A stretch of 64,000 nucleotides of DNA from a virus, in the IMG/VR virus record IMGVR_UViG_3300009149_000019, positions 1 to 64,000 of that record, one strand, 5' to 3'. The notes under the pieces were generated by a model. The model did not search any database, was not told where the DNA came from, and was given only the letters and a program-made list of their open reading frames with translations. The position numbers and the translations under genes are program-made. Shown piece after piece: positions 1-64,000 of the stretch. How positions within the stretch are numbered: position 1 is the stretch's first letter; each line of letters opens with the position of its first letter.

Positions 1-2
1 AA

Positions 3-188
3 TTAGAAAGATTTTTTAGAAACATGTATGAGAACATAGGGAACGATTTTCCTGAACTGTCTATTAGGGATCAGCTTTCCCTGACAGTTGAGGCCTGCAA
101 TGCCATGGGTGGAGCAGACCCACGAGTCAGAATGCTCAGGAGAATATCTGAGCAAAAAGAAAAGAAAAATTCTAAGGAGGCAATATGA
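3..188 (+). CDS. C-terminal fragment of an unknown protein (cut by window start)
   Basis: An open frame enters from the window edge and runs 61 codons to a TGA at 186-188. The tail is lysine/glutamate rich (ends in SEQKEKKNSKEAI) and shows no family signature. Its last codons contain the AAGGAGG ribosome site and its stop overlaps the ATG of the next gene (ATGA), a tight translational coupling that supports it being a real gene end. Function unknown; only the C-terminus is visible. Confidence 0.6.
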   Translation, partial: LERFFRNMYENIGNDFPELSIRDQLSLTVEACNAMGGADPRVRMLRRISEQKEKKNSKEAI

Positions 189-439
189 ACTGTTATGTAC
201 ACGACATTCTCATGTTCTCAGTAATTATCGGTGCTGAGATTGCGATCTATAAGGAAAAAGGATTCGAGGCGGCAAGGCTCGCAGATGCGGTACTTGAGAC
301 TGCTGCAGTGATAAAGGCACGCACACCCATAGGGAAGTTCATTGCTGCAACTTTTCTTGGAATAACCGTAGCCACCTTTCATCCGGACATAGAGCCGGGA
401 GTAAAGAAGGCGCTTGACGAGATAGTGTCAGGTTTTTAA
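185..439 (+). CDS. Small hypothetical protein, 84 aa
   Basis: AAGGAGG at 174-180 precedes the ATG by four bases, and the start overlaps the upstream stop (ATGA). The product has hydrophobic stretches near residues 8-18 and 52-64 but is short of a clear two-helix membrane protein. I do not recognise it. It is followed by a 63-base gap holding an imperfect inverted repeat (AAGGCTGGA with TCCAGCTT, about 453-487). Confidence 0.6.
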   Translation: MNCYVHDILMFSVIIGAEIAIYKEKGFEAARLADAVLETAAVIKARTPIGKFIAATFLGITVATFHPDIEPGVKKALDEIVSGF

Positions 440-502
440 GAGAGGGTAACAAAGGCTGGAGAGGCTAGAGTTTTATATTATCCAGCTTATAAGGGGGACG
501 GC

Positions 503-901
503 ATGAATATAAAAAAAGAAAAGTTAAACGGAAGGGAAGTTGTGGTCATGGAACATATGGGAGTCATATACATGAACGTGACAGACCATGATTTCTCTTT
601 AATGGACAAGAACGGAGATATAGTAGAGCTTCCACCAAGTACATTACTTGTCCATGTGTCACTATTTCATGAAGTAGTGGCAACAGACGGCGATATTGAG
701 CTTCTGCGTGAGACCCACCAGGGAGAAGAGTCTATTGAAGACATACTGACTCTTGCTCGAGGAAAGGGATGGTACACGATCGGATCGATTATCGCAAAGA
801 GAGCATATCCTGGTCTTATATTTACGGGCAAAATTGCCCCAGGGTATGAAGCAGTTCCGCCAGCTAAGAGGGTTCAGCTGGCATACAGGCTCATCAAATA
901 A
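503..901 (+). CDS. Hypothetical protein, 132 aa
   Basis: An ATG preceded by AAGGGGG starts a 132-residue protein. The N-terminal half is rich in alternating hydrophobic residues, suggesting beta strands. The C-terminal part has a glycine/proline-rich segment (GKIAPGYEAVPPAKR). No catalytic motif is visible and I do not recognise the family. It lies in a run of small same-strand genes upstream of the AAA+ ATPase gene. Confidence 0.6.
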   Translation: MNIKKEKLNGREVVVMEHMGVIYMNVTDHDFSLMDKNGDIVELPPSTLLVHVSLFHEVVATDGDIELLRETHQGEESIEDILTLARGKGWYTIGSIIAKRAYPGLIFTGKIAPGYEAVPPAKRVQLAYRLIK

Positions 902-929
902 CTGTTTTCAAGGTAAGGAGGATTAACCT

Positions 930-1616
930 ATGAAGATCAAAATTAATTATTCATCAAATGCTAACATGCACGTAAAAAACCTCTCCATTTTTCTGGGGAG
1001 CACAAGAGTGTATACGTCAACCATTGAGAGAGCGAAAAGGCATGCTCTCCCAATGACTAATAGTAAGGCTCTTTTGACGTTGGACCCAGAAGACGTATTG
1101 AGCCTTATCTCCAGGAGACTGGAGATTGTTATCCCACGGCCATATAGGGAAACAACTATTGAACTTCCATTGAAGGAGAAGCACCAGCCAATGATGGCAG
1201 CCTTCTTCGGATATAAGTCTACACGGGAGAAGTTGAATAATTTATTCTTCTCCAATGACAGAAATGTCAGGCGTCCACTCACAAAGAGTGAGATTGCCTC
1301 CATGGAGAAACTCCGAGAGATCGGAGAGAACGAGGACAGGACAACTCAGTGGGTAAAGTCTTCGAAGATCGTTTATGCGATCTTTGGTGGATGCACCATT
1401 CAGTGCCGTGTTCTGGTTGATGACCAGATTGCAGCTCTTGAAGCGGTTGGTGGAGACTATCCCGTATTTATAATAAGCAGCCGTGACCTTCAGGGTGCAC
1501 GGACTGTTGATTTGGATGTGATTCCCAGGAAAAAGTTCAGGCGGAACAATCCTGGTAAGATGGCATTTGTGAAGACAATGGCTAACAAGACTCCTCCTGG
1601 AAACAGGAGGAGCTAA
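930..1616 (+). CDS. Hypothetical protein, 228 aa
   Basis: AAGGAGG about nine bases upstream supports the ATG. The protein is basic, with a mixed alpha/beta appearance and a very basic C-terminus (RKKFRRNNPGK). No known motif is seen; nucleic-acid contact is possible from charge alone but is not shown. The stop TAA overlaps a possible ATG at 1616. Confidence 0.6.
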   Translation: MKIKINYSSNANMHVKNLSIFLGSTRVYTSTIERAKRHALPMTNSKALLTLDPEDVLSLISRRLEIVIPRPYRETTIELPLKEKHQPMMAAFFGYKSTREKLNNLFFSNDRNVRRPLTKSEIASMEKLREIGENEDRTTQWVKSSKIVYAIFGGCTIQCRVLVDDQIAALEAVGGDYPVFIISSRDLQGARTVDLDVIPRKKFRRNNPGKMAFVKTMANKTPPGNRRS

Positions 1617-1631
1617 TGAGGGGTATTCGGA

Positions 1632-1889
1632 ATGGAAGGTATCAGCGACAAAAGGAAGAGCGCTGCTGTACGACACCAGGTAGGCGATGCCTGGATTTTG
1701 GCTACTGTTTGGAGGTCATATGAGGATAGACCCGTGGTTATTACTAATGTAGCCGGTGTGTCAAACTCAGATCTAATTTTAAACGCTGATATACATTTGG
1801 TAAGAGGGCGGATGGCCCTCATCTTATTGCGCTGGAAGGGTTTCCAACGCAAATTTCCTTCTTTAGTTTTACCTATTTTACATAATTAG
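1632..1889 (+). CDS. Possible small protein, 85 aa (uncertain)
   Basis: The first about 55 residues look protein-like (DAWILATVW, RPVVITNVAGVSNSD), and GAGGGG eight bases upstream could serve as ribosome site. The last third overlaps two strong hairpins and a U-rich run (1804-1868), so the 3' part may be read only by chance or the hairpins may lie inside the gene. A competing 35-aa frame, 1616-1723, starts directly on the upstream stop with a better ribosome site. No function can be assigned. Confidence 0.35.
   Translation: MEGISDKRKSAAVRHQVGDAWILATVWRSYEDRPVVITNVAGVSNSDLILNADIHLVRGRMALILLRWKGFQRKFPSLVLPILHN
1804..1868 (+). terminator. Tandem hairpins with U-rich tail
   Basis: GAGGGC (1804-1809) pairs with GCCCTC (1815-1820) around a 5-nt loop. 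TTGCG plus TGGAA (1827-1831, 1833-1837) pair with TTCCA plus CGCAA (1842-1846, 1848-1852), with one C-A mismatch. A pyrimidine-rich run with several T tracts follows (1853-1868). This looks like a transcription terminator or RNA-stability element ahead of the gene at 1903, although it overlaps a possible reading frame. Confidence 0.5.
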
Positions 1890-1902
1890 GTAGGGAGGGG
1901 TC

Positions 1903-2421
1903 ATGAGAAAAGAATGGATCGATCCGGTAAAACGGCCTGTAATGGACAGGGCATATATAATAAAAATGGTTCAGTGCCAGCAGACAAACTGGCAACTTAT
2001 GCCCGGTCGGGGTGGTACCAGGTACTATCTGGAGAACGATTCAGTTCACTCCATGAAACTATGGAGATTCACCAACATTTGCTGTAAAGCCAATGGTGTG
2101 CAAAGGCGCATTGGTAATAAAGAGCTTGGTTACGAACCAAGAGGGGTTCCTGGATTCCACTTCAGGCAAGTGCTGTTGGGGGATTACGTGATTCAGTTGA
2201 ATTTGATCGAAGATGGTATCTATACTATTGATATTTCTGAGATCATTAATTTTGAGTCAGACACCCAAAGCTGTAACATAAAGCTGAGGGCCAGGAACCT
2301 TAATGGTAAGTGGATACGTGGTGAAGAACGGATAGCACCTTTTAAGAAACTCTTGGAAAAGATAATTTATCCAAGGATTAACATGGTCTATAAGGCTAAG
2401 GAGGCACGAAGCATATGGTAG
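1903..2421 (+). CDS. Hypothetical protein, 172 aa
   Basis: GGGAGGGG upstream supports the ATG. The sequence is basic and mixed alpha/beta, with a glycine-rich turn (PGRGGTRYYLENDS) near residues 36-50. No recognised domain. Its end overlaps the AAA+ ATPase gene by seven bases, so the two are probably translated together and the product may be an accessory to the ATPase. Confidence 0.65.
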   Translation: MRKEWIDPVKRPVMDRAYIIKMVQCQQTNWQLMPGRGGTRYYLENDSVHSMKLWRFTNICCKANGVQRRIGNKELGYEPRGVPGFHFRQVLLGDYVIQLNLIEDGIYTIDISEIINFESDTQSCNIKLRARNLNGKWIRGEERIAPFKKLLEKIIYPRINMVYKAKEARSIW

Positions 2422-3935
2422 ACATCTCTTTTAATGATTTTATCGCGTGTGGGTCACCCATTATATGGATACCCACCCATGAGGACACACGGTGTGTCAG
2501 AGAGCTAGTGGATGCTCTTTCAGCAATACAGTATGATAAGAACACGTACGACATATTTCAGTGGGATTGTGTAAAGGGGGTTTATGACGAGGCAGGTAAG
2601 TCTCTAGGTGTACAGAACGGGGATGACCCCCTTTCCCCCATTACACATCTTGAGAAGATGGCTGTAGGGAAGCCTGCAATCATGTTTGCAAAGGACTTCC
2701 ACCACTACATTGAGAATCCTCAGATAATAAGGGCTCTCAAGAATGCAATATCTTTCTTTGAGACCTCTGATAAGCATTTTGTCATCTTAAGCCCGATGCT
2801 TAAGATACCTCCAGAAATGGAGAAGGACATAGTGGTGTGTGACTTTGATCTTCCAGGAACGGATATCATTGAAAAGATCGCAGTCACAATTGCTACTAAG
2901 AACAAAATGAAGTTAGGAAAGAAGGGGATAACGGAGGAGGACAGACAGGTGTTTCGAGCTGCCAAAGGGATGACTTGCCAAGAGGCTAAATGTGCCATCA
3001 GCCTTTCTTTGGTTAAGCACGGGGCATTTGACAGAGAAACTGTTGAGTCCATTAAACTCCAGCTTGTTAAGAAGACAGGATTAATGGATATTTACCCATC
3101 TGTTAACATTGAGGAGCTTGGGGGTTTACCTCAGTTGAAAAAGTATATTAATGCCAGGAAGGCTGGGTTTTCAAATCCAGACTTACCAATGCCTAGGGGA
3201 ATATTGATGGCAGGGCTACCAGGTGCAGGTAAATCTTTGGCATGTAAGGCCATTGCATCTGAGTTTGCTCTAACTCTCCTAAGACTTGACATTGGAAGTC
3301 TTAAGGCATTCCTGGTTGGGGAGTCTGAGCGGAAGATGAGAGACGCCCTCCGAATCATTGACATCCTTGCTCCGTGTGTGCTATGGTTGGACGAGATAGA
3401 GAAGGCCATAGGAGGAGCAAAGAGCTCCAACCGAACAGATGGTGGAACGACGTCTGCCATGTTTGGTCAGCTCCTGACATGGATGCAGGAGAAAGGGAAG
3501 GGTGTATACATTGTAGCTACATGCAATGACATAGGGGAGCTGCTGACTCTGAGTCAAGGGGCGCTGCTCAGGCGTTTCGATGACATATTCTTTGTAGATC
3601 TCCCAACCCCTAATGAGAGGCTTGAGATTGCAGAAATCATGAACAGACGATATAAGAGTAATATCACTGAAGAGATGGCACTTGCTTTGGAAGGATGGAC
3701 CGGTGCTGAGATTGAGAAACTGGCTAAAGCATCTCACTATGATGGGATGGAAGAGTCCATCAAGAAGATAAAGCCCGTGTTCCTTCAGAACAGGGAGCTG
3801 TTAGAGGCCGTTCGTGAATGGGCTGGAAACAATGCTCGCCGCGCAAATGAGGAGCTGGTCGATACTAACTCTTCGTCTGGTGGGGATCGAAAACTGAGAA
3901 CACTAATAAAGCCCCTGGAGTGTGGGGTTGCGTAG
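2415..3935 (+). CDS. Ycf46-like AAA+ ATPase, 506 aa
   Basis: A AAA+ ATPase of the Ycf46/FtsH-like type. The N-terminal about 240 residues form the accessory domain typical of this group (begins with PIIWIPTHEDTR). The AAA module follows: Walker A GLPGAGKS near residue 267, Walker B LWLDEIE near 322, a sensor-1 region VATCN and an arginine-containing ALLRRFDD segment. The last about 60 residues are helical. The downstream DUF1257 and DUF2997 genes form a set also seen in other bacteria and phages; in plastids and cyanobacteria the counterparts are Ycf46 and Ycf35. The substrate is unknown. Protein remodelling with the two small partners is the inference. Confidence 0.85.
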   Translation: MVDISFNDFIACGSPIIWIPTHEDTRCVRELVDALSAIQYDKNTYDIFQWDCVKGVYDEAGKSLGVQNGDDPLSPITHLEKMAVGKPAIMFAKDFHHYIENPQIIRALKNAISFFETSDKHFVILSPMLKIPPEMEKDIVVCDFDLPGTDIIEKIAVTIATKNKMKLGKKGITEEDRQVFRAAKGMTCQEAKCAISLSLVKHGAFDRETVESIKLQLVKKTGLMDIYPSVNIEELGGLPQLKKYINARKAGFSNPDLPMPRGILMAGLPGAGKSLACKAIASEFALTLLRLDIGSLKAFLVGESERKMRDALRIIDILAPCVLWLDEIEKAIGGAKSSNRTDGGTTSAMFGQLLTWMQEKGKGVYIVATCNDIGELLTLSQGALLRRFDDIFFVDLPTPNERLEIAEIMNRRYKSNITEEMALALEGWTGAEIEKLAKASHYDGMEESIKKIKPVFLQNRELLEAVREWAGNNARRANEELVDTNSSSGGDRKLRTLIKPLECGVA

Positions 3936-3943
3936 GAGGTTAT

Positions 3944-4321
3944 GTGAGCCACTTAGTAAAAACAAAATCGTGCTTGAAAAGAAAGGACATAGTTATCCAG
4001 GCATGTGAAGAGCTTGGAATTGAAGTCCTTGACGGGAAGAAATTTACATTGGAGCAGTCATACGGAGTCTCTGCCAAAGGTATGGGTATAAGGATAGGCA
4101 AAGACACCTTTGTGTTGGCTGATGACGGAACTGTCCAACACAGTTCGTACGTAAGGTCTAAAAGACATAAAGGTCTTACTTCCTTAAAGATGAAGTATAA
4201 CACCATTGTCATGAAGGAAGAGCTTGCCAGGAGAACCAGGAAGGGCGGACTCAAGTATACAATGAGGGAAAAGAAGAACGAGAAAACCGGAAAAATGTAC
4301 GTCGAAATAGACGTAGAATAG
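3944..4321 (+). CDS. DUF1257 / Ycf35-like protein, 125 aa
   Basis: The GTG at 3944 is preferred over an upstream in-frame GTG (3920): AGGAGG at 3934-3939 sits four bases before it, and the resulting N-terminus MSHLVK matches the MSH start usual in DUF1257 proteins. The domain continues with helix LKRKDIVIQACEELGIEV and a beta-rich middle. It follows the Ycf46-like ATPase with a small gap and precedes a DUF2997 protein. Family function is unknown; association with the ATPase is inferred from recurrent gene neighbourhood. Confidence 0.75.
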   Translation: MSHLVKTKSCLKRKDIVIQACEELGIEVLDGKKFTLEQSYGVSAKGMGIRIGKDTFVLADDGTVQHSSYVRSKRHKGLTSLKMKYNTIVMKEELARRTRKGGLKYTMREKKNEKTGKMYVEIDVE

Positions 4322-4332
4322 GAGGATCAGAC

Positions 4333-4530
4333 ATGGCGAAGATTATTATAGAGTTTGATGAGAACGGTGACATGACAGCTGATGCCCAGGGTTTCGAGGG
4401 GTCCTCCTGTGAAGAGGCCTTAGACTTCCTGAATGAGATCGGTGTTGTCTCAGAGAAAACCAAGAAAGCTGAATGGTACAAAAAGAACCTGAATAAGGTG
4501 GGGCAGGTAAAGGCGAAGCTTTGTGGATAG
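4333..4530 (+). CDS. DUF2997-like small protein, 65 aa
   Basis: The ATG is preceded by AGGAGG. The protein has the DUF2997 layout: a short beta strand (KIIIEFDENGD), a GFEGSSCEEA turn containing the single conserved cysteine, and a helix ending in a glutamate/lysine-rich tail. It is the third member of the ATPase/DUF1257/DUF2997 set. The cysteine-containing G-x-G-x-S/C turn suggests a ubiquitin-like-sized partner or a ligand site, which is speculative. Confidence 0.7.
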   Translation: MAKIIIEFDENGDMTADAQGFEGSSCEEALDFLNEIGVVSEKTKKAEWYKKNLNKVGQVKAKLCG

Positions 4531-5188
4531 CCTGGTACTTGATGTCAGGTGGGAGATAACCAAGAAAAAGCGTGGTAACCTCTGCCAACAGGTAAAGCTT
4601 TTCTTGGTGAGAAAGGATAGGTTATCAGAACAGATGACGGCAGCCTTGAAGTCATTTAGGTTTGATAGCAGCTATAAGTTACCATTTCCTATCTATACGG
4701 GTGTCACTTCCCTTAAGGATGGTCAGTACCTATCTGACCATTGTATGTGTTTTGATATCCTAAGAGTACGACTTAAAAGCAACTGGGCAGCTGTTAATGG
4801 TCAGCACTTAATACTGACAGGCTTGGACTGTAGCCATGACAACTGTAAACACAGCGGTAGGAGCTTTATACCGAGTAGAGACTGTGTAATGTGCTTACCA
4901 TGGTTCTCTGGTGTAAATCCAAAGGAGAACCTTAAGATGGAAGAAGTCTTTTCTAAAGTGAGAGAAGACATTATTGAGGAGTGGGGAATCTACATAGATA
5001 GTTTGGGATTGACAGAGTACGGTCATCTTGGTAGAATGCTTCGGCTGCCAAAAACAAGTACAGAGTCTAAAATAAGGATGCCTGCTTGTTACGGTGACGT
5101 TGATACTTTAGATGAGAACTGCCTTTCTTTATGCACTTTTTTCTATGCGTGCGCAGAAAGGGTTGAGAAGGCTCATCCTGAGCTTTAG
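4523..5188 (+). CDS. Hypothetical cysteine-rich protein, 221 aa
   Basis: It starts at a GTG overlapping the DUF2997 stop by eight bases, with a weak ribosome site. Cysteines cluster in the middle (DHCMCFD; LDCSHDNCKHSG; DCVMCLPW, residues about 72-135) and again near the end, suggesting bound metal. Near residue 172 it carries the octapeptide LGRMLRLP followed by a serine/threonine-rich STE stretch; the same octapeptide occurs in the unrelated-looking protein at 11541. No known family recognised. Confidence 0.6.
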   Translation: MDSLVLDVRWEITKKKRGNLCQQVKLFLVRKDRLSEQMTAALKSFRFDSSYKLPFPIYTGVTSLKDGQYLSDHCMCFDILRVRLKSNWAAVNGQHLILTGLDCSHDNCKHSGRSFIPSRDCVMCLPWFSGVNPKENLKMEEVFSKVREDIIEEWGIYIDSLGLTEYGHLGRMLRLPKTSTESKIRMPACYGDVDTLDENCLSLCTFFYACAERVEKAHPEL

Positions 5189-5191
5189 TTA
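5168..5191 (+). terminator. Short hairpin at the end of the cysteine-rich gene
   Basis: AAGGCTCA (5168-5175) can pair with TGAGCTTT (5179-5186) around a 3-nt loop, including a G-T pair, followed by an interrupted T run. It overlaps the stop codon. It may be a weak terminator separating the coding operon from the structured region downstream. Confidence 0.4.
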
Positions 5192-5614
5192 GTTCGAGAC
5201 TCAGTCGGGTGGGTCTATAAAAAAAGCCGATCCCGACTATTGTGTGAGAAGGGAACCCTCTATGACTGTGGTCTGACTCGCGATAAGACTGCAGTAGCAT
5301 GATCATAGGTGGGGAGCACAGCTAAAACTAGTAAACACCTTCCTTTATTTCTTTCCCCGTCATGCTGGATAAGGGAGTATGTCTGCCCCAGCCCTAGCAG
5401 TCCTTTGGGGTGAATACATACCTTCTGAGGAGGAATGTGAGGAAGTAGGGTATGTGATGTGCCTATGCTGCACACGCTGAGACTGTTAACAGAGCTTAAA
5501 CATGGAGGGTCAGTCACGGGTCATGTGCCTTTAGAGATTAGGCACAAGCTGAGCTGGAGTGAGCCAGTTGACGGTGACCACCCTCCGTGTAAGGGCTCAC
5601 TAAAGGAGGAAATT
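5189..5614 (+). ncRNA. Candidate large structured RNA or regulatory leader
   Basis: About 426 bases with no plausible gene but many helices found by hand: AGTCGGG 5203-5209 with 5232-5238; a 10-bp helix 5265-5274 with 5286-5295; AGCATGA 5296-5302 with 5360-5366, enclosing GGGG 5311-5314 with 5355-5358; CCCCA 5386-5390 with 5406-5410; ACATACCTT 5416-5424 with 5447-5455; TGTGC 5458-5462 with 5470-5474; GGAGGGT 5504-5510 with 5580-5586 plus GTCAC 5513-5517 with 5574-5578, closing a junction with TGTGCCT 5524-5530/5540-5546 and AGCTGG 5552-5557/5564-5569. The loop AGTGAG 5558-5563 can pair with CTCACT 5596-5601 just before the ribosome site of the next gene. It could be a free ncRNA or a cis-regulator. 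No match to a named class is claimed. Confidence 0.6.
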
Positions 5615-5977
5615 ATGATACAGGATGAGATAGCACGTATATTACAAGGAGAGGAGGACGAAGTGGACTGGATCATGTTAGACGAATCCAGAGGTTTTGT
5701 TGTGGACTCAAGAATGACAAATGATGGAACTGTTTATGCAGTTGCCCATTTTAAGATAGGAAGTGAGCAGCTTCATAACATCAGGCTTAAGTCAGTCCCT
5801 ACTAGCAAAGATTTTGATATTGAGGCTAGAGGAGAAGCTGCTACCCTTCTAATGTTTCACTGGAGGACTGGCCTTGAGATTGATAACGTGAAGGCTGGTA
5901 GAGAGGACGAGGAGATGAGAGCTCTTTACTTACAGAAAGTAAAGGAAGTCCTCATCACGAAAACGTATAAAAATTAA
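5615..5977 (+). CDS. Hypothetical protein, 120 aa
   Basis: AAAGGAGG at 5602-5609 fixes the start at the ATG at 5615; the open frame extends upstream into the structured RNA region but that part lacks a ribosome site. The protein is acidic and mixed alpha/beta with no recognised motif. It is the first gene after the structured 5189-5614 stretch and is the likely target if that stretch is a cis-regulatory leader. Confidence 0.6.
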   Translation: MIQDEIARILQGEEDEVDWIMLDESRGFVVDSRMTNDGTVYAVAHFKIGSEQLHNIRLKSVPTSKDFDIEARGEAATLLMFHWRTGLEIDNVKAGREDEEMRALYLQKVKEVLITKTYKN

Positions 5978-5988
5978 GGAGGTATCTA

Positions 5989-6561
5989 ATGGAAGATGGG
6001 GCAAGAATATTGACGTATAGAGCTTTCCTTGTGTTTTGTATACCCATGAGTTTTATTATGAAAACCGGAGGGGAGCAGGGAAACCCTGACTTAGTGTTGT
6101 GTGCTACTAGCCTGCTGATTACTGCAGCCCTTCTTACATTATATGATATTCGGAATATGTACACATTCCGAGATCATACATTGAATGTACTTAGCACGTA
6201 CATCTCAATTCTCGATAGAAAGATATTTTTCGGAATATCTGGATTCTCTCGGGAAGAGGCAATCAATACAGGGGCTGCCTTAGTCAAGCAAGAAGAAAGG
6301 TTTTGCCAGGATTTACTAATTCCTGGATATGTATCCATACTAGCGGTACACCTATTCTTCTATAACCTCTTTAGGGGTGAGCCTATTGTAGTTATGGGGG
6401 TCTTAGCAATAGCGAGCACTTATTACTCATTCTATTATGTGGGTAACAAAGTTGTTCCATCGAGGCGTGCAACCTTAACGCTAGTAGCCACTATAGCAGA
6501 CTTTATGAAAAAGAAACTGCCTATGTTAGCTGAAGAAGGAGGGGGACAGGACAGTGAGTAA
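5989..6561 (+). CDS. Predicted integral membrane protein, 190 aa
   Basis: AAGGAGG precedes the ATG. Hydrophobic segments near residues 10-25, 33-52, about 111-128 and 132-150 suggest four membrane helices arranged in two pairs, with a soluble segment between them (about 55-105) and a charged C-terminus. No transport or enzymatic motif is visible. It overlaps the next small gene by eight bases. Confidence 0.6.
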   Translation: MEDGARILTYRAFLVFCIPMSFIMKTGGEQGNPDLVLCATSLLITAALLTLYDIRNMYTFRDHTLNVLSTYISILDRKIFFGISGFSREEAINTGAALVKQEERFCQDLLIPGYVSILAVHLFFYNLFRGEPIVVMGVLAIASTYYSFYYVGNKVVPSRRATLTLVATIADFMKKKLPMLAEEGGGQDSE

Positions 6562-6727
6562 GAAGAAGAAAGGTCCGGTAAAGGTTGATATCCTGAAGGC
6601 TATGAGGAAGAAGGCCAGGGATGAGATCGGATTGGTACCAGAAAAAATGATGGACCCTAAGAAAGGGTATAAAAGAAGAGGGAAGTATAAACAGAGATGG
6701 GAGGACCATAATGAGGATGATGATTAG
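6554..6727 (+). CDS. Small basic protein, 57 aa
   Basis: The GTG at 6554 follows a GGAGGGGG run about a dozen bases upstream and overlaps the preceding stop. The product begins MSKKKKGPVK and is strongly basic through residue 45, ending in EDHNEDDD. Size, coupling and a following in-register small gene support it. Function unknown; charge suggests nucleic-acid or membrane-surface contact. Confidence 0.5.
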   Translation: MSKKKKGPVKVDILKAMRKKARDEIGLVPEKMMDPKKGYKRRGKYKQRWEDHNEDDD

Positions 6728-6824
6728 AGTAGTTATGTTCATTGTTTCAGTATCGGCTATTCTCGGACTCATACAGAGTCTTAATAAGAAGAGAAACGAA
6801 AAGAGATATGGAGAGTTGTATTAA
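6711..6824 (+). CDS. Small single-pass membrane protein, 37 aa
   Basis: The ATG at 6711 is preceded by GGGAGG with 7-8 bases spacing and overlaps the end of the previous small gene. A hydrophobic segment of about 18 residues (VVMFIVSVSAILGLI) is followed by a basic tail. It is the size of many phage membrane micropeptides. Function unknown. Confidence 0.5.
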   Translation: MRMMIRVVMFIVSVSAILGLIQSLNKKRNEKRYGELY

Positions 6825-6835
6825 AGGAGGAGAGT

Positions 6836-7201
6836 ATGACCATCATTGATTATGCTAAAAGTGGTGATTTTAACCAGATTAGAAATGCCTGTAGAAGAGG
6901 CGATGACGTAGAACTTCAGGATGCCCAGGGAAAAACAGCCCTAATGTATGTTTCTGGAAATGGAGACATGCGATCTGTAAAGCTGTTAGTATGCCAGGGT
7001 GCAGACGCGAACGCTGTAGACGAGCAAGGATGGACGGCCTTGTTTTACGCAGCTGCTGGTGGCCATATGGAAGCTGTTAAGTTCCTGATGAACAATGGAG
7101 CAGACACCACGGCCACATCAAAGAAACGAAAGGGATGGACTGCTGCATCCTTCGCTTCTTACCATGGCCACAAAGAGGTGGCGCAGTTTATAAAAAAGTA
7201 G
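6836..7201 (+). CDS. Ankyrin repeat protein, 121 aa
   Basis: AAAGGAGG precedes the ATG. About three and a half ankyrin repeats fill the protein: signature turns DAQGKTALMYVSGNGD, DEQGWTALFYAAAGGH and KGWTAASFASYHGH, each followed by a V-K-LL/FL helix and a G-AD-x-N/T loop. Ankyrin repeats bind proteins; the partner is unknown. It is the shortest of the ankyrin proteins in this window. Confidence 0.9.
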   Translation: MTIIDYAKSGDFNQIRNACRRGDDVELQDAQGKTALMYVSGNGDMRSVKLLVCQGADANAVDEQGWTALFYAAAGGHMEAVKFLMNNGADTTATSKKRKGWTAASFASYHGHKEVAQFIKK

Positions 7202-7212
7202 GGGTAACGAGT

Positions 7213-7878
7213 ATGGAATTACTTAGAAAAATAAATAAAATTAAGGACCGTCTGGACCTTATATCGCAGCGGATTGAGGGTGGTGAGGTTACTGCTCCTT
7301 CTGCAGTAAGGAAACTGGATGAGGCAGCCTCAGTTTTTGATGAATTTCTGCTTGAGGCACATTCTTTTCTATTTGTACAGGACGCACTTGTGCCTTCAGG
7401 GATAGAAATTGATCCATCGTTTACTGGGGTGTCACTGTTTACTGATTTGTTACAAGATCCCGGATACCCATTTATAGAACTTGTAGAAAGTGAGGAACGA
7501 GTAGCACACTTTCGTGTTGGGATTGTAAAGATGGTCACATCCTCTTCTCATGAGCAGCATATACTGGCAGCAGCTACCATGAAAAAGATAGTTGGGGGTG
7601 GGGTTAGTTTTCGTAAGAGTAGCGACATATTTAATAAACTTTCTCCTGGAAATGAGTGGGTACTTACTCTTTTCAGAGTAGAACACAGTCGAGTTAAAAC
7701 TCTTGTAGCAGAGTTTATCCTTGATAACATCCATAAGGAAGGTGGGTTGCGTACAGACTCTCTTATAAAGAGTATTCATGAGGAGTTGGATGGTCCTAGT
7801 AGGACGGCTATATCAATTATCTTTAATGAGATCGAAGTCTCTTCCTGGATGGAATCTATCATTACTATGTTAAAGTAG
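7213..7878 (+). CDS. Hypothetical protein, 221 aa
   Basis: The ATG at 7213 is preferred; an upstream extension would lie inside the ankyrin gene. TAGGGG upstream is only a fair ribosome site. The N-terminal about 60 residues are helical and coiled-coil-like (LRKINKIKDRLDLISQRIEGG), the rest is mixed. No family recognised. Confidence 0.6.
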   Translation: MELLRKINKIKDRLDLISQRIEGGEVTAPSAVRKLDEAASVFDEFLLEAHSFLFVQDALVPSGIEIDPSFTGVSLFTDLLQDPGYPFIELVESEERVAHFRVGIVKMVTSSSHEQHILAAATMKKIVGGGVSFRKSSDIFNKLSPGNEWVLTLFRVEHSRVKTLVAEFILDNIHKEGGLRTDSLIKSIHEELDGPSRTAISIIFNEIEVSSWMESIITMLK

Positions 7879-7911
7879 TTTCTTCATCATCATGTACTTA
7901 GGAGGAATAGT

Positions 7912-8490
7912 ATGAAGTATAAATTTTATCTTTTAGTTGTTATTTTCTCTGTTTCCGTTTCATGTGGTGAGATAGAAAGTCTGATAGCGAGACACCTTAT
8001 GGGTGCTGTTGTACAGGCAGCCACTACAGATACTATAGATACAAAAGAAGAAGACACAGACATAGATACAGTTAAAGAAAAGGCTAGGGGTAAGGGTAAT
8101 AATACCAGACACTCTGGAAGTTCCAATTCAGGATTTAGCTTCTACATCGATAATAATGGAAATTCGTCCTTTTCTTTTGGAACACCAAGTCATAATAATA
8201 ATAATACTCCTCACCATAATCAGACCAGCATGTCCTACATCCAACGAAAATACGGTGTAGACGGGAAAATAGTTCCCCTTGTCTATGGTGGACGCAAGGT
8301 TGGAGAGGCACTGGTAACTGGAACACGTGGCACAGACCTTCCTAAGGTAGAGGCAGTAGTACTTAAGTATGAAGGGGACATCGTGTTGATAATCCCTATA
8401 AGTGAAATGGGATACAGAGTTAAAGATATCACAGTATTTGCTATGGAAAATTATAACAATAGTAACAGTTATAGGAAAGAAGGGTCATGA
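7912..8490 (+). CDS. Secreted low-complexity protein, 192 aa
   Basis: TAGGAGG precedes the ATG. The N-terminus is a signal peptide (MKYKF then a hydrophobic core) ending in SVSC; the cysteine resembles a lipoprotein site, but serine at the -3 position is not the usual residue. Residues about 60-110 are rich in Asn, Ser and His. The C-terminal about 80 residues look folded (DGKIVPLVYGGRKVGEAL). Probably exported or membrane-anchored in infected cells; role unknown. Confidence 0.6.
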   Translation: MKYKFYLLVVIFSVSVSCGEIESLIARHLMGAVVQAATTDTIDTKEEDTDIDTVKEKARGKGNNTRHSGSSNSGFSFYIDNNGNSSFSFGTPSHNNNNTPHHNQTSMSYIQRKYGVDGKIVPLVYGGRKVGEALVTGTRGTDLPKVEAVVLKYEGDIVLIIPISEMGYRVKDITVFAMENYNNSNSYRKEGS

Positions 8491-9131
8491 AAAAGAAAAA
8501 AAGAAAGAAAATAGAAAAGAAGAGGAGGCATACGGTTACTAATGCAGACTTTGCTAAGGCGTGTGCTAATAATAATGTTGCATTGGTAAAGAAGTATGTC
8601 GAATGTGGCTTTTTTGAAGCACGACGTAATGGTATAAAAGCCGGAGAGCTATTTAATGTGCCGGGGTTTTTTATAATCGTTGCGAATGGACACTATGAGT
8701 TGTTTGATTACCTCATAGAGTATCTTGACGAGTTCTGCTCTACGTATGATCGTAGGCCAATGTATCACCCATCTTGTCTGAAAGAAGCGTTTATACAGGC
8801 TCAGCCGCTAATGTTTAGGAGGATACTTGGTGGGTTGATTACATTTGAGAACAGGCTAAACGTCTTTAGTGGTAAAAGTAGACTTGAGGCGATTAGCCTA
8901 TATATAATGACCACCTTTCCAACGGGTAACAACACCACCACTGTGTACAACAGGGTACTTCGTCAACACCTTTTACTCTTGTTTACAAGAGCGGAGTTGG
9001 TAAGGATGACAATGGATCATGCTAGTACAGAGGCAATGGCTGTCTTGGTAGATTTACTAAAAGATAACCCACAGGAGGAGAATAGTGTCAACAGAAAAGA
9101 AGAAAAGAAAGCTGCTGTTTTCAGTGACTAA
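8487..9131 (+). CDS. Ankyrin-like helical repeat protein, 214 aa
   Basis: It starts in an ATGA overlap with the preceding stop. A very basic leader (MKKKKRKKIEKKRR) is followed by a repeat that reads like a degenerate ankyrin unit (DFAKACANNNVALVKKYVECG; then FIIVANGHYELFDYLIEY). The rest is helical. Ankyrin assignment is tentative. Confidence 0.55.
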   Translation: MKKKKRKKIEKKRRHTVTNADFAKACANNNVALVKKYVECGFFEARRNGIKAGELFNVPGFFIIVANGHYELFDYLIEYLDEFCSTYDRRPMYHPSCLKEAFIQAQPLMFRRILGGLITFENRLNVFSGKSRLEAISLYIMTTFPTGNNTTTVYNRVLRQHLLLLFTRAELVRMTMDHASTEAMAVLVDLLKDNPQEENSVNRKEEKKAAVFSD

Positions 9132-9483
9132 GAAGGATTTTATTATTCAGGCCTACAAATCATCAGGGCCTGGTGGGCAGCATAGAAACAAAACTATGTC
9201 TGCGATACGCATGGTTCATCCAGAGTCTGGAGCTATGGCTTGCTCTGGTAATGAACGGTCACAGCACCAGAATAAACGGCTGGCCTTTAAGGCTCTTGTG
9301 GCTCGTCCTGAGTTTCAAAAGTGGATTAGGGTAAAAGCCGCTGCAGCTGGGTGTGATTTGCATGAGCTAGAGAGAGCCATCGAGAAGCAGGTTACTAACA
9401 TGATGGCAGAAGAGAATCTGAAAGTAGAAATTAGAGGGGAGGACGGAAAATGGGAAACCGCAAAGGAGCCTTTACAGGAATAG
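9085..9483 (+). CDS. Release-factor GGQ domain protein, 132 aa
   Basis: A GTG start preceded by AGGAGG. The protein carries the class I release-factor catalytic signature SSGPGGQHRNKT near residue 26, followed by S-AIRMVHPESG and ERSQHQNKR, as in RF1/RF2, PrfH and ArfB domain 3. The N-terminal domains that read stop codons are absent. The GGQ loop hydrolyses peptidyl-tRNA in the ribosomal P site. It could rescue stalled ribosomes or act on damaged ones; which is unresolved. It overlaps the neighbouring genes at both ends. Confidence 0.85.
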   Translation: MSTEKKKRKLLFSVTKKDFIIQAYKSSGPGGQHRNKTMSAIRMVHPESGAMACSGNERSQHQNKRLAFKALVARPEFQKWIRVKAAAAGCDLHELERAIEKQVTNMMAEENLKVEIRGEDGKWETAKEPLQE

Positions 9484-9848
9484 AACAGCTCCACAGAACC
9501 ATGACAAAGCATGGCATAGTGCCGGCGACTACTACAGTTATGACTGATATTGCGACCAATATTACGATTCATCAGATACATGCGTATACAAGAGATAATG
9601 AACAAAAAACGGTTCTGGCAGCTACCAGGGGAAATGACCTACTCCACTTTTCGGTACATGATAGCTGGAATGGGTTTATTCGTTCCAGGGAGAGCCTAAT
9701 GTTCCGATTTCTTGACTACTATGCTGTTGTGTATTTTACGGATGGGTCGTGTTGTACAACACCCATACCCGAGGATACACCAGCGTGGGAACTGGAAGAC
9801 ATGGCTCTCTCTACATTCTTAGGAAAAGGGAGTATATATGCCAAATAA
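9450..9848 (+). CDS. Hypothetical protein, 132 aa
   Basis: The ATG lies inside the end of the GGQ gene (34-base overlap), with GAGGGGAGG upstream. Mixed alpha/beta protein with a short CC pair (GSCCTTP) near residue 102. No recognised family. Its stop overlaps the start of the next small gene. Confidence 0.55.
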   Translation: MGNRKGAFTGIEQLHRTMTKHGIVPATTTVMTDIATNITIHQIHAYTRDNEQKTVLAATRGNDLLHFSVHDSWNGFIRSRESLMFRFLDYYAVVYFTDGSCCTTPIPEDTPAWELEDMALSTFLGKGSIYAK

Positions 9849-10017
9849 TGGTTGTACCTATAATCTTTATGAGTTTATGGAAGATCCAGAAGAACACATG
9901 GCAACAAAATGGAAAGAGGACCCAGACCTTTTGGTGTACGGACGATACATACGAACACCAAAAGGTGGACAGGTGTCTAGGTATCACACTATCCCAGCGT
10001 TTTGTTTTGCTGCATAG
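9838..10017 (+). CDS. Small hypothetical protein, 59 aa
   Basis: The ATG at 9838 follows AGGAAAAGGGAG and overlaps the end of the previous gene. The product (MPNNGCTYNLYEF start, PAFCFAA end) is aromatic-rich. Another frame here is longer but lacks a ribosome site and overlaps the radical SAM gene, so this one is preferred. Confidence 0.5.
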   Translation: MPNNGCTYNLYEFMEDPEEHMATKWKEDPDLLVYGRYIRTPKGGQVSRYHTIPAFCFAA

Positions 10018-10026
10018 GAGGGTCTT

Positions 10027-11070
10027 ATGTTTGTACCAACGAATGATGTACTGAGCACCACTCAGACTAAGAAGGGTTCGAGGGCTCAGTGCCATATCTG
10101 TCCACGAGAGTGCCTTCTTTCTTCTGGGGAAATAGGAGTGTGTGGGGGAAGAAAAAATGCTCAGGGTAAGTGTGTTCCTGTTGTAAGGGATTACTACCCA
10201 GCGTTAATGATAGATCCCATAGAAAAGAAACCATTCTATCACTTCTATCCTGGTAAGCAGGTTTTGTCTATTGGAGCATTAGGCTGCAGCCTTAAGTGTG
10301 GTTTTTGTTATAATAAAGAGCTGTCTTGTCCGGAATCATATCCGGAAGATCAGGACTCTCGTGCCGTAGATAAGAAGATGGTAGAGCTACTTATGAGTGA
10401 CTCTGACATTATCGGCATTGCTTTCAGTTTTACGGAGCCATCTGTGTGGATTGAAACCTACATGAAGTACATGGCTATGGCCACGGTATTTAGGAAAAAA
10501 GTTCTCCTTAAAACAAATGGATACATAAACCCACAGCTATTTATGGAGATGTTTATACTGAATCCATTACACGCCGTAAACCTGGACATAAAAACCATGA
10601 ACCCAGAGACATTCAGGACGGTCTGTGATGGGGACCTTTCCGTCGTACTTCATAACGCGGAGTTTCTTGGGGAGGATAAAAGGGAGTATCATGATCCCAT
10701 TCATCTTGAAGTATCTCACTTAATGATCCCTGGTGTAACTGATAAGGAGAGCGAGTTTAGAGAGCTTGTTACCTTTATTGAGTCCAAGCTTGGGAATGAT
10801 ACACCACTCCATATAGCCACGTATCATCCAGTACCGTGGTTTCCACAGGCACCTAGTGCTACTCCAGAAGAAACTGTAAAACGTTTTTATAAGATTGCTA
10901 AGGACAGGTTGAAGTATGTTTATCTGGAACACACGTTGTATCCGGAATGTGCTGCTACTGTCTGTCCTAAGTGTGGACAGAAAGCAATCCAGAGAGATGA
11001 TTTTGAAGTTACTATCTCTAAGAGGTGTAAGCACTGCTTGGATATGGTGTGGCCTCCCTACAAATTATAG
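10027..11070 (+). CDS. AmmeMemoRadiSam-type radical SAM enzyme, 347 aa
   Basis: The start is fixed by TAGGAGG upstream. The N-terminus has a cysteine pattern CHICPRECLL and a GVCGGR element, then DPIEKKP and the radical SAM 4Fe-4S motif CSLKCGFC (CxxxCxxC) near residue 88; TNGYINP and VNLDIKT follow as in this family. The C-terminus has a zinc-ribbon pair (CPKC, CKHC). The closest family is the radical SAM enzyme of the AmmeMemoRadiSam set, related to pyruvate-formate-lyase activases. Its reaction is not established. Neither AMMECR1 nor Memo partners are visible in this window. Confidence 0.85.
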   Translation: MFVPTNDVLSTTQTKKGSRAQCHICPRECLLSSGEIGVCGGRKNAQGKCVPVVRDYYPALMIDPIEKKPFYHFYPGKQVLSIGALGCSLKCGFCYNKELSCPESYPEDQDSRAVDKKMVELLMSDSDIIGIAFSFTEPSVWIETYMKYMAMATVFRKKVLLKTNGYINPQLFMEMFILNPLHAVNLDIKTMNPETFRTVCDGDLSVVLHNAEFLGEDKREYHDPIHLEVSHLMIPGVTDKESEFRELVTFIESKLGNDTPLHIATYHPVPWFPQAPSATPEETVKRFYKIAKDRLKYVYLEHTLYPECAATVCPKCGQKAIQRDDFEVTISKRCKHCLDMVWPPYKL

Positions 11071-11079
11071 GAGGATTAA

Positions 11080-11544
11080 ATGAGGAAACTCAGAATAAAT
11101 CCGGACTTTACGCAGGACCCTTCAAAGTTAAAGAAGGCATCCAGACTGTCTCCGGAAGCCCAGGATAAAAAAGAAGAAAAATCCTGGCTAACAAAAATTA
11201 ACAACTATAAACATCAGCTGTTTAGTAGAAGGTTATTTGAGAAGAGTGTTACTCTTGTGCTTAGCCTGCCTGCTAGGCAGCATGCACTTTTCTTGAAAAC
11301 CTGGCCCCTTATGAAGGGTGTTCCTATTGCTATTAGGGCACGTGGCGAAAAGGCCACAGAAGAGGATGTTTTGGGATATTTTCAAGACCTGCAAACTAAC
11401 TATGATGGGAGTTCTGTAGTTAGTGCAGTGTTTAGAATAGACGCCTTTGCTGCGGACTATGAGTACATTCTAGTCCCTGACAAGGGATTAACATCCTTTG
11501 TAGCTATTAGGGCTTATAAAAAAATTAGAAGGGAGCAGGTATGA
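11080..11544 (+). CDS. Hypothetical protein, 154 aa
   Basis: AGGAGG precedes the ATG. A lysine-rich leader (about 45 residues) is followed by a mixed alpha/beta domain. No motif recognised. Its stop overlaps the next ATG by four bases (ATGA type), so it is likely cotranslated with the 340-aa protein. Confidence 0.6.
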   Translation: MRKLRINPDFTQDPSKLKKASRLSPEAQDKKEEKSWLTKINNYKHQLFSRRLFEKSVTLVLSLPARQHALFLKTWPLMKGVPIAIRARGEKATEEDVLGYFQDLQTNYDGSSVVSAVFRIDAFAADYEYILVPDKGLTSFVAIRAYKKIRREQV

Positions 11545-12563
11545 AAGTAAAAATATCAATGCCCGAAGATATGAAACAGTATAAGGCGACCTTGGAACGG
11601 GTGTTCAAGTTAGTCTTTACAGAGGAGCGCCTTGATTTCGGAGGCAGGCTCGTCTTTGAAGAGCATGAAAGGGTAGAGAAGGGTATGGAGGATCCAAAAG
11701 GATTCTTCTCATCTCCAGGAAAGTACTCTCCATCTTTCTTCGCATTTATGGAAACATTTCCTGAGGAGACACTCAGGAAGAAAATGAAGAAATGGTCGAA
11801 GGGGCTGAGGGCTCTATCTCTAACGAATGACGCCCAGGTACAAAGTCTTATTGACTTTTATGGATCATTTAGGTCAAGGCTCAATAAAGAGATGGACCTT
11901 CCTGAGAAGGAAGGTGCTATCTATAAGAGCTGGATGCGTGTGATCCGGTTCTACCAGGGAAGTAATCCGGAGCACGTAGTTTATAAGAACTTTGGGATTA
12001 TTAAGGACCTGGTAAATAAAGAAGATAGAAGAACGTATATTCGTGACACAATAGAAGGTAGTGGTGGCACGAGGAATGACTTCCGCCAGGCCGTAATGGC
12101 GACTATCCAGGAAAATGTTAAAAACCTGGAAGTTGAGTTTTGGAAGTTCTTTAAATTGGTAAAGGACTACCATGAAGAACATGGTATTACTGAGGAGCCA
12201 CAGGAAGGCATGTCACTTCTGGGTAGGATGCTTAGGCTCCCTAGTCGACCTGCCTCCACGGAAGGTCTTGTTATTTCTTTTAACTGGATAAATGTAGCCT
12301 TGTATGGGCAAGTACCCACAAAAAAAGAAGTTAACAGAGCTATTGCTCTGATTAGGGCAGAGATGGCTGCCAGAGAAAAGAAGATGGAGAAGGAGAACAA
12401 GAAGGTAAATGATGCGATGCAGCAGTTCGAGACTGCTGTTCGTAAGAAGATAGAAGAACAGCGTGAAGCTGGAGATGCGCCGGATGATGATGAGGATAAG
12501 GATCAGCCTTCTCCGTCTGGTGCAATAGATCCGGCTGGCTTTGACGTGGAAGACGATGAATAG
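11541..12563 (+). CDS. Hypothetical helical protein with acidic tail, 340 aa
   Basis: Largely helical, with a predicted coiled coil near residues 265-315 (EMAAREKKMEKENKKV) and a strongly acidic C-terminus. Near residue 227 it carries LGRMLRLP followed by a proline/serine/threonine segment, the same octapeptide as in the cysteine-rich protein at 4523. Function unknown; the shared peptide suggests a common binding partner. Confidence 0.6.
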   Translation: MKVKISMPEDMKQYKATLERVFKLVFTEERLDFGGRLVFEEHERVEKGMEDPKGFFSSPGKYSPSFFAFMETFPEETLRKKMKKWSKGLRALSLTNDAQVQSLIDFYGSFRSRLNKEMDLPEKEGAIYKSWMRVIRFYQGSNPEHVVYKNFGIIKDLVNKEDRRTYIRDTIEGSGGTRNDFRQAVMATIQENVKNLEVEFWKFFKLVKDYHEEHGITEEPQEGMSLLGRMLRLPSRPASTEGLVISFNWINVALYGQVPTKKEVNRAIALIRAEMAAREKKMEKENKKVNDAMQQFETAVRKKIEEQREAGDAPDDDEDKDQPSPSGAIDPAGFDVEDDE

Positions 12564-12600
12564 AACCTAGCTCACTACACAGATAACTAAAGGAGGTAAA

Positions 12601-13239
12601 ATGGCGCTTTCATTTTACATTAGAGGCGCACCGCGTCTAACTACCTATGCTGAAATCCTCCCTATCTTATTTTCTGAAATATCTAAGGATTTCATAGAGC
12701 AGGGTAAGAAGTATTCTGAAAAGAGGATACATCAATTCCTGGGGCTTGCTAAGAAGTGCAACCACAGAAGACTGATAGAAAGATTTGAGGACGATGCGGC
12801 CTTTCTTAAGGACCACATGGACAAGGAGCAATTCTTGTTTAACCAAGGGTGCAGGTTCTTTCTTTATTCTGCTAGGAATTATAAGGTTCTTAAGAAGATG
12901 AAGAAAGAGCATAAGGCTCTTTTTCTTCAGTGGCTTGATCTCTTTAACTTATCTTCCAAGTGCAACTACTATGCAGTTGCAACTAAGGAGATGGGGTACA
13001 TAAAGGACGAGATAGCCATTCCATGGTTTGACAAGAATACATATGTGTATTCAGTAATTCCTGGAAAGATAGCCCCAAAGAGGCTGGAGGTTGAAAAAAG
13101 GCTGAGGGAGATTAAAGAAGAGCTAAAAACGAAAGCTGAGGCTTTTTGTGATCAGCTGGAGATAATAAGAAAGGAGGTGGAAGGCGATGGGAGGCTACTG
13201 AGAATTAAATCTCAGGGAGGAGAAGATAATGGAAAATAA
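12601..13239 (+). CDS. Hypothetical helical protein, 212 aa
   Basis: AAAGGAGG precedes the ATG. The protein is rich in lysine, glutamate and aromatic residues and appears helical, with a coiled-coil-like C-terminus (KRLEVEKRLREIKEELKTKAE). No known motif. It overlaps the next gene by eleven bases. Confidence 0.6.
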   Translation: MALSFYIRGAPRLTTYAEILPILFSEISKDFIEQGKKYSEKRIHQFLGLAKKCNHRRLIERFEDDAAFLKDHMDKEQFLFNQGCRFFLYSARNYKVLKKMKKEHKALFLQWLDLFNLSSKCNYYAVATKEMGYIKDEIAIPWFDKNTYVYSVIPGKIAPKRLEVEKRLREIKEELKTKAEAFCDQLEIIRKEVEGDGRLLRIKSQGGEDNGK

Positions 13240-14098
13240 GATTCAAATGGTAACACACAAGTGTGTCGACTTCGACGCATGTCTGTCTGTGTGGCTCTTG
13301 GAGACATTTGTTTTTAAGGACAGAAAAGTGGAATACAAGTTCTTATCAGCAAATGACGAGCTAGACACAGGCATAGATACTGTCTGTGTAGACATGACAC
13401 CGAAAACAGTTACAGGCCCAGTAACTGTGTACGACCATCATACTACAGGACAGGACTCAAACGCAAGACTCCTTTTTCAGGAGTTTGCACAGTTAATACC
13501 CGAGTCTATACGAGTATTAATTGAGTTTGCTGACCTGTCGGATAAGATGGACGTTGGGACCCTGTTTAAGAAGGCGGACAGGAAGTTCACGTCCCTTACA
13601 TTTGGAGCCTTGCCTGGTATACTGCGTCATTCACGTAAGAGTGACTATGAGGTGCTGATGATTATGTACCCCATATTTGAGGGGTTTCTATACTCAAAAG
13701 AGGCACTCAGCAGGGCTTCTGATTTTATCGAGAAGCGGGTTGTATTCCACAGGGGTGGTACAATTGCTTCCTACAAAATATCGTATAAGGAGGATCAGTA
13801 TAAGGTAAACAGTAGTTTATTTAATGGAAGGAATGTACATGTGGTTATTCTGAAACAGGATAACAACACAGTAATACATGTTAATCAAAATTTTACAACA
13901 ATTGATCTGAGACAACTGAAAGATGTTATTGATGAAGATGACCGGTGGTTCTACCACCATAATGGACACTTAGCATGTTGTGGTTCTAGGAAGAACCCTA
14001 CTAAGTGCCCAACTAAGTATACCGTAGACCAACTGGTCTACTTAGTATCCGAAATTATGGATACACCCATACCCATACCAGAGGAGGACGTAGCGTGA
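13229..14098 (+). CDS. DHH-like phosphoesterase, 289 aa
   Basis: The N-terminus has THKCVDFDACLS, matching the H-x-x-x-D-x-D motif I of the DHH superfamily, then VCVDMTP and YDHHTTG near residue 68 as motif III. A C-terminal segment (NGHLACCGSRKN) resembles the DHHA1 glycine/histidine element. DHH enzymes cleave phosphodiester bonds in oligonucleotides, cyclic dinucleotides or single-stranded nucleic acid; the substrate here is unknown. ATGA overlap with the following Gam-like gene points to DNA metabolism. Confidence 0.65.
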   Translation: MENKIQMVTHKCVDFDACLSVWLLETFVFKDRKVEYKFLSANDELDTGIDTVCVDMTPKTVTGPVTVYDHHTTGQDSNARLLFQEFAQLIPESIRVLIEFADLSDKMDVGTLFKKADRKFTSLTFGALPGILRHSRKSDYEVLMIMYPIFEGFLYSKEALSRASDFIEKRVVFHRGGTIASYKISYKEDQYKVNSSLFNGRNVHVVILKQDNNTVIHVNQNFTTIDLRQLKDVIDEDDRWFYHHNGHLACCGSRKNPTKCPTKYTVDQLVYLVSEIMDTPIPIPEEDVA

Positions 14099-14562
14099 AA
14101 ACAACCATTACCATTGAAAACACCAGTGACCTAGGTATATTGGTCGAAACCTACCTTTCCCTTAAAGGAGAGATTGAGGTTATTGAGGCCAAGGCTAAAA
14201 AGTCTATGGCACCTGCCCAGGCTAAAATAGTTGAGATTCAGAAGACCGCAGTAGCAGCACTAGGTGAGAAGAAGAAAAAACAAGATGAAATTCTTGCTGT
14301 AGTGAAGACCTTCATGATGGCCTCGGAAGAGAAGGCCTTTATGTTTCCTGTTGGGTCCATCACATCTAGGACCAAGAAAGTCTACACAGTTCCCGACAAG
14401 GACATCACCCTTGCCGGGTTAGAAGAGCTTGGTCTCCCTGAATACATCAGGACCAAGAAAGAAATCAAAATGACTGAGATAAAAGAACTTAAGGCAGAGG
14501 TTCTCCAGGACATCGGTGTTGACGTGAAAGATGACCTGGACATATGGATAAAAGCGGCTTGA
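14095..14562 (+). CDS. Mu Gam-like DNA-end-binding protein, 155 aa
   Basis: A GTG at 14095 or nearby start overlaps the upstream stop. Residues about 20-75 form a long lysine/alanine-rich coiled coil. The second half (FPVGSITSRTKK, then VPDKD, then LGLPEYIRTKKEI) follows the pattern of Mu Gam family proteins: a glycine-containing strand, then a short helix, then the Y-I-R-x-K-K/E-E/P element. Gam binds double-strand DNA ends and blocks host exonucleases. Family membership is inferred from this layout. Confidence 0.65.
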   Translation: MKTTITIENTSDLGILVETYLSLKGEIEVIEAKAKKSMAPAQAKIVEIQKTAVAALGEKKKKQDEILAVVKTFMMASEEKAFMFPVGSITSRTKKVYTVPDKDITLAGLEELGLPEYIRTKKEIKMTEIKELKAEVLQDIGVDVKDDLDIWIKAA

Positions 14563-14619
14563 CGACCACAGTACCATCGCGGTAAGATAGCAAAATCAAA
14601 AAAATAAGGAGAGGCACAC

Positions 14620-15816
14620 ATGGGAGCAAATTTCGATTATAAGGAACTGATAGGGTTCTTGGAGATGTACGCACACGCGAAGTTTGACTATACGCATATT
14701 TGTCCGTATATCGTAGGAGAGTCGGGCATTGGAAAATCCGAAATCATGGAGCAAGTCTTCGTGAAAGCAGGATACACTATGATACAGTGCCAGATTGGCA
14801 CAAAGACTCTGGAATACTTCATGGGACTCCCAGAGATCACAAAATGGCAGGAGGTTGTCCGCGACAAAAATGGAGTCGCAGTGATGCAACCACGACTGGG
14901 CTTAGACGGAAAGCCTGAAAAGACGAAACAGATTGATGAAAAGGGTAACCCTGTTATTGATGAAAAGGGTAACTCAATAATGATACCGGTATTAGAACCA
15001 AAAATGAAAACGATTGCGGAGACTACTTGGACTCCACCGGAGCTTGTTGTGTTGGCTAATCGTGAAGAGAAGGCAGTCATCTTTATCGACGACTTTCATC
15101 TTGCTCGAGAAGAAGAGAGAAAGGTCATGTTTGAGTTGCTGACAACGCACAGCATCCATGGCTTTCGCCTTAATGATTCAGTTAAGGTAGTTATGGCAGC
15201 TAATCCGCAGGATGCGGAATATGGAGCCACTGTAACTGATCTGCCTAAGCCAATAAGGTCCAGGATTGCAGTGTTCAGGCTCAACCATAACGTTGAGCAG
15301 TGGTGTCATGAGTCTCTGGACCGAGGCATCGACAAGAGAATCGTTGCCTTCCTCAGGTTCAACGAGGCGCAGCTTCTGACTGAAGCAGATGATGCTGGTC
15401 AGTATGCATGCCCTAGAAGTTACTGGGGCCTTAGTGATTATCTCAAAGCTGGATTCCCTCTCTCAATGAAGCTGACAACAGGATTCATTGGGGCTGGTGC
15501 GGCTTCTGATCTCATGGGTTTCCATGACGTGTATCAGAAGTTTGAGGATCCGGCGAATCGTCCAAAGAAATGGACCAATCTCGGGAGCGATCATGCTAAG
15601 AAGGCTGCTTTCACCGCATACCTTATGATCAAGGATGACCTTGCTCTCATTAAGAAGTTTGTGGTAGACATGACACATGACAAAGACTCTAGTGCCTTTG
15701 CCATCCTTCTTCTCAAGTCTATCTCATCTAAAAGAGACATTGACGATCCCAGGTGTCTTGAGGTTTTCGACATGGTTGATAATCAGGACATCATTGAGTG
15801 TCTCGGTTACGTCTAA
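14620..15816 (+). CDS. MoxR-like AAA+ ATPase, 398 aa
   Basis: AAGGAGAGG precedes the ATG. Walker A GESGIGKS lies near residue 33, Walker B AVIFIDDFH near 152, and a sensor/arginine-finger block MAANPQDAEYG followed by TVTDLPKPIRSR at about residues 193-215, the MoxR/AAA_5 layout. MoxR ATPases usually act with VWA-domain proteins as metal-insertion or remodelling chaperones; a VWA protein follows two genes downstream. The 15-residue block YGATVTDLPKPIRSR recurs in the protein at 54464. Residues about 85-125 form an insertion rich in lysine and glycine. Confidence 0.85.
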   Translation: MGANFDYKELIGFLEMYAHAKFDYTHICPYIVGESGIGKSEIMEQVFVKAGYTMIQCQIGTKTLEYFMGLPEITKWQEVVRDKNGVAVMQPRLGLDGKPEKTKQIDEKGNPVIDEKGNSIMIPVLEPKMKTIAETTWTPPELVVLANREEKAVIFIDDFHLAREEERKVMFELLTTHSIHGFRLNDSVKVVMAANPQDAEYGATVTDLPKPIRSRIAVFRLNHNVEQWCHESLDRGIDKRIVAFLRFNEAQLLTEADDAGQYACPRSYWGLSDYLKAGFPLSMKLTTGFIGAGAASDLMGFHDVYQKFEDPANRPKKWTNLGSDHAKKAAFTAYLMIKDDLALIKKFVVDMTHDKDSSAFAILLLKSISSKRDIDDPRCLEVFDMVDNQDIIECLGYV

Positions 15817-15826
15817 GGTAGTTAAC

Positions 15827-15863
15827 AAGGGGGCACGAGAATCAGTTCTTGTGCTCCCTTTTC
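15827..15863 (+). terminator. Rho-independent terminator after the MoxR gene
   Basis: GCACGAGAA (15833-15841) pairs with TTCTTGTGC (15846-15854) and GGG (15829-15831) with CCC (15856-15858), loop TCAG, followed by TTTT. A long perfect stem and a T run make this a convincing terminator or attenuator between the ATPase and the radical SAM gene. Confidence 0.8.
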
Positions 15864-15879
15864 AATTCAGGAGGTCACT

Positions 15880-16968
15880 ATGATAAAAAGGGTAAAAAGC
15901 CCTGGCTATAATTATGTGTTTGACAGTGAGAAGGGGTTATTTATTCGCTGGGGTAAAACAAAAGATGATGATCCTTTATTCTCTCCAGTTGGGCCGGAGA
16001 TCCTGGATCTTGAGATGTCCACGATCTGCCCTAGAGCCTGTGAGCATTGCTACAAGAGCAATACGAACGAAGGTAAGATGATGACGTTTAGTACGTTTAA
16101 GGATATCTTTCAAAAGTTCCCTAAAACGTTGACCCAGATCGCATTCGGTATCGGATCGTTCAGGGAAGCGAAATCGGAGCTGCTCGCAATGATGGAGTAT
16201 TGCAGAGCTAACAGTTACAACAAAGTAGTTCCAAATGTAACTGTTAACGGAGAAGATCTTACTACTGAAGACTATCAGGCTCTCGCAAAACTATGTGGAG
16301 CAGTGTCCGTGTCCTTTTATGACAAGGACAACTGCTACAGGGCAATAAACGCCCTTACGCAAAATGGGCTGTCACAAGCAAACATCCATATCATCCTTTC
16401 GGAAGAAACGTTACCTCTTTGTTATGAGGTAATGGATGATTTCCATAATGATGCTAGGCTTTCCATGCTCAATGCGATCGTCCTTCTGCTTCTTAAGCCG
16501 AAGGGTAAAAGGAATGTTCTTCACCCTGTACAGGACATGGGAAAGATAAAGGACTTGATTGATTATGCTTTTGAGCATGACGTTCCAATTGGGTTTGATT
16601 CCTGTACGGCTCCAATGTTTCTGAAGTCTGTGGAGCATAGAGAGGACTTTAAGGACCTGTCGATGACAGCAGAGCCTTGTGAGTCCTTTGGCCTCTTTTC
16701 TGCATATGTAAACGTGGATGGAGACTACTTTCCATGTTCTTTTGCTGAAGGTGAAGGAGATTGGAAAGAAGGAATGTCCGTGGTGGATTGCAAGGACTTT
16801 CTTAAGGACATCTGGTATTCGGAAAAGCTGGATGGATGGAGAAAGAAGTCTCTTGCATTGTCATCAGAGTGTGACTGTACCCTGTCTTCTCTCTGCAGGC
16901 CGTGTCCTATCTTTGACATAACTCCATGTCAGAGAGAAAACAGAAGACCAAAGGAGATGGAGGCATAA
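15880..16968 (+). CDS. Radical SAM/SPASM-like enzyme, 362 aa
   Basis: AGGAGG precedes the ATG. The 4Fe-4S site CPRACEHC (CxxxCxxC) is near residue 49. The C-terminal third carries further cysteines in SPASM-like order: CESFG, FPCSFAEG, then SECDCTLSSLCRPCP and ITPC, suited to auxiliary Fe-S clusters. Such enzymes commonly install crosslinks or other changes in peptides. It overlaps by one base the gene for a protein with a GFVSNSSSSSF leader and is bracketed by MoxR and VWA genes. A peptide or protein substrate is inferred. Confidence 0.8.
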   Translation: MIKRVKSPGYNYVFDSEKGLFIRWGKTKDDDPLFSPVGPEILDLEMSTICPRACEHCYKSNTNEGKMMTFSTFKDIFQKFPKTLTQIAFGIGSFREAKSELLAMMEYCRANSYNKVVPNVTVNGEDLTTEDYQALAKLCGAVSVSFYDKDNCYRAINALTQNGLSQANIHIILSEETLPLCYEVMDDFHNDARLSMLNAIVLLLLKPKGKRNVLHPVQDMGKIKDLIDYAFEHDVPIGFDSCTAPMFLKSVEHREDFKDLSMTAEPCESFGLFSAYVNVDGDYFPCSFAEGEGDWKEGMSVVDCKDFLKDIWYSEKLDGWRKKSLALSSECDCTLSSLCRPCPIFDITPCQRENRRPKEMEA

Positions 16969-17438
16969 TGAAGATTAGGACAGGATTTGTATCTAATTCA
17001 AGTTCCTCCAGCTTCATACTCTTTTTTAAAAAGGGGCATCCTAAGACAATACATGAGCTTAGGACTCTTCTTTTTGGAGAGGGCGAGACTGTTATTGGGT
17101 CTTCTGGAACAGAGTACAAAGCACAGACTATAGCAAAGACTGTGTTTAAGGATATAAAGAAGGCTAAGCCACTTACGAAGGTAAAGCTTTCTGAGCTACT
17201 GCAAGCGCTGTCTACGAGACATTGTGACCCTAATTATCCAACTGGGGGAAAGTCTTACGCAGAGGTGTTCATAGAAAACATTAAGTTTATGGACGGAGTA
17301 TCGCCTGTGCTAGACATGCTTGAGACACATGACTCGTACAAGCTAGAGTACGAGGACAATGCCTCTCCAATAGAGGCTGACCTGGAACATAGTGGGTTTC
17401 TTGATAATGTTCTGGGCTTTACCTTAAATAATCATTAG
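16968..17438 (+). CDS. Protein with conserved GFVSNSSSSSF leader, 156 aa
   Basis: The ATG at 16968 shares a base with the upstream TAA, with GGAGATGGAGG as ribosome site; an upstream in-frame ATG lacks such support. The N-terminus MKIRTGFVSNSSSSSF belongs to a recurrent family of phage and bacterial hypothetical proteins sharing this leader; function unknown to me. The rest is a mixed domain without catalytic motifs. Coupling to the SPASM-like enzyme makes the serine-rich leader a candidate modification target, which is inference. Confidence 0.65.
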   Translation: MKIRTGFVSNSSSSSFILFFKKGHPKTIHELRTLLFGEGETVIGSSGTEYKAQTIAKTVFKDIKKAKPLTKVKLSELLQALSTRHCDPNYPTGGKSYAEVFIENIKFMDGVSPVLDMLETHDSYKLEYEDNASPIEADLEHSGFLDNVLGFTLNNH

Positions 17439-17449
17439 AAGGAGATATA

Positions 17450-18949
17450 ATGACAAAACCAGCTTCAGCTTCTGTAAAGGAGAAGGGAAAAGAGAAGCCG
17501 ATGCGCACCTATGAGCAACTGCAAAAGCAGTTCAGGCCTACAATTAACAGCTTAACTGCTGGCCTTATCATCATAGAGCATGTGCTTGGATACTTCCTTG
17601 CGAAGTTCCAGATTCACATTGTTCCGGATGAAAAGGCAGGTGATCGTAGGTTTAGGGGCGCTCCTGGAATGACGGATGGAAGAGACATCTATTTAGTTCC
17701 AGGAAATATGGAAACAACCCCATCCCCTGGAGTTATCCAATTTATTATTGTCCACGAGGTGTACCACCTCTTCCTGAATCATCATGATAGAAGAGGGTAC
17801 AGAGACCCAATCTTGTGGAATCTTGCTGCTGACTGTGAAATACATGAACAGTTCATCAGGCCACATTTAAGGAACACCAATGTATCCTGCCTTCCTGCCG
17901 CTAGAAAGTCTACTGATGACATAGAGCATTATATGGATTCTCTGTGTATATCGGCTAAGTACCTGAAGAAGGCGAATGACACCATAGATCCGGGAGACCC
18001 GGCAGAAATAATCTTCGATAAGCTCAAAAAAGAGCAGGACAAGATTAAGATCGAAATTGTCGGGTTTGGTTCCGGTGACGGTTCCGGTGACGGTGACGGT
18101 GATGGTGACGGTGACGGTGATGGTGACGGTGACGGTGCTCCTAACGGAGGAGGGGGTGATGGTAAAAATGGTACTGTTCGTGTAAAAGTTACAATTAATG
18201 GGGAGAGTAGATACACTCAATACTCTTTGGATGAGCTTCCCCAGGAAGTAAAAGACCAGATCCAGAGAAGTGTTTCCGAAGCCCTTCAATCAGCAAAGAT
18301 GAGGGGATCGGAAAGTGCAGCTATCTTTGAGCGTGTACTTAAGCGTTCACGTGTTGCAAAGAAATGCCTCTCTCTTATCAAGAATTTTGCTAAGCATCTG
18401 GATGCTAAGATGGGATACCTGTGGTCAAGGAGAACCTTCACAAGAAGGAACTTGATTATCAAGAACTTCCCAGGAGTAATGAAGAAAAAGAAAATAATCC
18501 GGACTATGGCTGTTGCCATAGATGAATCTGGGTCTATGAGTGATCAGGAGATAAGTGAGATCATTTATGGTCTTTATGATCTGATCACGAGCAGTCTGGT
18601 CCACATCAGGGAGCTGGTAATTATCCGGCATGATGTGGAAATAAATGTCGAGAGGATCCTTGAGACCTCCAAGCTTGGAAAGTATGTACGGAAGTTTGGA
18701 GGAGGGACTTCTCACCAGAATGTGTTTAAATTCCTTAAAAACGAGGAAGAGGACAAGAAGGAGAAAGCACCTTGTCTTGTCGTATTTATAACTGATGCAT
18801 GCAGTGACATAGAGCACATGCCATGGAATCAGTTGAAAATGGAAAAGCTGTGGCTCATCACAGGAGATACAGACTATGAGGGGAACATGGAGAAACTACC
18901 CGGGATAGGTAGGGTCTTGAACGTTAATAAGACAGAAGCCGGACAGTAA
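17450..18949 (+). CDS. Metallopeptidase-like plus VWA domain protein, 499 aa
   Basis: AAGGAGA precedes the ATG. The N-terminal domain has a zinc-binding motif HEVYH near residue 101 followed by the sequence LFLNHHDR, as in the putative metallopeptidase domain of DUF2201 proteins. A linker of Gly-Asp repeats follows (about residues 206-229). The C-terminal VWA-like domain has the MIDAS motif DESGS near 358. MoxR-VWA pairs commonly work together; the MoxR gene is three genes upstream. Whether the HExxH site is catalytic is unknown. Confidence 0.8.
   Translation: MTKPASASVKEKGKEKPMRTYEQLQKQFRPTINSLTAGLIIIEHVLGYFLAKFQIHIVPDEKAGDRRFRGAPGMTDGRDIYLVPGNMETTPSPGVIQFIIVHEVYHLFLNHHDRRGYRDPILWNLAADCEIHEQFIRPHLRNTNVSCLPAARKSTDDIEHYMDSLCISAKYLKKANDTIDPGDPAEIIFDKLKKEQDKIKIEIVGFGSGDGSGDGDGDGDGDGDGDGDGAPNGGGGDGKNGTVRVKVTINGESRYTQYSLDELPQEVKDQIQRSVSEALQSAKMRGSESAAIFERVLKRSRVAKKCLSLIKNFAKHLDAKMGYLWSRRTFTRRNLIIKNFPGVMKKKKIIRTMAVAIDESGSMSDQEISEIIYGLYDLITSSLVHIRELVIIRHDVEINVERILETSKLGKYVRKFGGGTSHQNVFKFLKNEEEDKKEKAPCLVVFITDACSDIEHMPWNQLKMEKLWLITGDTDYEGNMEKLPGIGRVLNVNKTEAGQ
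18068..18138 (+). repeat. Hexanucleotide repeat coding for Gly-Asp linker
   Basis: Imperfect copies of GGTGAC/GGTGAT run through this stretch with two GGTTCC units at the start, translating to alternating Gly-Ser and Gly-Asp. It is in frame and sits between the metallopeptidase-like and VWA domains as a flexible acidic linker. Copy number probably varies by slippage. Confidence 0.85.
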
Positions 18950-18957
18950 AAGGAATA

Positions 18958-18992
18958 CAAGGGGCATGAGTATAATGTTCATGCCCCTTTTT
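18958..18992 (+). terminator. Rho-independent terminator after the VWA gene
   Basis: GGGGCATGA (18961-18969) pairs perfectly with TCATGCCCC (18979-18987), followed by five T residues. It ends the MoxR/SPASM/VWA cluster. Confidence 0.9.
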
Positions 18993-18999
18993 AACAAAT

Positions 19000-19121
19000 T
19001 TTAGGAGAGAAAGATGAAAAGACGACTAGTGACAACAAATAAGAAACGTTGTCTTATACAAATAACTTATCTTTTTGTCTGCTTTCTACAGACAATAAAA
19101 AGCCCTGGACGAGGGCTTTAT
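19000..19121 (+). ncRNA. Triple-hairpin leader or small RNA before the topoisomerase gene
   Basis: Three consecutive hairpins lie between the upstream terminator and the topoisomerase start: GACAAC 19031-19036 with GTTGTC 19048-19053; TTGTCTG 19075-19081 with CAGACAA 19089-19095; AAAGCCCT 19099-19106 with AGGGCTTT 19112-19119 followed by ATCTT. The last resembles a weak terminator directly before the ribosome site. A small RNA, an attenuator or a protective 5' leader are all possible. A 46-codon frame from 19014 with an AGGAGAG ribosome site overlaps all three hairpins and is judged less likely. Confidence 0.5.
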
Positions 19122-19134
19122 CTTAGGAGGGGTA

Positions 19135-21198
19135 ATGGCGGCTCGTATTGCTGATCTACTTGGTCAAAAGGCCAGAACCGAAATTAAATTTAAAAATAAA
19201 AAGAAACAGGCTGCTCCAGTAGAAAAGTCTGTTGAAAAGCCTGCTCCAAAGAAGGTTGCGAAGCCTGTTCCTGCTCCAAAGAAAGTAAAGGAAGTTCAGG
19301 AGAAGACTTCTCCTAGGAAAGGCAGAGGGTATACAGAGGAAAACATTCGTGTATACTCTGACATGGCAGCTGTCCGTAAAAGACCTGCTATGTACATTGG
19401 ATCAGTGAAAGATGCAACTCCTCTGGTTAATGAAGTCTTGGATAATGCCAATGACGAGGCTATGGGAGGCCACGCTAGCCAGGTTGTTGTTCAGAAAATG
19501 GGTGACGAGATAATTGTCACTGACACAGGAAGGGGTATGCCACTTGGAGCCAAGAAGGAGAAGAGCGGGATGGTCCCTGTTCCTGTTCTTCTTTGTACGA
19601 AGCTCCACTCAGGCGGGAAGTTTGACTCCCGGGCCTATGAATATTCCTCCGGTCTTCACGGAGTTGGGCTGGTGGCAGTTAACGCACTCAGCTCGTTCTT
19701 TGAGATAGAGGTGTACAAGAGTGAGAGGAATAAGAAGAAGGCCCCAAAAGGGTCCTATTTTTACTTCAAAGGTACCTTCAGGAATCAGAAGCTCGAATCT
19801 AAAGAGGAGAGTACTGTGTCTGGTAAACGCCCGTTCTCTACCAGGGTTACGTTTACTCCTGATAAGAACGTGTTCTCTTCGATCGGGTTTGACATAGACC
19901 ATATCAGACAACGTATGGAGTTTATGGCTGCCTGGAACAAGAAGAATACAACATACTTTTTAATAAATGGGGAAGTACAGGAAGAGATAAGTGCAACCCC
20001 AGATAGTTTCTTTCAGAAGTATGTAACTAAAGGTAGAGAAACTATGATGGATCCTATATGTATCAGCATAGAAGATAAGAAGAATCACAGGAAATTGGTG
20101 GTTACTCTTGCTATCTGTGATGATGCTAGAAGGGATACATACGGGTTAGTTAACTTCCTGTTAACACCTCAGGGAACACATATAACTGGTGTAACAAATT
20201 CTTTCAGTAATGTTATGCTAGGTCTTATAAGTTCCGGAAAGAAGGCAAAAGAGACTGAAATGTTAGAAAAAGGGGATACAACCATTGGACTTAGAATGAT
20301 GGTTAGCATCTTTCTTCCTGAGAACATCCTATCTCTTGATGGTCAGACCAAGGAAAAGCTGGAAACAGAGAGGAAGCATTTTCAGGGCTTACTTGATCAG
20401 TTTGAAATCCAGCTGGCCTCTGAGCTTAAGTCTCATCCGATGATAGGTGAGATCATAGCACGTATACGTGCTTATCGTGCTAAGCTTGAGCATAGCACTG
20501 TTTTTAAAAATAGGTCTGTGCGTGGGATCACTTCTGAGGAAGATATCCTCATAGACTGTACATCCAACAATGGAGAGCTGTACTTGGTAGAGGGTGAGTC
20601 TGCTCTTGGTGGATTCAAGATGGCTAGAAATCCTGATTGCCATGCGTTGATACCGATGGGCGGGAAGGTCACTAATCCTATAGCTGCCTCTATGACTAAG
20701 CTTCTTAGGAGTAAGGAGTTCTCAAGTCTAGTGCAGGCTCTAGGCATAGGGGCTCGTTTATCCATGGATACAGTGATAGATGTCTCAAAGTTACGGTATC
20801 GTCGTATCATAGTGTCTTGCGATGCTGATGATGACGGAAAGCACATTACTGTACTGGTATTAGCTTTCTTCATGCGATGGTATCCAGAGCTTGTTAAAAG
20901 CGGCTTCATCTTCGTTGTTGAGGCTCCGCTCTTTAAGGTGACATCCAAAAGAAAAAGGATGCCAGCGTGGTCTTTTAAGGAAGCTCAAGCCTTAATGGAT
21001 AAATTTCCTGGATCTACTCTTACACGATTTAAGGGTTTAGGGGAAATGAATCCTGATGAGGTAAAGGAGTATTTACTTACTCCAAGGTCAAGACGGCTTC
21101 TTCAAATTAAGTGGGCTGATGAAAGCTCAATAGAATACGTGACGGCTCTTCTTAACTCTTCAGAGTTAAGGCAGAAGCTAGTCGATGAAAAGGAGTAA
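19135..21198 (+). CDS. Type II DNA topoisomerase ATPase/Toprim subunit, 687 aa
   Basis: A GyrB/ParE-type subunit. After a Lys/Pro/Ala-rich extension of about 60 residues come the GHKL ATPase motifs: MYIGS, NEVLDNANDEA near 97, DTGRGMP and LHGVGLVAVNA. The Toprim domain has EGESA near 485 and DADDDGKH near 562, then FKGLGEMNP. ATP-driven strand passage with the breakage-reunion subunit two genes downstream would relieve supercoils during phage replication, as T4 gp39 with gp52. The N-terminal extension is unusual. AGGAGGGG fixes the start. Confidence 0.95.
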   Translation: MAARIADLLGQKARTEIKFKNKKKQAAPVEKSVEKPAPKKVAKPVPAPKKVKEVQEKTSPRKGRGYTEENIRVYSDMAAVRKRPAMYIGSVKDATPLVNEVLDNANDEAMGGHASQVVVQKMGDEIIVTDTGRGMPLGAKKEKSGMVPVPVLLCTKLHSGGKFDSRAYEYSSGLHGVGLVAVNALSSFFEIEVYKSERNKKKAPKGSYFYFKGTFRNQKLESKEESTVSGKRPFSTRVTFTPDKNVFSSIGFDIDHIRQRMEFMAAWNKKNTTYFLINGEVQEEISATPDSFFQKYVTKGRETMMDPICISIEDKKNHRKLVVTLAICDDARRDTYGLVNFLLTPQGTHITGVTNSFSNVMLGLISSGKKAKETEMLEKGDTTIGLRMMVSIFLPENILSLDGQTKEKLETERKHFQGLLDQFEIQLASELKSHPMIGEIIARIRAYRAKLEHSTVFKNRSVRGITSEEDILIDCTSNNGELYLVEGESALGGFKMARNPDCHALIPMGGKVTNPIAASMTKLLRSKEFSSLVQALGIGARLSMDTVIDVSKLRYRRIIVSCDADDDGKHITVLVLAFFMRWYPELVKSGFIFVVEAPLFKVTSKRKRMPAWSFKEAQALMDKFPGSTLTRFKGLGEMNPDEVKEYLLTPRSRRLLQIKWADESSIEYVTALLNSSELRQKLVDEKE

Positions 21199-21200
21199 TA

Positions 21201-22229
21201 ATGCCAATTAAGGTAACACATATGAAAGGCCTATCACAAGAGGACCTCACCTCTTTTATGAGAAAAGCAATTAAGAAGGAGGGCGAAACTCAGGGATCTG
21301 TTGTAAGAAAGTCGATCAGATCCTTTTACTGGAGAACCCTCTTTCCAGAGTTTACGGCTGACGTCATTGAGACATGGTTCAGGCGTCAGGAACGCTACAA
21401 CGGGACCCGCCAGATGGAGCACGCGGTTTTCATAGCGTATGTTTCTGGGATTTCTGATGGAATACCATGGGCAGTCAACAACTACTGGAGGGGAAACATA
21501 GCACTCCAGCTTAAACACGCTTTGAGCGTGTGCTTACCTATTAGAGCGTCTATGGGTAAGCTTCCATTTACTTTCTTTCCTCGTATGAACTTTAAGTACG
21601 CCCGCTCCTCAGAGCAGGCAACGCATTTGATAGATGCAACCGCAATGGCACTATTCTTGACTAATGCAAGAATAGAGGATAAGGTTAGCTTTATTGTGGA
21701 AAGTCCGCCAATTTCAGGGTGGCACGAGTCTAATAGAGCATCTGTGCTGTCGGTTCTAGCTTCTGCTAAAAGTACCCAAGAGCTGTATGCCATGATAGAG
21801 GTCCTTTCTACATCTGTTAATAAGGATTTCTATGTAATGGCGTATGCGAAGACATTAGCTGGTGACGTAAGTGAACGCGCCTTTCTTGATATTCTGGAGT
21901 CAGGAGGGCCTGTAGTGGATGACATTGATCCCTTACTACTATTCCCGGTACTGTTTGATAGCCTATCAGCATCAACTGCTATCAAAGTACTGCAGGCCCT
22001 TAATAGTAATCAGCGCATAAAGGGACGTTCTTTTCTAACGGATGCTGTTCTTCTTGGGATACTATCCAGGAATAGTGAGAACTCCGTTAGAAATATTGTG
22101 TTAACATCAACCCCCGGTGCGGGGAGAGTTGAGGTTCTTCGTAAGAAGAACGAGAATGATATCATACGCATACGTGCTGCGTATGATAAGGCTATGGCCT
22201 TGGCTGGTGAGAAAGAAATGAGTGCTTAG
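21201..22229 (+). CDS. Hypothetical protein between topoisomerase genes, 342 aa
   Basis: It begins three bases after the upstream stop. Mostly helical; HEAT-like or other repeat architecture is possible but not demonstrated. Its C-terminal region (VLTSTPGAGRVEVLRKK) resembles part of the 475-aa protein at 25248 (LLRVTPDKGEIIAAFRKK). No known domain. Position between the two topoisomerase subunits may reflect function or chance insertion. Confidence 0.6.
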   Translation: MPIKVTHMKGLSQEDLTSFMRKAIKKEGETQGSVVRKSIRSFYWRTLFPEFTADVIETWFRRQERYNGTRQMEHAVFIAYVSGISDGIPWAVNNYWRGNIALQLKHALSVCLPIRASMGKLPFTFFPRMNFKYARSSEQATHLIDATAMALFLTNARIEDKVSFIVESPPISGWHESNRASVLSVLASAKSTQELYAMIEVLSTSVNKDFYVMAYAKTLAGDVSERAFLDILESGGPVVDDIDPLLLFPVLFDSLSASTAIKVLQALNSNQRIKGRSFLTDAVLLGILSRNSENSVRNIVLTSTPGAGRVEVLRKKNENDIIRIRAAYDKAMALAGEKEMSA

Positions 22230-22236
22230 ATGTATG

Positions 22237-22267
22237 GGGCTGGTATTATAATGGTATCAGCCCTTTT
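22237..22267 (+). terminator. Terminator before the topoisomerase small subunit
   Basis: GGGCTGGTA (22237-22245) pairs with TATCAGCCC (22255-22263) with one G-T pair, loop of 9, followed by TTTT. A convincing terminator or attenuator. Confidence 0.8.
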
Positions 22268-22284
22268 CCTGGAGGAAACCACGA

Positions 22285-23613
22285 ATGAGAGAGAAAATGA
22301 TAAGTGTAGACATCGCAGAGGCCATACGGAGTAACTATAAGGCCTTTGGGAAAAAGGAGAATGAGGACCGTAAGATCCCTAAAAGACGTGATGGCCTACG
22401 GCCTGTATCTCGTAGGGTCCTTTACTCCTCATACAAGTGTGGGATTGGAACAAAGTCTATGAAGAGTGCAGTCATCTGTGGAGATTGTTCTGGACACTAT
22501 CATCCTCACAGTGACGACATCATATACGGTGCCCTGGTAACTCTAACAAAGTCTGGGCTGTATGAGACTCAAGGAAATTTTGGGTCTATTCATGGGATGT
22601 CTCCTGCTTCCCCCGCTGCCAAACGGTATACGGACTGCAAATTAACAAAAGAAGCCACAGATATGATGTTTGGCTTAATAGACTTTGTGCCGTACACCAA
22701 AAATAATTTGAACTTTGAGGAACCTGACTTCCTCCCGACCAAATACCCTCTATGTTACTTCCAGAGTACTCTTAACTCTGGTATTGGTTTTGGTTATAGG
22801 GGTGATTACCCATCTTATAAGCTTGAAGACCTCAAACAGCGTTTGTTCTGGCTTATAAAGCAGAGGAAAACAGAACCAATCATCGAACCCTATTATGGTG
22901 ACTACTTAGAAGTTAAATCTTCAAAAGATGAACTAAAGAGACTTCTGACTACTGGGGAAGGGTCCATTACCTTTGTACCTAAAGTGGTTATCTCCGGACC
23001 TAAAACCATTTCCATCCTTGCGAACAGCATGGCTGGTAATTTTAAGAAGCAGGTCTTTTCAGTGTTTGATGACAAGATGCTCAAAGCTGGACAGGTTGGT
23101 ATTGTAGACAGGTCAACAACCAAGACAGAGGTTGTTATAACTTTCTACGGAAGAGGAATAAATCCGAAGGATTATGTAAAGTTGCTCTCCGATAGACTGT
23201 CCTTCGCTGTATCATACAACTGCATCTTTGTAAATGATGACCGGTCTATCGAGAAGGTGTCTGTTGATCAGATGCTTGTTGAGATATACCAGCAGTACAA
23301 GGATCTCTTCTTTAAGAAGATTGATTATGATGTTCAGCAGTTACAAAGAAAGATCTCAGACATGGACATAATCGCAAAAATTAGACCATTTCTGAGAAGA
23401 CATCTCGGAAGAGAAGTCACTGCTGAGCTGTCATCTATAATATCAGACCTTTCCAGGAATGCATCAATTCCTGTAGAAGACATCTCCAGGGTCATTGGTG
23501 CTTACAGCATCAAGGTACTCTTAACCTGTAATACAGACAGTACTGCCTTACAGGCAAAAGTTAAGGAGACGACTGCTAAAAAGACTGAAGCAGAAGTCAT
23601 ATCTCATTACTAA
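22285..23613 (+). CDS. Type II DNA topoisomerase breakage-reunion subunit, 442 aa
   Basis: A GyrA/ParC N-terminal type subunit: KIPKRRDGLRPVSRR, then CSGHYHPHSDD, QGNFGS, and the active-site tyrosine in AAKRYTD near residue 114. It lacks the C-terminal beta-pinwheel of GyrA/ParC, and its length is close to T4 gp52 (about 440 aa). Together with the 687-aa subunit it makes a T4-like phage topoisomerase. GGAGG supports the ATG. Confidence 0.93.
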   Translation: MREKMISVDIAEAIRSNYKAFGKKENEDRKIPKRRDGLRPVSRRVLYSSYKCGIGTKSMKSAVICGDCSGHYHPHSDDIIYGALVTLTKSGLYETQGNFGSIHGMSPASPAAKRYTDCKLTKEATDMMFGLIDFVPYTKNNLNFEEPDFLPTKYPLCYFQSTLNSGIGFGYRGDYPSYKLEDLKQRLFWLIKQRKTEPIIEPYYGDYLEVKSSKDELKRLLTTGEGSITFVPKVVISGPKTISILANSMAGNFKKQVFSVFDDKMLKAGQVGIVDRSTTKTEVVITFYGRGINPKDYVKLLSDRLSFAVSYNCIFVNDDRSIEKVSVDQMLVEIYQQYKDLFFKKIDYDVQQLQRKISDMDIIAKIRPFLRRHLGREVTAELSSIISDLSRNASIPVEDISRVIGAYSIKVLLTCNTDSTALQAKVKETTAKKTEAEVISHY

Positions 23614-23631
23614 TAATTTAAAGGGGGTTTC

Positions 23632-25236
23632 ATGGTAACCGTGAGCTCTTTTACATATTTACAGCATAATAGTATGCTGGAAATTACCCTATCATCGGAC
23701 AATGACACCCCTCTTTCGGATAAGTGGTTAGCGCACCAAGATGGTCTATTTAGGGAGGGTGCCTCTGACTCATTCGAAGTAGTTGGTAGCAGCAGTACTA
23801 CACGGCTAACAGGTTGTTACAAAGCTCAAAAGGAGCTTCAGTTACTAGTACAAGTAAAGGAGAACGGACCTAATGACAGTGTTACTGATGTAACGTTAGA
23901 AATAGACTCGCTGGGTTTTATCCTTAAGGTTATTATCCATAAATATAACTGGAAGAAGGAGTACTACAAGGAACCATGCGACGTCCTTTACAGGGAGACT
24001 CCTGAGAAGGAGGCATTATTTAGAATGGTAGCAGGTAAACGTCTGTCTTCCGTGGCAGATACACTTTTGTTTATGGATAAAAGTGTATATGACTTACCAT
24101 GCTTTGCTAAGGCTATTTATTATAAAAGCCTTGCACAGGGAAACCTGGCGTCATTTCAGTTTACATACAGAAGCGCTGACCTTGCGCATAATGGCACCAA
24201 TAGGAGGTCATACCAGAACATGCTACACTTGCTGCCATTAGCAGAGGCAATGGTACAAAACCCAGAATCGCCTTTACTAAGGCGTGTTGTAAGCTCTGCA
24301 GGAAATGAAGGACACGCGATTCATTTCTTGTATGCACTTACACATGGGAAAGTGACCACTAAGAGGGCAGCTACTTATGGTGTAGGGCTTATAGTGGAGG
24401 CACGCGGTACTGTGTCTCTTGAGTTAGTAGAAGTGATAATGGAGTATATAGGAAAGCAAGGACTGAGCAGCCCCAGGCTACTCAACATGATTGTTAAGTC
24501 AAAACATGTTGGGAAGTTCATAAAGGCAAGCTCTGGAGAAGTGAGAGAAGATCTTATTAGCAAGTTCTCTGCCCTTAATGTAAGTGATATCCATGGAGAT
24601 ACTCTACAAGACCTCATGTTGCATGATTGTTTTGGGATACCAGAAGTGGTAGAAAAGGCAAGAGAGGTCTTGTTCTTTCTAATCACTTCCTGGGAAGACT
24701 TCCCTTATTTTGATGGTGATAGCCCTCCCAGGCCTAAGGTACACTATGAAAGTAAAGAGTCCTTCATTACCTTTGCTACTCGTGGGGAATGGCCACAAGA
24801 GTTTGAGGACATCTATCTTTTCTTCCCAACCACTAAGATAATGTACTATCTCTACAGGATAGAGGCAGGAGAGGCCGGGCTTATCACCTACTTTGAAGAT
24901 ACCTGGGTTCTAAGTCAACTAGTCAGCTCTGTAACTACTTATCCTAGATTATTGATGTGGTTCTTAGGGGTGTTTAGTAGAGTTTTATACTCTGAGGACC
25001 ATCTTGACATCCTGAAAGAGTGTCCTAGTCTAATGGAACTGCGTTCTGGGCTTTTGTATGAACGGGAGTTTCTCATAGGCACACATACGCCAACTATACG
25101 TAAGTTGATACATCTTCTTACTAACGACTTTAGCTGGTGTTGTGGGTACTCGCATCTAGGGCTAGTGTTGTCGATGGATGAGGCAACGGAAAATACGAGA
25201 ACTCTTTCTAATACTGCTTTAAGGCTAGAAAAATAA
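23632..25236 (+). CDS. Hypothetical protein, 534 aa
   Basis: AAGGGGG precedes the ATG. The N-terminal about 110 residues look beta-rich; the remainder is helical with many leucine-rich segments, resembling helical-repeat proteins. No motif recognised. Similar overall plan (beta N-terminus, helical body) to the next protein, but I cannot align them confidently. Confidence 0.65.
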   Translation: MVTVSSFTYLQHNSMLEITLSSDNDTPLSDKWLAHQDGLFREGASDSFEVVGSSSTTRLTGCYKAQKELQLLVQVKENGPNDSVTDVTLEIDSLGFILKVIIHKYNWKKEYYKEPCDVLYRETPEKEALFRMVAGKRLSSVADTLLFMDKSVYDLPCFAKAIYYKSLAQGNLASFQFTYRSADLAHNGTNRRSYQNMLHLLPLAEAMVQNPESPLLRRVVSSAGNEGHAIHFLYALTHGKVTTKRAATYGVGLIVEARGTVSLELVEVIMEYIGKQGLSSPRLLNMIVKSKHVGKFIKASSGEVREDLISKFSALNVSDIHGDTLQDLMLHDCFGIPEVVEKAREVLFFLITSWEDFPYFDGDSPPRPKVHYESKESFITFATRGEWPQEFEDIYLFFPTTKIMYYLYRIEAGEAGLITYFEDTWVLSQLVSSVTTYPRLLMWFLGVFSRVLYSEDHLDILKECPSLMELRSGLLYEREFLIGTHTPTIRKLIHLLTNDFSWCCGYSHLGLVLSMDEATENTRTLSNTALRLEK

Positions 25237-25247
25237 GAGGAGGGGTT

Positions 25248-26675
25248 ATGACAACCATATGGTGCTTACTTATTCCCCCAAGTGAATGTAAGTATCTTCA
25301 TAAAAAGATAGAAATGACTACAGTACTAATGGAAGAAAATGGGCATAGGCCCATTTTTTCTATCTTTGGGAGTGAGTTTCCAATAATACGAATACAGAAA
25401 AAGTATCCGTATTACCTAATTACTGTAGACAAAGAGGTACCCTTTGGGTGCACGGAGGTTACGTGCAATGTTACATTTACTCTATCCCAGATTGTGTGTG
25501 GGATTCATGTGAGGGTGCCAATAAGGAAGAGAGCGCTGTTCAATAGAAAGCAGGAAATTGACAGCATGAGCAGATCCGATGCGGTCCCTTACCTCATGCA
25601 TAAGTTAGACTATGGGATGAGTGTCTCGTATAAAGAGATGTATAGTGTGGTATCTACCCTGTTCTATAAGATAGATGCGGGGGCGATGACACACTACCTT
25701 TTTATTAAAAAGGTAGTTAGTGCTGGCTATAGCTCAAAGCTATTAGTGTGTTGTATTAATTACTGGGATAAGAACCACAGTCTCGGATCATTCCAAGGAC
25801 TTCCCCTCATAGCCGTGCTGGAAGCCTTATACGCTTTCGGTGCGAATCGAAAGCTTGTGGTAAAGGCAGTGGCTATCATGTTTAAGAAATTCCACATGTC
25901 TCATGTGATGCTAACAGACCATCAGTTTCCAGTGCCTTTCTTTAGGAAGCTTGGGTGTCCGAAGGAGCTTGAGTTTCTAATGATACATACTAGGAACGTG
26001 GAAAGCCTAGTAACGGACCTCTCGACCATAGCAACACCGGACAGCATCTATGGTGTTCTGAAGAATGGATCTTCTTTTTACTTAAGAAGATTAGCCAAGG
26101 AGACGGGTAATCATGATCTTGGGTTATGTAGCCTACAGACGGATAGCGCCCTAGGCTCTATCAGGGCTGCATACGATAGAAAACTAGACCTGAATGAGAT
26201 CATACCAAATGCGTACCATTCCTATGGCAAGGACGCACGGGCAACTATGATGGGTCTAATAACTGATAGTGTTCATCAGTGCTTATCTCGCACGAACATA
26301 TATGGTAGTTCAGAGGTGGCACTACGTTTTCTTCCGGAGAACCTATTTAGTACTGGGTGGCCGACACAAAACTCGCAAAAGTTTGTGGACATTCTAGAAA
26401 AGCTCTTACGTGGGCAAGCACATTTGCTTGACGATGAAGTGCTAAAGTACCTTCTTACTACAAACAATTCCTTTTCTAGTGATCCGTTATACAGGCACTC
26501 TGTATTACGATGTATCACTAATGATACACGGATAGCTCAGGTGTTACTCAGAGTCACCCCGGATAAGGGGGAGATTATAGCAGCATTTAGGAAAAAGAGA
26601 AGAACGTATAAAAATGCCTACGCTACTATGCTAAAGAGGGTTCTTAAAGAAAGAAAAAAGAGAAAGGAGAAATAA
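25248..26675 (+). CDS. Hypothetical protein, 475 aa
   Basis: AGGAGGGG precedes the ATG. A beta-rich first 100 residues, then helical segments. The C-terminus ends in a basic tail (LKERKKRKEK). A short segment near residue 440 resembles the end of the protein at 21201. No recognised family. Its stop overlaps the next start (TAATG). Confidence 0.65.
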   Translation: MTTIWCLLIPPSECKYLHKKIEMTTVLMEENGHRPIFSIFGSEFPIIRIQKKYPYYLITVDKEVPFGCTEVTCNVTFTLSQIVCGIHVRVPIRKRALFNRKQEIDSMSRSDAVPYLMHKLDYGMSVSYKEMYSVVSTLFYKIDAGAMTHYLFIKKVVSAGYSSKLLVCCINYWDKNHSLGSFQGLPLIAVLEALYAFGANRKLVVKAVAIMFKKFHMSHVMLTDHQFPVPFFRKLGCPKELEFLMIHTRNVESLVTDLSTIATPDSIYGVLKNGSSFYLRRLAKETGNHDLGLCSLQTDSALGSIRAAYDRKLDLNEIIPNAYHSYGKDARATMMGLITDSVHQCLSRTNIYGSSEVALRFLPENLFSTGWPTQNSQKFVDILEKLLRGQAHLLDDEVLKYLLTTNNSFSSDPLYRHSVLRCITNDTRIAQVLLRVTPDKGEIIAAFRKKRRTYKNAYATMLKRVLKERKKRKEK

Positions 26676-27169
26676 TGGAATTAGAAAAAGAGAAACTAAA
26701 AGAAATGAAAGAATTTCTTACTAATAAGAGGAAGGAGTCTGGGTTTGAGTGGATAGTTAATAAAGACTCGGATAGTGTGGGCCCAAGACTGGCACACTAT
26801 ATCATGAACGACTGGAAGGACCTCGATTGGTATGCAGATGAAGATATAGCCATACTTCTAGACGGGTTTCGATACTCTAGTACCTTTGAAGACACTTCAC
26901 GTCTTTTTCATGCGCTAGTGTACGTGAGCATCTATTATATCCATGATGCATACACTAAAGAGAGGGTCATGGCTGGCGTTCGCAGAGCGCTAGGAAGCAT
27001 GTCCTCATCTAATCTTAAAATGTTATTGTTGTATAAAGAGGCACCAGAACGCCTTCAGGCGAGCATCTCTGAGCTTCTGAAGGAGAGGGGAAACGATGGG
27101 AAAAAAGAAAAAAAGAGTAAAGTTACCAGAAGAAGCGGCAAAGGAGATACTGCAGAGTCTAGAGGATAG
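26675..27169 (+). CDS. WxDxDWY-family protein, 164 aa
   Basis: AAAGGAG precedes the ATG. The protein carries WKDLDWYADEDIAILLDG near residues 47-64, the hallmark of a small paralogue family in this window (also at 27540 and 48796), followed by a helical region with similar spacing. The basic C-terminal tail overlaps the next gene by 74 bases. Function unknown. Confidence 0.65.
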   Translation: MELEKEKLKEMKEFLTNKRKESGFEWIVNKDSDSVGPRLAHYIMNDWKDLDWYADEDIAILLDGFRYSSTFEDTSRLFHALVYVSIYYIHDAYTKERVMAGVRRALGSMSSSNLKMLLLYKEAPERLQASISELLKERGNDGKKEKKSKVTRRSGKGDTAESRG

Positions 27170-27527
27170 AGGGTTCTTCACATTAATGGCTAAGGCTGGT
27201 GTAAACCCTACCTACTCTTCTGAAATAAAAGAAGTTGTCGATGACATGTTTACCTCAGGGTACACACACGGGCGCGAAGAGGGCTTTGATGCCGGATACG
27301 AAGACGGCTACAACGAGGGGAATGCAGACGGAAAAAAAGCAATGGAAGAGGTAGCGTATGAAATGGCCTTTACTGCCCTCAAGAAACAAATTGTAGATGG
27401 TGTTCTATATGCTTTATTAAAAGATTTAAACAAGGGCCATCCATCCATTATGAGGATGATCCTAATGAAGCATGGCAAAAATGATGTACTTAGGGAAGTC
27501 ATCAAAAGGGTCATGGCTGAAAAATAG
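27096..27527 (+). CDS. Glycine-zipper-like protein, 143 aa
   Basis: The ATG lies inside the upstream gene with GGAGAGGGG as ribosome site. Residues about 54-80 have regularly spaced glycines (SGYTHGREEGFDAGYEDG and onward), a G-x3-G pattern like that of Yae1/Lto1-type and other helical proteins. The rest is helical. No enzymatic motif. The Yae1 comparison is weak. Confidence 0.6.
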   Translation: MGKKKKRVKLPEEAAKEILQSLEDRGFFTLMAKAGVNPTYSSEIKEVVDDMFTSGYTHGREEGFDAGYEDGYNEGNADGKKAMEEVAYEMAFTALKKQIVDGVLYALLKDLNKGHPSIMRMILMKHGKNDVLREVIKRVMAEK

Positions 27528-27539
27528 AAAGGAGTAAAA

Positions 27540-28451
27540 ATGACTGAAAAAGAATGTGAATTTCTAAGATTCTCCGAGGAATTTAGCTCTTGGGGGAAAA
27601 ATATATACGTTGGAATAAGAGACGTGTGGGCATACTGCACTATGATAAAGAACCTGATAGATTCCGGAGTGATTACTGTTGATGTAGAAAAACTGAAGAC
27701 ATTCAATCCCTCCAAATGCCAGAAAGCGATTGGTTGTATATACATTATGGCAACCAAGGATCCTATATTTAAGAAGAAGGGGCATATGGCTCTACGCATT
27801 GCGTACCATATGGCTACCGATTTCAAGGACAGCCCTCTGGACGATAAGAGTAGTTCTGTAAAGGAGCTTATCCTTTACCATAAGCCAGAGTTGAAACCAT
27901 GCTTCGTTAGTAAGGATTTTAAGAAGCTATCCCCATCACAGAGGAAGGAGACATATTTCCAGATTGGAAAAGAACATGCCAAAGGTGACGCATCGTACCA
28001 TGTCAGAGCATCCGCTTATTATCGTAAGGGGGGCTGGAGTGATTTTGACTGGTATACAGACAAAGAGTTGTCTTTAGTCAGTATGGGAATCTGGGAAGCT
28101 ACTCTGTTTAGTACTGAAGAAGCGCCAGCTACTTTTGTATTAAAGAAAATGCTTAAGACAAAGAGCGGGGTGAAGAAGATAATAACTGGAACTAGGGCAT
28201 GGAACATATGGTGTACCCAGAATCGACATTCTGAGAATTACCCTATTATGTGGCTCACCTTGAAGGACCAGTACATGAGTAAGGCCTCTACGTTTTTCTC
28301 GTACGCTTCCGGATCTATGCTAACCACGGCTGTCCTTAACTGTGGTAATGAGCAGGCTTCTGATGTTTTACAGAAGGCACTATGTATAAAAGCAGCTAGA
28401 AACGCTGCTAATGCTAAGGAGGGCTTATGCCAAACTGGTGTAGCAACATAG
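27540..28451 (+). CDS. WxDxDWY-family protein, 303 aa
   Basis: AAAGGAG precedes the ATG. In the second half it has SAYYRKGGWSDFDWYTDKE near residues 159-177, the family motif shared with the proteins at 26675 and 48796, then a helical domain. The N-terminal half is helical and unrecognised. It overlaps the Api92-like gene by 25 bases. Confidence 0.65.
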   Translation: MTEKECEFLRFSEEFSSWGKNIYVGIRDVWAYCTMIKNLIDSGVITVDVEKLKTFNPSKCQKAIGCIYIMATKDPIFKKKGHMALRIAYHMATDFKDSPLDDKSSSVKELILYHKPELKPCFVSKDFKKLSPSQRKETYFQIGKEHAKGDASYHVRASAYYRKGGWSDFDWYTDKELSLVSMGIWEATLFSTEEAPATFVLKKMLKTKSGVKKIITGTRAWNIWCTQNRHSENYPIMWLTLKDQYMSKASTFFSYASGSMLTTAVLNCGNEQASDVLQKALCIKAARNAANAKEGLCQTGVAT

Positions 28452-28981
28452 TAAAGATATATGGTAGCGATGAGCACCTCCAGGAGTTTATGGAGCGTGT
28501 AAGCGGCTACCATGCTATCTATGGTAATGATCATCCTGAGTATTGGATGGAGGTCCTATCAAAAAAGCATCCATTTTGTTTTAATGCAATCCTGCCCTCT
28601 CCACCAGAGGTTAGTTTAGGAACATACAGCAACAATGGGTTTGGTTGGTGTGTGGAAAACTGGGGAACAAAATGGGATATACATTCGGATGACACTTTCT
28701 ATAATGAAGATCCGGATGACTGTGACCTCTCTCTGAGCTTCTCTACAGCCTGGGGCCCTCCCTTAGGTGTGTACAACGAGCTAGCCCAGCTTTTCCCTAA
28801 CCTTGTCTTTGACATGTTCTGGATTGAACTTGGGATGGCTTTTGGTGGACATCTACATATAGAGAAGGGACAGCAGACAATATCTGAGATATCTAGTGAT
28901 GAGCCAGAGTACCGAACCCTTGCAGAAGATATCTTTGATATAGATTCGTCTAGCTTTATTGATGAAGAAGAGGATCTCTAA
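28427..28981 (+). CDS. Api92/YubB-like ferredoxin-fold protein, 184 aa
   Basis: Starts MPNWCSNIVKIYG, the N-terminal signature of the Api92/YubB (DUF1281-type) ferredoxin-like family found in phages and plasmids. It continues with ENWGTKWDI and FSTAWGPPLGVY, also typical. Acidic C-terminus. No enzymatic role is established for the family. AAGGAGG lies upstream within the previous gene. Confidence 0.75.
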   Translation: MPNWCSNIVKIYGSDEHLQEFMERVSGYHAIYGNDHPEYWMEVLSKKHPFCFNAILPSPPEVSLGTYSNNGFGWCVENWGTKWDIHSDDTFYNEDPDDCDLSLSFSTAWGPPLGVYNELAQLFPNLVFDMFWIELGMAFGGHLHIEKGQQTISEISSDEPEYRTLAEDIFDIDSSSFIDEEEDL

Positions 28982-29023
28982 TGGACACACGAGTTCCTAA
29001 AAAGATTATTATAAGGAGGTTCC

Positions 29024-29377
29024 ATGTGGTATAAACCAGAAGGAACTAGTGTTATCTGTAAGGAAAACTTTGCAGATATTCTAGAGGAAGTTGGATTTAA
29101 GCTTCCTGAAAAGGGAAAAAGCGCCCTCCTGTACTGGCTTGACAGGCACTGTATCGCACGGGTTGCGGTATCAAAAAGTGGGTATGTAGTGACAAGCTGG
29201 GAACAGGCGGTTGAAGATGGAGTTCCCCCATCAGTTCAAATGTTGAGGATTGATAATATAACTGGGGAGATACAACTCATATTCATAACAGAAGTAGCCA
29301 ACGGTTGCTGTAAGACTCTGTTGGGAAGAGAAGTATCTCTCCAGGTGTCTCGGTTTGTTATTGAGGCCTTAGGGTAG
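29024..29377 (+). CDS. Hypothetical protein, 117 aa
   Basis: AAGGAGG precedes the ATG. Mixed alpha/beta with no recognised motif. Ends four bases before the next possible start. Confidence 0.55.
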   Translation: MWYKPEGTSVICKENFADILEEVGFKLPEKGKSALLYWLDRHCIARVAVSKSGYVVTSWEQAVEDGVPPSVQMLRIDNITGEIQLIFITEVANGCCKTLLGREVSLQVSRFVIEALG

Positions 29378-29381
29378 CACC

Positions 29382-29975
29382 ATGCACAGTAGATTGTATT
29401 ATATGATGGAGCATGCCGTAAAGGACAACATAATCGATTTTGAAGAGTTTTATGAGGATGATGCCTCCATATTTGATGTGGCACAACACAGTCCTATATG
29501 TTCTGGTATTGACTATGTAGCAGAACCAGATAATTTAGAGGAGGATATGTCTTATGTCCATGATAACATTTTTGGATCATTGTCAAAAGTAGAACATGGG
29601 GTTTTACGTATTCCGCCTGTGGCTATGGAGTTCTATGTGGACAAGGTAAAGTGGGTACCGGTGGAAACAGCACGTAAGAGCTTTGAAGAGTTGACCTCAT
29701 TGTATGCACGGTTAGTTAACGGCAACTATGTAAATGGCGGAGCAGGGGGTGTTTTATACCATTTTAAGCAAGAACTCTCTATTATGCGTTATAACGGAGC
29801 CCCTTCTCTGGAATGGGCAGGTTCCTCTTTCGGAGATTTCGTGGTTACTACATTAGCTAGGCCCTACCTAACCATCTATGATTCATTTATGGTTAAGGCC
29901 CTCTTTATTGACCACCTGGCAACTAAACCAGCTACAGTATTTTCAATAATACAGATTTTTGACTATCACTGTTAA
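29382..29975 (+). CDS. Hypothetical protein, 197 aa
   Basis: ATG at 29382 follows the upstream stop closely with only a weak ribosome site. Acidic N-terminal half (FEEFYEDDASIFD), then a mixed region. No family recognised. Confidence 0.55.
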   Translation: MHSRLYYMMEHAVKDNIIDFEEFYEDDASIFDVAQHSPICSGIDYVAEPDNLEEDMSYVHDNIFGSLSKVEHGVLRIPPVAMEFYVDKVKWVPVETARKSFEELTSLYARLVNGNYVNGGAGGVLYHFKQELSIMRYNGAPSLEWAGSSFGDFVVTTLARPYLTIYDSFMVKALFIDHLATKPATVFSIIQIFDYHC

Positions 29976-29983
29976 AGGAGTGC

Positions 29984-30604
29984 TTGATGCTGAACCTTAT
30001 GTCACATGGATGTATGAGAAAGGATCAAGAGGAGCCCTTTGACTTTAGCACATTACAGGATCTTGGTATAGCTGCTAAGTTGGGAAGACTGGAGCCTTTT
30101 CTTTCTTTTTCCACAGATGCGCTGGTGTCTAGCTATCAAAAAAGCGCAGCTCATATGCTGTTGTGTGTGGCTGCGACTAATGGAAACACACAGGTGGTCT
30201 CACACTTACTTAATAGTGGAGTAGGCCCAAAGTCTAGGGACTGTTCCCCTTTTGTACACGAAGGTGGCTTGTCACCGTTAGCTCGAGCGCTCATCTTTGA
30301 CCAGGACGCGTGTGCTCTTGTTTTAGCAAGAGCGGGGGCGTGGCTAGATGACTACGATATTTTACTTGGAAGCTGCCCACTGCTTGTGCTAGTGTCTAGG
30401 TTCCCTACTGATGACTGCTATAGGTATGCTGATTACTTATTCGGAAATGTGGATAGTGCTCTAAAGTCGTTGTCTATCTCAGGTCGAGATGACACCGTCA
30501 GGATGGCAGCAATCGCAGTCCTACAGAGAAAAACTGTGGCCAACCACCACGCAAGGAGGTTTAATGGCTCGAAAACTCATCATCCTCTTCCAAAAACCAT
30601 CTGA
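29984..30604 (+). CDS. Ankyrin-like protein, 206 aa
   Basis: AAAGGAG lies upstream of both a TTG (29984) and an ATG (29987); the latter may be the true start. One clear ankyrin-type unit (LLCVAATNGNTQVVSHLLNSG near 60-80) is followed by degenerate ones (LSPLARALIFDQDACALVLARAG). Binding partner unknown. Its 3' end overlaps the next small gene. Confidence 0.65.
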   Translation: MMLNLMSHGCMRKDQEEPFDFSTLQDLGIAAKLGRLEPFLSFSTDALVSSYQKSAAHMLLCVAATNGNTQVVSHLLNSGVGPKSRDCSPFVHEGGLSPLARALIFDQDACALVLARAGAWLDDYDILLGSCPLLVLVSRFPTDDCYRYADYLFGNVDSALKSLSISGRDDTVRMAAIAVLQRKTVANHHARRFNGSKTHHPLPKTI

Positions 30605-30764
30605 GAAATTATCTGGATGGTCAGTCGTGTTAGGGTTCTGGAAAAAAGGTAAGCGCCCTGAGTTCATAACATGGGAGAGGAAGGATATTGATGACACTCT
30701 GTATTCTGGTCATTACTACGCAGAGCTTCCAGCGGCTTACGCTGATTTTAAGAAAAGGAGGTGA
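30564..30764 (+). CDS. Small hypothetical protein, 66 aa
   Basis: AAGGAGG followed by ATG at 30564 fixes the start, inside the end of the ankyrin-like gene. Begins MARKLIILFQKP; ends with a basic KKRR. No recognised family. Confidence 0.6.
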   Translation: MARKLIILFQKPSEKLSGWSVVLGFWKKGKRPEFITWERKDIDDTLYSGHYYAELPAAYADFKKRR

Positions 30765-30839
30765 TTGTTGGCACAGTGAAGATATATAACCAACCACTAA
30801 CTATGAGGTACTAGTGCGTCTGTTCGTTCAGTTACAAAG

Positions 30840-31475
30840 ATGAGGAAACCAATGAAATTAAAGGGGTTCAAACGAAAGCTAAAACAAAACAGATTAACAG
30901 CCGGCAATGTAAAGCTGTCGAAGAAAATTCTGATCTTTAATCTTCCTTCTGGTAAGCAAGGTACTTGTCCAATTACCTGTAATAGCTGCTATTCTCTAAG
31001 AACTGAGAAGAGGTGGCCTAATGTTAAGGTATGGAGGAATGAGAATCTGCAGCTTGCCAAACATAATCTACCCGTGTTAGAAGAGTGTGTACACGGGCAG
31101 TTGTACAGGTCAAGGAAGAGTATTGTCAGAATTCATGAGGGTGGGGACTTCTTCTCTCAGCCATATCTGGACATGTGGTCTGGAATAGCAACTTCTTTTC
31201 CTGATAACCGTTTCTATGCCTACACAAAAACCTTAGAGTTGTTTAACTTCTCTAGGTTCTCAATCCTTCCAAACGTTAACATAATTAATAGCCATATTGA
31301 GGGTAACATTAATTATGGAAGTCTGAACTATTGTAATAGCCTTGTGGAAGAGTATGGAGCGTTTCTCTGTCCAGCAACCTTAGATAAGCACCTGGGCAGA
31401 AAGAGGAAAACTGTATGTGGAGAAGATTGTACCTACTGTATAACAGAGGCAGCTCCAGTGTTCTTGAAACATTAA
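30840..31475 (+). CDS. GP88-like protein, 211 aa
   Basis: Contains CPITCNSCYS near residue 43, RIHEGGDFFSQPYLDMW near 98 and NRFYAYTKT near 121, which together mark the phage gene-product-88 family. A second cysteine set (CGEDCTYC) lies near the C-terminus. The CxxxCxxC element recalls radical SAM cluster motifs, but the family's reaction is not known. The start is uncertain: ATGs at 30840 and 30852, and no strong ribosome site nearby. Confidence 0.75.
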   Translation: MRKPMKLKGFKRKLKQNRLTAGNVKLSKKILIFNLPSGKQGTCPITCNSCYSLRTEKRWPNVKVWRNENLQLAKHNLPVLEECVHGQLYRSRKSIVRIHEGGDFFSQPYLDMWSGIATSFPDNRFYAYTKTLELFNFSRFSILPNVNIINSHIEGNINYGSLNYCNSLVEEYGAFLCPATLDKHLGRKRKTVCGEDCTYCITEAAPVFLKH

Positions 31476-31527
31476 TAATTTAGCAGGGGGGTGGTTATGT
31501 ATGACACTCCCCTCCTTTGGAGGATTC

Positions 31528-31698
31528 ATGTGTAAAAAGGATGATATCGTTTCCATAGTGAGTGAGATACAGATAGAAGAGAAGGAATGGGTTGATAAGA
31601 AAGTGGACTGTGCCCTAAGAGAAATGGCGAAGAGAAGGACCCCATTGTGGAAAAGGGCTCTATATTTTATGGGGAAGCTGGTGAGAAAAAAAGAGTAG
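31528..31698 (+). CDS. Small basic protein, 56 aa
   Basis: The ATG at 31528 follows GGAGG (31519-31523) with four bases spacing; an in-frame ATG at 31501 would give 65 aa. The product is helical and basic at the C-terminus (WKRALYFMGKLVRKKE, possibly amphipathic). The ribosome site lies in a CCTCC-TTT-GGAGG hairpin. Confidence 0.5.
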   Translation: MCKKDDIVSIVSEIQIEEKEWVDKKVDCALREMAKRRTPLWKRALYFMGKLVRKKE

Positions 31699-31753
31699 CT
31701 TTTTCCTGTTGTATGGAGTATCCTAAGTGGCACATTACTTTGGAGGATCTTCT

Positions 31754-32737
31754 ATGACATTATGGCACTTGGCTGACATCCACTTCGGAAAGGTGAAACA
31801 GGAAACGATTGAGGACTTCTATAAAGTTACTGATGGGTTAGATAACCCAGATAAAATTATAATAGCCGGAGATCTGTTTCACTCATCTTACTATTTTGAG
31901 GATGAGACTACCAGGAATGTTCTTTTCTTTGTGGATTACCTTCTATCCAAGTGTCCTGACGTATCTTTTACTAAAGGAACACACTCCCACGACAGGAGTA
32001 ACCTTCTTACATTAAAAGATATATTCAAGGACAGGATTGAGGTGTATCAGTCACCAACAGATGAGGGAGGCTTTTGCTTTGTACCAGAGCCAACAATTAA
32101 TACAATTGAGGAGACCATAAAGATGATCTCCAGTACAGATGCTCCTCATCTTGTTTATCACGGCGACATTGAATCTGCTAAATACCCTTCAGGTGTTAAC
32201 GCAGAGGATAAAAGCAGCTGCTTCTTACGTAAGTCCTTGTTTAAGAAGTTTGCACTAGTGATGGCTGGGCACATACACAGCAACCAGCGTCTAAAAGGAA
32301 CCAGTATTTATTACACAGGATCCCTGGGAAGGTTTCAGTTTGGTGAAGAGGAGGACAAAGGTTTTTACGTTCATTCTCTTGTAAAGGAGAAATGGGCAAG
32401 TGTGTTTATTCCTGTGAAGTCTCCAGCGTATAAAACATACGGGGTAGAAAATGATACCGAACTTGAGGCGCTCATAGCATCTCTTGATAATGAAGAACCG
32501 GTTCGTGTTTTAATGTCAAAGTCCAGACAGAAGACACTAACTATTCCAAAGTTTGTAAGTATAGAGGCGAACATCGATAGGACACCGGTCACGTCAAGTA
32601 AAATACAGGAACTTGCCGCATCGGATAAGCCGATGTACGATAAGGTGATTACTTACATAGAAGAGAAGATGCAGCTAGAGACCAATGAGATTTTAAAAAA
32701 AGAACTCTCTACCGTGCTTAAGCATGTTGGTGTCTAG
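31754..32737 (+). CDS. sbcD: SbcD/Mre11-like nuclease subunit, 327 aa
   Basis: The ATG at 31754 after TTGGAGG gives the expected start MTLWHLADIHFG; the upstream in-frame ATG is not needed. Calcineurin-type phosphoesterase motifs follow: DIH, GDLFH, GTHSHD (in place of GNHD), YHGDIE and GHIHSNQ, then YTGSLGRFQFGE. This is the Mre11/SbcD/T4 gp47 family, which with the Rad50-like protein at 39202 would process DNA ends for recombination. The two genes are separated here by about 6.5 kb rather than adjacent. Confidence 0.85.
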   Translation: MTLWHLADIHFGKVKQETIEDFYKVTDGLDNPDKIIIAGDLFHSSYYFEDETTRNVLFFVDYLLSKCPDVSFTKGTHSHDRSNLLTLKDIFKDRIEVYQSPTDEGGFCFVPEPTINTIEETIKMISSTDAPHLVYHGDIESAKYPSGVNAEDKSSCFLRKSLFKKFALVMAGHIHSNQRLKGTSIYYTGSLGRFQFGEEEDKGFYVHSLVKEKWASVFIPVKSPAYKTYGVENDTELEALIASLDNEEPVRVLMSKSRQKTLTIPKFVSIEANIDRTPVTSSKIQELAASDKPMYDKVITYIEEKMQLETNEILKKELSTVLKHVGV

Positions 32738-32758
32738 AAGAATTAAGGAGGCCACCTT

Positions 32759-35167
32759 ATGAGATTATCCAGCCTTGTGGAAAAGTCTTCCTGTACAGAT
32801 AAAAAGCAATCATCTTGTCAGAAATGTCCTTTAAGCACACGACAGTTTATCCCACCTATACTGCATGATAACAGTAATATCCTTATGGTGGGAGATATAC
32901 CTGTAAAAGATGAGTCTGACGCTGGTAGGCCTATTGCTGGTAAGGCTGGAAAGATTCTTAAAGAATACCTGGACATCCATGGCATCGACAGGGATACCGT
33001 ATCCGTTTCGAATGTGGTCAAATGTAGACCAGATGAAAAGGATACCTTCAAGGTAAACCACATAACTGAATGTGGTGACCGATTTTTGGCGAATGAGGTC
33101 TCCTCCCTGAAGAGTCTTAAGCTAATAGTGTTGCTGGGTAAAACAGCGTTCAGCTACTTTTTTAATAAGGGAAATTATGCAAAGAGCTGCGGACATTTCA
33201 TGGCTGGGCACGGCGCTACCTTCTTCTGTATGTTACCACCCTCTCAGGCTTATAAAAGAGAAGAGGAGTTCTCCAATGACATTAAGAAGATAAAGCTGTT
33301 TCTAGATGGGGCTTTATTTACTGATAGGAATTACATCGTTGTTGACTCCATGGACAAACTGAAGGCTGCGGAACAGACCCTTTCACAGTATGACACCCTG
33401 TCTATTGATATCGAAACAAATATTATTCCAAAGAGACGAGAGATAAAACCTCTAACCTTAAAGACATTTGCGATATCTCCAGAAAAGAATGTGTCATACG
33501 GATTCTATATGGAGTGTGATAAGACGATATCCCCCAGGTATCATCAAGAAGCGTGGAGGATGCTGTCTTCTTTTCTTGTGAACCCGAAGATAAAAAAGGT
33601 GTTCCATAATGCAGCCTTCGAGTGTAAGCAGTTCAGGCTGAGAGGATGCAACCCAGTAAACTATGATGACACCATGATAGAAGCATTCCTCTTAGATGAA
33701 AATAGACCAATCAACTTGAAGGAGCTTGCACACACCTATACTGAGGGGTATAAGAATCTTATCTCAGGATTCAATCAGACCACAGAAAAATTACTGGGTT
33801 ACAATATGGAAGATGCAGACCTAACACTGCAGCTCCACACTCAGTTTAAGCCGGCCCTTATAAAAAATAAGGGGTTGTTGTGGATATATGATAACCTGAT
33901 GATACCTGAGACTTACCTCTTTCCAACTATTGAGATGAACGGTGTGCTGTTTGACACCGATTACGCTCTTGAGCTCAACAGAGCTCTTTCTGTTGATGTA
34001 GGGCAGCTAGAGGCTTCTATATTCGGAAAGTATCCTATGCTGAGGAACACGAATCTTGACTCCCCTAAGCAACTGGCCGCATTTATGTTCGGTGTACTTG
34101 GGCTTAAGCCTAAATCTGAGACGCCCACAGGGAGACCTTCTTTAGCCAAGAACGACCTCACCCTTTTTAAAGAGGATGGTGTTGTACTAGCTGAGTGGAT
34201 ATTGGAAAGGAGAGTAGTGAAAAAGCTGATCTCTACTTATGTGAAGGCTCTTCCTAATTTGTTAGGAGATGACAGTAAGTTAAGCTCTTCGTACTCCACA
34301 ACAACAGCTAAGACTGGAAGGGCTGCGTCGTCAAAGCCAAATCTTCAGAACATCCCTCGTGACAAAAGAGTTAAGAACACGTTTACTCCTGATCCCGGTA
34401 ATGTGTTTCTCCAAGGTGACTTCTCCCAGGCGGAATTACGGATAGCAGCTTCGATAGCAGATGAAAAGAGAATGATTGACATCTATAGAAATGATGGAGA
34501 CATTCATCGGCTAACTGCATCGATTGTTGCCGGAATCCCCCTCGCAGAGGTAACCAAGATACACAGACAGTCAGCTAAGGCTGTTAACTTCGGCTTTATA
34601 TATGGTATGGAGGCTCTCGGGTTTAAATCCTATGCTAAACAGGACTATAACGCGGAGTTTACAGAGAAAGAAGCTATACGGGCACGGGAGCTATATTTTG
34701 AGAACTACTCGGCATTAGCACCATGGCACGCTCGTGTAAAAAGGTTTGCTGAAAAGCATGGATACGTGGTATCTCCTCTTGGAAGAGTACGACGTTTACC
34801 TGATGCACAGAACCATACAGACTTCAAAAAGAAAAGTTCTGCGTTAAGACAGGCCCTTAATGCACCAGTACAGGCGACCGCTGCTGATCTTACAGCATAC
34901 ACAATGATCAGAGCTCAGCGGTTCTTAGAAAAAATGGACATGAAGAGTAAGTTAGTTCTAACTGTACACGACTCTATCGTGTTCTCAGCAGTGCCTGAAG
35001 AAGTTGAGGCTCTGGCAATGTTCCTTACAGATACGGTAACCTCTCTAGAAAGAAAATTTTCATGGTTAACTGTTCCGATGAAGATGGATTTTGAGATTGG
35101 TGACCGGTGGGGAGCACTAAGAGAATGTTCAAATATTGAACAGCTGCTTCAATATCTGCAACTCTGA
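32759..35167 (+). CDS. polA: PolA-type DNA polymerase with N-terminal UDG-like domain, 802 aa
   Basis: Residues about 10-135 resemble a family-4 uracil-DNA glycosylase: paired cysteines SCQKC, then LMVGDIP, GRPIAGKAG, NVVKCRP and a fourth cysteine (HITECGD) for an Fe-S cluster. The 3'-5' exonuclease follows: DIETN near 217, NAAFECKQF, then YNMEDAD. Polymerase motifs are A GDFSQAELR near 554, B KAVNFGFIYG near 606 and C VHDS near 737. The UDG fusion recalls the SPO1 polymerase. Whether the domain excises uracil is unclear, because the catalytic region reads GDIP rather than GEAPG. AAGGAGG precedes the ATG. Confidence 0.93.
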   Translation: MRLSSLVEKSSCTDKKQSSCQKCPLSTRQFIPPILHDNSNILMVGDIPVKDESDAGRPIAGKAGKILKEYLDIHGIDRDTVSVSNVVKCRPDEKDTFKVNHITECGDRFLANEVSSLKSLKLIVLLGKTAFSYFFNKGNYAKSCGHFMAGHGATFFCMLPPSQAYKREEEFSNDIKKIKLFLDGALFTDRNYIVVDSMDKLKAAEQTLSQYDTLSIDIETNIIPKRREIKPLTLKTFAISPEKNVSYGFYMECDKTISPRYHQEAWRMLSSFLVNPKIKKVFHNAAFECKQFRLRGCNPVNYDDTMIEAFLLDENRPINLKELAHTYTEGYKNLISGFNQTTEKLLGYNMEDADLTLQLHTQFKPALIKNKGLLWIYDNLMIPETYLFPTIEMNGVLFDTDYALELNRALSVDVGQLEASIFGKYPMLRNTNLDSPKQLAAFMFGVLGLKPKSETPTGRPSLAKNDLTLFKEDGVVLAEWILERRVVKKLISTYVKALPNLLGDDSKLSSSYSTTTAKTGRAASSKPNLQNIPRDKRVKNTFTPDPGNVFLQGDFSQAELRIAASIADEKRMIDIYRNDGDIHRLTASIVAGIPLAEVTKIHRQSAKAVNFGFIYGMEALGFKSYAKQDYNAEFTEKEAIRARELYFENYSALAPWHARVKRFAEKHGYVVSPLGRVRRLPDAQNHTDFKKKSSALRQALNAPVQATAADLTAYTMIRAQRFLEKMDMKSKLVLTVHDSIVFSAVPEEVEALAMFLTDTVTSLERKFSWLTVPMKMDFEIGDRWGALRECSNIEQLLQYLQL

Positions 35168-35255
35168 TATTTCACTAAAAAATATTTCCCTTCTAATAAA
35201 GAACCTGTTATTATAGATTTGCTGTAAAAAGCAAAAAACATAGTAGGAGGTTCTT

Positions 35256-35753
35256 ATGCTGTTAGAAGGCATGCAGGACATCAAGTCCACCTTCTATCTC
35301 CAAGTCGACGGTGAGTTAACTGAGGTAGAAATTAGTCTGGAGAAGGTCTTCGTCGTCAATGAGCACGACATCAAAGGTGAGTTGCTGAGGCACGCTTCCA
35401 TTGTTGCCTGGTTTGGTATGATCCACAATTCATATCAGCAGAATCTTTCTGCCCTTAGAGGTGAGCAGAAAATAATGGATGCAGAGCTCTATGGTGAAAA
35501 GAAAACCATTCTTGAGAGTGCCGGAGCCAGAGCTACCGTTGATGGTATCAAGGCGGAAGTAATCATTGACGCTCGTATGCAGGCAATGAATAAGCGCATA
35601 CGGGACACAGAGTCGGATGTAGGCGCATTGTTCGCAATTAAGAACGCACTCGACCACAAAAAGGATATGCTTATCCAGCTTGGTGGTTTACACAAAAGGG
35701 AAATGGATCTCCAATCCCTCCTGGATTTGCAATCAGTCCATGGAGGTGCATAG
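35256..35753 (+). CDS. Hypothetical helical protein before SSB, 165 aa
   Basis: AGGAGG precedes the ATG. A helical protein with a predicted coiled coil in the second half. Its place between the polymerase and the SSB/RecA genes would suit a recombination mediator such as UvsY, but no sequence motif proves this. Confidence 0.55.
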   Translation: MLLEGMQDIKSTFYLQVDGELTEVEISLEKVFVVNEHDIKGELLRHASIVAWFGMIHNSYQQNLSALRGEQKIMDAELYGEKKTILESAGARATVDGIKAEVIIDARMQAMNKRIRDTESDVGALFAIKNALDHKKDMLIQLGGLHKREMDLQSLLDLQSVHGGA

Positions 35754-35847
35754 GTAAACACACAAAATTTCTTGTATTACCGGTAACCGTGTGGTAACCT
35801 AGCACTAGCGCACAACAATGCGCAAAAAACAAACGGAGGTACATCTC

Positions 35848-36786
35848 ATGGCTGGTCTCAACATCGAGGCGTTCAAGCAACAAATGGCAGGAAAGAAAAA
35901 AACGCAGTACTGGTCCTTTAAGGACGGGTCTAATTACATTCGTGTATTGCCAAGGTCTATTCAGTACTACTCTCCTGAAGGGGATTGTGAGTTCTCCTTC
36001 CATTATTTTAGGCACTACCGTGTGTCTGAGACAGAATCGATCGTATGTCCAAAATCCCCACATATAGGGCGGCCTTGTCCTATTTGTGAGAAGATTAAAC
36101 TTCTTTGGGATTCCACGGATCCAGAGGATCATCACCTAGCTCGTCAGATTAAGAAGACGAAAAGGGTTCTCTGTAATGTCATAGACATGGACAGCGTCGA
36201 AGCAGGTATCCAGGTTCTGGAAACAGGGCCTCAGGTTTATTCTGAGGTTGCAAAGTGGGTAGTTAACCCTAAATGGGGCGATTTGTTTGACATAACACAA
36301 GGAAGATCCATTACTGTTGACAAAAACCCACCAAAAAACAAGAATGACTGGACAAAGTACGTGGTGACTCCTGATCCAGAACCTACTTCTGTTAAAGAAG
36401 TACTTCCACCATCATGGCAGGATGACATTAACCTGCTTGAGTCAAAACTCCCTCTTGCTAAGTCTTATGAGGAAATTATGCGTGTCATGCATCCTGATGG
36501 AGACTTTCCTGCAGCTAATCATGGAGTGTCTCAGGGCAGCTTCGTTCCTGAGGGGATAACAACCAGAACAGTGGCTAATCCTCCTGCGAAGGCTGAGGAA
36601 CTTGTTGTTGAGGAAGAGCTTGCGGTTGAGTACGGCGAGGAAGAGGAGCAGGCACCGCCAACACCAAGAAAAACCAAAGCCCCAGAATGTTTTGGTAAAT
36701 CTTATTCTCCCAAGTCGAAGACTTGTATTCCGTGCCCAAGTGAAGTGAAGGACAAATGCTGTGACGCGTTCCTTCATAGCGACTAA
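35848..36786 (+). CDS. gp32-like single-stranded DNA-binding protein, 312 aa
   Basis: The ATG at 35848 after GGAGG is preferred to one 30 bases upstream. The N-terminal part (AFKQQMAGKKKTQYWSFKDG, then IRVLP) and a zinc-type cysteine set (C near 62, CPIC near 72) resemble phage gp32-like SSBs. The C-terminal tail is highly acidic, as expected for recruiting replication proteins, and ends with a second cysteine cluster (CFGKS, CIPCPSE, DKCCDAF). It sits next to RecA. Confidence 0.8.
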   Translation: MAGLNIEAFKQQMAGKKKTQYWSFKDGSNYIRVLPRSIQYYSPEGDCEFSFHYFRHYRVSETESIVCPKSPHIGRPCPICEKIKLLWDSTDPEDHHLARQIKKTKRVLCNVIDMDSVEAGIQVLETGPQVYSEVAKWVVNPKWGDLFDITQGRSITVDKNPPKNKNDWTKYVVTPDPEPTSVKEVLPPSWQDDINLLESKLPLAKSYEEIMRVMHPDGDFPAANHGVSQGSFVPEGITTRTVANPPAKAEELVVEEELAVEYGEEEEQAPPTPRKTKAPECFGKSYSPKSKTCIPCPSEVKDKCCDAFLHSD

Positions 36787-36798
36787 GGGGGACAATCC

Positions 36799-37938
36799 AT
36801 GGCAAAGATGTCCATCGCTCAGGCCGTAAGAAAAACAGTTCGACAGATTCAGGCATCATCAGATATCGCTGTTCCTTTTTATGTGGATAGTGGTAACTAT
36901 GCGCTTAATTACATCGTATCGGGGTCCTTTTTTAAAGGATACCCCGCTGGGAGGATTACCGAACTGTTCGGAACACAGTCGACTGGCAAGTCTCTGCTAA
37001 TAACGCAGGCTATCGCTAGTGTTCAAAAGATGGGTGGAATCGCTATACTAGACGATTCTGAAAGAACGTTTGATCCATTTTTTGCTGAGAAGGTTGGAGT
37101 AAACGTAGAAGATCTACTCATCCTAAATTCTCAGACCTTGGAGGATTTCAAAGATCCGGAAAATCCTAAGGAGATGATTCCCGGTCATTATACATCAATA
37201 ATGACTACAGTAAAGGCAATCAGAGAGCAGGATCCAAACATTCCTATACTGATTGCTCTTGACTCCATAGCCATCCTTACGACTGCTCATGAAAAGGAAG
37301 TAGGGCTGTCAAAAGTTGACATGTCCAAGGCTAAAATGGTTCGTCAGTTCATGCGACTACTTACTCCAGAAGCAGATAAATATAAGCTTTGCTATCTGGT
37401 AAGTAATCATGTTACTGCAAGTATGGCCTTGTACGGTAAATCTACAACCACGACTGGTGGTTCAGGAGTTAAGTACCAGTCTTCTGTCAGACTTGAACTG
37501 AAGACTAAGGGAAAGATTCTAGGTACTACTGGAAAGGTTAAAGGTGTCAATACCCATGTAGCATGTGAGAAATCTAAAATAACAGCACCACACAAGCAAT
37601 GTCAGGTAGAGGTGCTGTTTGATATTGGCATGTCAACACTCTCAGGTGTTACAGACATGTTAATAGTAGAGGAAGTTATCGTTCAAGAAGGACCGGGATG
37701 GTTTGTAATCCCTGGTATTCTTGATAAAAAGACTCGTCGAAAGGACATTGAAGACATGATGACCAACGACATAGACTTTCTCAAACGAGTAGCAGACAAG
37801 GCTAAGCATGCTACTCAGAGTGCCAACATTTCGGAAAAAGATTTTGCTGTACCGGAAGGCACTCCTGCCCAGGACCCTTCTGTTGAACAAGCAGAAGATG
37901 CACCCTCTCCCACAAAAAAGGGAGGAAAAAGCAAGTAA
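36799..37938 (+). CDS. RecA/UvsX-type recombinase, 379 aa
   Basis: Walker A GTQSTGKS near residue 57, ILDDSERTFDPFFAEKVG, Walker B LIALDSI near 152 and a SNHVTASM loop-type segment match the RecA/UvsX fold. It drives homologous pairing and strand exchange on SSB-coated single strands. The gene order SSB, RecA, PDDEXK nuclease supports a recombination module. The acidic/proline-rich C-terminus resembles RecA regulatory tails. GGGGG precedes the ATG; the stop overlaps the next start. Confidence 0.92.
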   Translation: MAKMSIAQAVRKTVRQIQASSDIAVPFYVDSGNYALNYIVSGSFFKGYPAGRITELFGTQSTGKSLLITQAIASVQKMGGIAILDDSERTFDPFFAEKVGVNVEDLLILNSQTLEDFKDPENPKEMIPGHYTSIMTTVKAIREQDPNIPILIALDSIAILTTAHEKEVGLSKVDMSKAKMVRQFMRLLTPEADKYKLCYLVSNHVTASMALYGKSTTTTGGSGVKYQSSVRLELKTKGKILGTTGKVKGVNTHVACEKSKITAPHKQCQVEVLFDIGMSTLSGVTDMLIVEEVIVQEGPGWFVIPGILDKKTRRKDIEDMMTNDIDFLKRVADKAKHATQSANISEKDFAVPEGTPAQDPSVEQAEDAPSPTKKGGKSK

Positions 37939-38456
37939 TGAATTCAAAGGCTAAGGGCAACAAGTACGAGCGGGATGTTGCCCGTTTTTTGACAAGATGG
38001 ATAACTGGTAAGGATAACCCCTTACTATTCTGGAGATCAACATCATCAGGGGCGTTCTGGACAACATCACGTTGTGCAGAAGGCCAGGCTGGTGACATCT
38101 CTGCTGTACACGTAGACGGACAGTGGTTTATTGACCAGTACACTATTGAGTGTAAGTCTGTCGCCCCCATTAAATTTGATCTCGGTCACACAGGCGACCT
38201 GGAGAAGTTTTGGGGTCAGGCGATTAATCAGGCACGAGGGATTGATAGAGAACCTCTTTTGTTTCTTAAACGGAACAATCGTAAGGAACTCTTTGGTTGC
38301 TCCGCCAGAATCGGTAGATTCTTTACAGATCGCCTGTCTGCGAGTATAGTTATCTGTTTTGCAGAGTTCAAACCTGAGCCCTTAGCCTTGTTCCTCACGT
38401 CAGATGTTCAGGGAGTACCATTCTCTGAGTTTAAGAAGTTCACCGAAACAAATTAA
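37938..38456 (+). CDS. PDDEXK-family nuclease, Holliday-resolvase-like, 172 aa
   Basis: Starts by one-base overlap with the RecA stop (TAATG). The motif KGNKYERDVARFL near residue 5, GDISAV near 51 and the catalytic strand YTIECKS near 69 follow the PDDEXK pattern (E, D, ExK) seen in archaeal-type Holliday junction resolvases. Linked to RecA it could cut recombination intermediates. Confidence 0.75.
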   Translation: MNSKAKGNKYERDVARFLTRWITGKDNPLLFWRSTSSGAFWTTSRCAEGQAGDISAVHVDGQWFIDQYTIECKSVAPIKFDLGHTGDLEKFWGQAINQARGIDREPLLFLKRNNRKELFGCSARIGRFFTDRLSASIVICFAEFKPEPLALFLTSDVQGVPFSEFKKFTETN

Positions 38457-38474
38457 AGTAAGTAGGAGGATCTT

Positions 38475-38672
38475 ATGCCTATATTAAAGGAGATCTCTGT
38501 TTCCTATGGAAGGAAATGTACGAGAAACTATCAGACAATGGATCTGCTCATAGCAGAATCTTACACTATGGAGGAGGGTGAGGACATTGAGGTAGTTAAG
38601 GAGGAGTTGATGAATCAACTTATGAGGACAGTTGATCGTCGAATCCTGGCTCATGCAAAAGATGAGCTGTGA
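38475..38672 (+). CDS. Small hypothetical protein, 65 aa
   Basis: AGGAGG precedes the ATG. The SVSYGRKCTRNYQTMDL start resembles short phage/plasmid proteins with a SYGR-x-N-x-NY-x-S strand. Function unknown. Confidence 0.6.
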   Translation: MPILKEISVSYGRKCTRNYQTMDLLIAESYTMEEGEDIEVVKEELMNQLMRTVDRRILAHAKDEL

Positions 38673-38750
38673 GGTGTGGCTGGCCTAGAGACCAGTCACC
38701 ACAAGATGAAAAAGTGCTTTAAGAAAGATCAGAGTTCGTTTCTGATTAGG
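38673..38750 (+). other. Two small hairpins between genes
   Basis: GGTG plus CTGG pair with CCAG plus CACC (38673-38700), and ATCAGA (38728-38733) pairs with TCTGAT (38741-38746) just before the ribosome site of the next gene. They may affect translation or mRNA stability. No T run follows. Confidence 0.4.
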
Positions 38751-38760
38751 AGGAAAATCA

Positions 38761-39183
38761 GTGGTTACCAAAATCCTATCTTATGCTCCGAGGATTGCTT
38801 CCCTTCTTAGAATGGGAAGTCAGGTTTGGCAGGCTATTGTTCAGGCGATTCAGAAGAAAAGATCGTGGCTCATAAAGTCTGCTGAGGTAATTGAGTGTAT
38901 TAGCGTTGCTCTGGAAGTAGGCTCCGCTTTTCTCTCAGCTGGAAAAGGGTTCGTAAGGGATGTGGTCACTGTGAGAGCATTGTCCACACTGAACCAAGTA
39001 GCTGAAAAAGCGCAGGCTTTTGCAGACTACTGTAAGACATCAGCCTCTGAATGGGTAACTGAGACAGGAGAGAGCTGTCTCGAATTCCTTGACAAAGTGA
39101 CTGAAACCATGGATACTGTTAGAACTGAGCTTGACAACATTAGGGTTGCGTGCCTAAGAGGCTCATTTCAGGTAGTATCCTAG
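38761..39183 (+). CDS. Hypothetical helical protein, 140 aa
   Basis: A GTG start after AGGAGG. Helical, moderately hydrophobic, with an amphipathic second half. No recognised motif. Lies between the nuclease and Rad50-like genes. Confidence 0.55.
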   Translation: MVTKILSYAPRIASLLRMGSQVWQAIVQAIQKKRSWLIKSAEVIECISVALEVGSAFLSAGKGFVRDVVTVRALSTLNQVAEKAQAFADYCKTSASEWVTETGESCLEFLDKVTETMDTVRTELDNIRVACLRGSFQVVS

Positions 39184-39201
39184 TCTACAGAGGAGCTGTG
39201 T

Positions 39202-41127
39202 ATGATAAAATACTTCAAACTAACTGGGCTGAAAACATTGGATAAAGAGTTTGAGTTTAACTTCGGACCGGGAAGCTACCTGTTCTGTGGTCCTAACGGA
39301 GCAGGTAAGACAACGGTTCTTGACTCACTCCATCCATTTGACACATCTATCTCTAGAGGAGTAAGTATTAGAGATATGCTTAACCCGGGTGGTATGAAGG
39401 AAATAGTCATAACCAGGCACGAAGATGAGTTCCTTATCCGCATTACTAAGATGAAGGGATCAAGTGATACCTTCTTCATCCAGAAGAACGGGAAGAAGCA
39501 TCTGCTAACACAGAAGGTAAGTGCATTCAGAGACGAGGTCAACCGTCTCTTTCTACCCAACGTGTTCCAGTTTCTTCAGATACACGCAGATTCCCCAGAT
39601 TTAAGTCGGGTAAAGAACGTTGAGTTCAAGCAACAACTACTGGAGCTTGCAGGAGGAGACCAGTTTGAGGTTATCCGAGGGGAGATCAAAAAACGGCTGA
39701 GTTCCTCTAAGTTCCATATAACAGCAAAAGAGGGAGAGTTAGCAGGAATTCGGATTGGGCAGGATGAGCTGCATATTACTGGGAGTCCTGATGAGGTTAA
39801 AGACAGTCTAGTTAAGGCTAAGGCAAAGAAAAAGAAACTAGAAACCCTTGTCAGTGAAATGGAAGTAGTTCGCCAGGAATATACAAACCTGACATCCAGA
39901 AGAAACTTGCTTATACACCAACTCCAAGTTGCTGAGACTGAGGTTAACAGGATAGAAGATATCCTTCCTAAGCTTGATATGTATAGGAGAGACCTTATGC
40001 CTCTTGATGAAAAGAGAGAACGTCTTTCCAGTATATTAGAAGAGCTGTCTGAGATTCAGACCATAGAATTTAATGAACTATCCGCATTGCAAAGAGATAC
40101 TAATACTCTTGAAGAGCAAATGCGTGAACTCAGCAGAAAGCTTTCTGTATCTGAGAAGTTCAAGGACATTCCTTGTGGTAAGGATCTTCAGAGTACGTGT
40201 CCTCTTGTACCTGAGATAGAAAACGTCAGGGATCTCAAAGATCAAATGGTTTTAGTTAAGATAGAAAAGGGAGAGAAGATGACCCTTACTGAAGCTACGA
40301 AGGCTAAAAACATTGATAGAAAGAAGATATTAGTGCTAGAGAAGACAACTTTAGTAAAAGAGGTTGCTCATCTAACATCTCTTCATGATGAGGTTATTCG
40401 ATATGAGGATTGTGAAAATAGACTGGAAGGTCTATTATCTCAGATAGAGGTACTAACAAAACAGATAAAGGAGATTGATGAAAACTTAACAACGTGTCTA
40501 TACGATGCAGGAAAAATGGCTGAGTTTCGAGAAATGGTCCACGGGATCATTAGGAAAATAAGCGACTGTGAGAACCAGCTCATGTTGCTTGAGCGTATGG
40601 GAAGCACAACAGAGAGAAAAGAAACACTTGAAACAGAATTAACCACTCTTCACAGCACATATGATGCCCAGGTTATTCTTAACAAGGCGTTCTCTGTCAA
40701 TGAGTTTCCCGTCCTTACCCTGAATAGCGTTGTTGGAAGAATGAACGTGGGCGCCAACAGCTTATTCCAGGTGTTCGTACCTGAGCTTTCGCTCAACGCG
40801 TACGTAAAGGACGACGCTAGGCAAACTATCGAGCCGGATGTCTATAAAAACGGTCAATCCGTACTCATGTTTCTTTTATCCACTGGTGAGAAGGTCTGGT
40901 GTAACAGAATTACGAAAATTGCGTTGGCCCTGATTGCAAACCAGCAACATCCATTCATGGATGTACTCACGTGTGATGAAGGAGACGGAGCTCTTCATGT
41001 GAGCGTTAGAGAAGATTTTCTTAAAGCACACAGAACAATTTTGGAGTCTTCTGGTCTTAGCCAGCTGTTTCTGGTTAGCCATGATCCACGTGCTGAGAAA
41101 GTTTTCGATAACGTTATACGGTTCTAA
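39202..41127 (+). CDS. sbcC: SbcC/Rad50-like ATPase, 641 aa
   Basis: Walker A GPNGAGKT near residue 31, then coiled-coil arms with a central CGKDLQSTCP (two cysteines, like a zinc hook), then the C-terminal ATPase half with Walker B LTCDEGDGALH and the H-loop VSHDP. The length and layout match T4 gp46/Rad50. It pairs with the Mre11-like nuclease at 31754. AGGAG precedes the ATG. Confidence 0.88.
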   Translation: MIKYFKLTGLKTLDKEFEFNFGPGSYLFCGPNGAGKTTVLDSLHPFDTSISRGVSIRDMLNPGGMKEIVITRHEDEFLIRITKMKGSSDTFFIQKNGKKHLLTQKVSAFRDEVNRLFLPNVFQFLQIHADSPDLSRVKNVEFKQQLLELAGGDQFEVIRGEIKKRLSSSKFHITAKEGELAGIRIGQDELHITGSPDEVKDSLVKAKAKKKKLETLVSEMEVVRQEYTNLTSRRNLLIHQLQVAETEVNRIEDILPKLDMYRRDLMPLDEKRERLSSILEELSEIQTIEFNELSALQRDTNTLEEQMRELSRKLSVSEKFKDIPCGKDLQSTCPLVPEIENVRDLKDQMVLVKIEKGEKMTLTEATKAKNIDRKKILVLEKTTLVKEVAHLTSLHDEVIRYEDCENRLEGLLSQIEVLTKQIKEIDENLTTCLYDAGKMAEFREMVHGIIRKISDCENQLMLLERMGSTTERKETLETELTTLHSTYDAQVILNKAFSVNEFPVLTLNSVVGRMNVGANSLFQVFVPELSLNAYVKDDARQTIEPDVYKNGQSVLMFLLSTGEKVWCNRITKIALALIANQQHPFMDVLTCDEGDGALHVSVREDFLKAHRTILESSGLSQLFLVSHDPRAEKVFDNVIRF

Positions 41128-41175
41128 GTCCAAACACAATAATCGATACTACTATAATAATAAAGGAGTTGTGTT

Positions 41176-41742
41176 GTGGATTTAAAATTTTACCTAGAAT
41201 CACTATATCCCGGCCTGGATGAGGCTGGTGTATGGCATGTAGCAAAGGTCGTGCTTAACTACGACCATTTTCGGCAAGAGCCTCTTGTTACGAAAGCAAT
41301 GGGAATAAGCTCCAGGAACTGTGAGTATTGCAAGAGAGAGCAAGAGGAATCTAACCACAGACACGTATTCTGCCGACGCCATTTAATGCTTTATGAGCTA
41401 AAGAGGTATTACGTGACAGAAGCCAGCCCGGTATTTGTATACCGTGATCTATACATCTTTCCACAAAAGTATGCGGTCAAGTGGTTTGAGAATGTGGTAG
41501 TGTCCTCATTTTCATCCAGGTACGTATCAAAAAAAGATGTGTATTACCTACTGAAGTTCTCCTTCCTGAAGAGAGATCTTAGAGAAGTGACTTTCTCAAA
41601 TCTCATAAACATAGATGAGATTGATACACAGGAATCACTAAGTGTGTCCCTTGCTACTGCCAACCTTATTATGTCTAAAGACAATAGGGATGGATTTGTA
41701 GTAAGTACGTTTGACGATTTAGGGATACCAGAAGAGGAATGA
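41176..41742 (+). CDS. Hypothetical protein with possible zinc finger, 188 aa
   Basis: A GTG start after AAAGGAG. Near residues 49-68 CEYC followed by HRHVFCRRH could coordinate a metal (C-x2-C, then C and H). The rest is mixed. Not recognised. Confidence 0.55.
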   Translation: MDLKFYLESLYPGLDEAGVWHVAKVVLNYDHFRQEPLVTKAMGISSRNCEYCKREQEESNHRHVFCRRHLMLYELKRYYVTEASPVFVYRDLYIFPQKYAVKWFENVVVSSFSSRYVSKKDVYYLLKFSFLKRDLREVTFSNLINIDEIDTQESLSVSLATANLIMSKDNRDGFVVSTFDDLGIPEEE

Positions 41743-41785
41743 TCTTTTTTGAGTTTGGTACTTTGGGCATTTTAGAAAAATACCA

Positions 41786-41815
41786 TTGTACTTCCAATAT
41801 ACTCTCTGCTATACT
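41786..41815 (+). promoter_or_regulatory. Sigma70-like promoter candidate before the RNA polymerase genes
   Basis: TTGTAC (41786-41791), an 18-base spacer and TATACT (41810-41815) resemble a host sigma70 promoter, about 145 bases ahead of the beta' start. If used, the host polymerase would transcribe the phage polymerase genes. Confidence 0.5.
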
Positions 41816-41961
41816 GAGTGCGACCGACTACAAGCAGTAGTTGTATAACAATGCACTACTGCATAAATTTATGGCGGAGCGCTCGCCGGTAGCTGAGAGA
41901 CTTAAAAAAACAACAATGGTCTAACCACTCTTAGCTTCTATAGTGCACAGGAGGGTTTTCC
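41816..41961 (+). other. Structured leader of the beta' gene
   Basis: Three stems lie downstream of the promoter candidate: GCAGTAGT 41834-41841 with ACTACTGC 41855-41862; GGCG 41873-41876 with CGCC 41884-41887; AGCTGAGAG 41891-41899 with CTCTTAGCT 41928-41936 (one G-T pair). The A-rich loop of the third is 28 bases. AGGAGG follows. Likely a structured 5' leader. Confidence 0.5.
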
Positions 41962-44886
41962 ATGTTTGTAACAATGCTTCCCCAAAAGGAGCTAATTTCT
42001 CTTCCGGAGGTGTCCTCCACCAAACCTTATAACAAAAACAAATTGTTTAGTGCTGATGGGCTATACTCCGAACAGATCTTTGGTCCTGTTAACGACTATC
42101 AGTGTCAGGATAAGATGTTTATAGGAAAAATCCATGAAGGAAAGATTTGTCCGAAGTGTGGCGTAAAGGTTACCAGCAGTTTGGAAAGATTCAAGAATTT
42201 CGGGAAGATAACCCTTCCTCTCAGAATCATTCATCCGTATGCGTTCCCGTTTCTAACGAGAGAGTTTGGTCAGTCAGTGGTCAAGGCTATATCGAATGGG
42301 GAGAAGTTCTATAAGGTAGTAAATAAAAAACTAGAGCTTGTAGAAGAAGAAGATGTCGACGGTGGAACAGGTGGAGAGTTTCTATTCCACGTTATAAGCA
42401 AGCTTGGGTTTAAGGATAAGAAAACAAAAGATTTTATCATGTTATATAAGAATGAGGTGTTCCCTCAGTACCTTCCAGTTATTCCAGTAGGTGCCAGGAA
42501 CATGCTTAAGGTTGATAACGTGGTAGTTGTTGATGACATCAACAACGTGTATGTCCGGATTCTTAAAAAGAACCAGGCAATGGCACGTGTAGTAGTCATG
42601 GACAAAAGTCTTTTATCAGAATACTATGAAATCCAGAGCTTCGTTGAGGAGCTTTTTCAGAAATTGGAAGAGAAGATTGGAAAGAAGAAAGGCCTAATCA
42701 GACAGAATCTTCTCGGAAAACGTGCAGACTTCTCATCCAGGGCAGTCATTGTTCCAAGCCCACACCTTCCTTTGGACAAAGTGGAGCTTCCCCTTGCTAT
42801 GTGCAAGGAGCTGTACAAGTTCCATATCCTATCCCATCTTATAAACAAGGTAAAGGTAAGTGCTCTTAGTGCATTAGAGCGCCTAGATACTATGACGGAT
42901 GATGAGTACCTGGACATCTTGAACGAGATAACAGCAACCAGCTGTGTTATCTTAAACAGACAGCCTACCCTTCATAGGATGGGTATGATTGCATTTTATC
43001 CTATCGTCAAAAAAGATACGAACGCTATTGCGATTCCTGTGCTAGCGTGCCCACCGTTTAACGCTGATTTTGATGGTGATCAGATTGCTGTTTACCTTCC
43101 TTTATCAGAAGCAGCGCTTGATGAGGCGCGTGGATCACTTCTGGCAACCAACCAAATCATTTCCCCATCTAATAGGGATATCACCTTTTTACCAAGCCAC
43201 GACATCGTTCTGGGGTTATACAAACTTACAAAGTTTGGACCGAAGCCTCGGTCTAGGGCGGTTTCTATCAGTGACACTATATCTAAAGAAGAACTCCTCT
43301 CAATTAAAATGGAGTCAACTGTTACATATAAAGGCCGTAGAACGACAGCGGGGCGTGTCCTTTTTAATAAGGTGATCCGTGAGCTGGTAGACTTTGTTGA
43401 CATACCAGTCACGAAGAACGTACTGTACTCAATAATGAAAGACGAAAGACTTCGACCACACCTGTCTGTACTGATAGACGAGATCAAGAACATGGGGTTC
43501 TACCTTACTACAAGGATAGGATCATCCTTCGCAGTCTCTGACTTTATTCTTAAGGGGACTGCACAGAAGAAGAGTGCCATAAAAGACGTACGCGATATGA
43601 AAGAGATTGAGAACCTGGAAGCTCTAATGATTGAAGAGCTAAAGGATAATGATGTGTTTGACATGATTAAATCAGGAGCTCGTGGAAGCTTTGAACAGGT
43701 CAGACAGATCTCCTTATTTAAGGGCTTAGTGACTGATGTTGTTGGCCAGATTCAGTCTGAGCCTATTAAGCACGGATTGCTTGAGGGGCTCACACCTAAA
43801 GAGTTTTTCAGATCCAGTTACGGTTCTAGGAAAGGAGTCGTAGACTCTTCATTAAACACTGGCCAGTCAGGACACCTAACAAGGAAGCTGGTATTCGCAC
43901 TTTCTCCTTGTATTGTTGATTATAGCAACAGTGACTGTAAATCAACAAGATACTTTGATATTGAGGTTACTACACCCATACTTCCATTTCTTAAGGATAG
44001 GTACATCCTTGTTGGAAACAAAGAGGTAAAGATCTCTAACTCAGCGCCCTATCTTGGAAAAACGATTAAGTTAAGAAGCCCTATTCACTGTAAGGGTGAG
44101 CATGGTTTCTGTAGCAAGTGTGTAGGACACTTTCCATGGGGGAAAGAGATAGGCATAATGGCAGCCCAGGCAATGGGAGAAAGAGCAACCCAGATGACAC
44201 TGCGTACATTTCATACTGGTGGAATTGCTAAGTCAGCCTTAGGTGGAATCCTGGACAAGCTAAACCACCCAGCCCTAGACCTTGAGGGTGCTACGATCGT
44301 AGCACGTAAAGATGGATTTCTTACTCTTCTTTCTGATGAAGATGATGATGAGGGAGGGGAGAGTGTGGATGGTATGTACCAAATTAAGATCGGTAACGAC
44401 ACCATCCTGATTGAGAGTGTTCCAGAGATAGATATCTTTCACGTAGGTAAATTTATTTCAGGAACAGCACTCCTCCAGGTTAATTTCAGAAATGATGATA
44501 TAGTATCTGACCTAAGACAGCTCAGGTTGGTACTTGACAATAAGAATGTATGTAAGCAGTTCATCGGACCAAACTTAGGTGCATTGCTTACAGAACTCAT
44601 AGAGGTGTTTACAAACTATGGCATGATTGACATCGTGTTTTTGGAGACACTCTTAAGCCAGCTAGCCAGAGCAGACGGAGTACACCTTCGTTTTTCAGAT
44701 AAACAGTTTCCGGATGATATGAAGACCCTGTCCTCACTACCACTATCTTCCTCGATCATACAAGGCATGTCCTTTGAAAGATTTAGGAGTGCAGTTACTA
44801 AAAGCTTGGACATGGTTAAGGATGGCACCATAAGCCCAAACAAGACTGTATCTGTTTTAGAGAGATTGCTTCTCTTAAAGTTCTGA
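41962..44886 (+). CDS. Phage multisubunit RNA polymerase beta' subunit, 974 aa
   Basis: The beta' catalytic signature NADFDGD lies near residue 367, inside CPPFNADFDGDQIAVY; it binds the active-site magnesium. A KICPKCGVK zinc element is near residue 61, and the bridge helix/trigger loop region GIMAAQAMGERATQ then MTLRTFHTGG is near 731. It is shorter than host beta' but undivided, unlike the split beta' of phiKZ-like phages. It precedes beta, the reverse of the bacterial rpoBC order. AGGAGGG precedes the ATG. Confidence 0.95.
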   Translation: MFVTMLPQKELISLPEVSSTKPYNKNKLFSADGLYSEQIFGPVNDYQCQDKMFIGKIHEGKICPKCGVKVTSSLERFKNFGKITLPLRIIHPYAFPFLTREFGQSVVKAISNGEKFYKVVNKKLELVEEEDVDGGTGGEFLFHVISKLGFKDKKTKDFIMLYKNEVFPQYLPVIPVGARNMLKVDNVVVVDDINNVYVRILKKNQAMARVVVMDKSLLSEYYEIQSFVEELFQKLEEKIGKKKGLIRQNLLGKRADFSSRAVIVPSPHLPLDKVELPLAMCKELYKFHILSHLINKVKVSALSALERLDTMTDDEYLDILNEITATSCVILNRQPTLHRMGMIAFYPIVKKDTNAIAIPVLACPPFNADFDGDQIAVYLPLSEAALDEARGSLLATNQIISPSNRDITFLPSHDIVLGLYKLTKFGPKPRSRAVSISDTISKEELLSIKMESTVTYKGRRTTAGRVLFNKVIRELVDFVDIPVTKNVLYSIMKDERLRPHLSVLIDEIKNMGFYLTTRIGSSFAVSDFILKGTAQKKSAIKDVRDMKEIENLEALMIEELKDNDVFDMIKSGARGSFEQVRQISLFKGLVTDVVGQIQSEPIKHGLLEGLTPKEFFRSSYGSRKGVVDSSLNTGQSGHLTRKLVFALSPCIVDYSNSDCKSTRYFDIEVTTPILPFLKDRYILVGNKEVKISNSAPYLGKTIKLRSPIHCKGEHGFCSKCVGHFPWGKEIGIMAAQAMGERATQMTLRTFHTGGIAKSALGGILDKLNHPALDLEGATIVARKDGFLTLLSDEDDDEGGESVDGMYQIKIGNDTILIESVPEIDIFHVGKFISGTALLQVNFRNDDIVSDLRQLRLVLDNKNVCKQFIGPNLGALLTELIEVFTNYGMIDIVFLETLLSQLARADGVHLRFSDKQFPDDMKTLSSLPLSSSIIQGMSFERFRSAVTKSLDMVKDGTISPNKTVSVLERLLLLKF

Positions 44887-44905
44887 GCACAGGAGGCTAT
44901 ACTAT

Positions 44906-47900
44906 ATGAACGGCATGAACATCTATCCTTTTGAGAGAACGTCACCCCTGCTGGACTACTATGCGTTTGACATTGACATCCTGCAGAAAAAGATCTTTAC
45001 ACTATTTAAGCACCTGGAGCATACAGGGCACGTGAAGGTCTTGAGCATCTCTCATAATCTGAAACCAAAGCAGACACGATACTGCTACCTGTATCCTACA
45101 GATACTTTTTCGATCAGAGTTAAGTGTACAATTGATGAGATTGACAAGACCTTCCTGCTGCACATCCCCAGGATGATAAATAGAAAGTTTACCATCAATG
45201 GGTATGAGAACATTCCCATTTTCCAGATGGTGGATCCTGCTGTTGTAGCCAGACCAGGTCATATCTTTGTAAGGTCAGCCTTTAACGATTTGTCAGTAGT
45301 ATATAATGAAAAACACTGCCAGGTCTACGCATTCAGGAAAAAGATGACACTGTCTACCATACTGTTTGCAGTGCGTGGATTCCGGAAGGCATGTAAATAT
45401 TTTGGGGTGAAAGTTAGTAAGGTCAAAAGCTTCACTAAAGGAGACTCCAGAGCAAACAAGATGATCTTAAAGGACCAGTGTATAGAGATCCTAAACATGG
45501 ACGCACTTGATCCAATAGGGCAGTTGGTATTTAGGACAGCATGTTATGAAAAGTACAAGGACGTCCTTGAGACATTCGGAACGGACGAGTTCTTTATTGG
45601 AATGCTAGGTAACCATTTTTTTGATAAGCGGAACTTCATGAAGAAAGGTGAAGAGATCCTTGAGAGTTTTAAGACTGCTTTCTTTGATCCGATCACAAAA
45701 GAACAGCTTAACTATAACGGGGATTTCTTCAAATTCATGGTTGATCTTCTCACACAGTACCTGAACACTCAGGCTTATGACTTCTTAGATCTTGAGCGTA
45801 GAGTGATCAGGCTGGAAGATTATATCCTTGTTCCATTATTTCAAAAGATATTCTCAATAGTCAGGGTAAGTATGAAATATCCTCAAAGGGTACATCATAT
45901 AAAAATAAAGCCTGATGAGATGACAGGCTCTTTGTCTAAGCCAGAGTTACAGCCTTTAATTCAATATGACTCTTCTCTTAATCCGATAGGAGAGGTTTCA
46001 ACTTTCTTTAAGTGTTCCATCTTTGGGATCAGTGGCCTGCAGAAGAGTCAAGTGTCAATTGCGATGAGAAATATTCATCCATCTTACTACGGGTCTATTT
46101 GTCCAATTGATACCCCAGATGGTCCCAGTTGTGGTGTGGTTATGAACCTGGTTCCGACTGCACAGCTTAACATTGAAGACGGTAAGTTGGAGATAGATAG
46201 AGATCACGAGACCAGAGACATAGTTTCCCTACCAGTAGCCACCATCCCATTTTTGGAAAGAAATGATGGTGTCCGTCTCCAGATGGGAGCTAACCAGAGT
46301 GAGCAGTCAAAGATACTTGATGTCACCGAGCTTCCGACTATTCAGACAGGAGCAGAGCATCTGGTAGCAAAAATGTCTACTTTTGTTAGAAGAAGCCCAG
46401 TAGACGGTATTATTTCCTTCATTAACAAGAACTTCATTGTTGTAAAAGACGAGGCTGGTAAGCATCACCTGGTTGATGCTCGTGACGAGTTCACGAGAAG
46501 GAAAATGTTCAAGTCGTTTGACCACCAGGTAACCATAGGCCAGAAGGTCAGAAAAGGGATGATCTTATCTGCTGACAGTCGGTGTATCAAGGATGATAAG
46601 GTTACTCTTGGTAGAAACTTAAAAACCTGCTTTTTCTGTTATGAGGGCAACACTTACGAAGACGCGATTGTTGTATCAGAAGAAGCAGCAGAAAAGATGT
46701 CACATTGGGAATACAACGTGACAGAGCTAACGATTGGAAGGAATGAGACTTTGCGTGAATATAATGGAAAGTTCTTTCCTGCGGTAGGAGAAGTTACCAA
46801 AGACGGGGTGCTCACTGAAAAGCAAACGATAGACCCGGAAATACGGTTCCTGTTTGACTACGACAGGGAGACAGAAAAAATAGCAGTGCCTCCCGGTTCT
46901 GAGGTTGTTGATATTCGTGTGTATGTTAATAATGAGCACGAGCTACAGCCTGAGCTTAAGGAGTACATAGATGCCCTGGTTTGTCAGCAAATGACAGATG
47001 AGCGTTCTCAGTTCAACACCATAAAAAGGTTTGTTGAGGATCCGGACCTGCTGGCATACCATAAGAATAATACATTAAAAAGTCACCGTATAGGAAGATT
47101 TTACGGGGTTGACCATTTTGAGGGTGTCCTATTCAGAATCTTTACAAAAAGACGGTGTACTCTGATGAAGGGTGACAAACTTGCTAACAGGGCAGGAAAC
47201 AAGGGCGTTGTGTCTGCCATTCTTCCAGTTGATCAGATGCCAAGAGGAGAGGATGGGGTACCCTTCGAGATCTGCTTGAATCCAATGGGTATTATTACCA
47301 GGATGAACACCGGCCAGTTATTTGAAATGACACTGGGAACTGCATGTAAAGAGATCACAAAGCGTATGCAAACCCTTCCTGAGGACAGGGCTCTGGACTT
47401 TATGCTAGAGATGATTGAGCTAGTTGATAATACAGAGGAGCACTGGTATTCTATCCAGGCTAAGGATCATGTTAGTTCACTAGAACCACATGCAAAAACT
47501 GCGCTGTATAACAAAGTGTGTACTGATGGGCTTCAGCTATATCAGCCACCATTTGCGTCCATCACCCTGGATAACTACATGAAATTGGTGGAGATACTTG
47601 GAATTTCTGAGAAGGAACATCTATTTATTCCTGAGCTTAACACAACAACGTCTGACCCTGTTGGCTGTGGATACACTTACGTACTAAAGCTTCTGCATAC
47701 ATCAGAAAGTAAAATTCATAGCAGAAGTATAGGTCCATATTCTCAGATTACTGGACAACCTTTACAAGGTAAGCGTAACCAAGGCGCTCAGCGCTTAGGT
47801 GAGATGGAAATTTGGGCTCTTGCTGCACACGATGCCGACGCCACCGTTAAGGAGATTTTAACCATTAAGAGTGATGATATTGCTGGACGAAAAGCAATGA

Positions 47901-48028
47901 TCAGGAACTTCTTAGACGCAACTCCTATTTCGATGTCCTCCTCAGAAGAGTCTCTATCTAAGACTATTTTTATGGCATACATGAAAGGCCTTATGATAAA
48001 ATTAGAATCTTCGGAGGTAGGTCTATGA
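44906..48028 (+). CDS. Phage multisubunit RNA polymerase beta subunit, 1040 aa
   Basis: Beta signatures are in order: IHPSYYGSICPIDTPDGP near residue 391, EDAIVVSEE near 585, KGDKLANRAGNKGVVSAI near 754, LNPMGIITRMNTGQ near 791, and the C-terminal SIGPYSQITGQPLQGK with GQRLGEMEIW-type residues near 954. These form the active-site side opposite beta'. Undivided and smaller than bacterial beta. AGGAGG precedes the ATG, and the stop overlaps the next start (ATGA). Confidence 0.95.
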   Translation: MNGMNIYPFERTSPLLDYYAFDIDILQKKIFTLFKHLEHTGHVKVLSISHNLKPKQTRYCYLYPTDTFSIRVKCTIDEIDKTFLLHIPRMINRKFTINGYENIPIFQMVDPAVVARPGHIFVRSAFNDLSVVYNEKHCQVYAFRKKMTLSTILFAVRGFRKACKYFGVKVSKVKSFTKGDSRANKMILKDQCIEILNMDALDPIGQLVFRTACYEKYKDVLETFGTDEFFIGMLGNHFFDKRNFMKKGEEILESFKTAFFDPITKEQLNYNGDFFKFMVDLLTQYLNTQAYDFLDLERRVIRLEDYILVPLFQKIFSIVRVSMKYPQRVHHIKIKPDEMTGSLSKPELQPLIQYDSSLNPIGEVSTFFKCSIFGISGLQKSQVSIAMRNIHPSYYGSICPIDTPDGPSCGVVMNLVPTAQLNIEDGKLEIDRDHETRDIVSLPVATIPFLERNDGVRLQMGANQSEQSKILDVTELPTIQTGAEHLVAKMSTFVRRSPVDGIISFINKNFIVVKDEAGKHHLVDARDEFTRRKMFKSFDHQVTIGQKVRKGMILSADSRCIKDDKVTLGRNLKTCFFCYEGNTYEDAIVVSEEAAEKMSHWEYNVTELTIGRNETLREYNGKFFPAVGEVTKDGVLTEKQTIDPEIRFLFDYDRETEKIAVPPGSEVVDIRVYVNNEHELQPELKEYIDALVCQQMTDERSQFNTIKRFVEDPDLLAYHKNNTLKSHRIGRFYGVDHFEGVLFRIFTKRRCTLMKGDKLANRAGNKGVVSAILPVDQMPRGEDGVPFEICLNPMGIITRMNTGQLFEMTLGTACKEITKRMQTLPEDRALDFMLEMIELVDNTEEHWYSIQAKDHVSSLEPHAKTALYNKVCTDGLQLYQPPFASITLDNYMKLVEILGISEKEHLFIPELNTTTSDPVGCGYTYVLKLLHTSESKIHSRSIGPYSQITGQPLQGKRNQGAQRLGEMEIWALAAHDADATVKEILTIKSDDIAGRKAMIRNFLDATPISMSSSEESLSKTIFMAYMKGLMIKLESSEVGL

Positions 48029-48483
48029 CAAAAAAGAAACTGCATCTTATTCTTAACAACCATGAAGGCACCATTATTATTGCTGGGCATGTGCCACTAT
48101 CTTCGCAAGCCCACAGTGGAATCAGGCTATCATCCTCCAAAAAAGGAGAAGCCCTGGTAAGTACAGCTCTTGACTCGATATCTTTCCTTTCGAGAGCTTC
48201 AGTGCTTAAGGAACTTAACCTTAGTAAACATATGACCAAGGGGTGTGTTTCTGCTTTGGTAAATGTTCCATGTACCTACCAAATTACGGTAAAGAAGACA
48301 CTTCTGGTTTCTGGAGAAATAGTATCGTTGCACAGCATTAACATTATCTCTCCTGGGGTGAATACCGTAAACGTCTTGTATGTTAACAGGGTAGACATCT
48401 CAGATAAACTTACTGAATTTTTTGCTACTCTGGAAGATGTGGAAGAACTGGAACAGGGAGGCATTAATGGCAATGTCCTCTAA
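48025..48483 (+). CDS. Hypothetical protein after beta, 152 aa
   Basis: It overlaps the beta stop by four bases, so it is cotranslated with the polymerase. Mostly beta-strand-like with a serine-rich segment. No recognised fold. Accessory to the polymerase is possible by position only. Confidence 0.55.
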   Translation: MTKKKLHLILNNHEGTIIIAGHVPLSSQAHSGIRLSSSKKGEALVSTALDSISFLSRASVLKELNLSKHMTKGCVSALVNVPCTYQITVKKTLLVSGEIVSLHSINIISPGVNTVNVLYVNRVDISDKLTEFFATLEDVEELEQGGINGNVL

Positions 48484-48796
48484 TCTTAGCTCTTTAGGTA
48501 AAGCATGCGGCTTGGGTAGTGGTGCTCAGACATCTGGAACGGTGGCTACGTGCAGTAGTAGTAATATTGGTACGTATTATGCAGGAAGTACATACACAAC
48601 AGTTTCTTATCCTTCGGTAGAAGAGGTTACCGAACTCAAAGAGACAGTAGACTTTCTGTCACACATGATTGTGTTACTTGCCCCTACAGCTCAACTTAAG
48701 ATAATGCTTCTTTTGCCTAAGACACCTGAGATAGTAAAAACAGCAATAAGGGAAAGACTTAAGATTCCTATGGATAGCCAGGAGGGAGGACTATAA
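48467..48796 (+). CDS. Hypothetical protein, 109 aa
   Basis: GGGAGG precedes the ATG at 48467. The N-terminal half is serine/glycine/threonine rich and low complexity; the second half is helical. Overlaps both neighbours. Unknown. Confidence 0.5.
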   Translation: MAMSSNLSSLGKACGLGSGAQTSGTVATCSSSNIGTYYAGSTYTTVSYPSVEEVTELKETVDFLSHMIVLLAPTAQLKIMLLLPKTPEIVKTAIRERLKIPMDSQEGGL

Positions 48797-49275
48797 TGAC
48801 TAGTGATAAATCCTTAAAAACTCATAAGAAATGGGAGCAGCGGCTTCGTTACTACAGAGAGTGTAACTTTTCTGATAATGATGCAAAGAAGGATAAGCAC
48901 GCAAGCATTAGGAGTCGTTTCTACGCAGCAGGTGGATGGACAGATCCTGATGCAAAAAAGGATAAAGATCATTTGATTAGGGTAGCCTACTACTCTGTGA
49001 AAGATTGGACAGACTTCGACTGGTATGTAGATTCAGATCTTGAAATAGTTAAAATGGGTATTGCTTCCTGTAGCAGGTTTAAGGACAGCACCAATCTGTA
49101 TAAGGCGCTAGGTCGAGTGTTTGAGGAAAAATCGTATAACTATGCTATAAAGCAATTAAAATTAGCTCTTACAGTTGTTCCTAAGGCAGTGCTACTTCGG
49201 TTATCCATGAAGGTCCTCGCAACTGATCCCAGAGTAAACGTGGTACTTCAAGAGATACTAACCTCGAAGACATGA
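48796..49275 (+). CDS. WxDxDWY-family protein with three tandem repeats, 159 aa
   Basis: The first about 80 residues contain three tandem units: RLRYYRECNFSDNDAKKDK, RSRFYAAGGWTDPDAKKDK and RVAYYSVKDWTDFDWYVDS. The third carries the WxDFDWYxD motif shared with the proteins at 26675 and 27540, followed by a helical domain. The Asp-rich turns could bind metal. Function unknown. GGAGG precedes the ATG. Confidence 0.7.
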   Translation: MTSDKSLKTHKKWEQRLRYYRECNFSDNDAKKDKHASIRSRFYAAGGWTDPDAKKDKDHLIRVAYYSVKDWTDFDWYVDSDLEIVKMGIASCSRFKDSTNLYKALGRVFEEKSYNYAIKQLKLALTVVPKAVLLRLSMKVLATDPRVNVVLQEILTSKT

Positions 49276-49973
49276 GGCTGATAACGGATAGTTTATCAAC
49301 GATAGAGATATCGAGAATGGTGGTCATTTCTGATATGGCTGCTTATTTTAGTTCGGGTAACGTGGTTACAAGTCAGTATCTGCGTGGCACGAACCAAGGT
49401 GAGCGGAATGTATATATGTATCTCGCAGCTTTACTAGGACACGGCTCTGGTAGCCTGTGTCGTTTGAAGAAGAAAGATAAGGATTTTCTTTCTTTTATGT
49501 ACCTTAGTGGGCCTACTGCTATAACCGAGGCTTGGGCTTCCTCTATCATGGACACCATGTTGGAAGAAAGAATCCATGAACTAAAAGCAGGACACCTCGG
49601 TGTACTTTCCCATGTGATGCCTCATATTCCGGAGTGGCTATCTATTTTCAGGAAACTTGGAGTAGCACATACAAGCGATTTGCTATCAACAAGCATCCCA
49701 GTTATGACCCTTTCTTATAAAATAAATGACCTCTTATTTGATTTTCGGATACTTGGAGCTAAATTGTACTGTCTGCTAAAAAAAGATAGGCCTGGTATAC
49801 TAAGCCGCCTGATGATGACACAGCAGTACTCAGAAGTGTTTATGGACATTCAGGATCTTGGGTGGGTTGACCAGGAAGAATTAGAGCTTCCTGAGTTTAG
49901 GATCCAGATTAATGTGGACAACTATTTTTCGTTAAGACACTTTATGAAAGAACAAAAGGAAGAGATGCCATGA
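49272..49973 (+). CDS. Hypothetical protein, 233 aa
   Basis: Overlaps the preceding stop by four bases. Mostly helical with several hydrophobic segments, not clearly membrane-spanning. No recognised motif. It overlaps the metallophosphoesterase start. Confidence 0.55.
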   Translation: MRLITDSLSTIEISRMVVISDMAAYFSSGNVVTSQYLRGTNQGERNVYMYLAALLGHGSGSLCRLKKKDKDFLSFMYLSGPTAITEAWASSIMDTMLEERIHELKAGHLGVLSHVMPHIPEWLSIFRKLGVAHTSDLLSTSIPVMTLSYKINDLLFDFRILGAKLYCLLKKDRPGILSRLMMTQQYSEVFMDIQDLGWVDQEELELPEFRIQINVDNYFSLRHFMKEQKEEMP

Positions 49974-50620
49974 AGATATGTATATGTGGTGATGTCCACG
50001 GCAAGTGGAAGTACTTGAATGACCTTATCCGGAATGAAAAGCCAGACATACTCCTAAGTTGTGGAGACTTTGGGTACTGGCCCCGGTTTAGAAATCTTAG
50101 TATAGACCAAGTTATCGCTGGAGATACAAAGATATACTTTTGTGATGGTAACCATGAGGACCACTGGGCTCTTATCGATCTAACAGATAATGAGGTAGCT
50201 CCTAATGTATTTTACATGAAAAGAGGATCTACTCTTACTTTACCTGATGGACGTGTGGTTATGTTTTTTGGAGGTGCAGACTCTATTGACAAGGGTATCA
50301 GGTTGATAGGGGTTGACTGGTTTCCGGAAGAAGTTATTTCATACAAAGACATGACTGATCTTCCAAACACAAAAATTGATATCATGATAACGCATACGTG
50401 CCCAGATTGGATGGGTGACTTAACGGATCTATTGGGGAATGCTCCGTTTACTGATCCTTCGCGCCAGGCTCTTTCACAAATATTTGATATGTATAAGCCA
50501 GCGCTTTGGTTCTTTGGTCATTGGCATGGGGCTAGGTCGGGGGAAATCGACGGATGTCGTTGGGAAATGTTGAACATGGCAGGATGTTATAACTGGTACA
50601 CTGTACTGGAGGAAGTATGA
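49970..50620 (+). CDS. Calcineurin-type metallophosphoesterase, 216 aa
   Basis: Clear metal-site motifs in order: GDVHG near residue 7, CGDFG near 31, DGNHEDH near 59, THTCP near 140 and GHWHG near 182. Such enzymes cleave phosphomonoesters, diesters or nucleotides; substrate unknown. Immediately followed by a small protein and the PgpH-like HD protein, so a nucleotide-signalling or nucleic-acid role is plausible. Confidence 0.85.
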   Translation: MKICICGDVHGKWKYLNDLIRNEKPDILLSCGDFGYWPRFRNLSIDQVIAGDTKIYFCDGNHEDHWALIDLTDNEVAPNVFYMKRGSTLTLPDGRVVMFFGGADSIDKGIRLIGVDWFPEEVISYKDMTDLPNTKIDIMITHTCPDWMGDLTDLLGNAPFTDPSRQALSQIFDMYKPALWFFGHWHGARSGEIDGCRWEMLNMAGCYNWYTVLEEV

Positions 50621-50910
50621 CATTTTGTGAAGGAGTCACAATGAAGGTTCGTTTTTTACGAGCACAGCTCCAAACGATACTAGGCGAATTCCTAAAAGGC
50701 CCAAACAGCACTGAAAACGCAGAGGGCCACGCTAAGATTGATGGTCCTATGGTGTATTTTTACTTGAACGGTTCGTACGTGTCAATGTACGGAACTATAC
50801 TGGAACCAGGAGAATGTAATGTAAACATTGACTATGTCTTAAAAAGACTGTCTCAAAGTGAAGGCACATACGTTACACTTTCTACCCAAGAGGATCTTGT
50901 TTTTGAATAA
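50617..50910 (+). CDS. Small hypothetical protein, 97 aa
   Basis: Two starts are possible: ATG 50617 overlapping the upstream stop (with GGAGG), or ATG 50641 after GAAGGAG giving 89 aa. Beta-rich, no recognised family. Confidence 0.55.
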   Translation: MTFCEGVTMKVRFLRAQLQTILGEFLKGPNSTENAEGHAKIDGPMVYFYLNGSYVSMYGTILEPGECNVNIDYVLKRLSQSEGTYVTLSTQEDLVFE

Positions 50911-50921
50911 CGGAGGTAACC

Positions 50922-51647
50922 ATGGATAATCCATATAAAGAATTCTTAGAGATAACGTTTCCGTTGCTTGAGAAATTCAGGGAGATTACTCCCTCTTCTT
51001 TCAAGCACTGTTCAGCGGTTGAAGGAATATGTGCTGCAGTGGGATCAGAGATCGATGATCTAACCTCTGAAGCACTACGATGTGCTGCAAGATTTCACGA
51101 TGTGGGTAAGATGTTTAACCCGCATTACTTTATAGAAAATCAAGATGGTACAAACAATCCGCATGATGAGTTGGATCCTTTAATGTCATACCAGATAATT
51201 ACCAGGCATGTATCAGACTCTGTTCTGGTACTTGTACAGTACGACTTTCCTAAGGATGTTATTGACATTGTGTCACAACACCATGGAAACACAATTGTTC
51301 AGTTTTTCTTTCAGAAGTCGGGCTTAGCTAATGAAGAGGCCTATAGATATAAGTGCCGACCACCTGCTACCACAGAGGCCGCTATCCTTATGATTGTGGA
51401 TGCAGTAGAAGCAACTGCTAGGTCAGTTTACCAGAAAGGATTAATGGATACTCCTGAGTCCAGGAAGCAAGTAGTGACTGATACGATAGAACGCTTGAGT
51501 GAGGACAGCCAGCTTGATCATCTGAAGCTTGGTGTTCTCAAGATTATAAAGCGAGTCATCACAAGAGAGCTTGATGCCCTCTTTCATAAACGTATTCCCT
51601 ATCCAGAGGATGAATCCTCTGAGTCCAAAGCAAAAAAGAAGAAGTAA
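50922..51647 (+). CDS. PgpH-like HD-domain phosphodiesterase, 241 aa
   Basis: It reproduces the HD domain of 7TM-HD (PgpH-type) c-di-AMP phosphodiesterases: FHDVGKMFNPHYFIENQ near residue 56, NPHDELDP, SYQIITRHV, VSQHHGNT near 118, and EAAILMIVDAVEATARS near 154. The 7TM and extracellular domains are absent, giving a soluble enzyme. PgpH cleaves c-di-AMP to pApA; the same or another cyclic dinucleotide may be the substrate here. GGAGG precedes the ATG; a terminator follows. Confidence 0.82.
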   Translation: MDNPYKEFLEITFPLLEKFREITPSSFKHCSAVEGICAAVGSEIDDLTSEALRCAARFHDVGKMFNPHYFIENQDGTNNPHDELDPLMSYQIITRHVSDSVLVLVQYDFPKDVIDIVSQHHGNTIVQFFFQKSGLANEEAYRYKCRPPATTEAAILMIVDAVEATARSVYQKGLMDTPESRKQVVTDTIERLSEDSQLDHLKLGVLKIIKRVITRELDALFHKRIPYPEDESSESKAKKKK

Positions 51648-51675
51648 GTTTAGTAAGTTACTAAGGTAACCAAAA

Positions 51676-51711
51676 CGCGCTATCCCACTCACCAGGGTAG
51701 TGCGCATTTTT
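51676..51711 (+). terminator. Terminator after the HD gene
   Basis: GCGC (51677-51680) pairs with GCGC (51702-51705), and TA then CCC pairs with GGG then TA across small bulges, followed by ATTTTT. A likely rho-independent terminator. Confidence 0.7.
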
Positions 51712-51728
51712 AATAAAGGAGTGCGTGT

Positions 51729-52322
51729 ATGACAGAGAGCTTGATTGACTTAAATGAGCGTTTGTGGCAGGCAGTTATGGTAGACGCCGTGGAGGAGGCA
51801 AAATTTCTTATACAGTGCGGAGCTGATATTGGTTACATGATGGCTGATCGCTCCCTCTTAGATGTAGCGGTTTCAAAGGGGTGCGTTAACGCTGTAAAGC
51901 TTCTCCTCAAAGCAGGGGCTGATGTTAACAGCATGTTTTATTGTACTACTACAAGCATCGTCTTAGCTTGTGAGCTGGGCAACAAGGAGATAGTGGAGAC
52001 GTTACTTGAGGCAGGTGCTGATGTTAACGATGTTGGGGTGAGTGGATTATCTCCTCTTATAGCAGCATCTGCTTTTAACAAAATGGATCTAGTGTCTTTA
52101 TTGTTGGAAAGAGGAGCATATCCTGACATAAAAGATCATGATGGAAGGACTGCACTGTTTTATGCGTGCCGACACGGCAGTAAAATGGTAGAGGTACTCC
52201 TCAAGTATGGAGCAGACCCTTCAATAGAGGATAAATCAGGAAACACCTGTCATGATCGTATCTTATGTAAAAATAATGACATCTATAAGCTACTGAGGGA
52301 AGCACTACCGAAAGAACTGTAG
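51729..52322 (+). CDS. Ankyrin repeat protein, 197 aa
   Basis: Four to five ankyrin repeats: signatures DRSLLDVAVSKGCVNAVKLLL, SIVLACELGNKEIVETLLEAG, LSPLIAASAFNKMDLVSLLL and GRTALFYACRHGS. They are regular and near consensus, suggesting protein binding. Own terminator upstream, so a separate unit. Partner unknown. AAAGGAG precedes the ATG. Confidence 0.9.
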   Translation: MTESLIDLNERLWQAVMVDAVEEAKFLIQCGADIGYMMADRSLLDVAVSKGCVNAVKLLLKAGADVNSMFYCTTTSIVLACELGNKEIVETLLEAGADVNDVGVSGLSPLIAASAFNKMDLVSLLLERGAYPDIKDHDGRTALFYACRHGSKMVEVLLKYGADPSIEDKSGNTCHDRILCKNNDIYKLLREALPKEL

Positions 52323-52336
52323 AATATCTAGGGTAT

Positions 52337-52390
52337 TTGACAACACAAGGCATTACGTGGTAATTTATTATAGCGTCATGCCTTACGGAG
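52337..52390 (+). promoter_or_regulatory. Possible promoter and inverted repeat
   Basis: A perfect TTGACA (52337-52342) has no good -10 at 17-18 bases (TAATTT at 52361). AAGGCAT (52347 on) and ATGCCTT form an inverted repeat ahead of GGAGG. The mix suggests regulation of the next small gene; the promoter call is weak. Confidence 0.3.
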
Positions 52391-52399
52391 GATTTTCAT

Positions 52400-52633
52400 T
52401 TGATAGAACTATTAAAAGCAAGATGCCAAGAAGACGAGGCGGTGTTTATTCCTATTCAGAACATTGGTAACATTTCTGTTATAAAGGAAGAAGGCACTGG
52501 AGTAGAACCACAGTTCTCTATTTTGTATTTTGACAAAAGAGGGCAGGTGATTACGAAAAAAGAAGGATTCGCATCATTCTCTCAGGCAGTTACTGCCGTT
52601 GAGAGGGCAGGACTAGTTATCACTATTGAATAA
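52400..52633 (+). CDS. Small hypothetical protein, 77 aa
   Basis: A TTG start follows GGAGG at a spacing of about seven bases. Mixed alpha/beta, no motif recognised. Confidence 0.5.
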   Translation: MIELLKARCQEDEAVFIPIQNIGNISVIKEEGTGVEPQFSILYFDKRGQVITKKEGFASFSQAVTAVERAGLVITIE

Positions 52634-52647
52634 AGTAGGGGGTGGGT

Positions 52648-53283
52648 ATGTCTAGCTACGAGCGATGTTGCTATGCTGCCCACATAGAGTATGTTCGTAT
52701 TCGATCAAAGAGATCTCCGAAAGGACTAGACAAGTATAGGATGTGGGATAGCAAAAGACACACGTTTTTCGGAGACAAGTGTTGGAAAAACAGAACTAGG
52801 CGTATTAGACAATGGGATATAGATTCAAGTAGAGATAAGCCCCTATGGTTTCTGTATAGACATATAGGAGACTGGTGGTCCCCTGCTCCTATGAGACGGT
52901 GGTCGGAGTTTCTTGAGAAGAATCGTAAGCAAAGTATTCGAAATAAGTTTTGGCCTGAAATTAGAGAGCTAAATCGCTCTTGGAAAAAGATAGAGACAAT
53001 GATGGTGGGGCTGGCTACTACGCTACCAGAGGCTGCTATATTGTTGGAGGAGTTTCTAGACATAGAAGATTCGTTGTTAGTTTTTAATAAAAAGGCGGTA
53101 GACCCTGAGGATGACACAGAGGTATTCAAGGAAGCGTTTAGAAAAATAATTAGGATTTTGATTAAGCTTCCTCCAGCTTACTTTACTAGAGCTGTGTTGT
53201 TTAACGACCTTGGTATACCTGGTTACTTGGTTGGCGAGGTTAACCAAAAGTTGACAGATCAAAGACAACTTGATACTGTTTAA
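52648..53283 (+). CDS. Hypothetical protein, 211 aa
   Basis: AGGGGGTGGGT precedes the ATG at 52648. The first half is tryptophan/arginine rich (KCWKNRTRRIRQWD), the second helical and acidic. Nucleic-acid binding is conceivable from charge alone. Unrecognised. Confidence 0.55.
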   Translation: MSSYERCCYAAHIEYVRIRSKRSPKGLDKYRMWDSKRHTFFGDKCWKNRTRRIRQWDIDSSRDKPLWFLYRHIGDWWSPAPMRRWSEFLEKNRKQSIRNKFWPEIRELNRSWKKIETMMVGLATTLPEAAILLEEFLDIEDSLLVFNKKAVDPEDDTEVFKEAFRKIIRILIKLPPAYFTRAVLFNDLGIPGYLVGEVNQKLTDQRQLDTV

Positions 53284-53307
53284 TGTAACTACAAATAATT
53301 TACAAGT

Positions 53308-53333
53308 GAGGCACAGAAAAAGGTCTGTGCCTA
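53308..53333 (+). terminator. Hairpin ahead of the AAA+ gene
   Basis: GGCACAGA pairs with TCTGTGCC around a short A/G loop, followed by TATTCAT rather than a T run. It may be an attenuator or RNA-stability stem before the AAA+ gene. Confidence 0.45.
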
Positions 53334-53353
53334 TTCATAAGGAGGTTTACTTA

Positions 53354-54451
53354 ATGTCAGATTCTTTCATTTCTTATTCTTTTGTCAAAAACAACTATGG
53401 TCCATTTGGAATGGAGCCTTTGGAAGAAAGGACCATTGAGCTGCTTAGGAAACAGCTAGGTAAGGGGTCTTTTCAGTTTGTGAAAAGCGGACTTGTAATT
53501 GTACAGGTTATAGACACGGATCAACTCCTGAGTGTTTTCAGTTCCCTAGGTGACCCCATTATGCTGAGCGGTACAACGTTTCTTATTGTTAAGAAAAATA
53601 AGAGTTGTATTTATTTTAATATTAATCGCTACAGCGATCATGCCAGACTTGAATGGGTGACACACGTCAACAAGCAGGAAGACATGGAAGACGTGTGCAC
53701 AGCGGTATCCAATGTATTAAAAGACCTGGAGATAACACATCATGTCATTGCGGGAGTGAAGTGGTACCACAATACGGTAAAGGGAATAAAGAAAGCCGAG
53801 ATTACAGAGTTTCTTGGTGATACTTTCCATAAAGAGGCCTACCCTTTTCTAGGGGATGTTGATCAGGTCATCTCTGACTACTTAGAGTCATCTGAAAAGG
53901 TGATTGTACTGAAAGGCCCTCCAGGAACGGGTAAGACACGGTTCATCAGACATCTTATGAGAACTATAGGCCTTGCACGTAGGAACTATGTACATGCTTC
54001 ATTTACGAGTGACACTGCGGTTCTTCACAGTGATGAGATGTTTGTTGAGTTCATGGAGTCAGGGGATCAGGTTCTTATCTTGGAAGACATTGATTTTAAT
54101 CTTGCTCCAAGAAAGGATGGTAATACATCCATGTATCACCTCTTGACAATATCAGACAGTATCTTAAGTAATGCACGGTTTAAGGTTGTAGTATCAACAA
54201 ACCTTAGCTGTGTGAAAGATATAGACCCTGCCTTGTTGCGTCCTGGGCGATGCTTTCAGGTCCTTGAATTTCGTGAGCTAACAATTGCAGAAAGCAAGAA
54301 GCTGTTGGCAGCAATGGGAAAGAAGTTACCAAAAGAGGTTCTTAGCAGAAAAAGCCTCTCTTTGGCTGAGATATATAGGATAGCGTCAGGACGTGCTACT
54401 ACTGCCCCTGAGCAGAAAACATTTGGCCTAATGGCCCAACTACCATCTTAG
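53354..54451 (+). CDS. AAA+ ATPase, BCS1/Cdc48-like, 365 aa
   Basis: AAGGAGG precedes the ATG at 53354, preferred over a start 84 bases upstream. The first about 170 residues are an unrecognised domain. The AAA module has Walker A KGPPGTGKTR near residue 185, Walker B LILEDIDF near 242, and DIDPALLRPGRC as arginine-finger region near 290. Typical of single-ring remodelling ATPases. The next gene encodes a winged-helix protein that may be its client. Confidence 0.82.
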   Translation: MSDSFISYSFVKNNYGPFGMEPLEERTIELLRKQLGKGSFQFVKSGLVIVQVIDTDQLLSVFSSLGDPIMLSGTTFLIVKKNKSCIYFNINRYSDHARLEWVTHVNKQEDMEDVCTAVSNVLKDLEITHHVIAGVKWYHNTVKGIKKAEITEFLGDTFHKEAYPFLGDVDQVISDYLESSEKVIVLKGPPGTGKTRFIRHLMRTIGLARRNYVHASFTSDTAVLHSDEMFVEFMESGDQVLILEDIDFNLAPRKDGNTSMYHLLTISDSILSNARFKVVVSTNLSCVKDIDPALLRPGRCFQVLEFRELTIAESKKLLAAMGKKLPKEVLSRKSLSLAEIYRIASGRATTAPEQKTFGLMAQLPS

Positions 54452-54463
54452 GAGGTTTAATCG

Positions 54464-56209
54464 ATGGAGACAAAACGAATGCTGTTTAACCAGCTACTGG
54501 CGAAAGTTCGAGAACTTATATCGGAGGGAGAGGTTGTATCTATGGTGTTTAGGGGTGATACCTTTAGAATCCTGTCTGTTGATAGGAAGTTAGGTAGAAT
54601 AAAGTTCTATGATACCGGGAAAACTCTTCCCCTGAATAAAGATGGAATTTTTATCTGGAAAACTGACAGGTTTCTTGTTCCCATCTCTGGCTCCTTACTT
54701 GGGGATGTCAGGGAATTTGATGTGTGGCCAATCTTTAATGGTTCTCCTGAGTTTGCATGTACTTTGTTTAGGTCTTCTACGGGAACCCATATAGCAGACA
54801 GCATCAAAGTACTAGTAGCATACCTAGTGGAAAGTCTAAAGAGCGCAAATCCGCATCCATCCAGGGTAGTTACGATTGATAAAAAGCTGTATGACGACAA
54901 CTTTGTGTCAATTAAGAGTGCTGCCAAGACGCTCTCTGTTAACGAGGACATTGTTCTGAACGGGGCAGCCGATTGGAAGAAGAAGAAGGAACTGGGTCTT
55001 CCTTTCATTGAAAGGACACAGGGAAATGTACTTCTTTACGATGTGATTGATTATGTTAATACCGTAAAGGTTACTACTGAAGAAGCTAAAGCACTTCCTG
55101 AAAAGGAAGTCGCTACAAGAGTAGATGCGTCCAAAACGTCAATTGGTGCATTCGCATTAGAACAAAAGGAGTCAATAGCAATGAAGAGGATATCAGAAGT
55201 TGTGAAAGAAGTAGGATGCCCGTACCACAAGGTACACGGCATGGTCGCGTCAGGGAAAGTTAAGTGTGCAAGCAAGAAAGTTGTTAAGGGCAGAAATATA
55301 TATTACCTTGACGCTGATGCTGTTGACGCGGTAAAGGCTGAACTTGCTAAGGGGAACAGAAAAGGTGGCCTTAGGCCTGACCCTGAGCTAACGACCTTAA
55401 ATCAGCTGGCCAAAGAGATTAAAATCGACTACTATCATGTCAGGAAAGCAGCCGTCACCTTGGGTGTATGTCCTACAAGGGAAGATACTCAGGGTAAGAG
55501 GACTGTTGCATACTATAATAAGGACACAATAGACATGATTAAAAGTGCCGTTCTCCTCACTACATGGAAACCGAAGACATCTCAGAGTGATGACCCTAGC
55601 CCGCGTCCTACTATGGTCCCCACGATGAAGTATGTGAAACTCCCTTGGCATGGACATAGAAGCCCATCCCCTATCGTAAAAAGCGCACGTAAGTTGGTTG
55701 TTGATATGGGTGAGACCTTTTCGAGCTTTAGCAAAAAGTGTAAACTTTCGGATGTTTGTGTGAGAAGCATTCTTCTCGGAATGAACGCCCCTCAAGAGAA
55801 GACCATAAGAAAAATTGGAATCGGGGTCGCTATTCTCAAAAAGGAAAGAGAATGTTTAGAAAATATGGCGGATACTACTACTCCGCTAAATATGAAGAAG
55901 CCTATCATACAACCCCAGACACCAGATACTCCGGCATATGGTGACACGGTTACAGATCTCCCGAAGCCAATCAGATCCAGAAGTAAGGATCCTATTGCAT
56001 CACAAGAGTATGAGCCAATAGACCTTCAAATTGTGATGTATGGTGTCGTTGGCGGAGTCAGTGCGTGTTCTGCTATCATCGATGAAAAAATCGCAGTGCT
56101 GACAAATACACTGAAGGCATCACCAAACAAAGAGAACCTTTCAAAAGCAATTGAGTCTTTTAGGAGGGATATTCGTAAGATAGTGGAGAATCTTAATAAG
56201 TTAGTTTAA
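54464..56209 (+). CDS. Multi-winged-helix protein with MoxR-peptide copy, 581 aa
   Basis: AGGAGG precedes the ATG. Three or four MerR-like helix-turn-helix units are visible: about residues 146-172 (SIKSAAKTLSVNEDIVLN), 239-285 (ISEVVKEVGCPYHKVHG), 311-355 (LNQLAKEIKIDYYHVRK) and 416-440 (SFSKKCKLSDVCVRSIL). They suggest DNA binding. In a disordered proline-rich stretch near residue 492 lies YGDTVTDLPKPIRSR, 14 of 15 residues identical to the arginine-finger block of the MoxR ATPase at 14620. The C-terminus is helical. Role unknown. Confidence 0.65.
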   Translation: METKRMLFNQLLAKVRELISEGEVVSMVFRGDTFRILSVDRKLGRIKFYDTGKTLPLNKDGIFIWKTDRFLVPISGSLLGDVREFDVWPIFNGSPEFACTLFRSSTGTHIADSIKVLVAYLVESLKSANPHPSRVVTIDKKLYDDNFVSIKSAAKTLSVNEDIVLNGAADWKKKKELGLPFIERTQGNVLLYDVIDYVNTVKVTTEEAKALPEKEVATRVDASKTSIGAFALEQKESIAMKRISEVVKEVGCPYHKVHGMVASGKVKCASKKVVKGRNIYYLDADAVDAVKAELAKGNRKGGLRPDPELTTLNQLAKEIKIDYYHVRKAAVTLGVCPTREDTQGKRTVAYYNKDTIDMIKSAVLLTTWKPKTSQSDDPSPRPTMVPTMKYVKLPWHGHRSPSPIVKSARKLVVDMGETFSSFSKKCKLSDVCVRSILLGMNAPQEKTIRKIGIGVAILKKERECLENMADTTTPLNMKKPIIQPQTPDTPAYGDTVTDLPKPIRSRSKDPIASQEYEPIDLQIVMYGVVGGVSACSAIIDEKIAVLTNTLKASPNKENLSKAIESFRRDIRKIVENLNKLV

Positions 56210-56215
56210 TGGAAT

Positions 56216-56250
56216 AGGGCTCCTTGGTATATAACTGAGGAGCCCTTTTT
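56216..56250 (+). terminator. Terminator after the winged-helix gene
   Basis: GGGCTCCT (56217-56224) pairs perfectly with AGGAGCCC (56238-56245), followed by TTTTT. Confidence 0.9.
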
Positions 56251-56260
56251 AGGAGAAAAC

Positions 56261-56986
56261 ATGAAAGCGATTTATTTTACTCGTGGGAGGGCAAAAGAAT
56301 ACTGTGAGTGCGCCATTAACATCTATACTGGTTGTGATCATGGCTGCACGTATTGCTATGGTGCGTCCGTCCTTCATATGACACGAGAAAAGTTTGCTAA
56401 CCCTGTTACCAGGAATAATCTTATAAACAGTATAAAAAAAGAAGCTCCTGCATTTAAGGGCAAGGAGGTTCAGTTATGCTTTGTCACGGATCCCTATCAG
56501 GTATTTGATCAGGAGGTTAGACTGACAAGGGAAGTTATTGAGGTTCTCCATGAAAGTGGAGTTAAGGTATCTATTTTGACAAAAGGTGGGAACAGAAGTC
56601 TGGTTGACTTCGATCTCTTTGAGAAGAATCCATCTTTATCTAAATATGGAACTACCCTGACCTTTCTGGATGAAGCTAAATCATTGGAATGGGAACCAGG
56701 GGCAGCACCTCCTGAGGAACGCATAAACGCCCTTCAGAAGGCAAAAGAGATCGGAGTGGAGACTTGGGTCAGTCTGGAGCCAGTTCTCGATCCACAGGCT
56801 GTATACTCAATAATAGAGAGAACACACACCTTCGTGGATATGTTCAAGGTAGGAACCTGGAATTATCATGAGGACGCCAAGAAGATTGACTGGAAACTTT
56901 TTGGTACAACTGCTAAAGAACTAATGGATCATTTGGGATGTAACTACTATCTCAAAAATGATCTGGTAGAGAAGATGAACGGTTAA
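56261..56986 (+). CDS. SPL-like radical SAM protein, 241 aa
   Basis: Cluster motif GCDHGCTYCYG (CxxxCxxC) near residue 25, preceded by CECAINIYT. The rest follows the spore-photoproduct-lyase-like group: FVTDPYQVF, SILTKGG and WVSLEPVLDP. It lies between terminators, so it is its own unit. DNA repair or a nucleic-acid reaction is inferred from the family. The start ATG follows AGGAG. Confidence 0.82.
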   Translation: MKAIYFTRGRAKEYCECAINIYTGCDHGCTYCYGASVLHMTREKFANPVTRNNLINSIKKEAPAFKGKEVQLCFVTDPYQVFDQEVRLTREVIEVLHESGVKVSILTKGGNRSLVDFDLFEKNPSLSKYGTTLTFLDEAKSLEWEPGAAPPEERINALQKAKEIGVETWVSLEPVLDPQAVYSIIERTHTFVDMFKVGTWNYHEDAKKIDWKLFGTTAKELMDHLGCNYYLKNDLVEKMNG

Positions 56987-57008
56987 ATAAGTGAAGTTAC
57001 TTTATAGG

Positions 57009-57039
57009 AATGGGCTGGAAACGTAGCCCATTTCTTTTT
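57009..57039 (+). terminator. Terminator after the SPL-like gene
   Basis: AATGGGCT (57009-57016) pairs perfectly with AGCCCATT (57025-57032), followed by TCTTTTT. Confidence 0.85.
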
Positions 57040-57050
57040 GGAGGAAAATT

Positions 57051-57446
57051 ATGTCAAGCTTGAAAAAATATTTAGACTGTTTTATTGTATCTGTGCCTAC
57101 TTTCCATGTTTATATTCCAGCTGAGCACATCATGCAGATAGGTGGGATAATTAGTGAGAAAAGTTCCAATGGAGAAACTATTTATATTATTAAACTTCAT
57201 CTTAAAGACATTGACAGTCCTACGAAACTCCAAGTGGCAGACGTAGATGACGCTAGAAAGGTTATAACTCTTCTCTATAAACAGCTAAGTCGTTATCATT
57301 TATTTAAGAATGTGATTTCCATGATGGGATCAGTTCCCCCATCAGTTTTAAAAAACATGCTGTTAAGCTTAGATGGGGAAGATCCATTAAAAGATATGAT
57401 TGTTGCAACACTGTCAACTCAGGAACGAGAGGAAAATAACAAATAA
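57051..57446 (+). CDS. Hypothetical protein, 131 aa
   Basis: GGAGG precedes the ATG. Mixed alpha/beta with a helical C-terminus. No recognised motif. Confidence 0.55.
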   Translation: MSSLKKYLDCFIVSVPTFHVYIPAEHIMQIGGIISEKSSNGETIYIIKLHLKDIDSPTKLQVADVDDARKVITLLYKQLSRYHLFKNVISMMGSVPPSVLKNMLLSLDGEDPLKDMIVATLSTQEREENNK

Positions 57447-57466
57447 TTTAAGGAGGAGGATCCTTT

Positions 57467-58600
57467 ATGGTTAATGTTGACGAAATGTTTGAGACAGTTG
57501 ATGACGTTCTTAAATGTGATACGTTACTAATAGCTTTACAGCACTTGTTGATACAGGCCACCAAAGAGTCTGACTTAGATTTACTTTATAGGCTTGATTG
57601 GTTAGGGGTATATCCACGCGTTTACAACAGTAGGGTAATGCAGAATGAGCGTAACATCCCATCTACACTAGTTGTGGGATCTTCTTATATACAATTGTTT
57701 CAGGGAGCAGGACATTCCATAGCTTTTCAGAGATTATGTTTATCCGTACACCCATCTTTAGACGCAGTTAAGCATTTCTTTTTAGTATTGAACATCTCGG
57801 GCGTAGCATGTGAAACAAGAAAGGAGTGGGAAAGAAGAACAGCATCCTTTTATATGTGTAATCGAGGGTTCGATTTAGACATACTGCGTTATCTTATTGA
57901 TAATCATGGGGCAGATGTTAATGAGCCATGTAAACACTTATTAGACAATGAAACAGAGTTTACTGCGTTACAGGCGCTATGTTTCTATGGACCTAAGGAC
58001 TTGTCACTCCAGGAGCTAGCAAACAGACTGTCTTTCCTATTAGAGCATGGAGCTGATATCAACAAGGCTGGTAGAGAGGATAGTGACCTGGCTTCTCCTC
58101 TTCGGCTTGCTATTCATGCCATGGCTCCCTTTGCCTTTGTGAGGAAACTTATCGAGGCGGGTGCTGATGTTAACATGATACAACAAACAAGTACTAGGTA
58201 TAACAGTCCCATTACCTATTCTATTATGGTATCGTCATACAGTGATCGTGGGAAGATAGACCTATTTCTTTTGTTTGCGGATCATGGAGTAAAGGCTGAG
58301 CATTTTTTATACGAACATCCAGACAGACACGATCTACCTAATAAGACTCCTGTAGAGTTCGTGGTTCGCTACTACGACGGCATTTCTATCTCCCTACTGG
58401 AAAAGCGTCTGCAGAAGATGTTGGGCATTGATAATGTATCATCCTTCTTTTGTAGATGGGCAATGTTGACAAATGGTGAAGACAAGAGGAAAAGATTGAT
58501 TGGAGAAAATTTCTTAAAAAGAAAAGCTGCCCAGATCAAAAGGAAGTTAAAGGAAGCCGCACGCGTAGACTTATTGGAGGTTATTGCTGGTCATGATTAA
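57467..58600 (+). CDS. Ankyrin repeat protein, 377 aa
   Basis: AGGAGG precedes the ATG. Ankyrin units are visible around residues 144-162 (ILRYLIDNHGADVNEP), 165-200 (LQALCFYG, SFLLEHGADINKAG) and 205-245 (SPLRLAIHAM, KLIEAGADVNMI). Outer regions are degenerate and helical, with a basic C-terminus. Partner unknown. The stop overlaps the next ankyrin gene. Confidence 0.88.
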   Translation: MVNVDEMFETVDDVLKCDTLLIALQHLLIQATKESDLDLLYRLDWLGVYPRVYNSRVMQNERNIPSTLVVGSSYIQLFQGAGHSIAFQRLCLSVHPSLDAVKHFFLVLNISGVACETRKEWERRTASFYMCNRGFDLDILRYLIDNHGADVNEPCKHLLDNETEFTALQALCFYGPKDLSLQELANRLSFLLEHGADINKAGREDSDLASPLRLAIHAMAPFAFVRKLIEAGADVNMIQQTSTRYNSPITYSIMVSSYSDRGKIDLFLLFADHGVKAEHFLYEHPDRHDLPNKTPVEFVVRYYDGISISLLEKRLQKMLGIDNVSSFFCRWAMLTNGEDKRKRLIGENFLKRKAAQIKRKLKEAARVDLLEVIAGHD

Positions 58601-59540
58601 AAAAGAAATAAAGAAAAATTTGCTCCATGAGTTTGTAGAAAAGGCACAGAAAACCACAAACGGTTATGAGGTTATGGAATATCTGGTTACCCTTTGCGTG
58701 ACGAGTAGCCCAAATGATGTAAAAATGTGTAAGTGGTTATTAGATCAGGGCTTTAATTTTCCTGAATACCTTCTTAAAAATAGAGAAAACTTTCTGTACA
58801 GGATTGTCGGCCGGATTAGTGATGACAACGTTGATTATATCCGTGCGTCACTGCCGATGGGGGTTATTGGTAAGTATGAGACTGTGGAAATGAAAAAGAA
58901 CTCCTACAATGGCGCTTTTATCTCTAACCATCTTTCATATAATAAAACGCCAAGTATAAAAGTTGTACAATTTTTTATTGATAATGGTTGTGCCATAAAT
59001 GTACCAGTTAGAGGGACACATGATCCACCATTGTTAGTAGCTGTTTGTGAGGTTAAGCACAATTCCCTTCCTTTCGTACAACTTTTACTCAAAGCTGGTG
59101 CAGACCCAAACAACAGCTATGGGCGGCCTGATGGGGTCAGCACACTTACCCCCTTAATGGCAGCTTGTAAGATGAGGAAGGTTGACGTGGTTACTGCCTT
59201 GCTTGAGGCTGGAGCACGCATCCCTAAGGTAAAAAAAGGAGAAGACTGCCCTTTGATGCATTCTATGTTTTCTGGATGGCGGGATAACACCCAACATGGT
59301 AAGTCTGAAAGGATATTTAATATCCTTATGAAGCATGGGTATGACTCTTCTCTTCTCTACCGACCTGTTATGGAAGGACGTACTCCAATACATAATATAA
59401 TAAGGTTTCGTTCTATTAAGTCACAGGCATCGACACTGAAAAAGTTATATGGCAAAAAGAGAGCATCTTCTATTGTGATGTCTTGGAGTATAGATAATCA
59501 GGAAGATAGGTATTCTGAATTACTCTCTGCTCTCTCTTGA
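58593..59540 (+). CDS. Ankyrin repeat protein, 315 aa
   Basis: The ATG at 58593 is preferred to a TTG at 58584, with GGAGG upstream at a long spacing. Ankyrin units: PSIKVVQFFIDNGCAI, PLLVAVCEV then LPFVQLLLKAGADPNN, and LTPLMAACKMRKVDVVTALLEAGA. Continuous with the preceding ankyrin gene by overlap, suggesting tandem duplication. Partner unknown. Confidence 0.85.
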   Translation: MIKKEIKKNLLHEFVEKAQKTTNGYEVMEYLVTLCVTSSPNDVKMCKWLLDQGFNFPEYLLKNRENFLYRIVGRISDDNVDYIRASLPMGVIGKYETVEMKKNSYNGAFISNHLSYNKTPSIKVVQFFIDNGCAINVPVRGTHDPPLLVAVCEVKHNSLPFVQLLLKAGADPNNSYGRPDGVSTLTPLMAACKMRKVDVVTALLEAGARIPKVKKGEDCPLMHSMFSGWRDNTQHGKSERIFNILMKHGYDSSLLYRPVMEGRTPIHNIIRFRSIKSQASTLKKLYGKKRASSIVMSWSIDNQEDRYSELLSALS

Positions 59541-59566
59541 CATCCAGTAAAGAATCCTGATATGAT
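59537..59566 (+). promoter_or_regulatory. Sigma70-type promoter before the papain-like protease
   Basis: Perfect TTGACA (59537-59542), an 18-base spacer and TATGAT (59561-59566), one base from consensus. The downstream gene has its own ribosome site and terminator, so this is likely a real host-type promoter. Confidence 0.75.
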
Positions 59567-59593
59567 AGAGGCTACTATCAATAGGAGGATTCT

Positions 59594-60454
59594 ATGGAAA
59601 CATTTGCAACTGGATGGCTACCTGATTTTCCTGATATCAGAGATTACACAATGGACACTGAAGAGGTTAAACCAATTTTTGCGGCTGTCTGTAAGAATGG
59701 AACTACCCCACAGTCTACTGTTGACTTGAGGGAATGGTTCTCTCCGGTAGAAAATCAAGGAAGTATTGGTTCGTGTACTGCACATGCAGCAATCGGTCTT
59801 CTTGAGTACTGTGAGAGACGGGCTTTTGGAAAACATGTTGATGCCTCACGGCTGTTCACCTATAAAGTGACCAGAAAACTGATGGGAGTTACAGGAGACA
59901 CAGGTGCATTCTTGAGAACTGTTATGGGCGCTTTAACTATGTTTGGTGCTCCTCCAGAAAAGTTTTATCCCTATGTTGAGGCTAAGTATGATGATGAGCC
60001 TGATCAATTTGTGTATGCGTTAGCCCGTAATTACCAGGCTACCAAGTATGTCAGATTGGATCCTCCAGGCTCAACAAGAGCACAACTAATGGAAGGGATT
60101 AAAGCTAATCTCTGTAATGGCCTTCCTTCAATGTTCGGTTTCTCCGTGTACAGATCCTTGTACAATCCAGATGTCTCTAAGAGTGGCAAGATCCCATATC
60201 CTGCAAAGGGAGAAAAGGGGGATGGTGGCCATGCTATCGTATGCTGCGGGTATATTGATGACATGGAGATCATCAATCCTTACGATATGCATAAAACTAA
60301 GGGCGCCTTCATCATAAGGAATTCTTGGGGAACTGGCTGGGGTAATCAAGGATACGGATTCCTTCCCTATGAGTATGTTGAGAAAGGTATTGCTATTGAC
60401 TGGTGGACGCTTATTAATGCAGAATGGGTGGATACTAACCAGTTCGGCGTTTAG
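59594..60454 (+). CDS. Papain-family (C1A) cysteine protease, 286 aa
   Basis: Active-site residues are visible: Gln/Cys in QGSIGSCTA (Cys near residue 60), His in GGHAIV near 212, and Asn in NSWGTGWG near 242. A QGSIGSCTA plus NSWG pattern fits bacterial papain-like C1A peptidases. There is no obvious signal peptide, so action inside the infected cell or in the virion is possible. It stands alone between a sigma70-type promoter and a strong terminator. AGGAGG precedes the ATG. Confidence 0.9.
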   Translation: METFATGWLPDFPDIRDYTMDTEEVKPIFAAVCKNGTTPQSTVDLREWFSPVENQGSIGSCTAHAAIGLLEYCERRAFGKHVDASRLFTYKVTRKLMGVTGDTGAFLRTVMGALTMFGAPPEKFYPYVEAKYDDEPDQFVYALARNYQATKYVRLDPPGSTRAQLMEGIKANLCNGLPSMFGFSVYRSLYNPDVSKSGKIPYPAKGEKGDGGHAIVCCGYIDDMEIINPYDMHKTKGAFIIRNSWGTGWGNQGYGFLPYEYVEKGIAIDWWTLINAEWVDTNQFGV

Positions 60455-60476
60455 GCCAGGACACTATTAAATAATC

Positions 60477-60510
60477 AAAGGACCGGACAACTGCCCGGTC
60501 CTTTTTCTTT
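60477..60510 (+). terminator. Terminator after the protease gene
   Basis: AAAGGACCGG (60477-60486) pairs with CCGGTCCTTT (60495-60504), loop of 8, followed by more T residues. A strong terminator. Confidence 0.9.
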
Positions 60511-60521
60511 TAGGAGGAACT

Positions 60522-60869
60522 ATGGAACTATTTTGTCCTTATTGTGGAGAGAAGACACAGTTCATTGCAGGTGTCCATGTCTCCGAGAGTTGGCTTGTAT
60601 CAAATGATGGAGAGTTTACTGAACCCGTAGATAATGGAAACAATAATGTGATTAGGGGCCCGTTCGGCTTTGAGTGTGCTAACTGCCAAATGCCTGCAGT
60701 TGATCTTGACAAGAGCTACAAAGTTGCGATAGCTGCTTATAGGAAGTATTATAAGAAATGTAATCCTCTCCCAGACTGTGCTATTAAGGAAAAATTGCTG
60801 TCGCAAGATATTTGTGAGGTAGAAAGGGAAGCATTAGCTTCTCTGTTAAAACGTAAAAGGAGAAGGTAA
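60522..60869 (+). CDS. Zinc-ribbon protein, 115 aa
   Basis: AGGAGG precedes the ATG. CPYC near residue 5 and CANC near residue 50 form a zinc-ribbon pair. The C-terminus is helical and ends in a basic KRKRRR. DNA or RNA contact is possible. Overlaps the next gene (TAATG). Confidence 0.65.
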   Translation: MELFCPYCGEKTQFIAGVHVSESWLVSNDGEFTEPVDNGNNNVIRGPFGFECANCQMPAVDLDKSYKVAIAAYRKYYKKCNPLPDCAIKEKLLSQDICEVEREALASLLKRKRRR

Positions 60870-61855
60870 TGGCGTCATCAAAGAAAAGTAGAAGGCACCG
60901 GGTACAGGCTTCATATGCGAGTGCACTCTTTGGGTATATACATAAAGCATCAGACGCAGTAAGAAACATGCCACAGAAAGAGAGTGACCAGCTATCTAAA
61001 TGTTTTGACATTATTACGGATTGTGCTTTAGCCCTACCTGCCGATGTTAGGAAGGATATAGCACGCAAATGGCTCCAGTGGGCGCCTATTGACATGTGTC
61101 AGCCAAAAGGGCTGCTACCTCTTATTAGAGACGGATTAATACTGGGATCTGACTTACAGCATACGGGGTCTCCGTCAATCCTTTATAAAATTATAAAGTG
61201 CTTACCTAAAAAAATAGAGGCGGGTACCTTATCGGTGATCAGAGAGCTTCTATCAACTGGGGCATGTCCAAATGAGGTGTGTGACTACGTCTCTCTACTA
61301 GAGATTGCTACCACTCGCAATGTAATAGAGGTGGTAAGGCTCTTACTTGATGCTGGTGCAAATCCAGAGTGTGATACTAGGTCCGCACCGTCTCAAGAAA
61401 GGGAAGGAGGTCCAATTGATATTGCGTTATACCATGGGTTTATTGAGTGCGCCACTTTACTGTATGAGGCTGGAGCTCCTTTAGCAGTAAATGTTACTGA
61501 AGGATCACATACTCCTGTAGTAGTTGGCACTAGTTTATGTGGTCCACCTAGAACCATAAAGACAGCTATGTGTATGGCTTACTGGATTAAGCAGGAGAAG
61601 GACCGGGGTGCTGCGGGGCATGGTATTGACAATCTAGAGTTAAACATCGTTGCACGCTTACTAGTTCAACATGTTTTAGTAAAATATCCACCAGCCCCCA
61701 CGTTAAAAATTCTAAGTATTCTGTTCCCACAGAATGGTTCTTCGGTTATTAAAGCATTTACTTTAGATAAAGATCCGGCTATTAGGGAGGCTGCTGTAGC
61801 GCTTCTTATGTACAGTGATACCTATCCTAAAAATAAGTTGCAAAAGGAAAAATAG
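60869..61855 (+). CDS. Ankyrin repeat protein, 328 aa
   Basis: Clear ankyrin units: LSVIRELLSTGACPNEV, SLLEIATTRNVIEVVRLLLDAGANPE and IDIALYHGFIECATLLYEAGAP. Flanking regions are helical. Starts in a one-base overlap with the zinc-ribbon stop. Partner unknown. Confidence 0.85.
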   Translation: MASSKKSRRHRVQASYASALFGYIHKASDAVRNMPQKESDQLSKCFDIITDCALALPADVRKDIARKWLQWAPIDMCQPKGLLPLIRDGLILGSDLQHTGSPSILYKIIKCLPKKIEAGTLSVIRELLSTGACPNEVCDYVSLLEIATTRNVIEVVRLLLDAGANPECDTRSAPSQEREGGPIDIALYHGFIECATLLYEAGAPLAVNVTEGSHTPVVVGTSLCGPPRTIKTAMCMAYWIKQEKDRGAAGHGIDNLELNIVARLLVQHVLVKYPPAPTLKILSILFPQNGSSVIKAFTLDKDPAIREAAVALLMYSDTYPKNKLQKEK

Positions 61856-61896
61856 TTATGCTACTATTAAATAATAAGTTGGGGGAAGGGGAATAT

Positions 61897-62079
61897 ATGA
61901 ACAACGTACATACTGCTACAGTACAGAAAAATTTGTCGGGGATGACATCAAAAAAGCTTGTGTGTCTTTTGTGTACTACTGTGTTACCACGGGAGACGGT
62001 TATTGAGATAGAGCGTATTCTTTCTCAGAGAAAGTCTTCTGGAAAGTTTACATTCTTTTCAGCAAAAACAAGGAGATAA
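61897..62079 (+). CDS. Small hypothetical protein, 60 aa
   Basis: GGGGGAAGGGG precedes the ATG at 61897. Basic C-terminus; CLLC near residue 26. Unrecognised. Confidence 0.5.
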   Translation: MNNVHTATVQKNLSGMTSKKLVCLLCTTVLPRETVIEIERILSQRKSSGKFTFFSAKTRR

Positions 62080-62082
62080 ATA

Positions 62083-62274
62083 ATGCACGAAAAAATACCA
62101 TTTGCTCTCCTTAACGAGGAGATCAGTGATCTTTCTGCTATGGAAGAAGCCCTTAGGGCCCTTCAGGATGATCACCCGGATGACCTTGACTTAGAGCTTA
62201 CTTTGGAACAAACCATTTCCAGAAAGATATACTTGGAAAATGTGCTTGTACGACTAGTGAAGGAGGCCTCATGA
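62083..62274 (+). CDS. Small acidic helical protein, 63 aa
   Basis: AAGGAG upstream of the ATG. Acidic and helical. The stop overlaps the next start (ATGA). Unknown. Confidence 0.5.
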   Translation: MHEKIPFALLNEEISDLSAMEEALRALQDDHPDDLDLELTLEQTISRKIYLENVLVRLVKEAS

Positions 62275-62855
62275 AGGGAAGGATTTCTCGCTGGGCCTAC
62301 ATTATTTTAGTACTTGTTGGTACGGCCGTTAGTGTTGGGATGAGCATCTATCTCTGTAAATGCATGCAGGTCCTTTCCATGCCCTGGCCGTGCTTCCTGT
62401 TCTTTAGTTGGGCTGTTGGTACATCAATCCCGTTTTGGATAGGTGTTACTATGAGGCGTGCTCTTTATGATCCGGATGAATCCACATATGGAAAGATTTG
62501 GGGAGATACTATGTCTGTGGGAGAGGTGTCTCTTCTCGTTAGAAGCTTACCAGACCGTTACCTCAAAGCTATAAGTTTGAGCTCAACCATTCCCCCTCTT
62601 CTGAGGGATGTAGTGGCGTTTGAGCTAGTGCTTAGAACAAAGAAGGGTACTAATGAGTATTCGGGCTTTGTTCATACTATGGTATTGGTACGTAATATAT
62701 CTAAAATAGTCGAGGGGTGGGGTGTTATATTTGTAATAGGCGGATTACCTCTAATGGCCCTGGGTCTAAGTTGGCCTTTATTTGTTGGTATATCCCTCGT
62801 CTCCCTAGGTATTGGCTTTACTGTCATGTCTCCCTTCTCTTCTTTCACAATTTAA
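62271..62855 (+). CDS. Predicted membrane protein, 194 aa
   Basis: Hydrophobic segments near residues 8-28, 38-58, about 143-163 and 166-186 suggest four membrane helices. Overlaps the upstream stop by four bases. No transport motif recognised. Confidence 0.6.
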   Translation: MKGRISRWAYIILVLVGTAVSVGMSIYLCKCMQVLSMPWPCFLFFSWAVGTSIPFWIGVTMRRALYDPDESTYGKIWGDTMSVGEVSLLVRSLPDRYLKAISLSSTIPPLLRDVVAFELVLRTKKGTNEYSGFVHTMVLVRNISKIVEGWGVIFVIGGLPLMALGLSWPLFVGISLVSLGIGFTVMSPFSSFTI

Positions 62856-62876
62856 GATCATCCATTAGGAGGAACT

Positions 62877-63353
62877 ATGGAATCATCGTTGCATGATGTC
62901 ATGCACAGTTTTCACTATGGCCTATTTCTTGAAAAGGCCTTGATGCTTGCTACTTACTATCATAAAGGACAAGTAGACATTTCAGGGCAGCCGTACATTA
63001 TGCATTTACTTAGTGTAGCTTCACGTGTAGAGACAGTAAGACAGAAAACTATTGCTGTTCTCCATGATATTCTGGAGGACACTGATATCCCTGAGCATAT
63101 TCTTAGTGTCTACTTTCGATCAGACATTGTGGATGGGGTAGTGGCCTTAACAAGACGAGGGGGGGTATACTATGATGACTACATTGACGGAATTATGAAT
63201 CATTACGATCCCGATGTTGTCCTCATTAAAATTGCTGATTTGAGACATAACTGTGATCCTATCAGACTAGGAATACTGAAGGATCACGATGTAACACGTA
63301 TGAATAAGTACATGAAGGCTCTTGGGAAACTTGAACAGACCCTAAGAGACTAA
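62877..63353 (+). CDS. RelA/SpoT-type HD hydrolase candidate, 158 aa
   Basis: The layout matches small alarmone hydrolases: HKGQVDISGQPYIMHLLSVA near 29, the HD-ED catalytic pair in VLHDILEDT near 63, VVALTRRGG, YDDYID and LIKIADLRHN near 121. These hydrolyse ppGpp in SpoT/Mesh1. No synthetase or regulatory domain is present. AGGAGG precedes the ATG. Confidence 0.75.
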   Translation: MESSLHDVMHSFHYGLFLEKALMLATYYHKGQVDISGQPYIMHLLSVASRVETVRQKTIAVLHDILEDTDIPEHILSVYFRSDIVDGVVALTRRGGVYYDDYIDGIMNHYDPDVVLIKIADLRHNCDPIRLGILKDHDVTRMNKYMKALGKLEQTLRD

Positions 63354-63377
63354 TTACCATAAGGTTAGGAGGAACCA

Positions 63378-64000
63378 ATGAGAACCATTTTGTTTCTGTT
63401 GTTGACTGTAATGATCTTATTACAGCCTATTTCCATTTTTGCGAAACCATCAGTCGACATCTACATGTATGACGGTGATGACGAGACTATCTATGTCGAT
63501 GTGGATATGCCAGACGACGTAGACTGGGTAATCAAGGTACGGTTAAACGGCTATACCGCAGACACTTTTGTTGCTTCCGGTGACCGTAATAAGCATTATA
63601 ACATTGATGATGAGCTTGATGGAAATCCTAGTAACATCGAGATCCTTGTGCAAGGTGACGGTGATGGCTACGGATGGGAAGATTTAGCTAGTGAAGACTT
63701 TAAGCGTGAGACTTCTGCACCAACCTATGATTTAGATGTAGAGGTAAGCCCACGGGGGTCAGGGACTGTTACGGTAACACCTGATAATGACGACTACTCC
63801 TTTGATCAGGGTGTTGTATTGGAGGCCCATGCTAATGAGGGGTACACGTTTGATAGGTACGAATCTGACGAGTGGGGTACATCCTATGATGGTTCTTGCT
63901 ATGGAGAGCATATTAGGGAAGACGTAGACGTAATTGCATATTTCAATGCTGCTACCCCTCCTGACGGCTCTGGTGGTGACAATGACGATCAGGATCCTAT
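63378..64000 (+). CDS. Secreted protein with InlB-like repeat, truncated by window end
   Basis: AGGAGG precedes the ATG. A signal peptide (MRTILFLLLTVMILLQ then SIFAK) leads an acidic extracellular-type protein. Residues about 120-180 resemble the divergent InlB B-repeat: V-x-P-x-GSGTV, then GVVLEAHANEGYTFDRY. The gene runs off the window at 207 codons. An exported or virion surface role is inferred. Confidence 0.65.
   Translation, partial: MRTILFLLLTVMILLQPISIFAKPSVDIYMYDGDDETIYVDVDMPDDVDWVIKVRLNGYTADTFVASGDRNKHYNIDDELDGNPSNIEILVQGDGDGYGWEDLASEDFKRETSAPTYDLDVEVSPRGSGTVTVTPDNDDYSFDQGVVLEAHANEGYTFDRYESDEWGTSYDGSCYGEHIREDVDVIAYFNAATPPDGSGGDNDDQDP

Follow-up and report, generated by a model that had tools for sequence, protein, structure and literature searches.

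How does a virus whose genes fill nearly all of its sequence come to hold 426 consecutive bases that encode no protein, and what could these bases do? The record concerned (IMG/VR IMGVR_UViG_3300009149_000019) has 84,002 bases, and the window, the whole stretch of DNA that we analysed, is its first 64,000. Called genes take up ~95% of the 84,000 bases examined and lie essentially all on the + strand, with 70 open reading frames (ORFs) of at least 150 aa forward against 7 reverse in the 84-kb record. The locus that raises the question is the following.

5189 to 5614, + strand: longest non-coding gap in the record, with 49.3% G+C (99.7th percentile)

The earlier note had called so much non-coding sequence unusual in a packed genome, and the comparison bears it out: the gaps that follow in length measure 286, 250, 219 and 215 nt, and at least three of these four hold ORFs. 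It is also free of genes, as had been claimed, with no convincing one between the stop codon of a 221-aa ORF (5188) and the ATG at 5615. Its G+C content, against a genome mean of 42.4%, places it in the top 0.3% of segments of the same length. In the discovery of structured RNAs in bacterial genomes, long and G+C-rich intergenic regions are the signature (PMC8632094); since the gap shows both traits, we counted them in favour of a structured leader. Based on our results, we give a probability of roughly 0.4 to the reading that the stretch serves as a structured, non-coding leader, or intercistronic region, of the operon of the downstream 120-aa gene, with a Y-shaped element as its core, translation ON by default and perhaps a boundary for mRNA processing or stability.

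The folding of the gap as a whole does not single it out. Two runs, each against its own dinucleotide shuffles, gave z = -3.14 and -2.7, and 100 other 426-nt segments of the genome have a mean z of -1.65 (sd 1.61, lowest -7.6), so that the idea of an exceptional fold over the entire 426 bases is not upheld: the gap lies within 1 sd of the genome's ordinary segments. The genome's mean local z (-0.74) falls at the strong end of the range spanned by ten other phage loci (0.04 to -0.80) but inside it, and the background of structure is thus not odd. The stability excess of the gap sits in its last ~110 nt (5501-5620, local z -3.8) and weakly in 5201-5320 (-2.5), while the middle (5301-5520, local z 0.3 and 0.6) folds no better than shuffles. 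The many helices reported previously turn out to be a chance-level crop where Watson-Crick helices of at least 6 bp are counted (12 vs 9.1 +/- 3.1 shuffled); helices of at least 8 bp that include G-U pairs are enriched (27 vs 13.4, a count reached in 1% of shuffles). Among the individual helices of the 5' part, the 10-bp one at 5265-5274/5286-5295 is present, nine of its pairs having probabilities of ~0.97-0.99 and the outermost 0.61, and the long-range helix 5296-5302/5360-5366 reaches an ensemble probability of just 0.22. Very strong folding is also found in two coding segments, 22041-22466 (z -7.6) and 6081-6506 (z -6.3).

5265 to 5295, + strand: 10-bp hairpin of the 5' part, G-U pairs included, local z -1.9

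The three-way junction that had been placed at 5504-5517/5574-5586 is present and reaches further outward than first described, to 5492/5598. Its predicted parts, and the gene that they precede, are these.

5492 to 5598, + strand: Y-shaped three-way-junction element of 107 nt, -56.6 kcal/mol, z -5.8
5492-5497/5593-5598, + strand: helix P1, 6 bp
5500-5510/5580-5590, + strand: helix P2, 11 bp
5513-5517/5574-5578, + strand: helix P3, 5 bp
5520-5522/5570-5572, + strand: helix P4, 3 bp
5524-5530/5540-5546, + strand: hairpin P5, 7 bp
5547-5551/5565-5569 and 5553-5555/5562-5564, + strand: hairpin P6, 5 + 3 bp
5615 to 5977, + strand: 120-aa gene of no known family, directly 3' of the Y-shaped element

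In this prediction P1 to P4 form a stem of 25 nearly coaxial bp, interrupted by small internal loops and topped by the two hairpins. None of the shuffles is equally stable, although the element was chosen after inspection of the sequence and its z is therefore optimistic. Less affected by that choice is the genome-wide ranking by energy, in which it is the lowest-energy 115-nt segment among those tested on both strands of the 84 kb, the next one having -49.9 kcal/mol. The reverse strand of the region folds at -47.3 kcal/mol; the sense strand is favoured by 9 kcal/mol, as expected for an RNA of the coding strand that contains G-U pairs. The 3' end of the Y lies 4 nt before the Shine-Dalgarno sequence of the 120-aa gene. 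The earlier suggestion of a riboswitch-like leader thus survives in part: a structured leader finds support in the 3' ~110 nt, which hold the most stable segment, with the sense strand favoured, directly before a ribosome site, while the switch finds none (see below). We also noted a 24-nt direct repeat (75% identity, near chance) between 5540-5563, part of P5 and P6, and 5169-5192, where the upstream gene ends, stop codon included.

Whether such a structure would hinder or spare translation depends on the bases that follow it.

5602 to 5609, + strand: ribosome site of the 120-aa gene (Shine-Dalgarno AAAGGAGG), unusually accessible by prediction
5594 to 5606, + strand: tail GGCUCACUAAAGG, complementary to the P5 and P6 loop regions, of doubtful function

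On average, the 15 nt before the start are unpaired with a probability of 0.745. The mean for the genome is 0.43, and the gene ranks in the 97th percentile of the 113 compared; its ribosome site is predicted to be open. A regulated leader, in which a protein or small molecule redirects the tail GGCUCACUAAAGG to the P5 and P6 loop regions and the Shine-Dalgarno becomes covered, would draw on two perfect complementarities between the hairpin loop regions and this Shine-Dalgarno-bearing tail, one of 7 bp (CUAAAGG at the start of the Shine-Dalgarno with the P5 loop region, 5528-5534) and one of 8 bp (5558-5565/5594-5601). The latter extends the loop-to-tail pairing proposed beforehand, which is thus real as complementarity; as a structure it is costly, since the alternatives in which the tail pairs with the hairpin loops, or in which the Shine-Dalgarno is covered, lie 16-26 kcal/mol above the Y and would have to arise after the Y has already been transcribed. 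The competing helices on which a switch had been founded have probabilities of 0.06 and 0.00, and their number (2 vs 1.7 +/- 1.7 in shuffles) is that of chance. A riboswitch requires mutually exclusive folds of similar energy by which a ribosome site or terminator is exposed or covered, and the energy of the covering folds therefore disfavours one here; the gap has no + strand terminator, and no known riboswitch matches. Overall, we regard a regulated leader as improbable.

We are still more sceptical of a coding explanation, according to which the downstream protein would start at GTG 5459 and have 172 aa, and a 33-codon ORF at 5379-5480 might be coding too, so that part of the stretch would be gene. 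The frame is open from 5459, and the codon score of 5459-5614 exceeds those of all 39 spurious open stretches of equal length, but it reaches only the 10th percentile of real coding stretches. Scored frame by frame, 5189-5299, the 33-codon ORF and 5459-5536 resemble non-coding frames; a coding-like score is confined to 5537-5614, the last 26 codons; the Shine-Dalgarno is part of them, and its letters spell common codons. The ribosome site of GTG 5459 is weak, whereas ATG 5615 has AAAGGAGG, and this weakness together with the non-coding-like first half makes an N-terminal extension unlikely. Finally, the genome's most stable hairpin would fall within the gene. By computation, then, the stretch is non-coding in character. 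The 33-codon ORF, which ends in ...MCLCCTR 11 nt 5' of P1 behind a weak ribosome site, is imaginable as a cysteine-rich leader peptide; its codon score is non-coding-like.

For the preferred reading, a structured leader, the transcription signals are of particular relevance.

5009 to 5037, + strand: promoter-like TTGACA-17-TAGAAT with a TGn extended -10, 11/12 consensus matches, within the 221-aa gene at its 3' end

Sites of at least 11/12 with the TG occur twice on the + strand of the 84 kb and nowhere on the - strand. Transcription from this site would begin near 5044 and give the 120-aa gene a leader of ~570 nt. Within the gap the + strand has no terminator-like site. We considered and rejected a minus-strand RNA that would stop at a weak terminator-like site (5238-5225), as the - strand shows no promoter in 4900-6100 and has essentially no genes.

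How such a leader could work is what we infer from these elements, as regards the transcription start, a processing or stability role and any regulation. Transcripts of the + strand may start at the 5009 promoter, read through from upstream, or both; the Y would fold on the nascent mRNA and wall off the upstream RNA; the Shine-Dalgarno, 4 nt downstream, would stay single-stranded and translation would be ON by default; and the long helix could mark a processed mRNA end, through an RNase III-type cut or as a 5' stabiliser that blocks decay. RNase III cuts transcripts of T7, T3 and lambda, and ~22 nt has been used as the minimum for its targets (PMC5371410). With 25 predicted bp in P1 to P4 upstream of the gene, the stem of the Y exceeds that length (~22 bp) and is long enough for the enzyme, so that the Y may, as a cutting or stopping point, divide the upstream RNA from the message of the 120-aa operon. 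Judged from its shape, in this one sequence, the Y would most likely serve as such an mRNA end as well. The closest parallels are the leaders and intercistronic hairpins processed by RNase III that are cited in PMC5371410 and PMC3997798 (T7 and T3 RNAs, lambda N and cIII, and the E. coli pnp and rncO leaders). These share with the Y a long imperfect stem of >22 bp on the 5' side of a gene in a multi-gene transcript; the Y-shaped head is the Y's own, and the Y is a candidate for cleavage. The 5'-terminal stem-loop stabilisers of mRNA, examples of which are among the references of PMC3997798, likewise put a stable stem directly before an open ribosome site, but the classical ones stand at the very 5' end, whereas the predicted 5' end in our case is ~450 nt upstream of the Y unless the RNA is processed. 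Counting against the leader reading is the rest of the leader, 5301-5488, which has no excess of structure. The kind of phage mRNA architecture is an ordinary one, and the sequence is new.

Large RNAs, ROOL and GOLLD among them, are also carried by large phages (PMC12286853), and the stretch could instead encode a stand-alone non-coding RNA, from ~5044 or 5189 to 5598, that is set free when the transcript is processed at the Y, or else transcribed from a promoter of its own, and that has its effect in trans. Its length, G+C content and promoter match would suit such an RNA, the Y could serve as a stable 3' end, and ROOL and GOLLD, which like the stretch are phage-borne, non-coding and hundreds of nt long, offer the precedent. 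Unlike them, the stretch has no Rfam match, is not heavily structured throughout and lies in no tRNA island; ROOL and GOLLD are frequently found near phage tRNA genes, and the 84 kb hold none. A scan against all families of Rfam 15, including GOLLD, ROOL and OLE, gave no match at the gathering score in the window or in the remaining 20 kb, and at E <= 10 the gap yielded chance-level matches only (the highest score, 18.2 bits, compares with a cutoff of 50), none of them to a model of group I or group II introns. As the middle ~200 nt fold like shuffles and a family match is missing, a large ornate RNA is disfavoured; with no + strand terminator either, the new large RNA that the earlier note envisaged finds no support, and we consider a stand-alone RNA unlikely. 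The Y also recalls the packaging RNA of the phi29 type, which has ~110-120 nt, a terminal helix and a three-way junction with two hairpins. The resemblance is one of outline only: the context differs, and Rfam at E <= 10 has no match.

Relatives of the stretch were sought at the levels of DNA, protein and structure model, and none was found, which counts against the leader and the stand-alone RNA alike. Distant BLAST and three exact patterns retrieved no homologue of the gap DNA from phages, plasmids or IMG/VR, and the contigs that match the exact patterns share nothing with it beyond the pattern; no relative of the gap was reached through either flanking protein in IMG/VR or in 48 loci of an AAA gene; and a single-sequence covariance model run over 51 sources (872 kb) recovered the element itself only. 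The record sets searched may omit the nearest records, and absence from them is not absence in nature. That conservation cannot be shown suits the further possibility of a functionless remnant of decayed DNA in which the hairpin is incidental, as does the weak 24-nt repeat of the upstream gene end inside the Y. As a decayed copy of the upstream gene, however, the gap was rejected, since a frameshift-tolerant alignment to that gene's protein scores 37 against a null of 29 +/- 4 and is not significant; none of the record's other proteins matches the gap convincingly, and the single most stable segment of the record sits exactly before a ribosome site. We therefore take a lack of function to be distinctly unlikely. 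A new class of phage RNA, with the Y as 3' domain and loops that pair with its own tail beside the Shine-Dalgarno, regulating the operon in cis and released to act in trans, is a long shot. If the class proved conserved, it would enlarge the small set of known large phage RNAs; at present it is one sequence without relatives. If the leader reading is true, the locus provides a compact and testable Y-shaped RNA, from a lineage of viruses that has hardly any known relatives, with which to study mRNA boundaries and open ribosome sites in the dense operons of large phages.

As read by eye from the ORF translations, the record has genes for replication, namely those for a DNA polymerase of family A, a RecA-like protein and a topoisomerase pair, and it also encodes both large subunits of RNA polymerase. 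The beta' protein has only distant phage relatives (28-32% identity), and queries with RNA polymerase beta and the DNA polymerase found no close relatives among viral contigs. The single genome-contig relative of the DNA polymerase (30%) is on the Nitrospinaceae MAG contig DFQF01000099.1, a weak hint that related phages may occur there. The 221-aa and 120-aa proteins that flank the gap have no relatives, IMG/VR included, and their AlphaFold models (pLDDT 47 and 31) are too poor for use. Further upstream, at 2415-4530, an AAA ATPase gene, an unassigned 125-aa gene and a DUF2997 gene follow one another in that order. The ATPase matches phrog_8638 and, weakly, the IetA models of PADLOC; its relatives at the 48 IMG/VR loci (29-39% identity) mark it as a member of a widespread AAA family, and these loci have no neighbours in common except for one nearby DUF2997 match. 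Several ankyrin-repeat or ankyrin-like proteins are encoded, at 6836-7201 (by a Pfam match) and, by eye, at 51729-52322, 57467-59540 and 68451-69470 (record coordinates). A second strong fold (41802-41900, -42.1 kcal/mol, z -5.1) lies in the 219-nt gap 41743-41961 before the RNA polymerase beta' gene. It overlaps a promoter-like TTGTAC-18-TATACT and, as its upstream part would be inside that promoter, may be partly a DNA palindrome.
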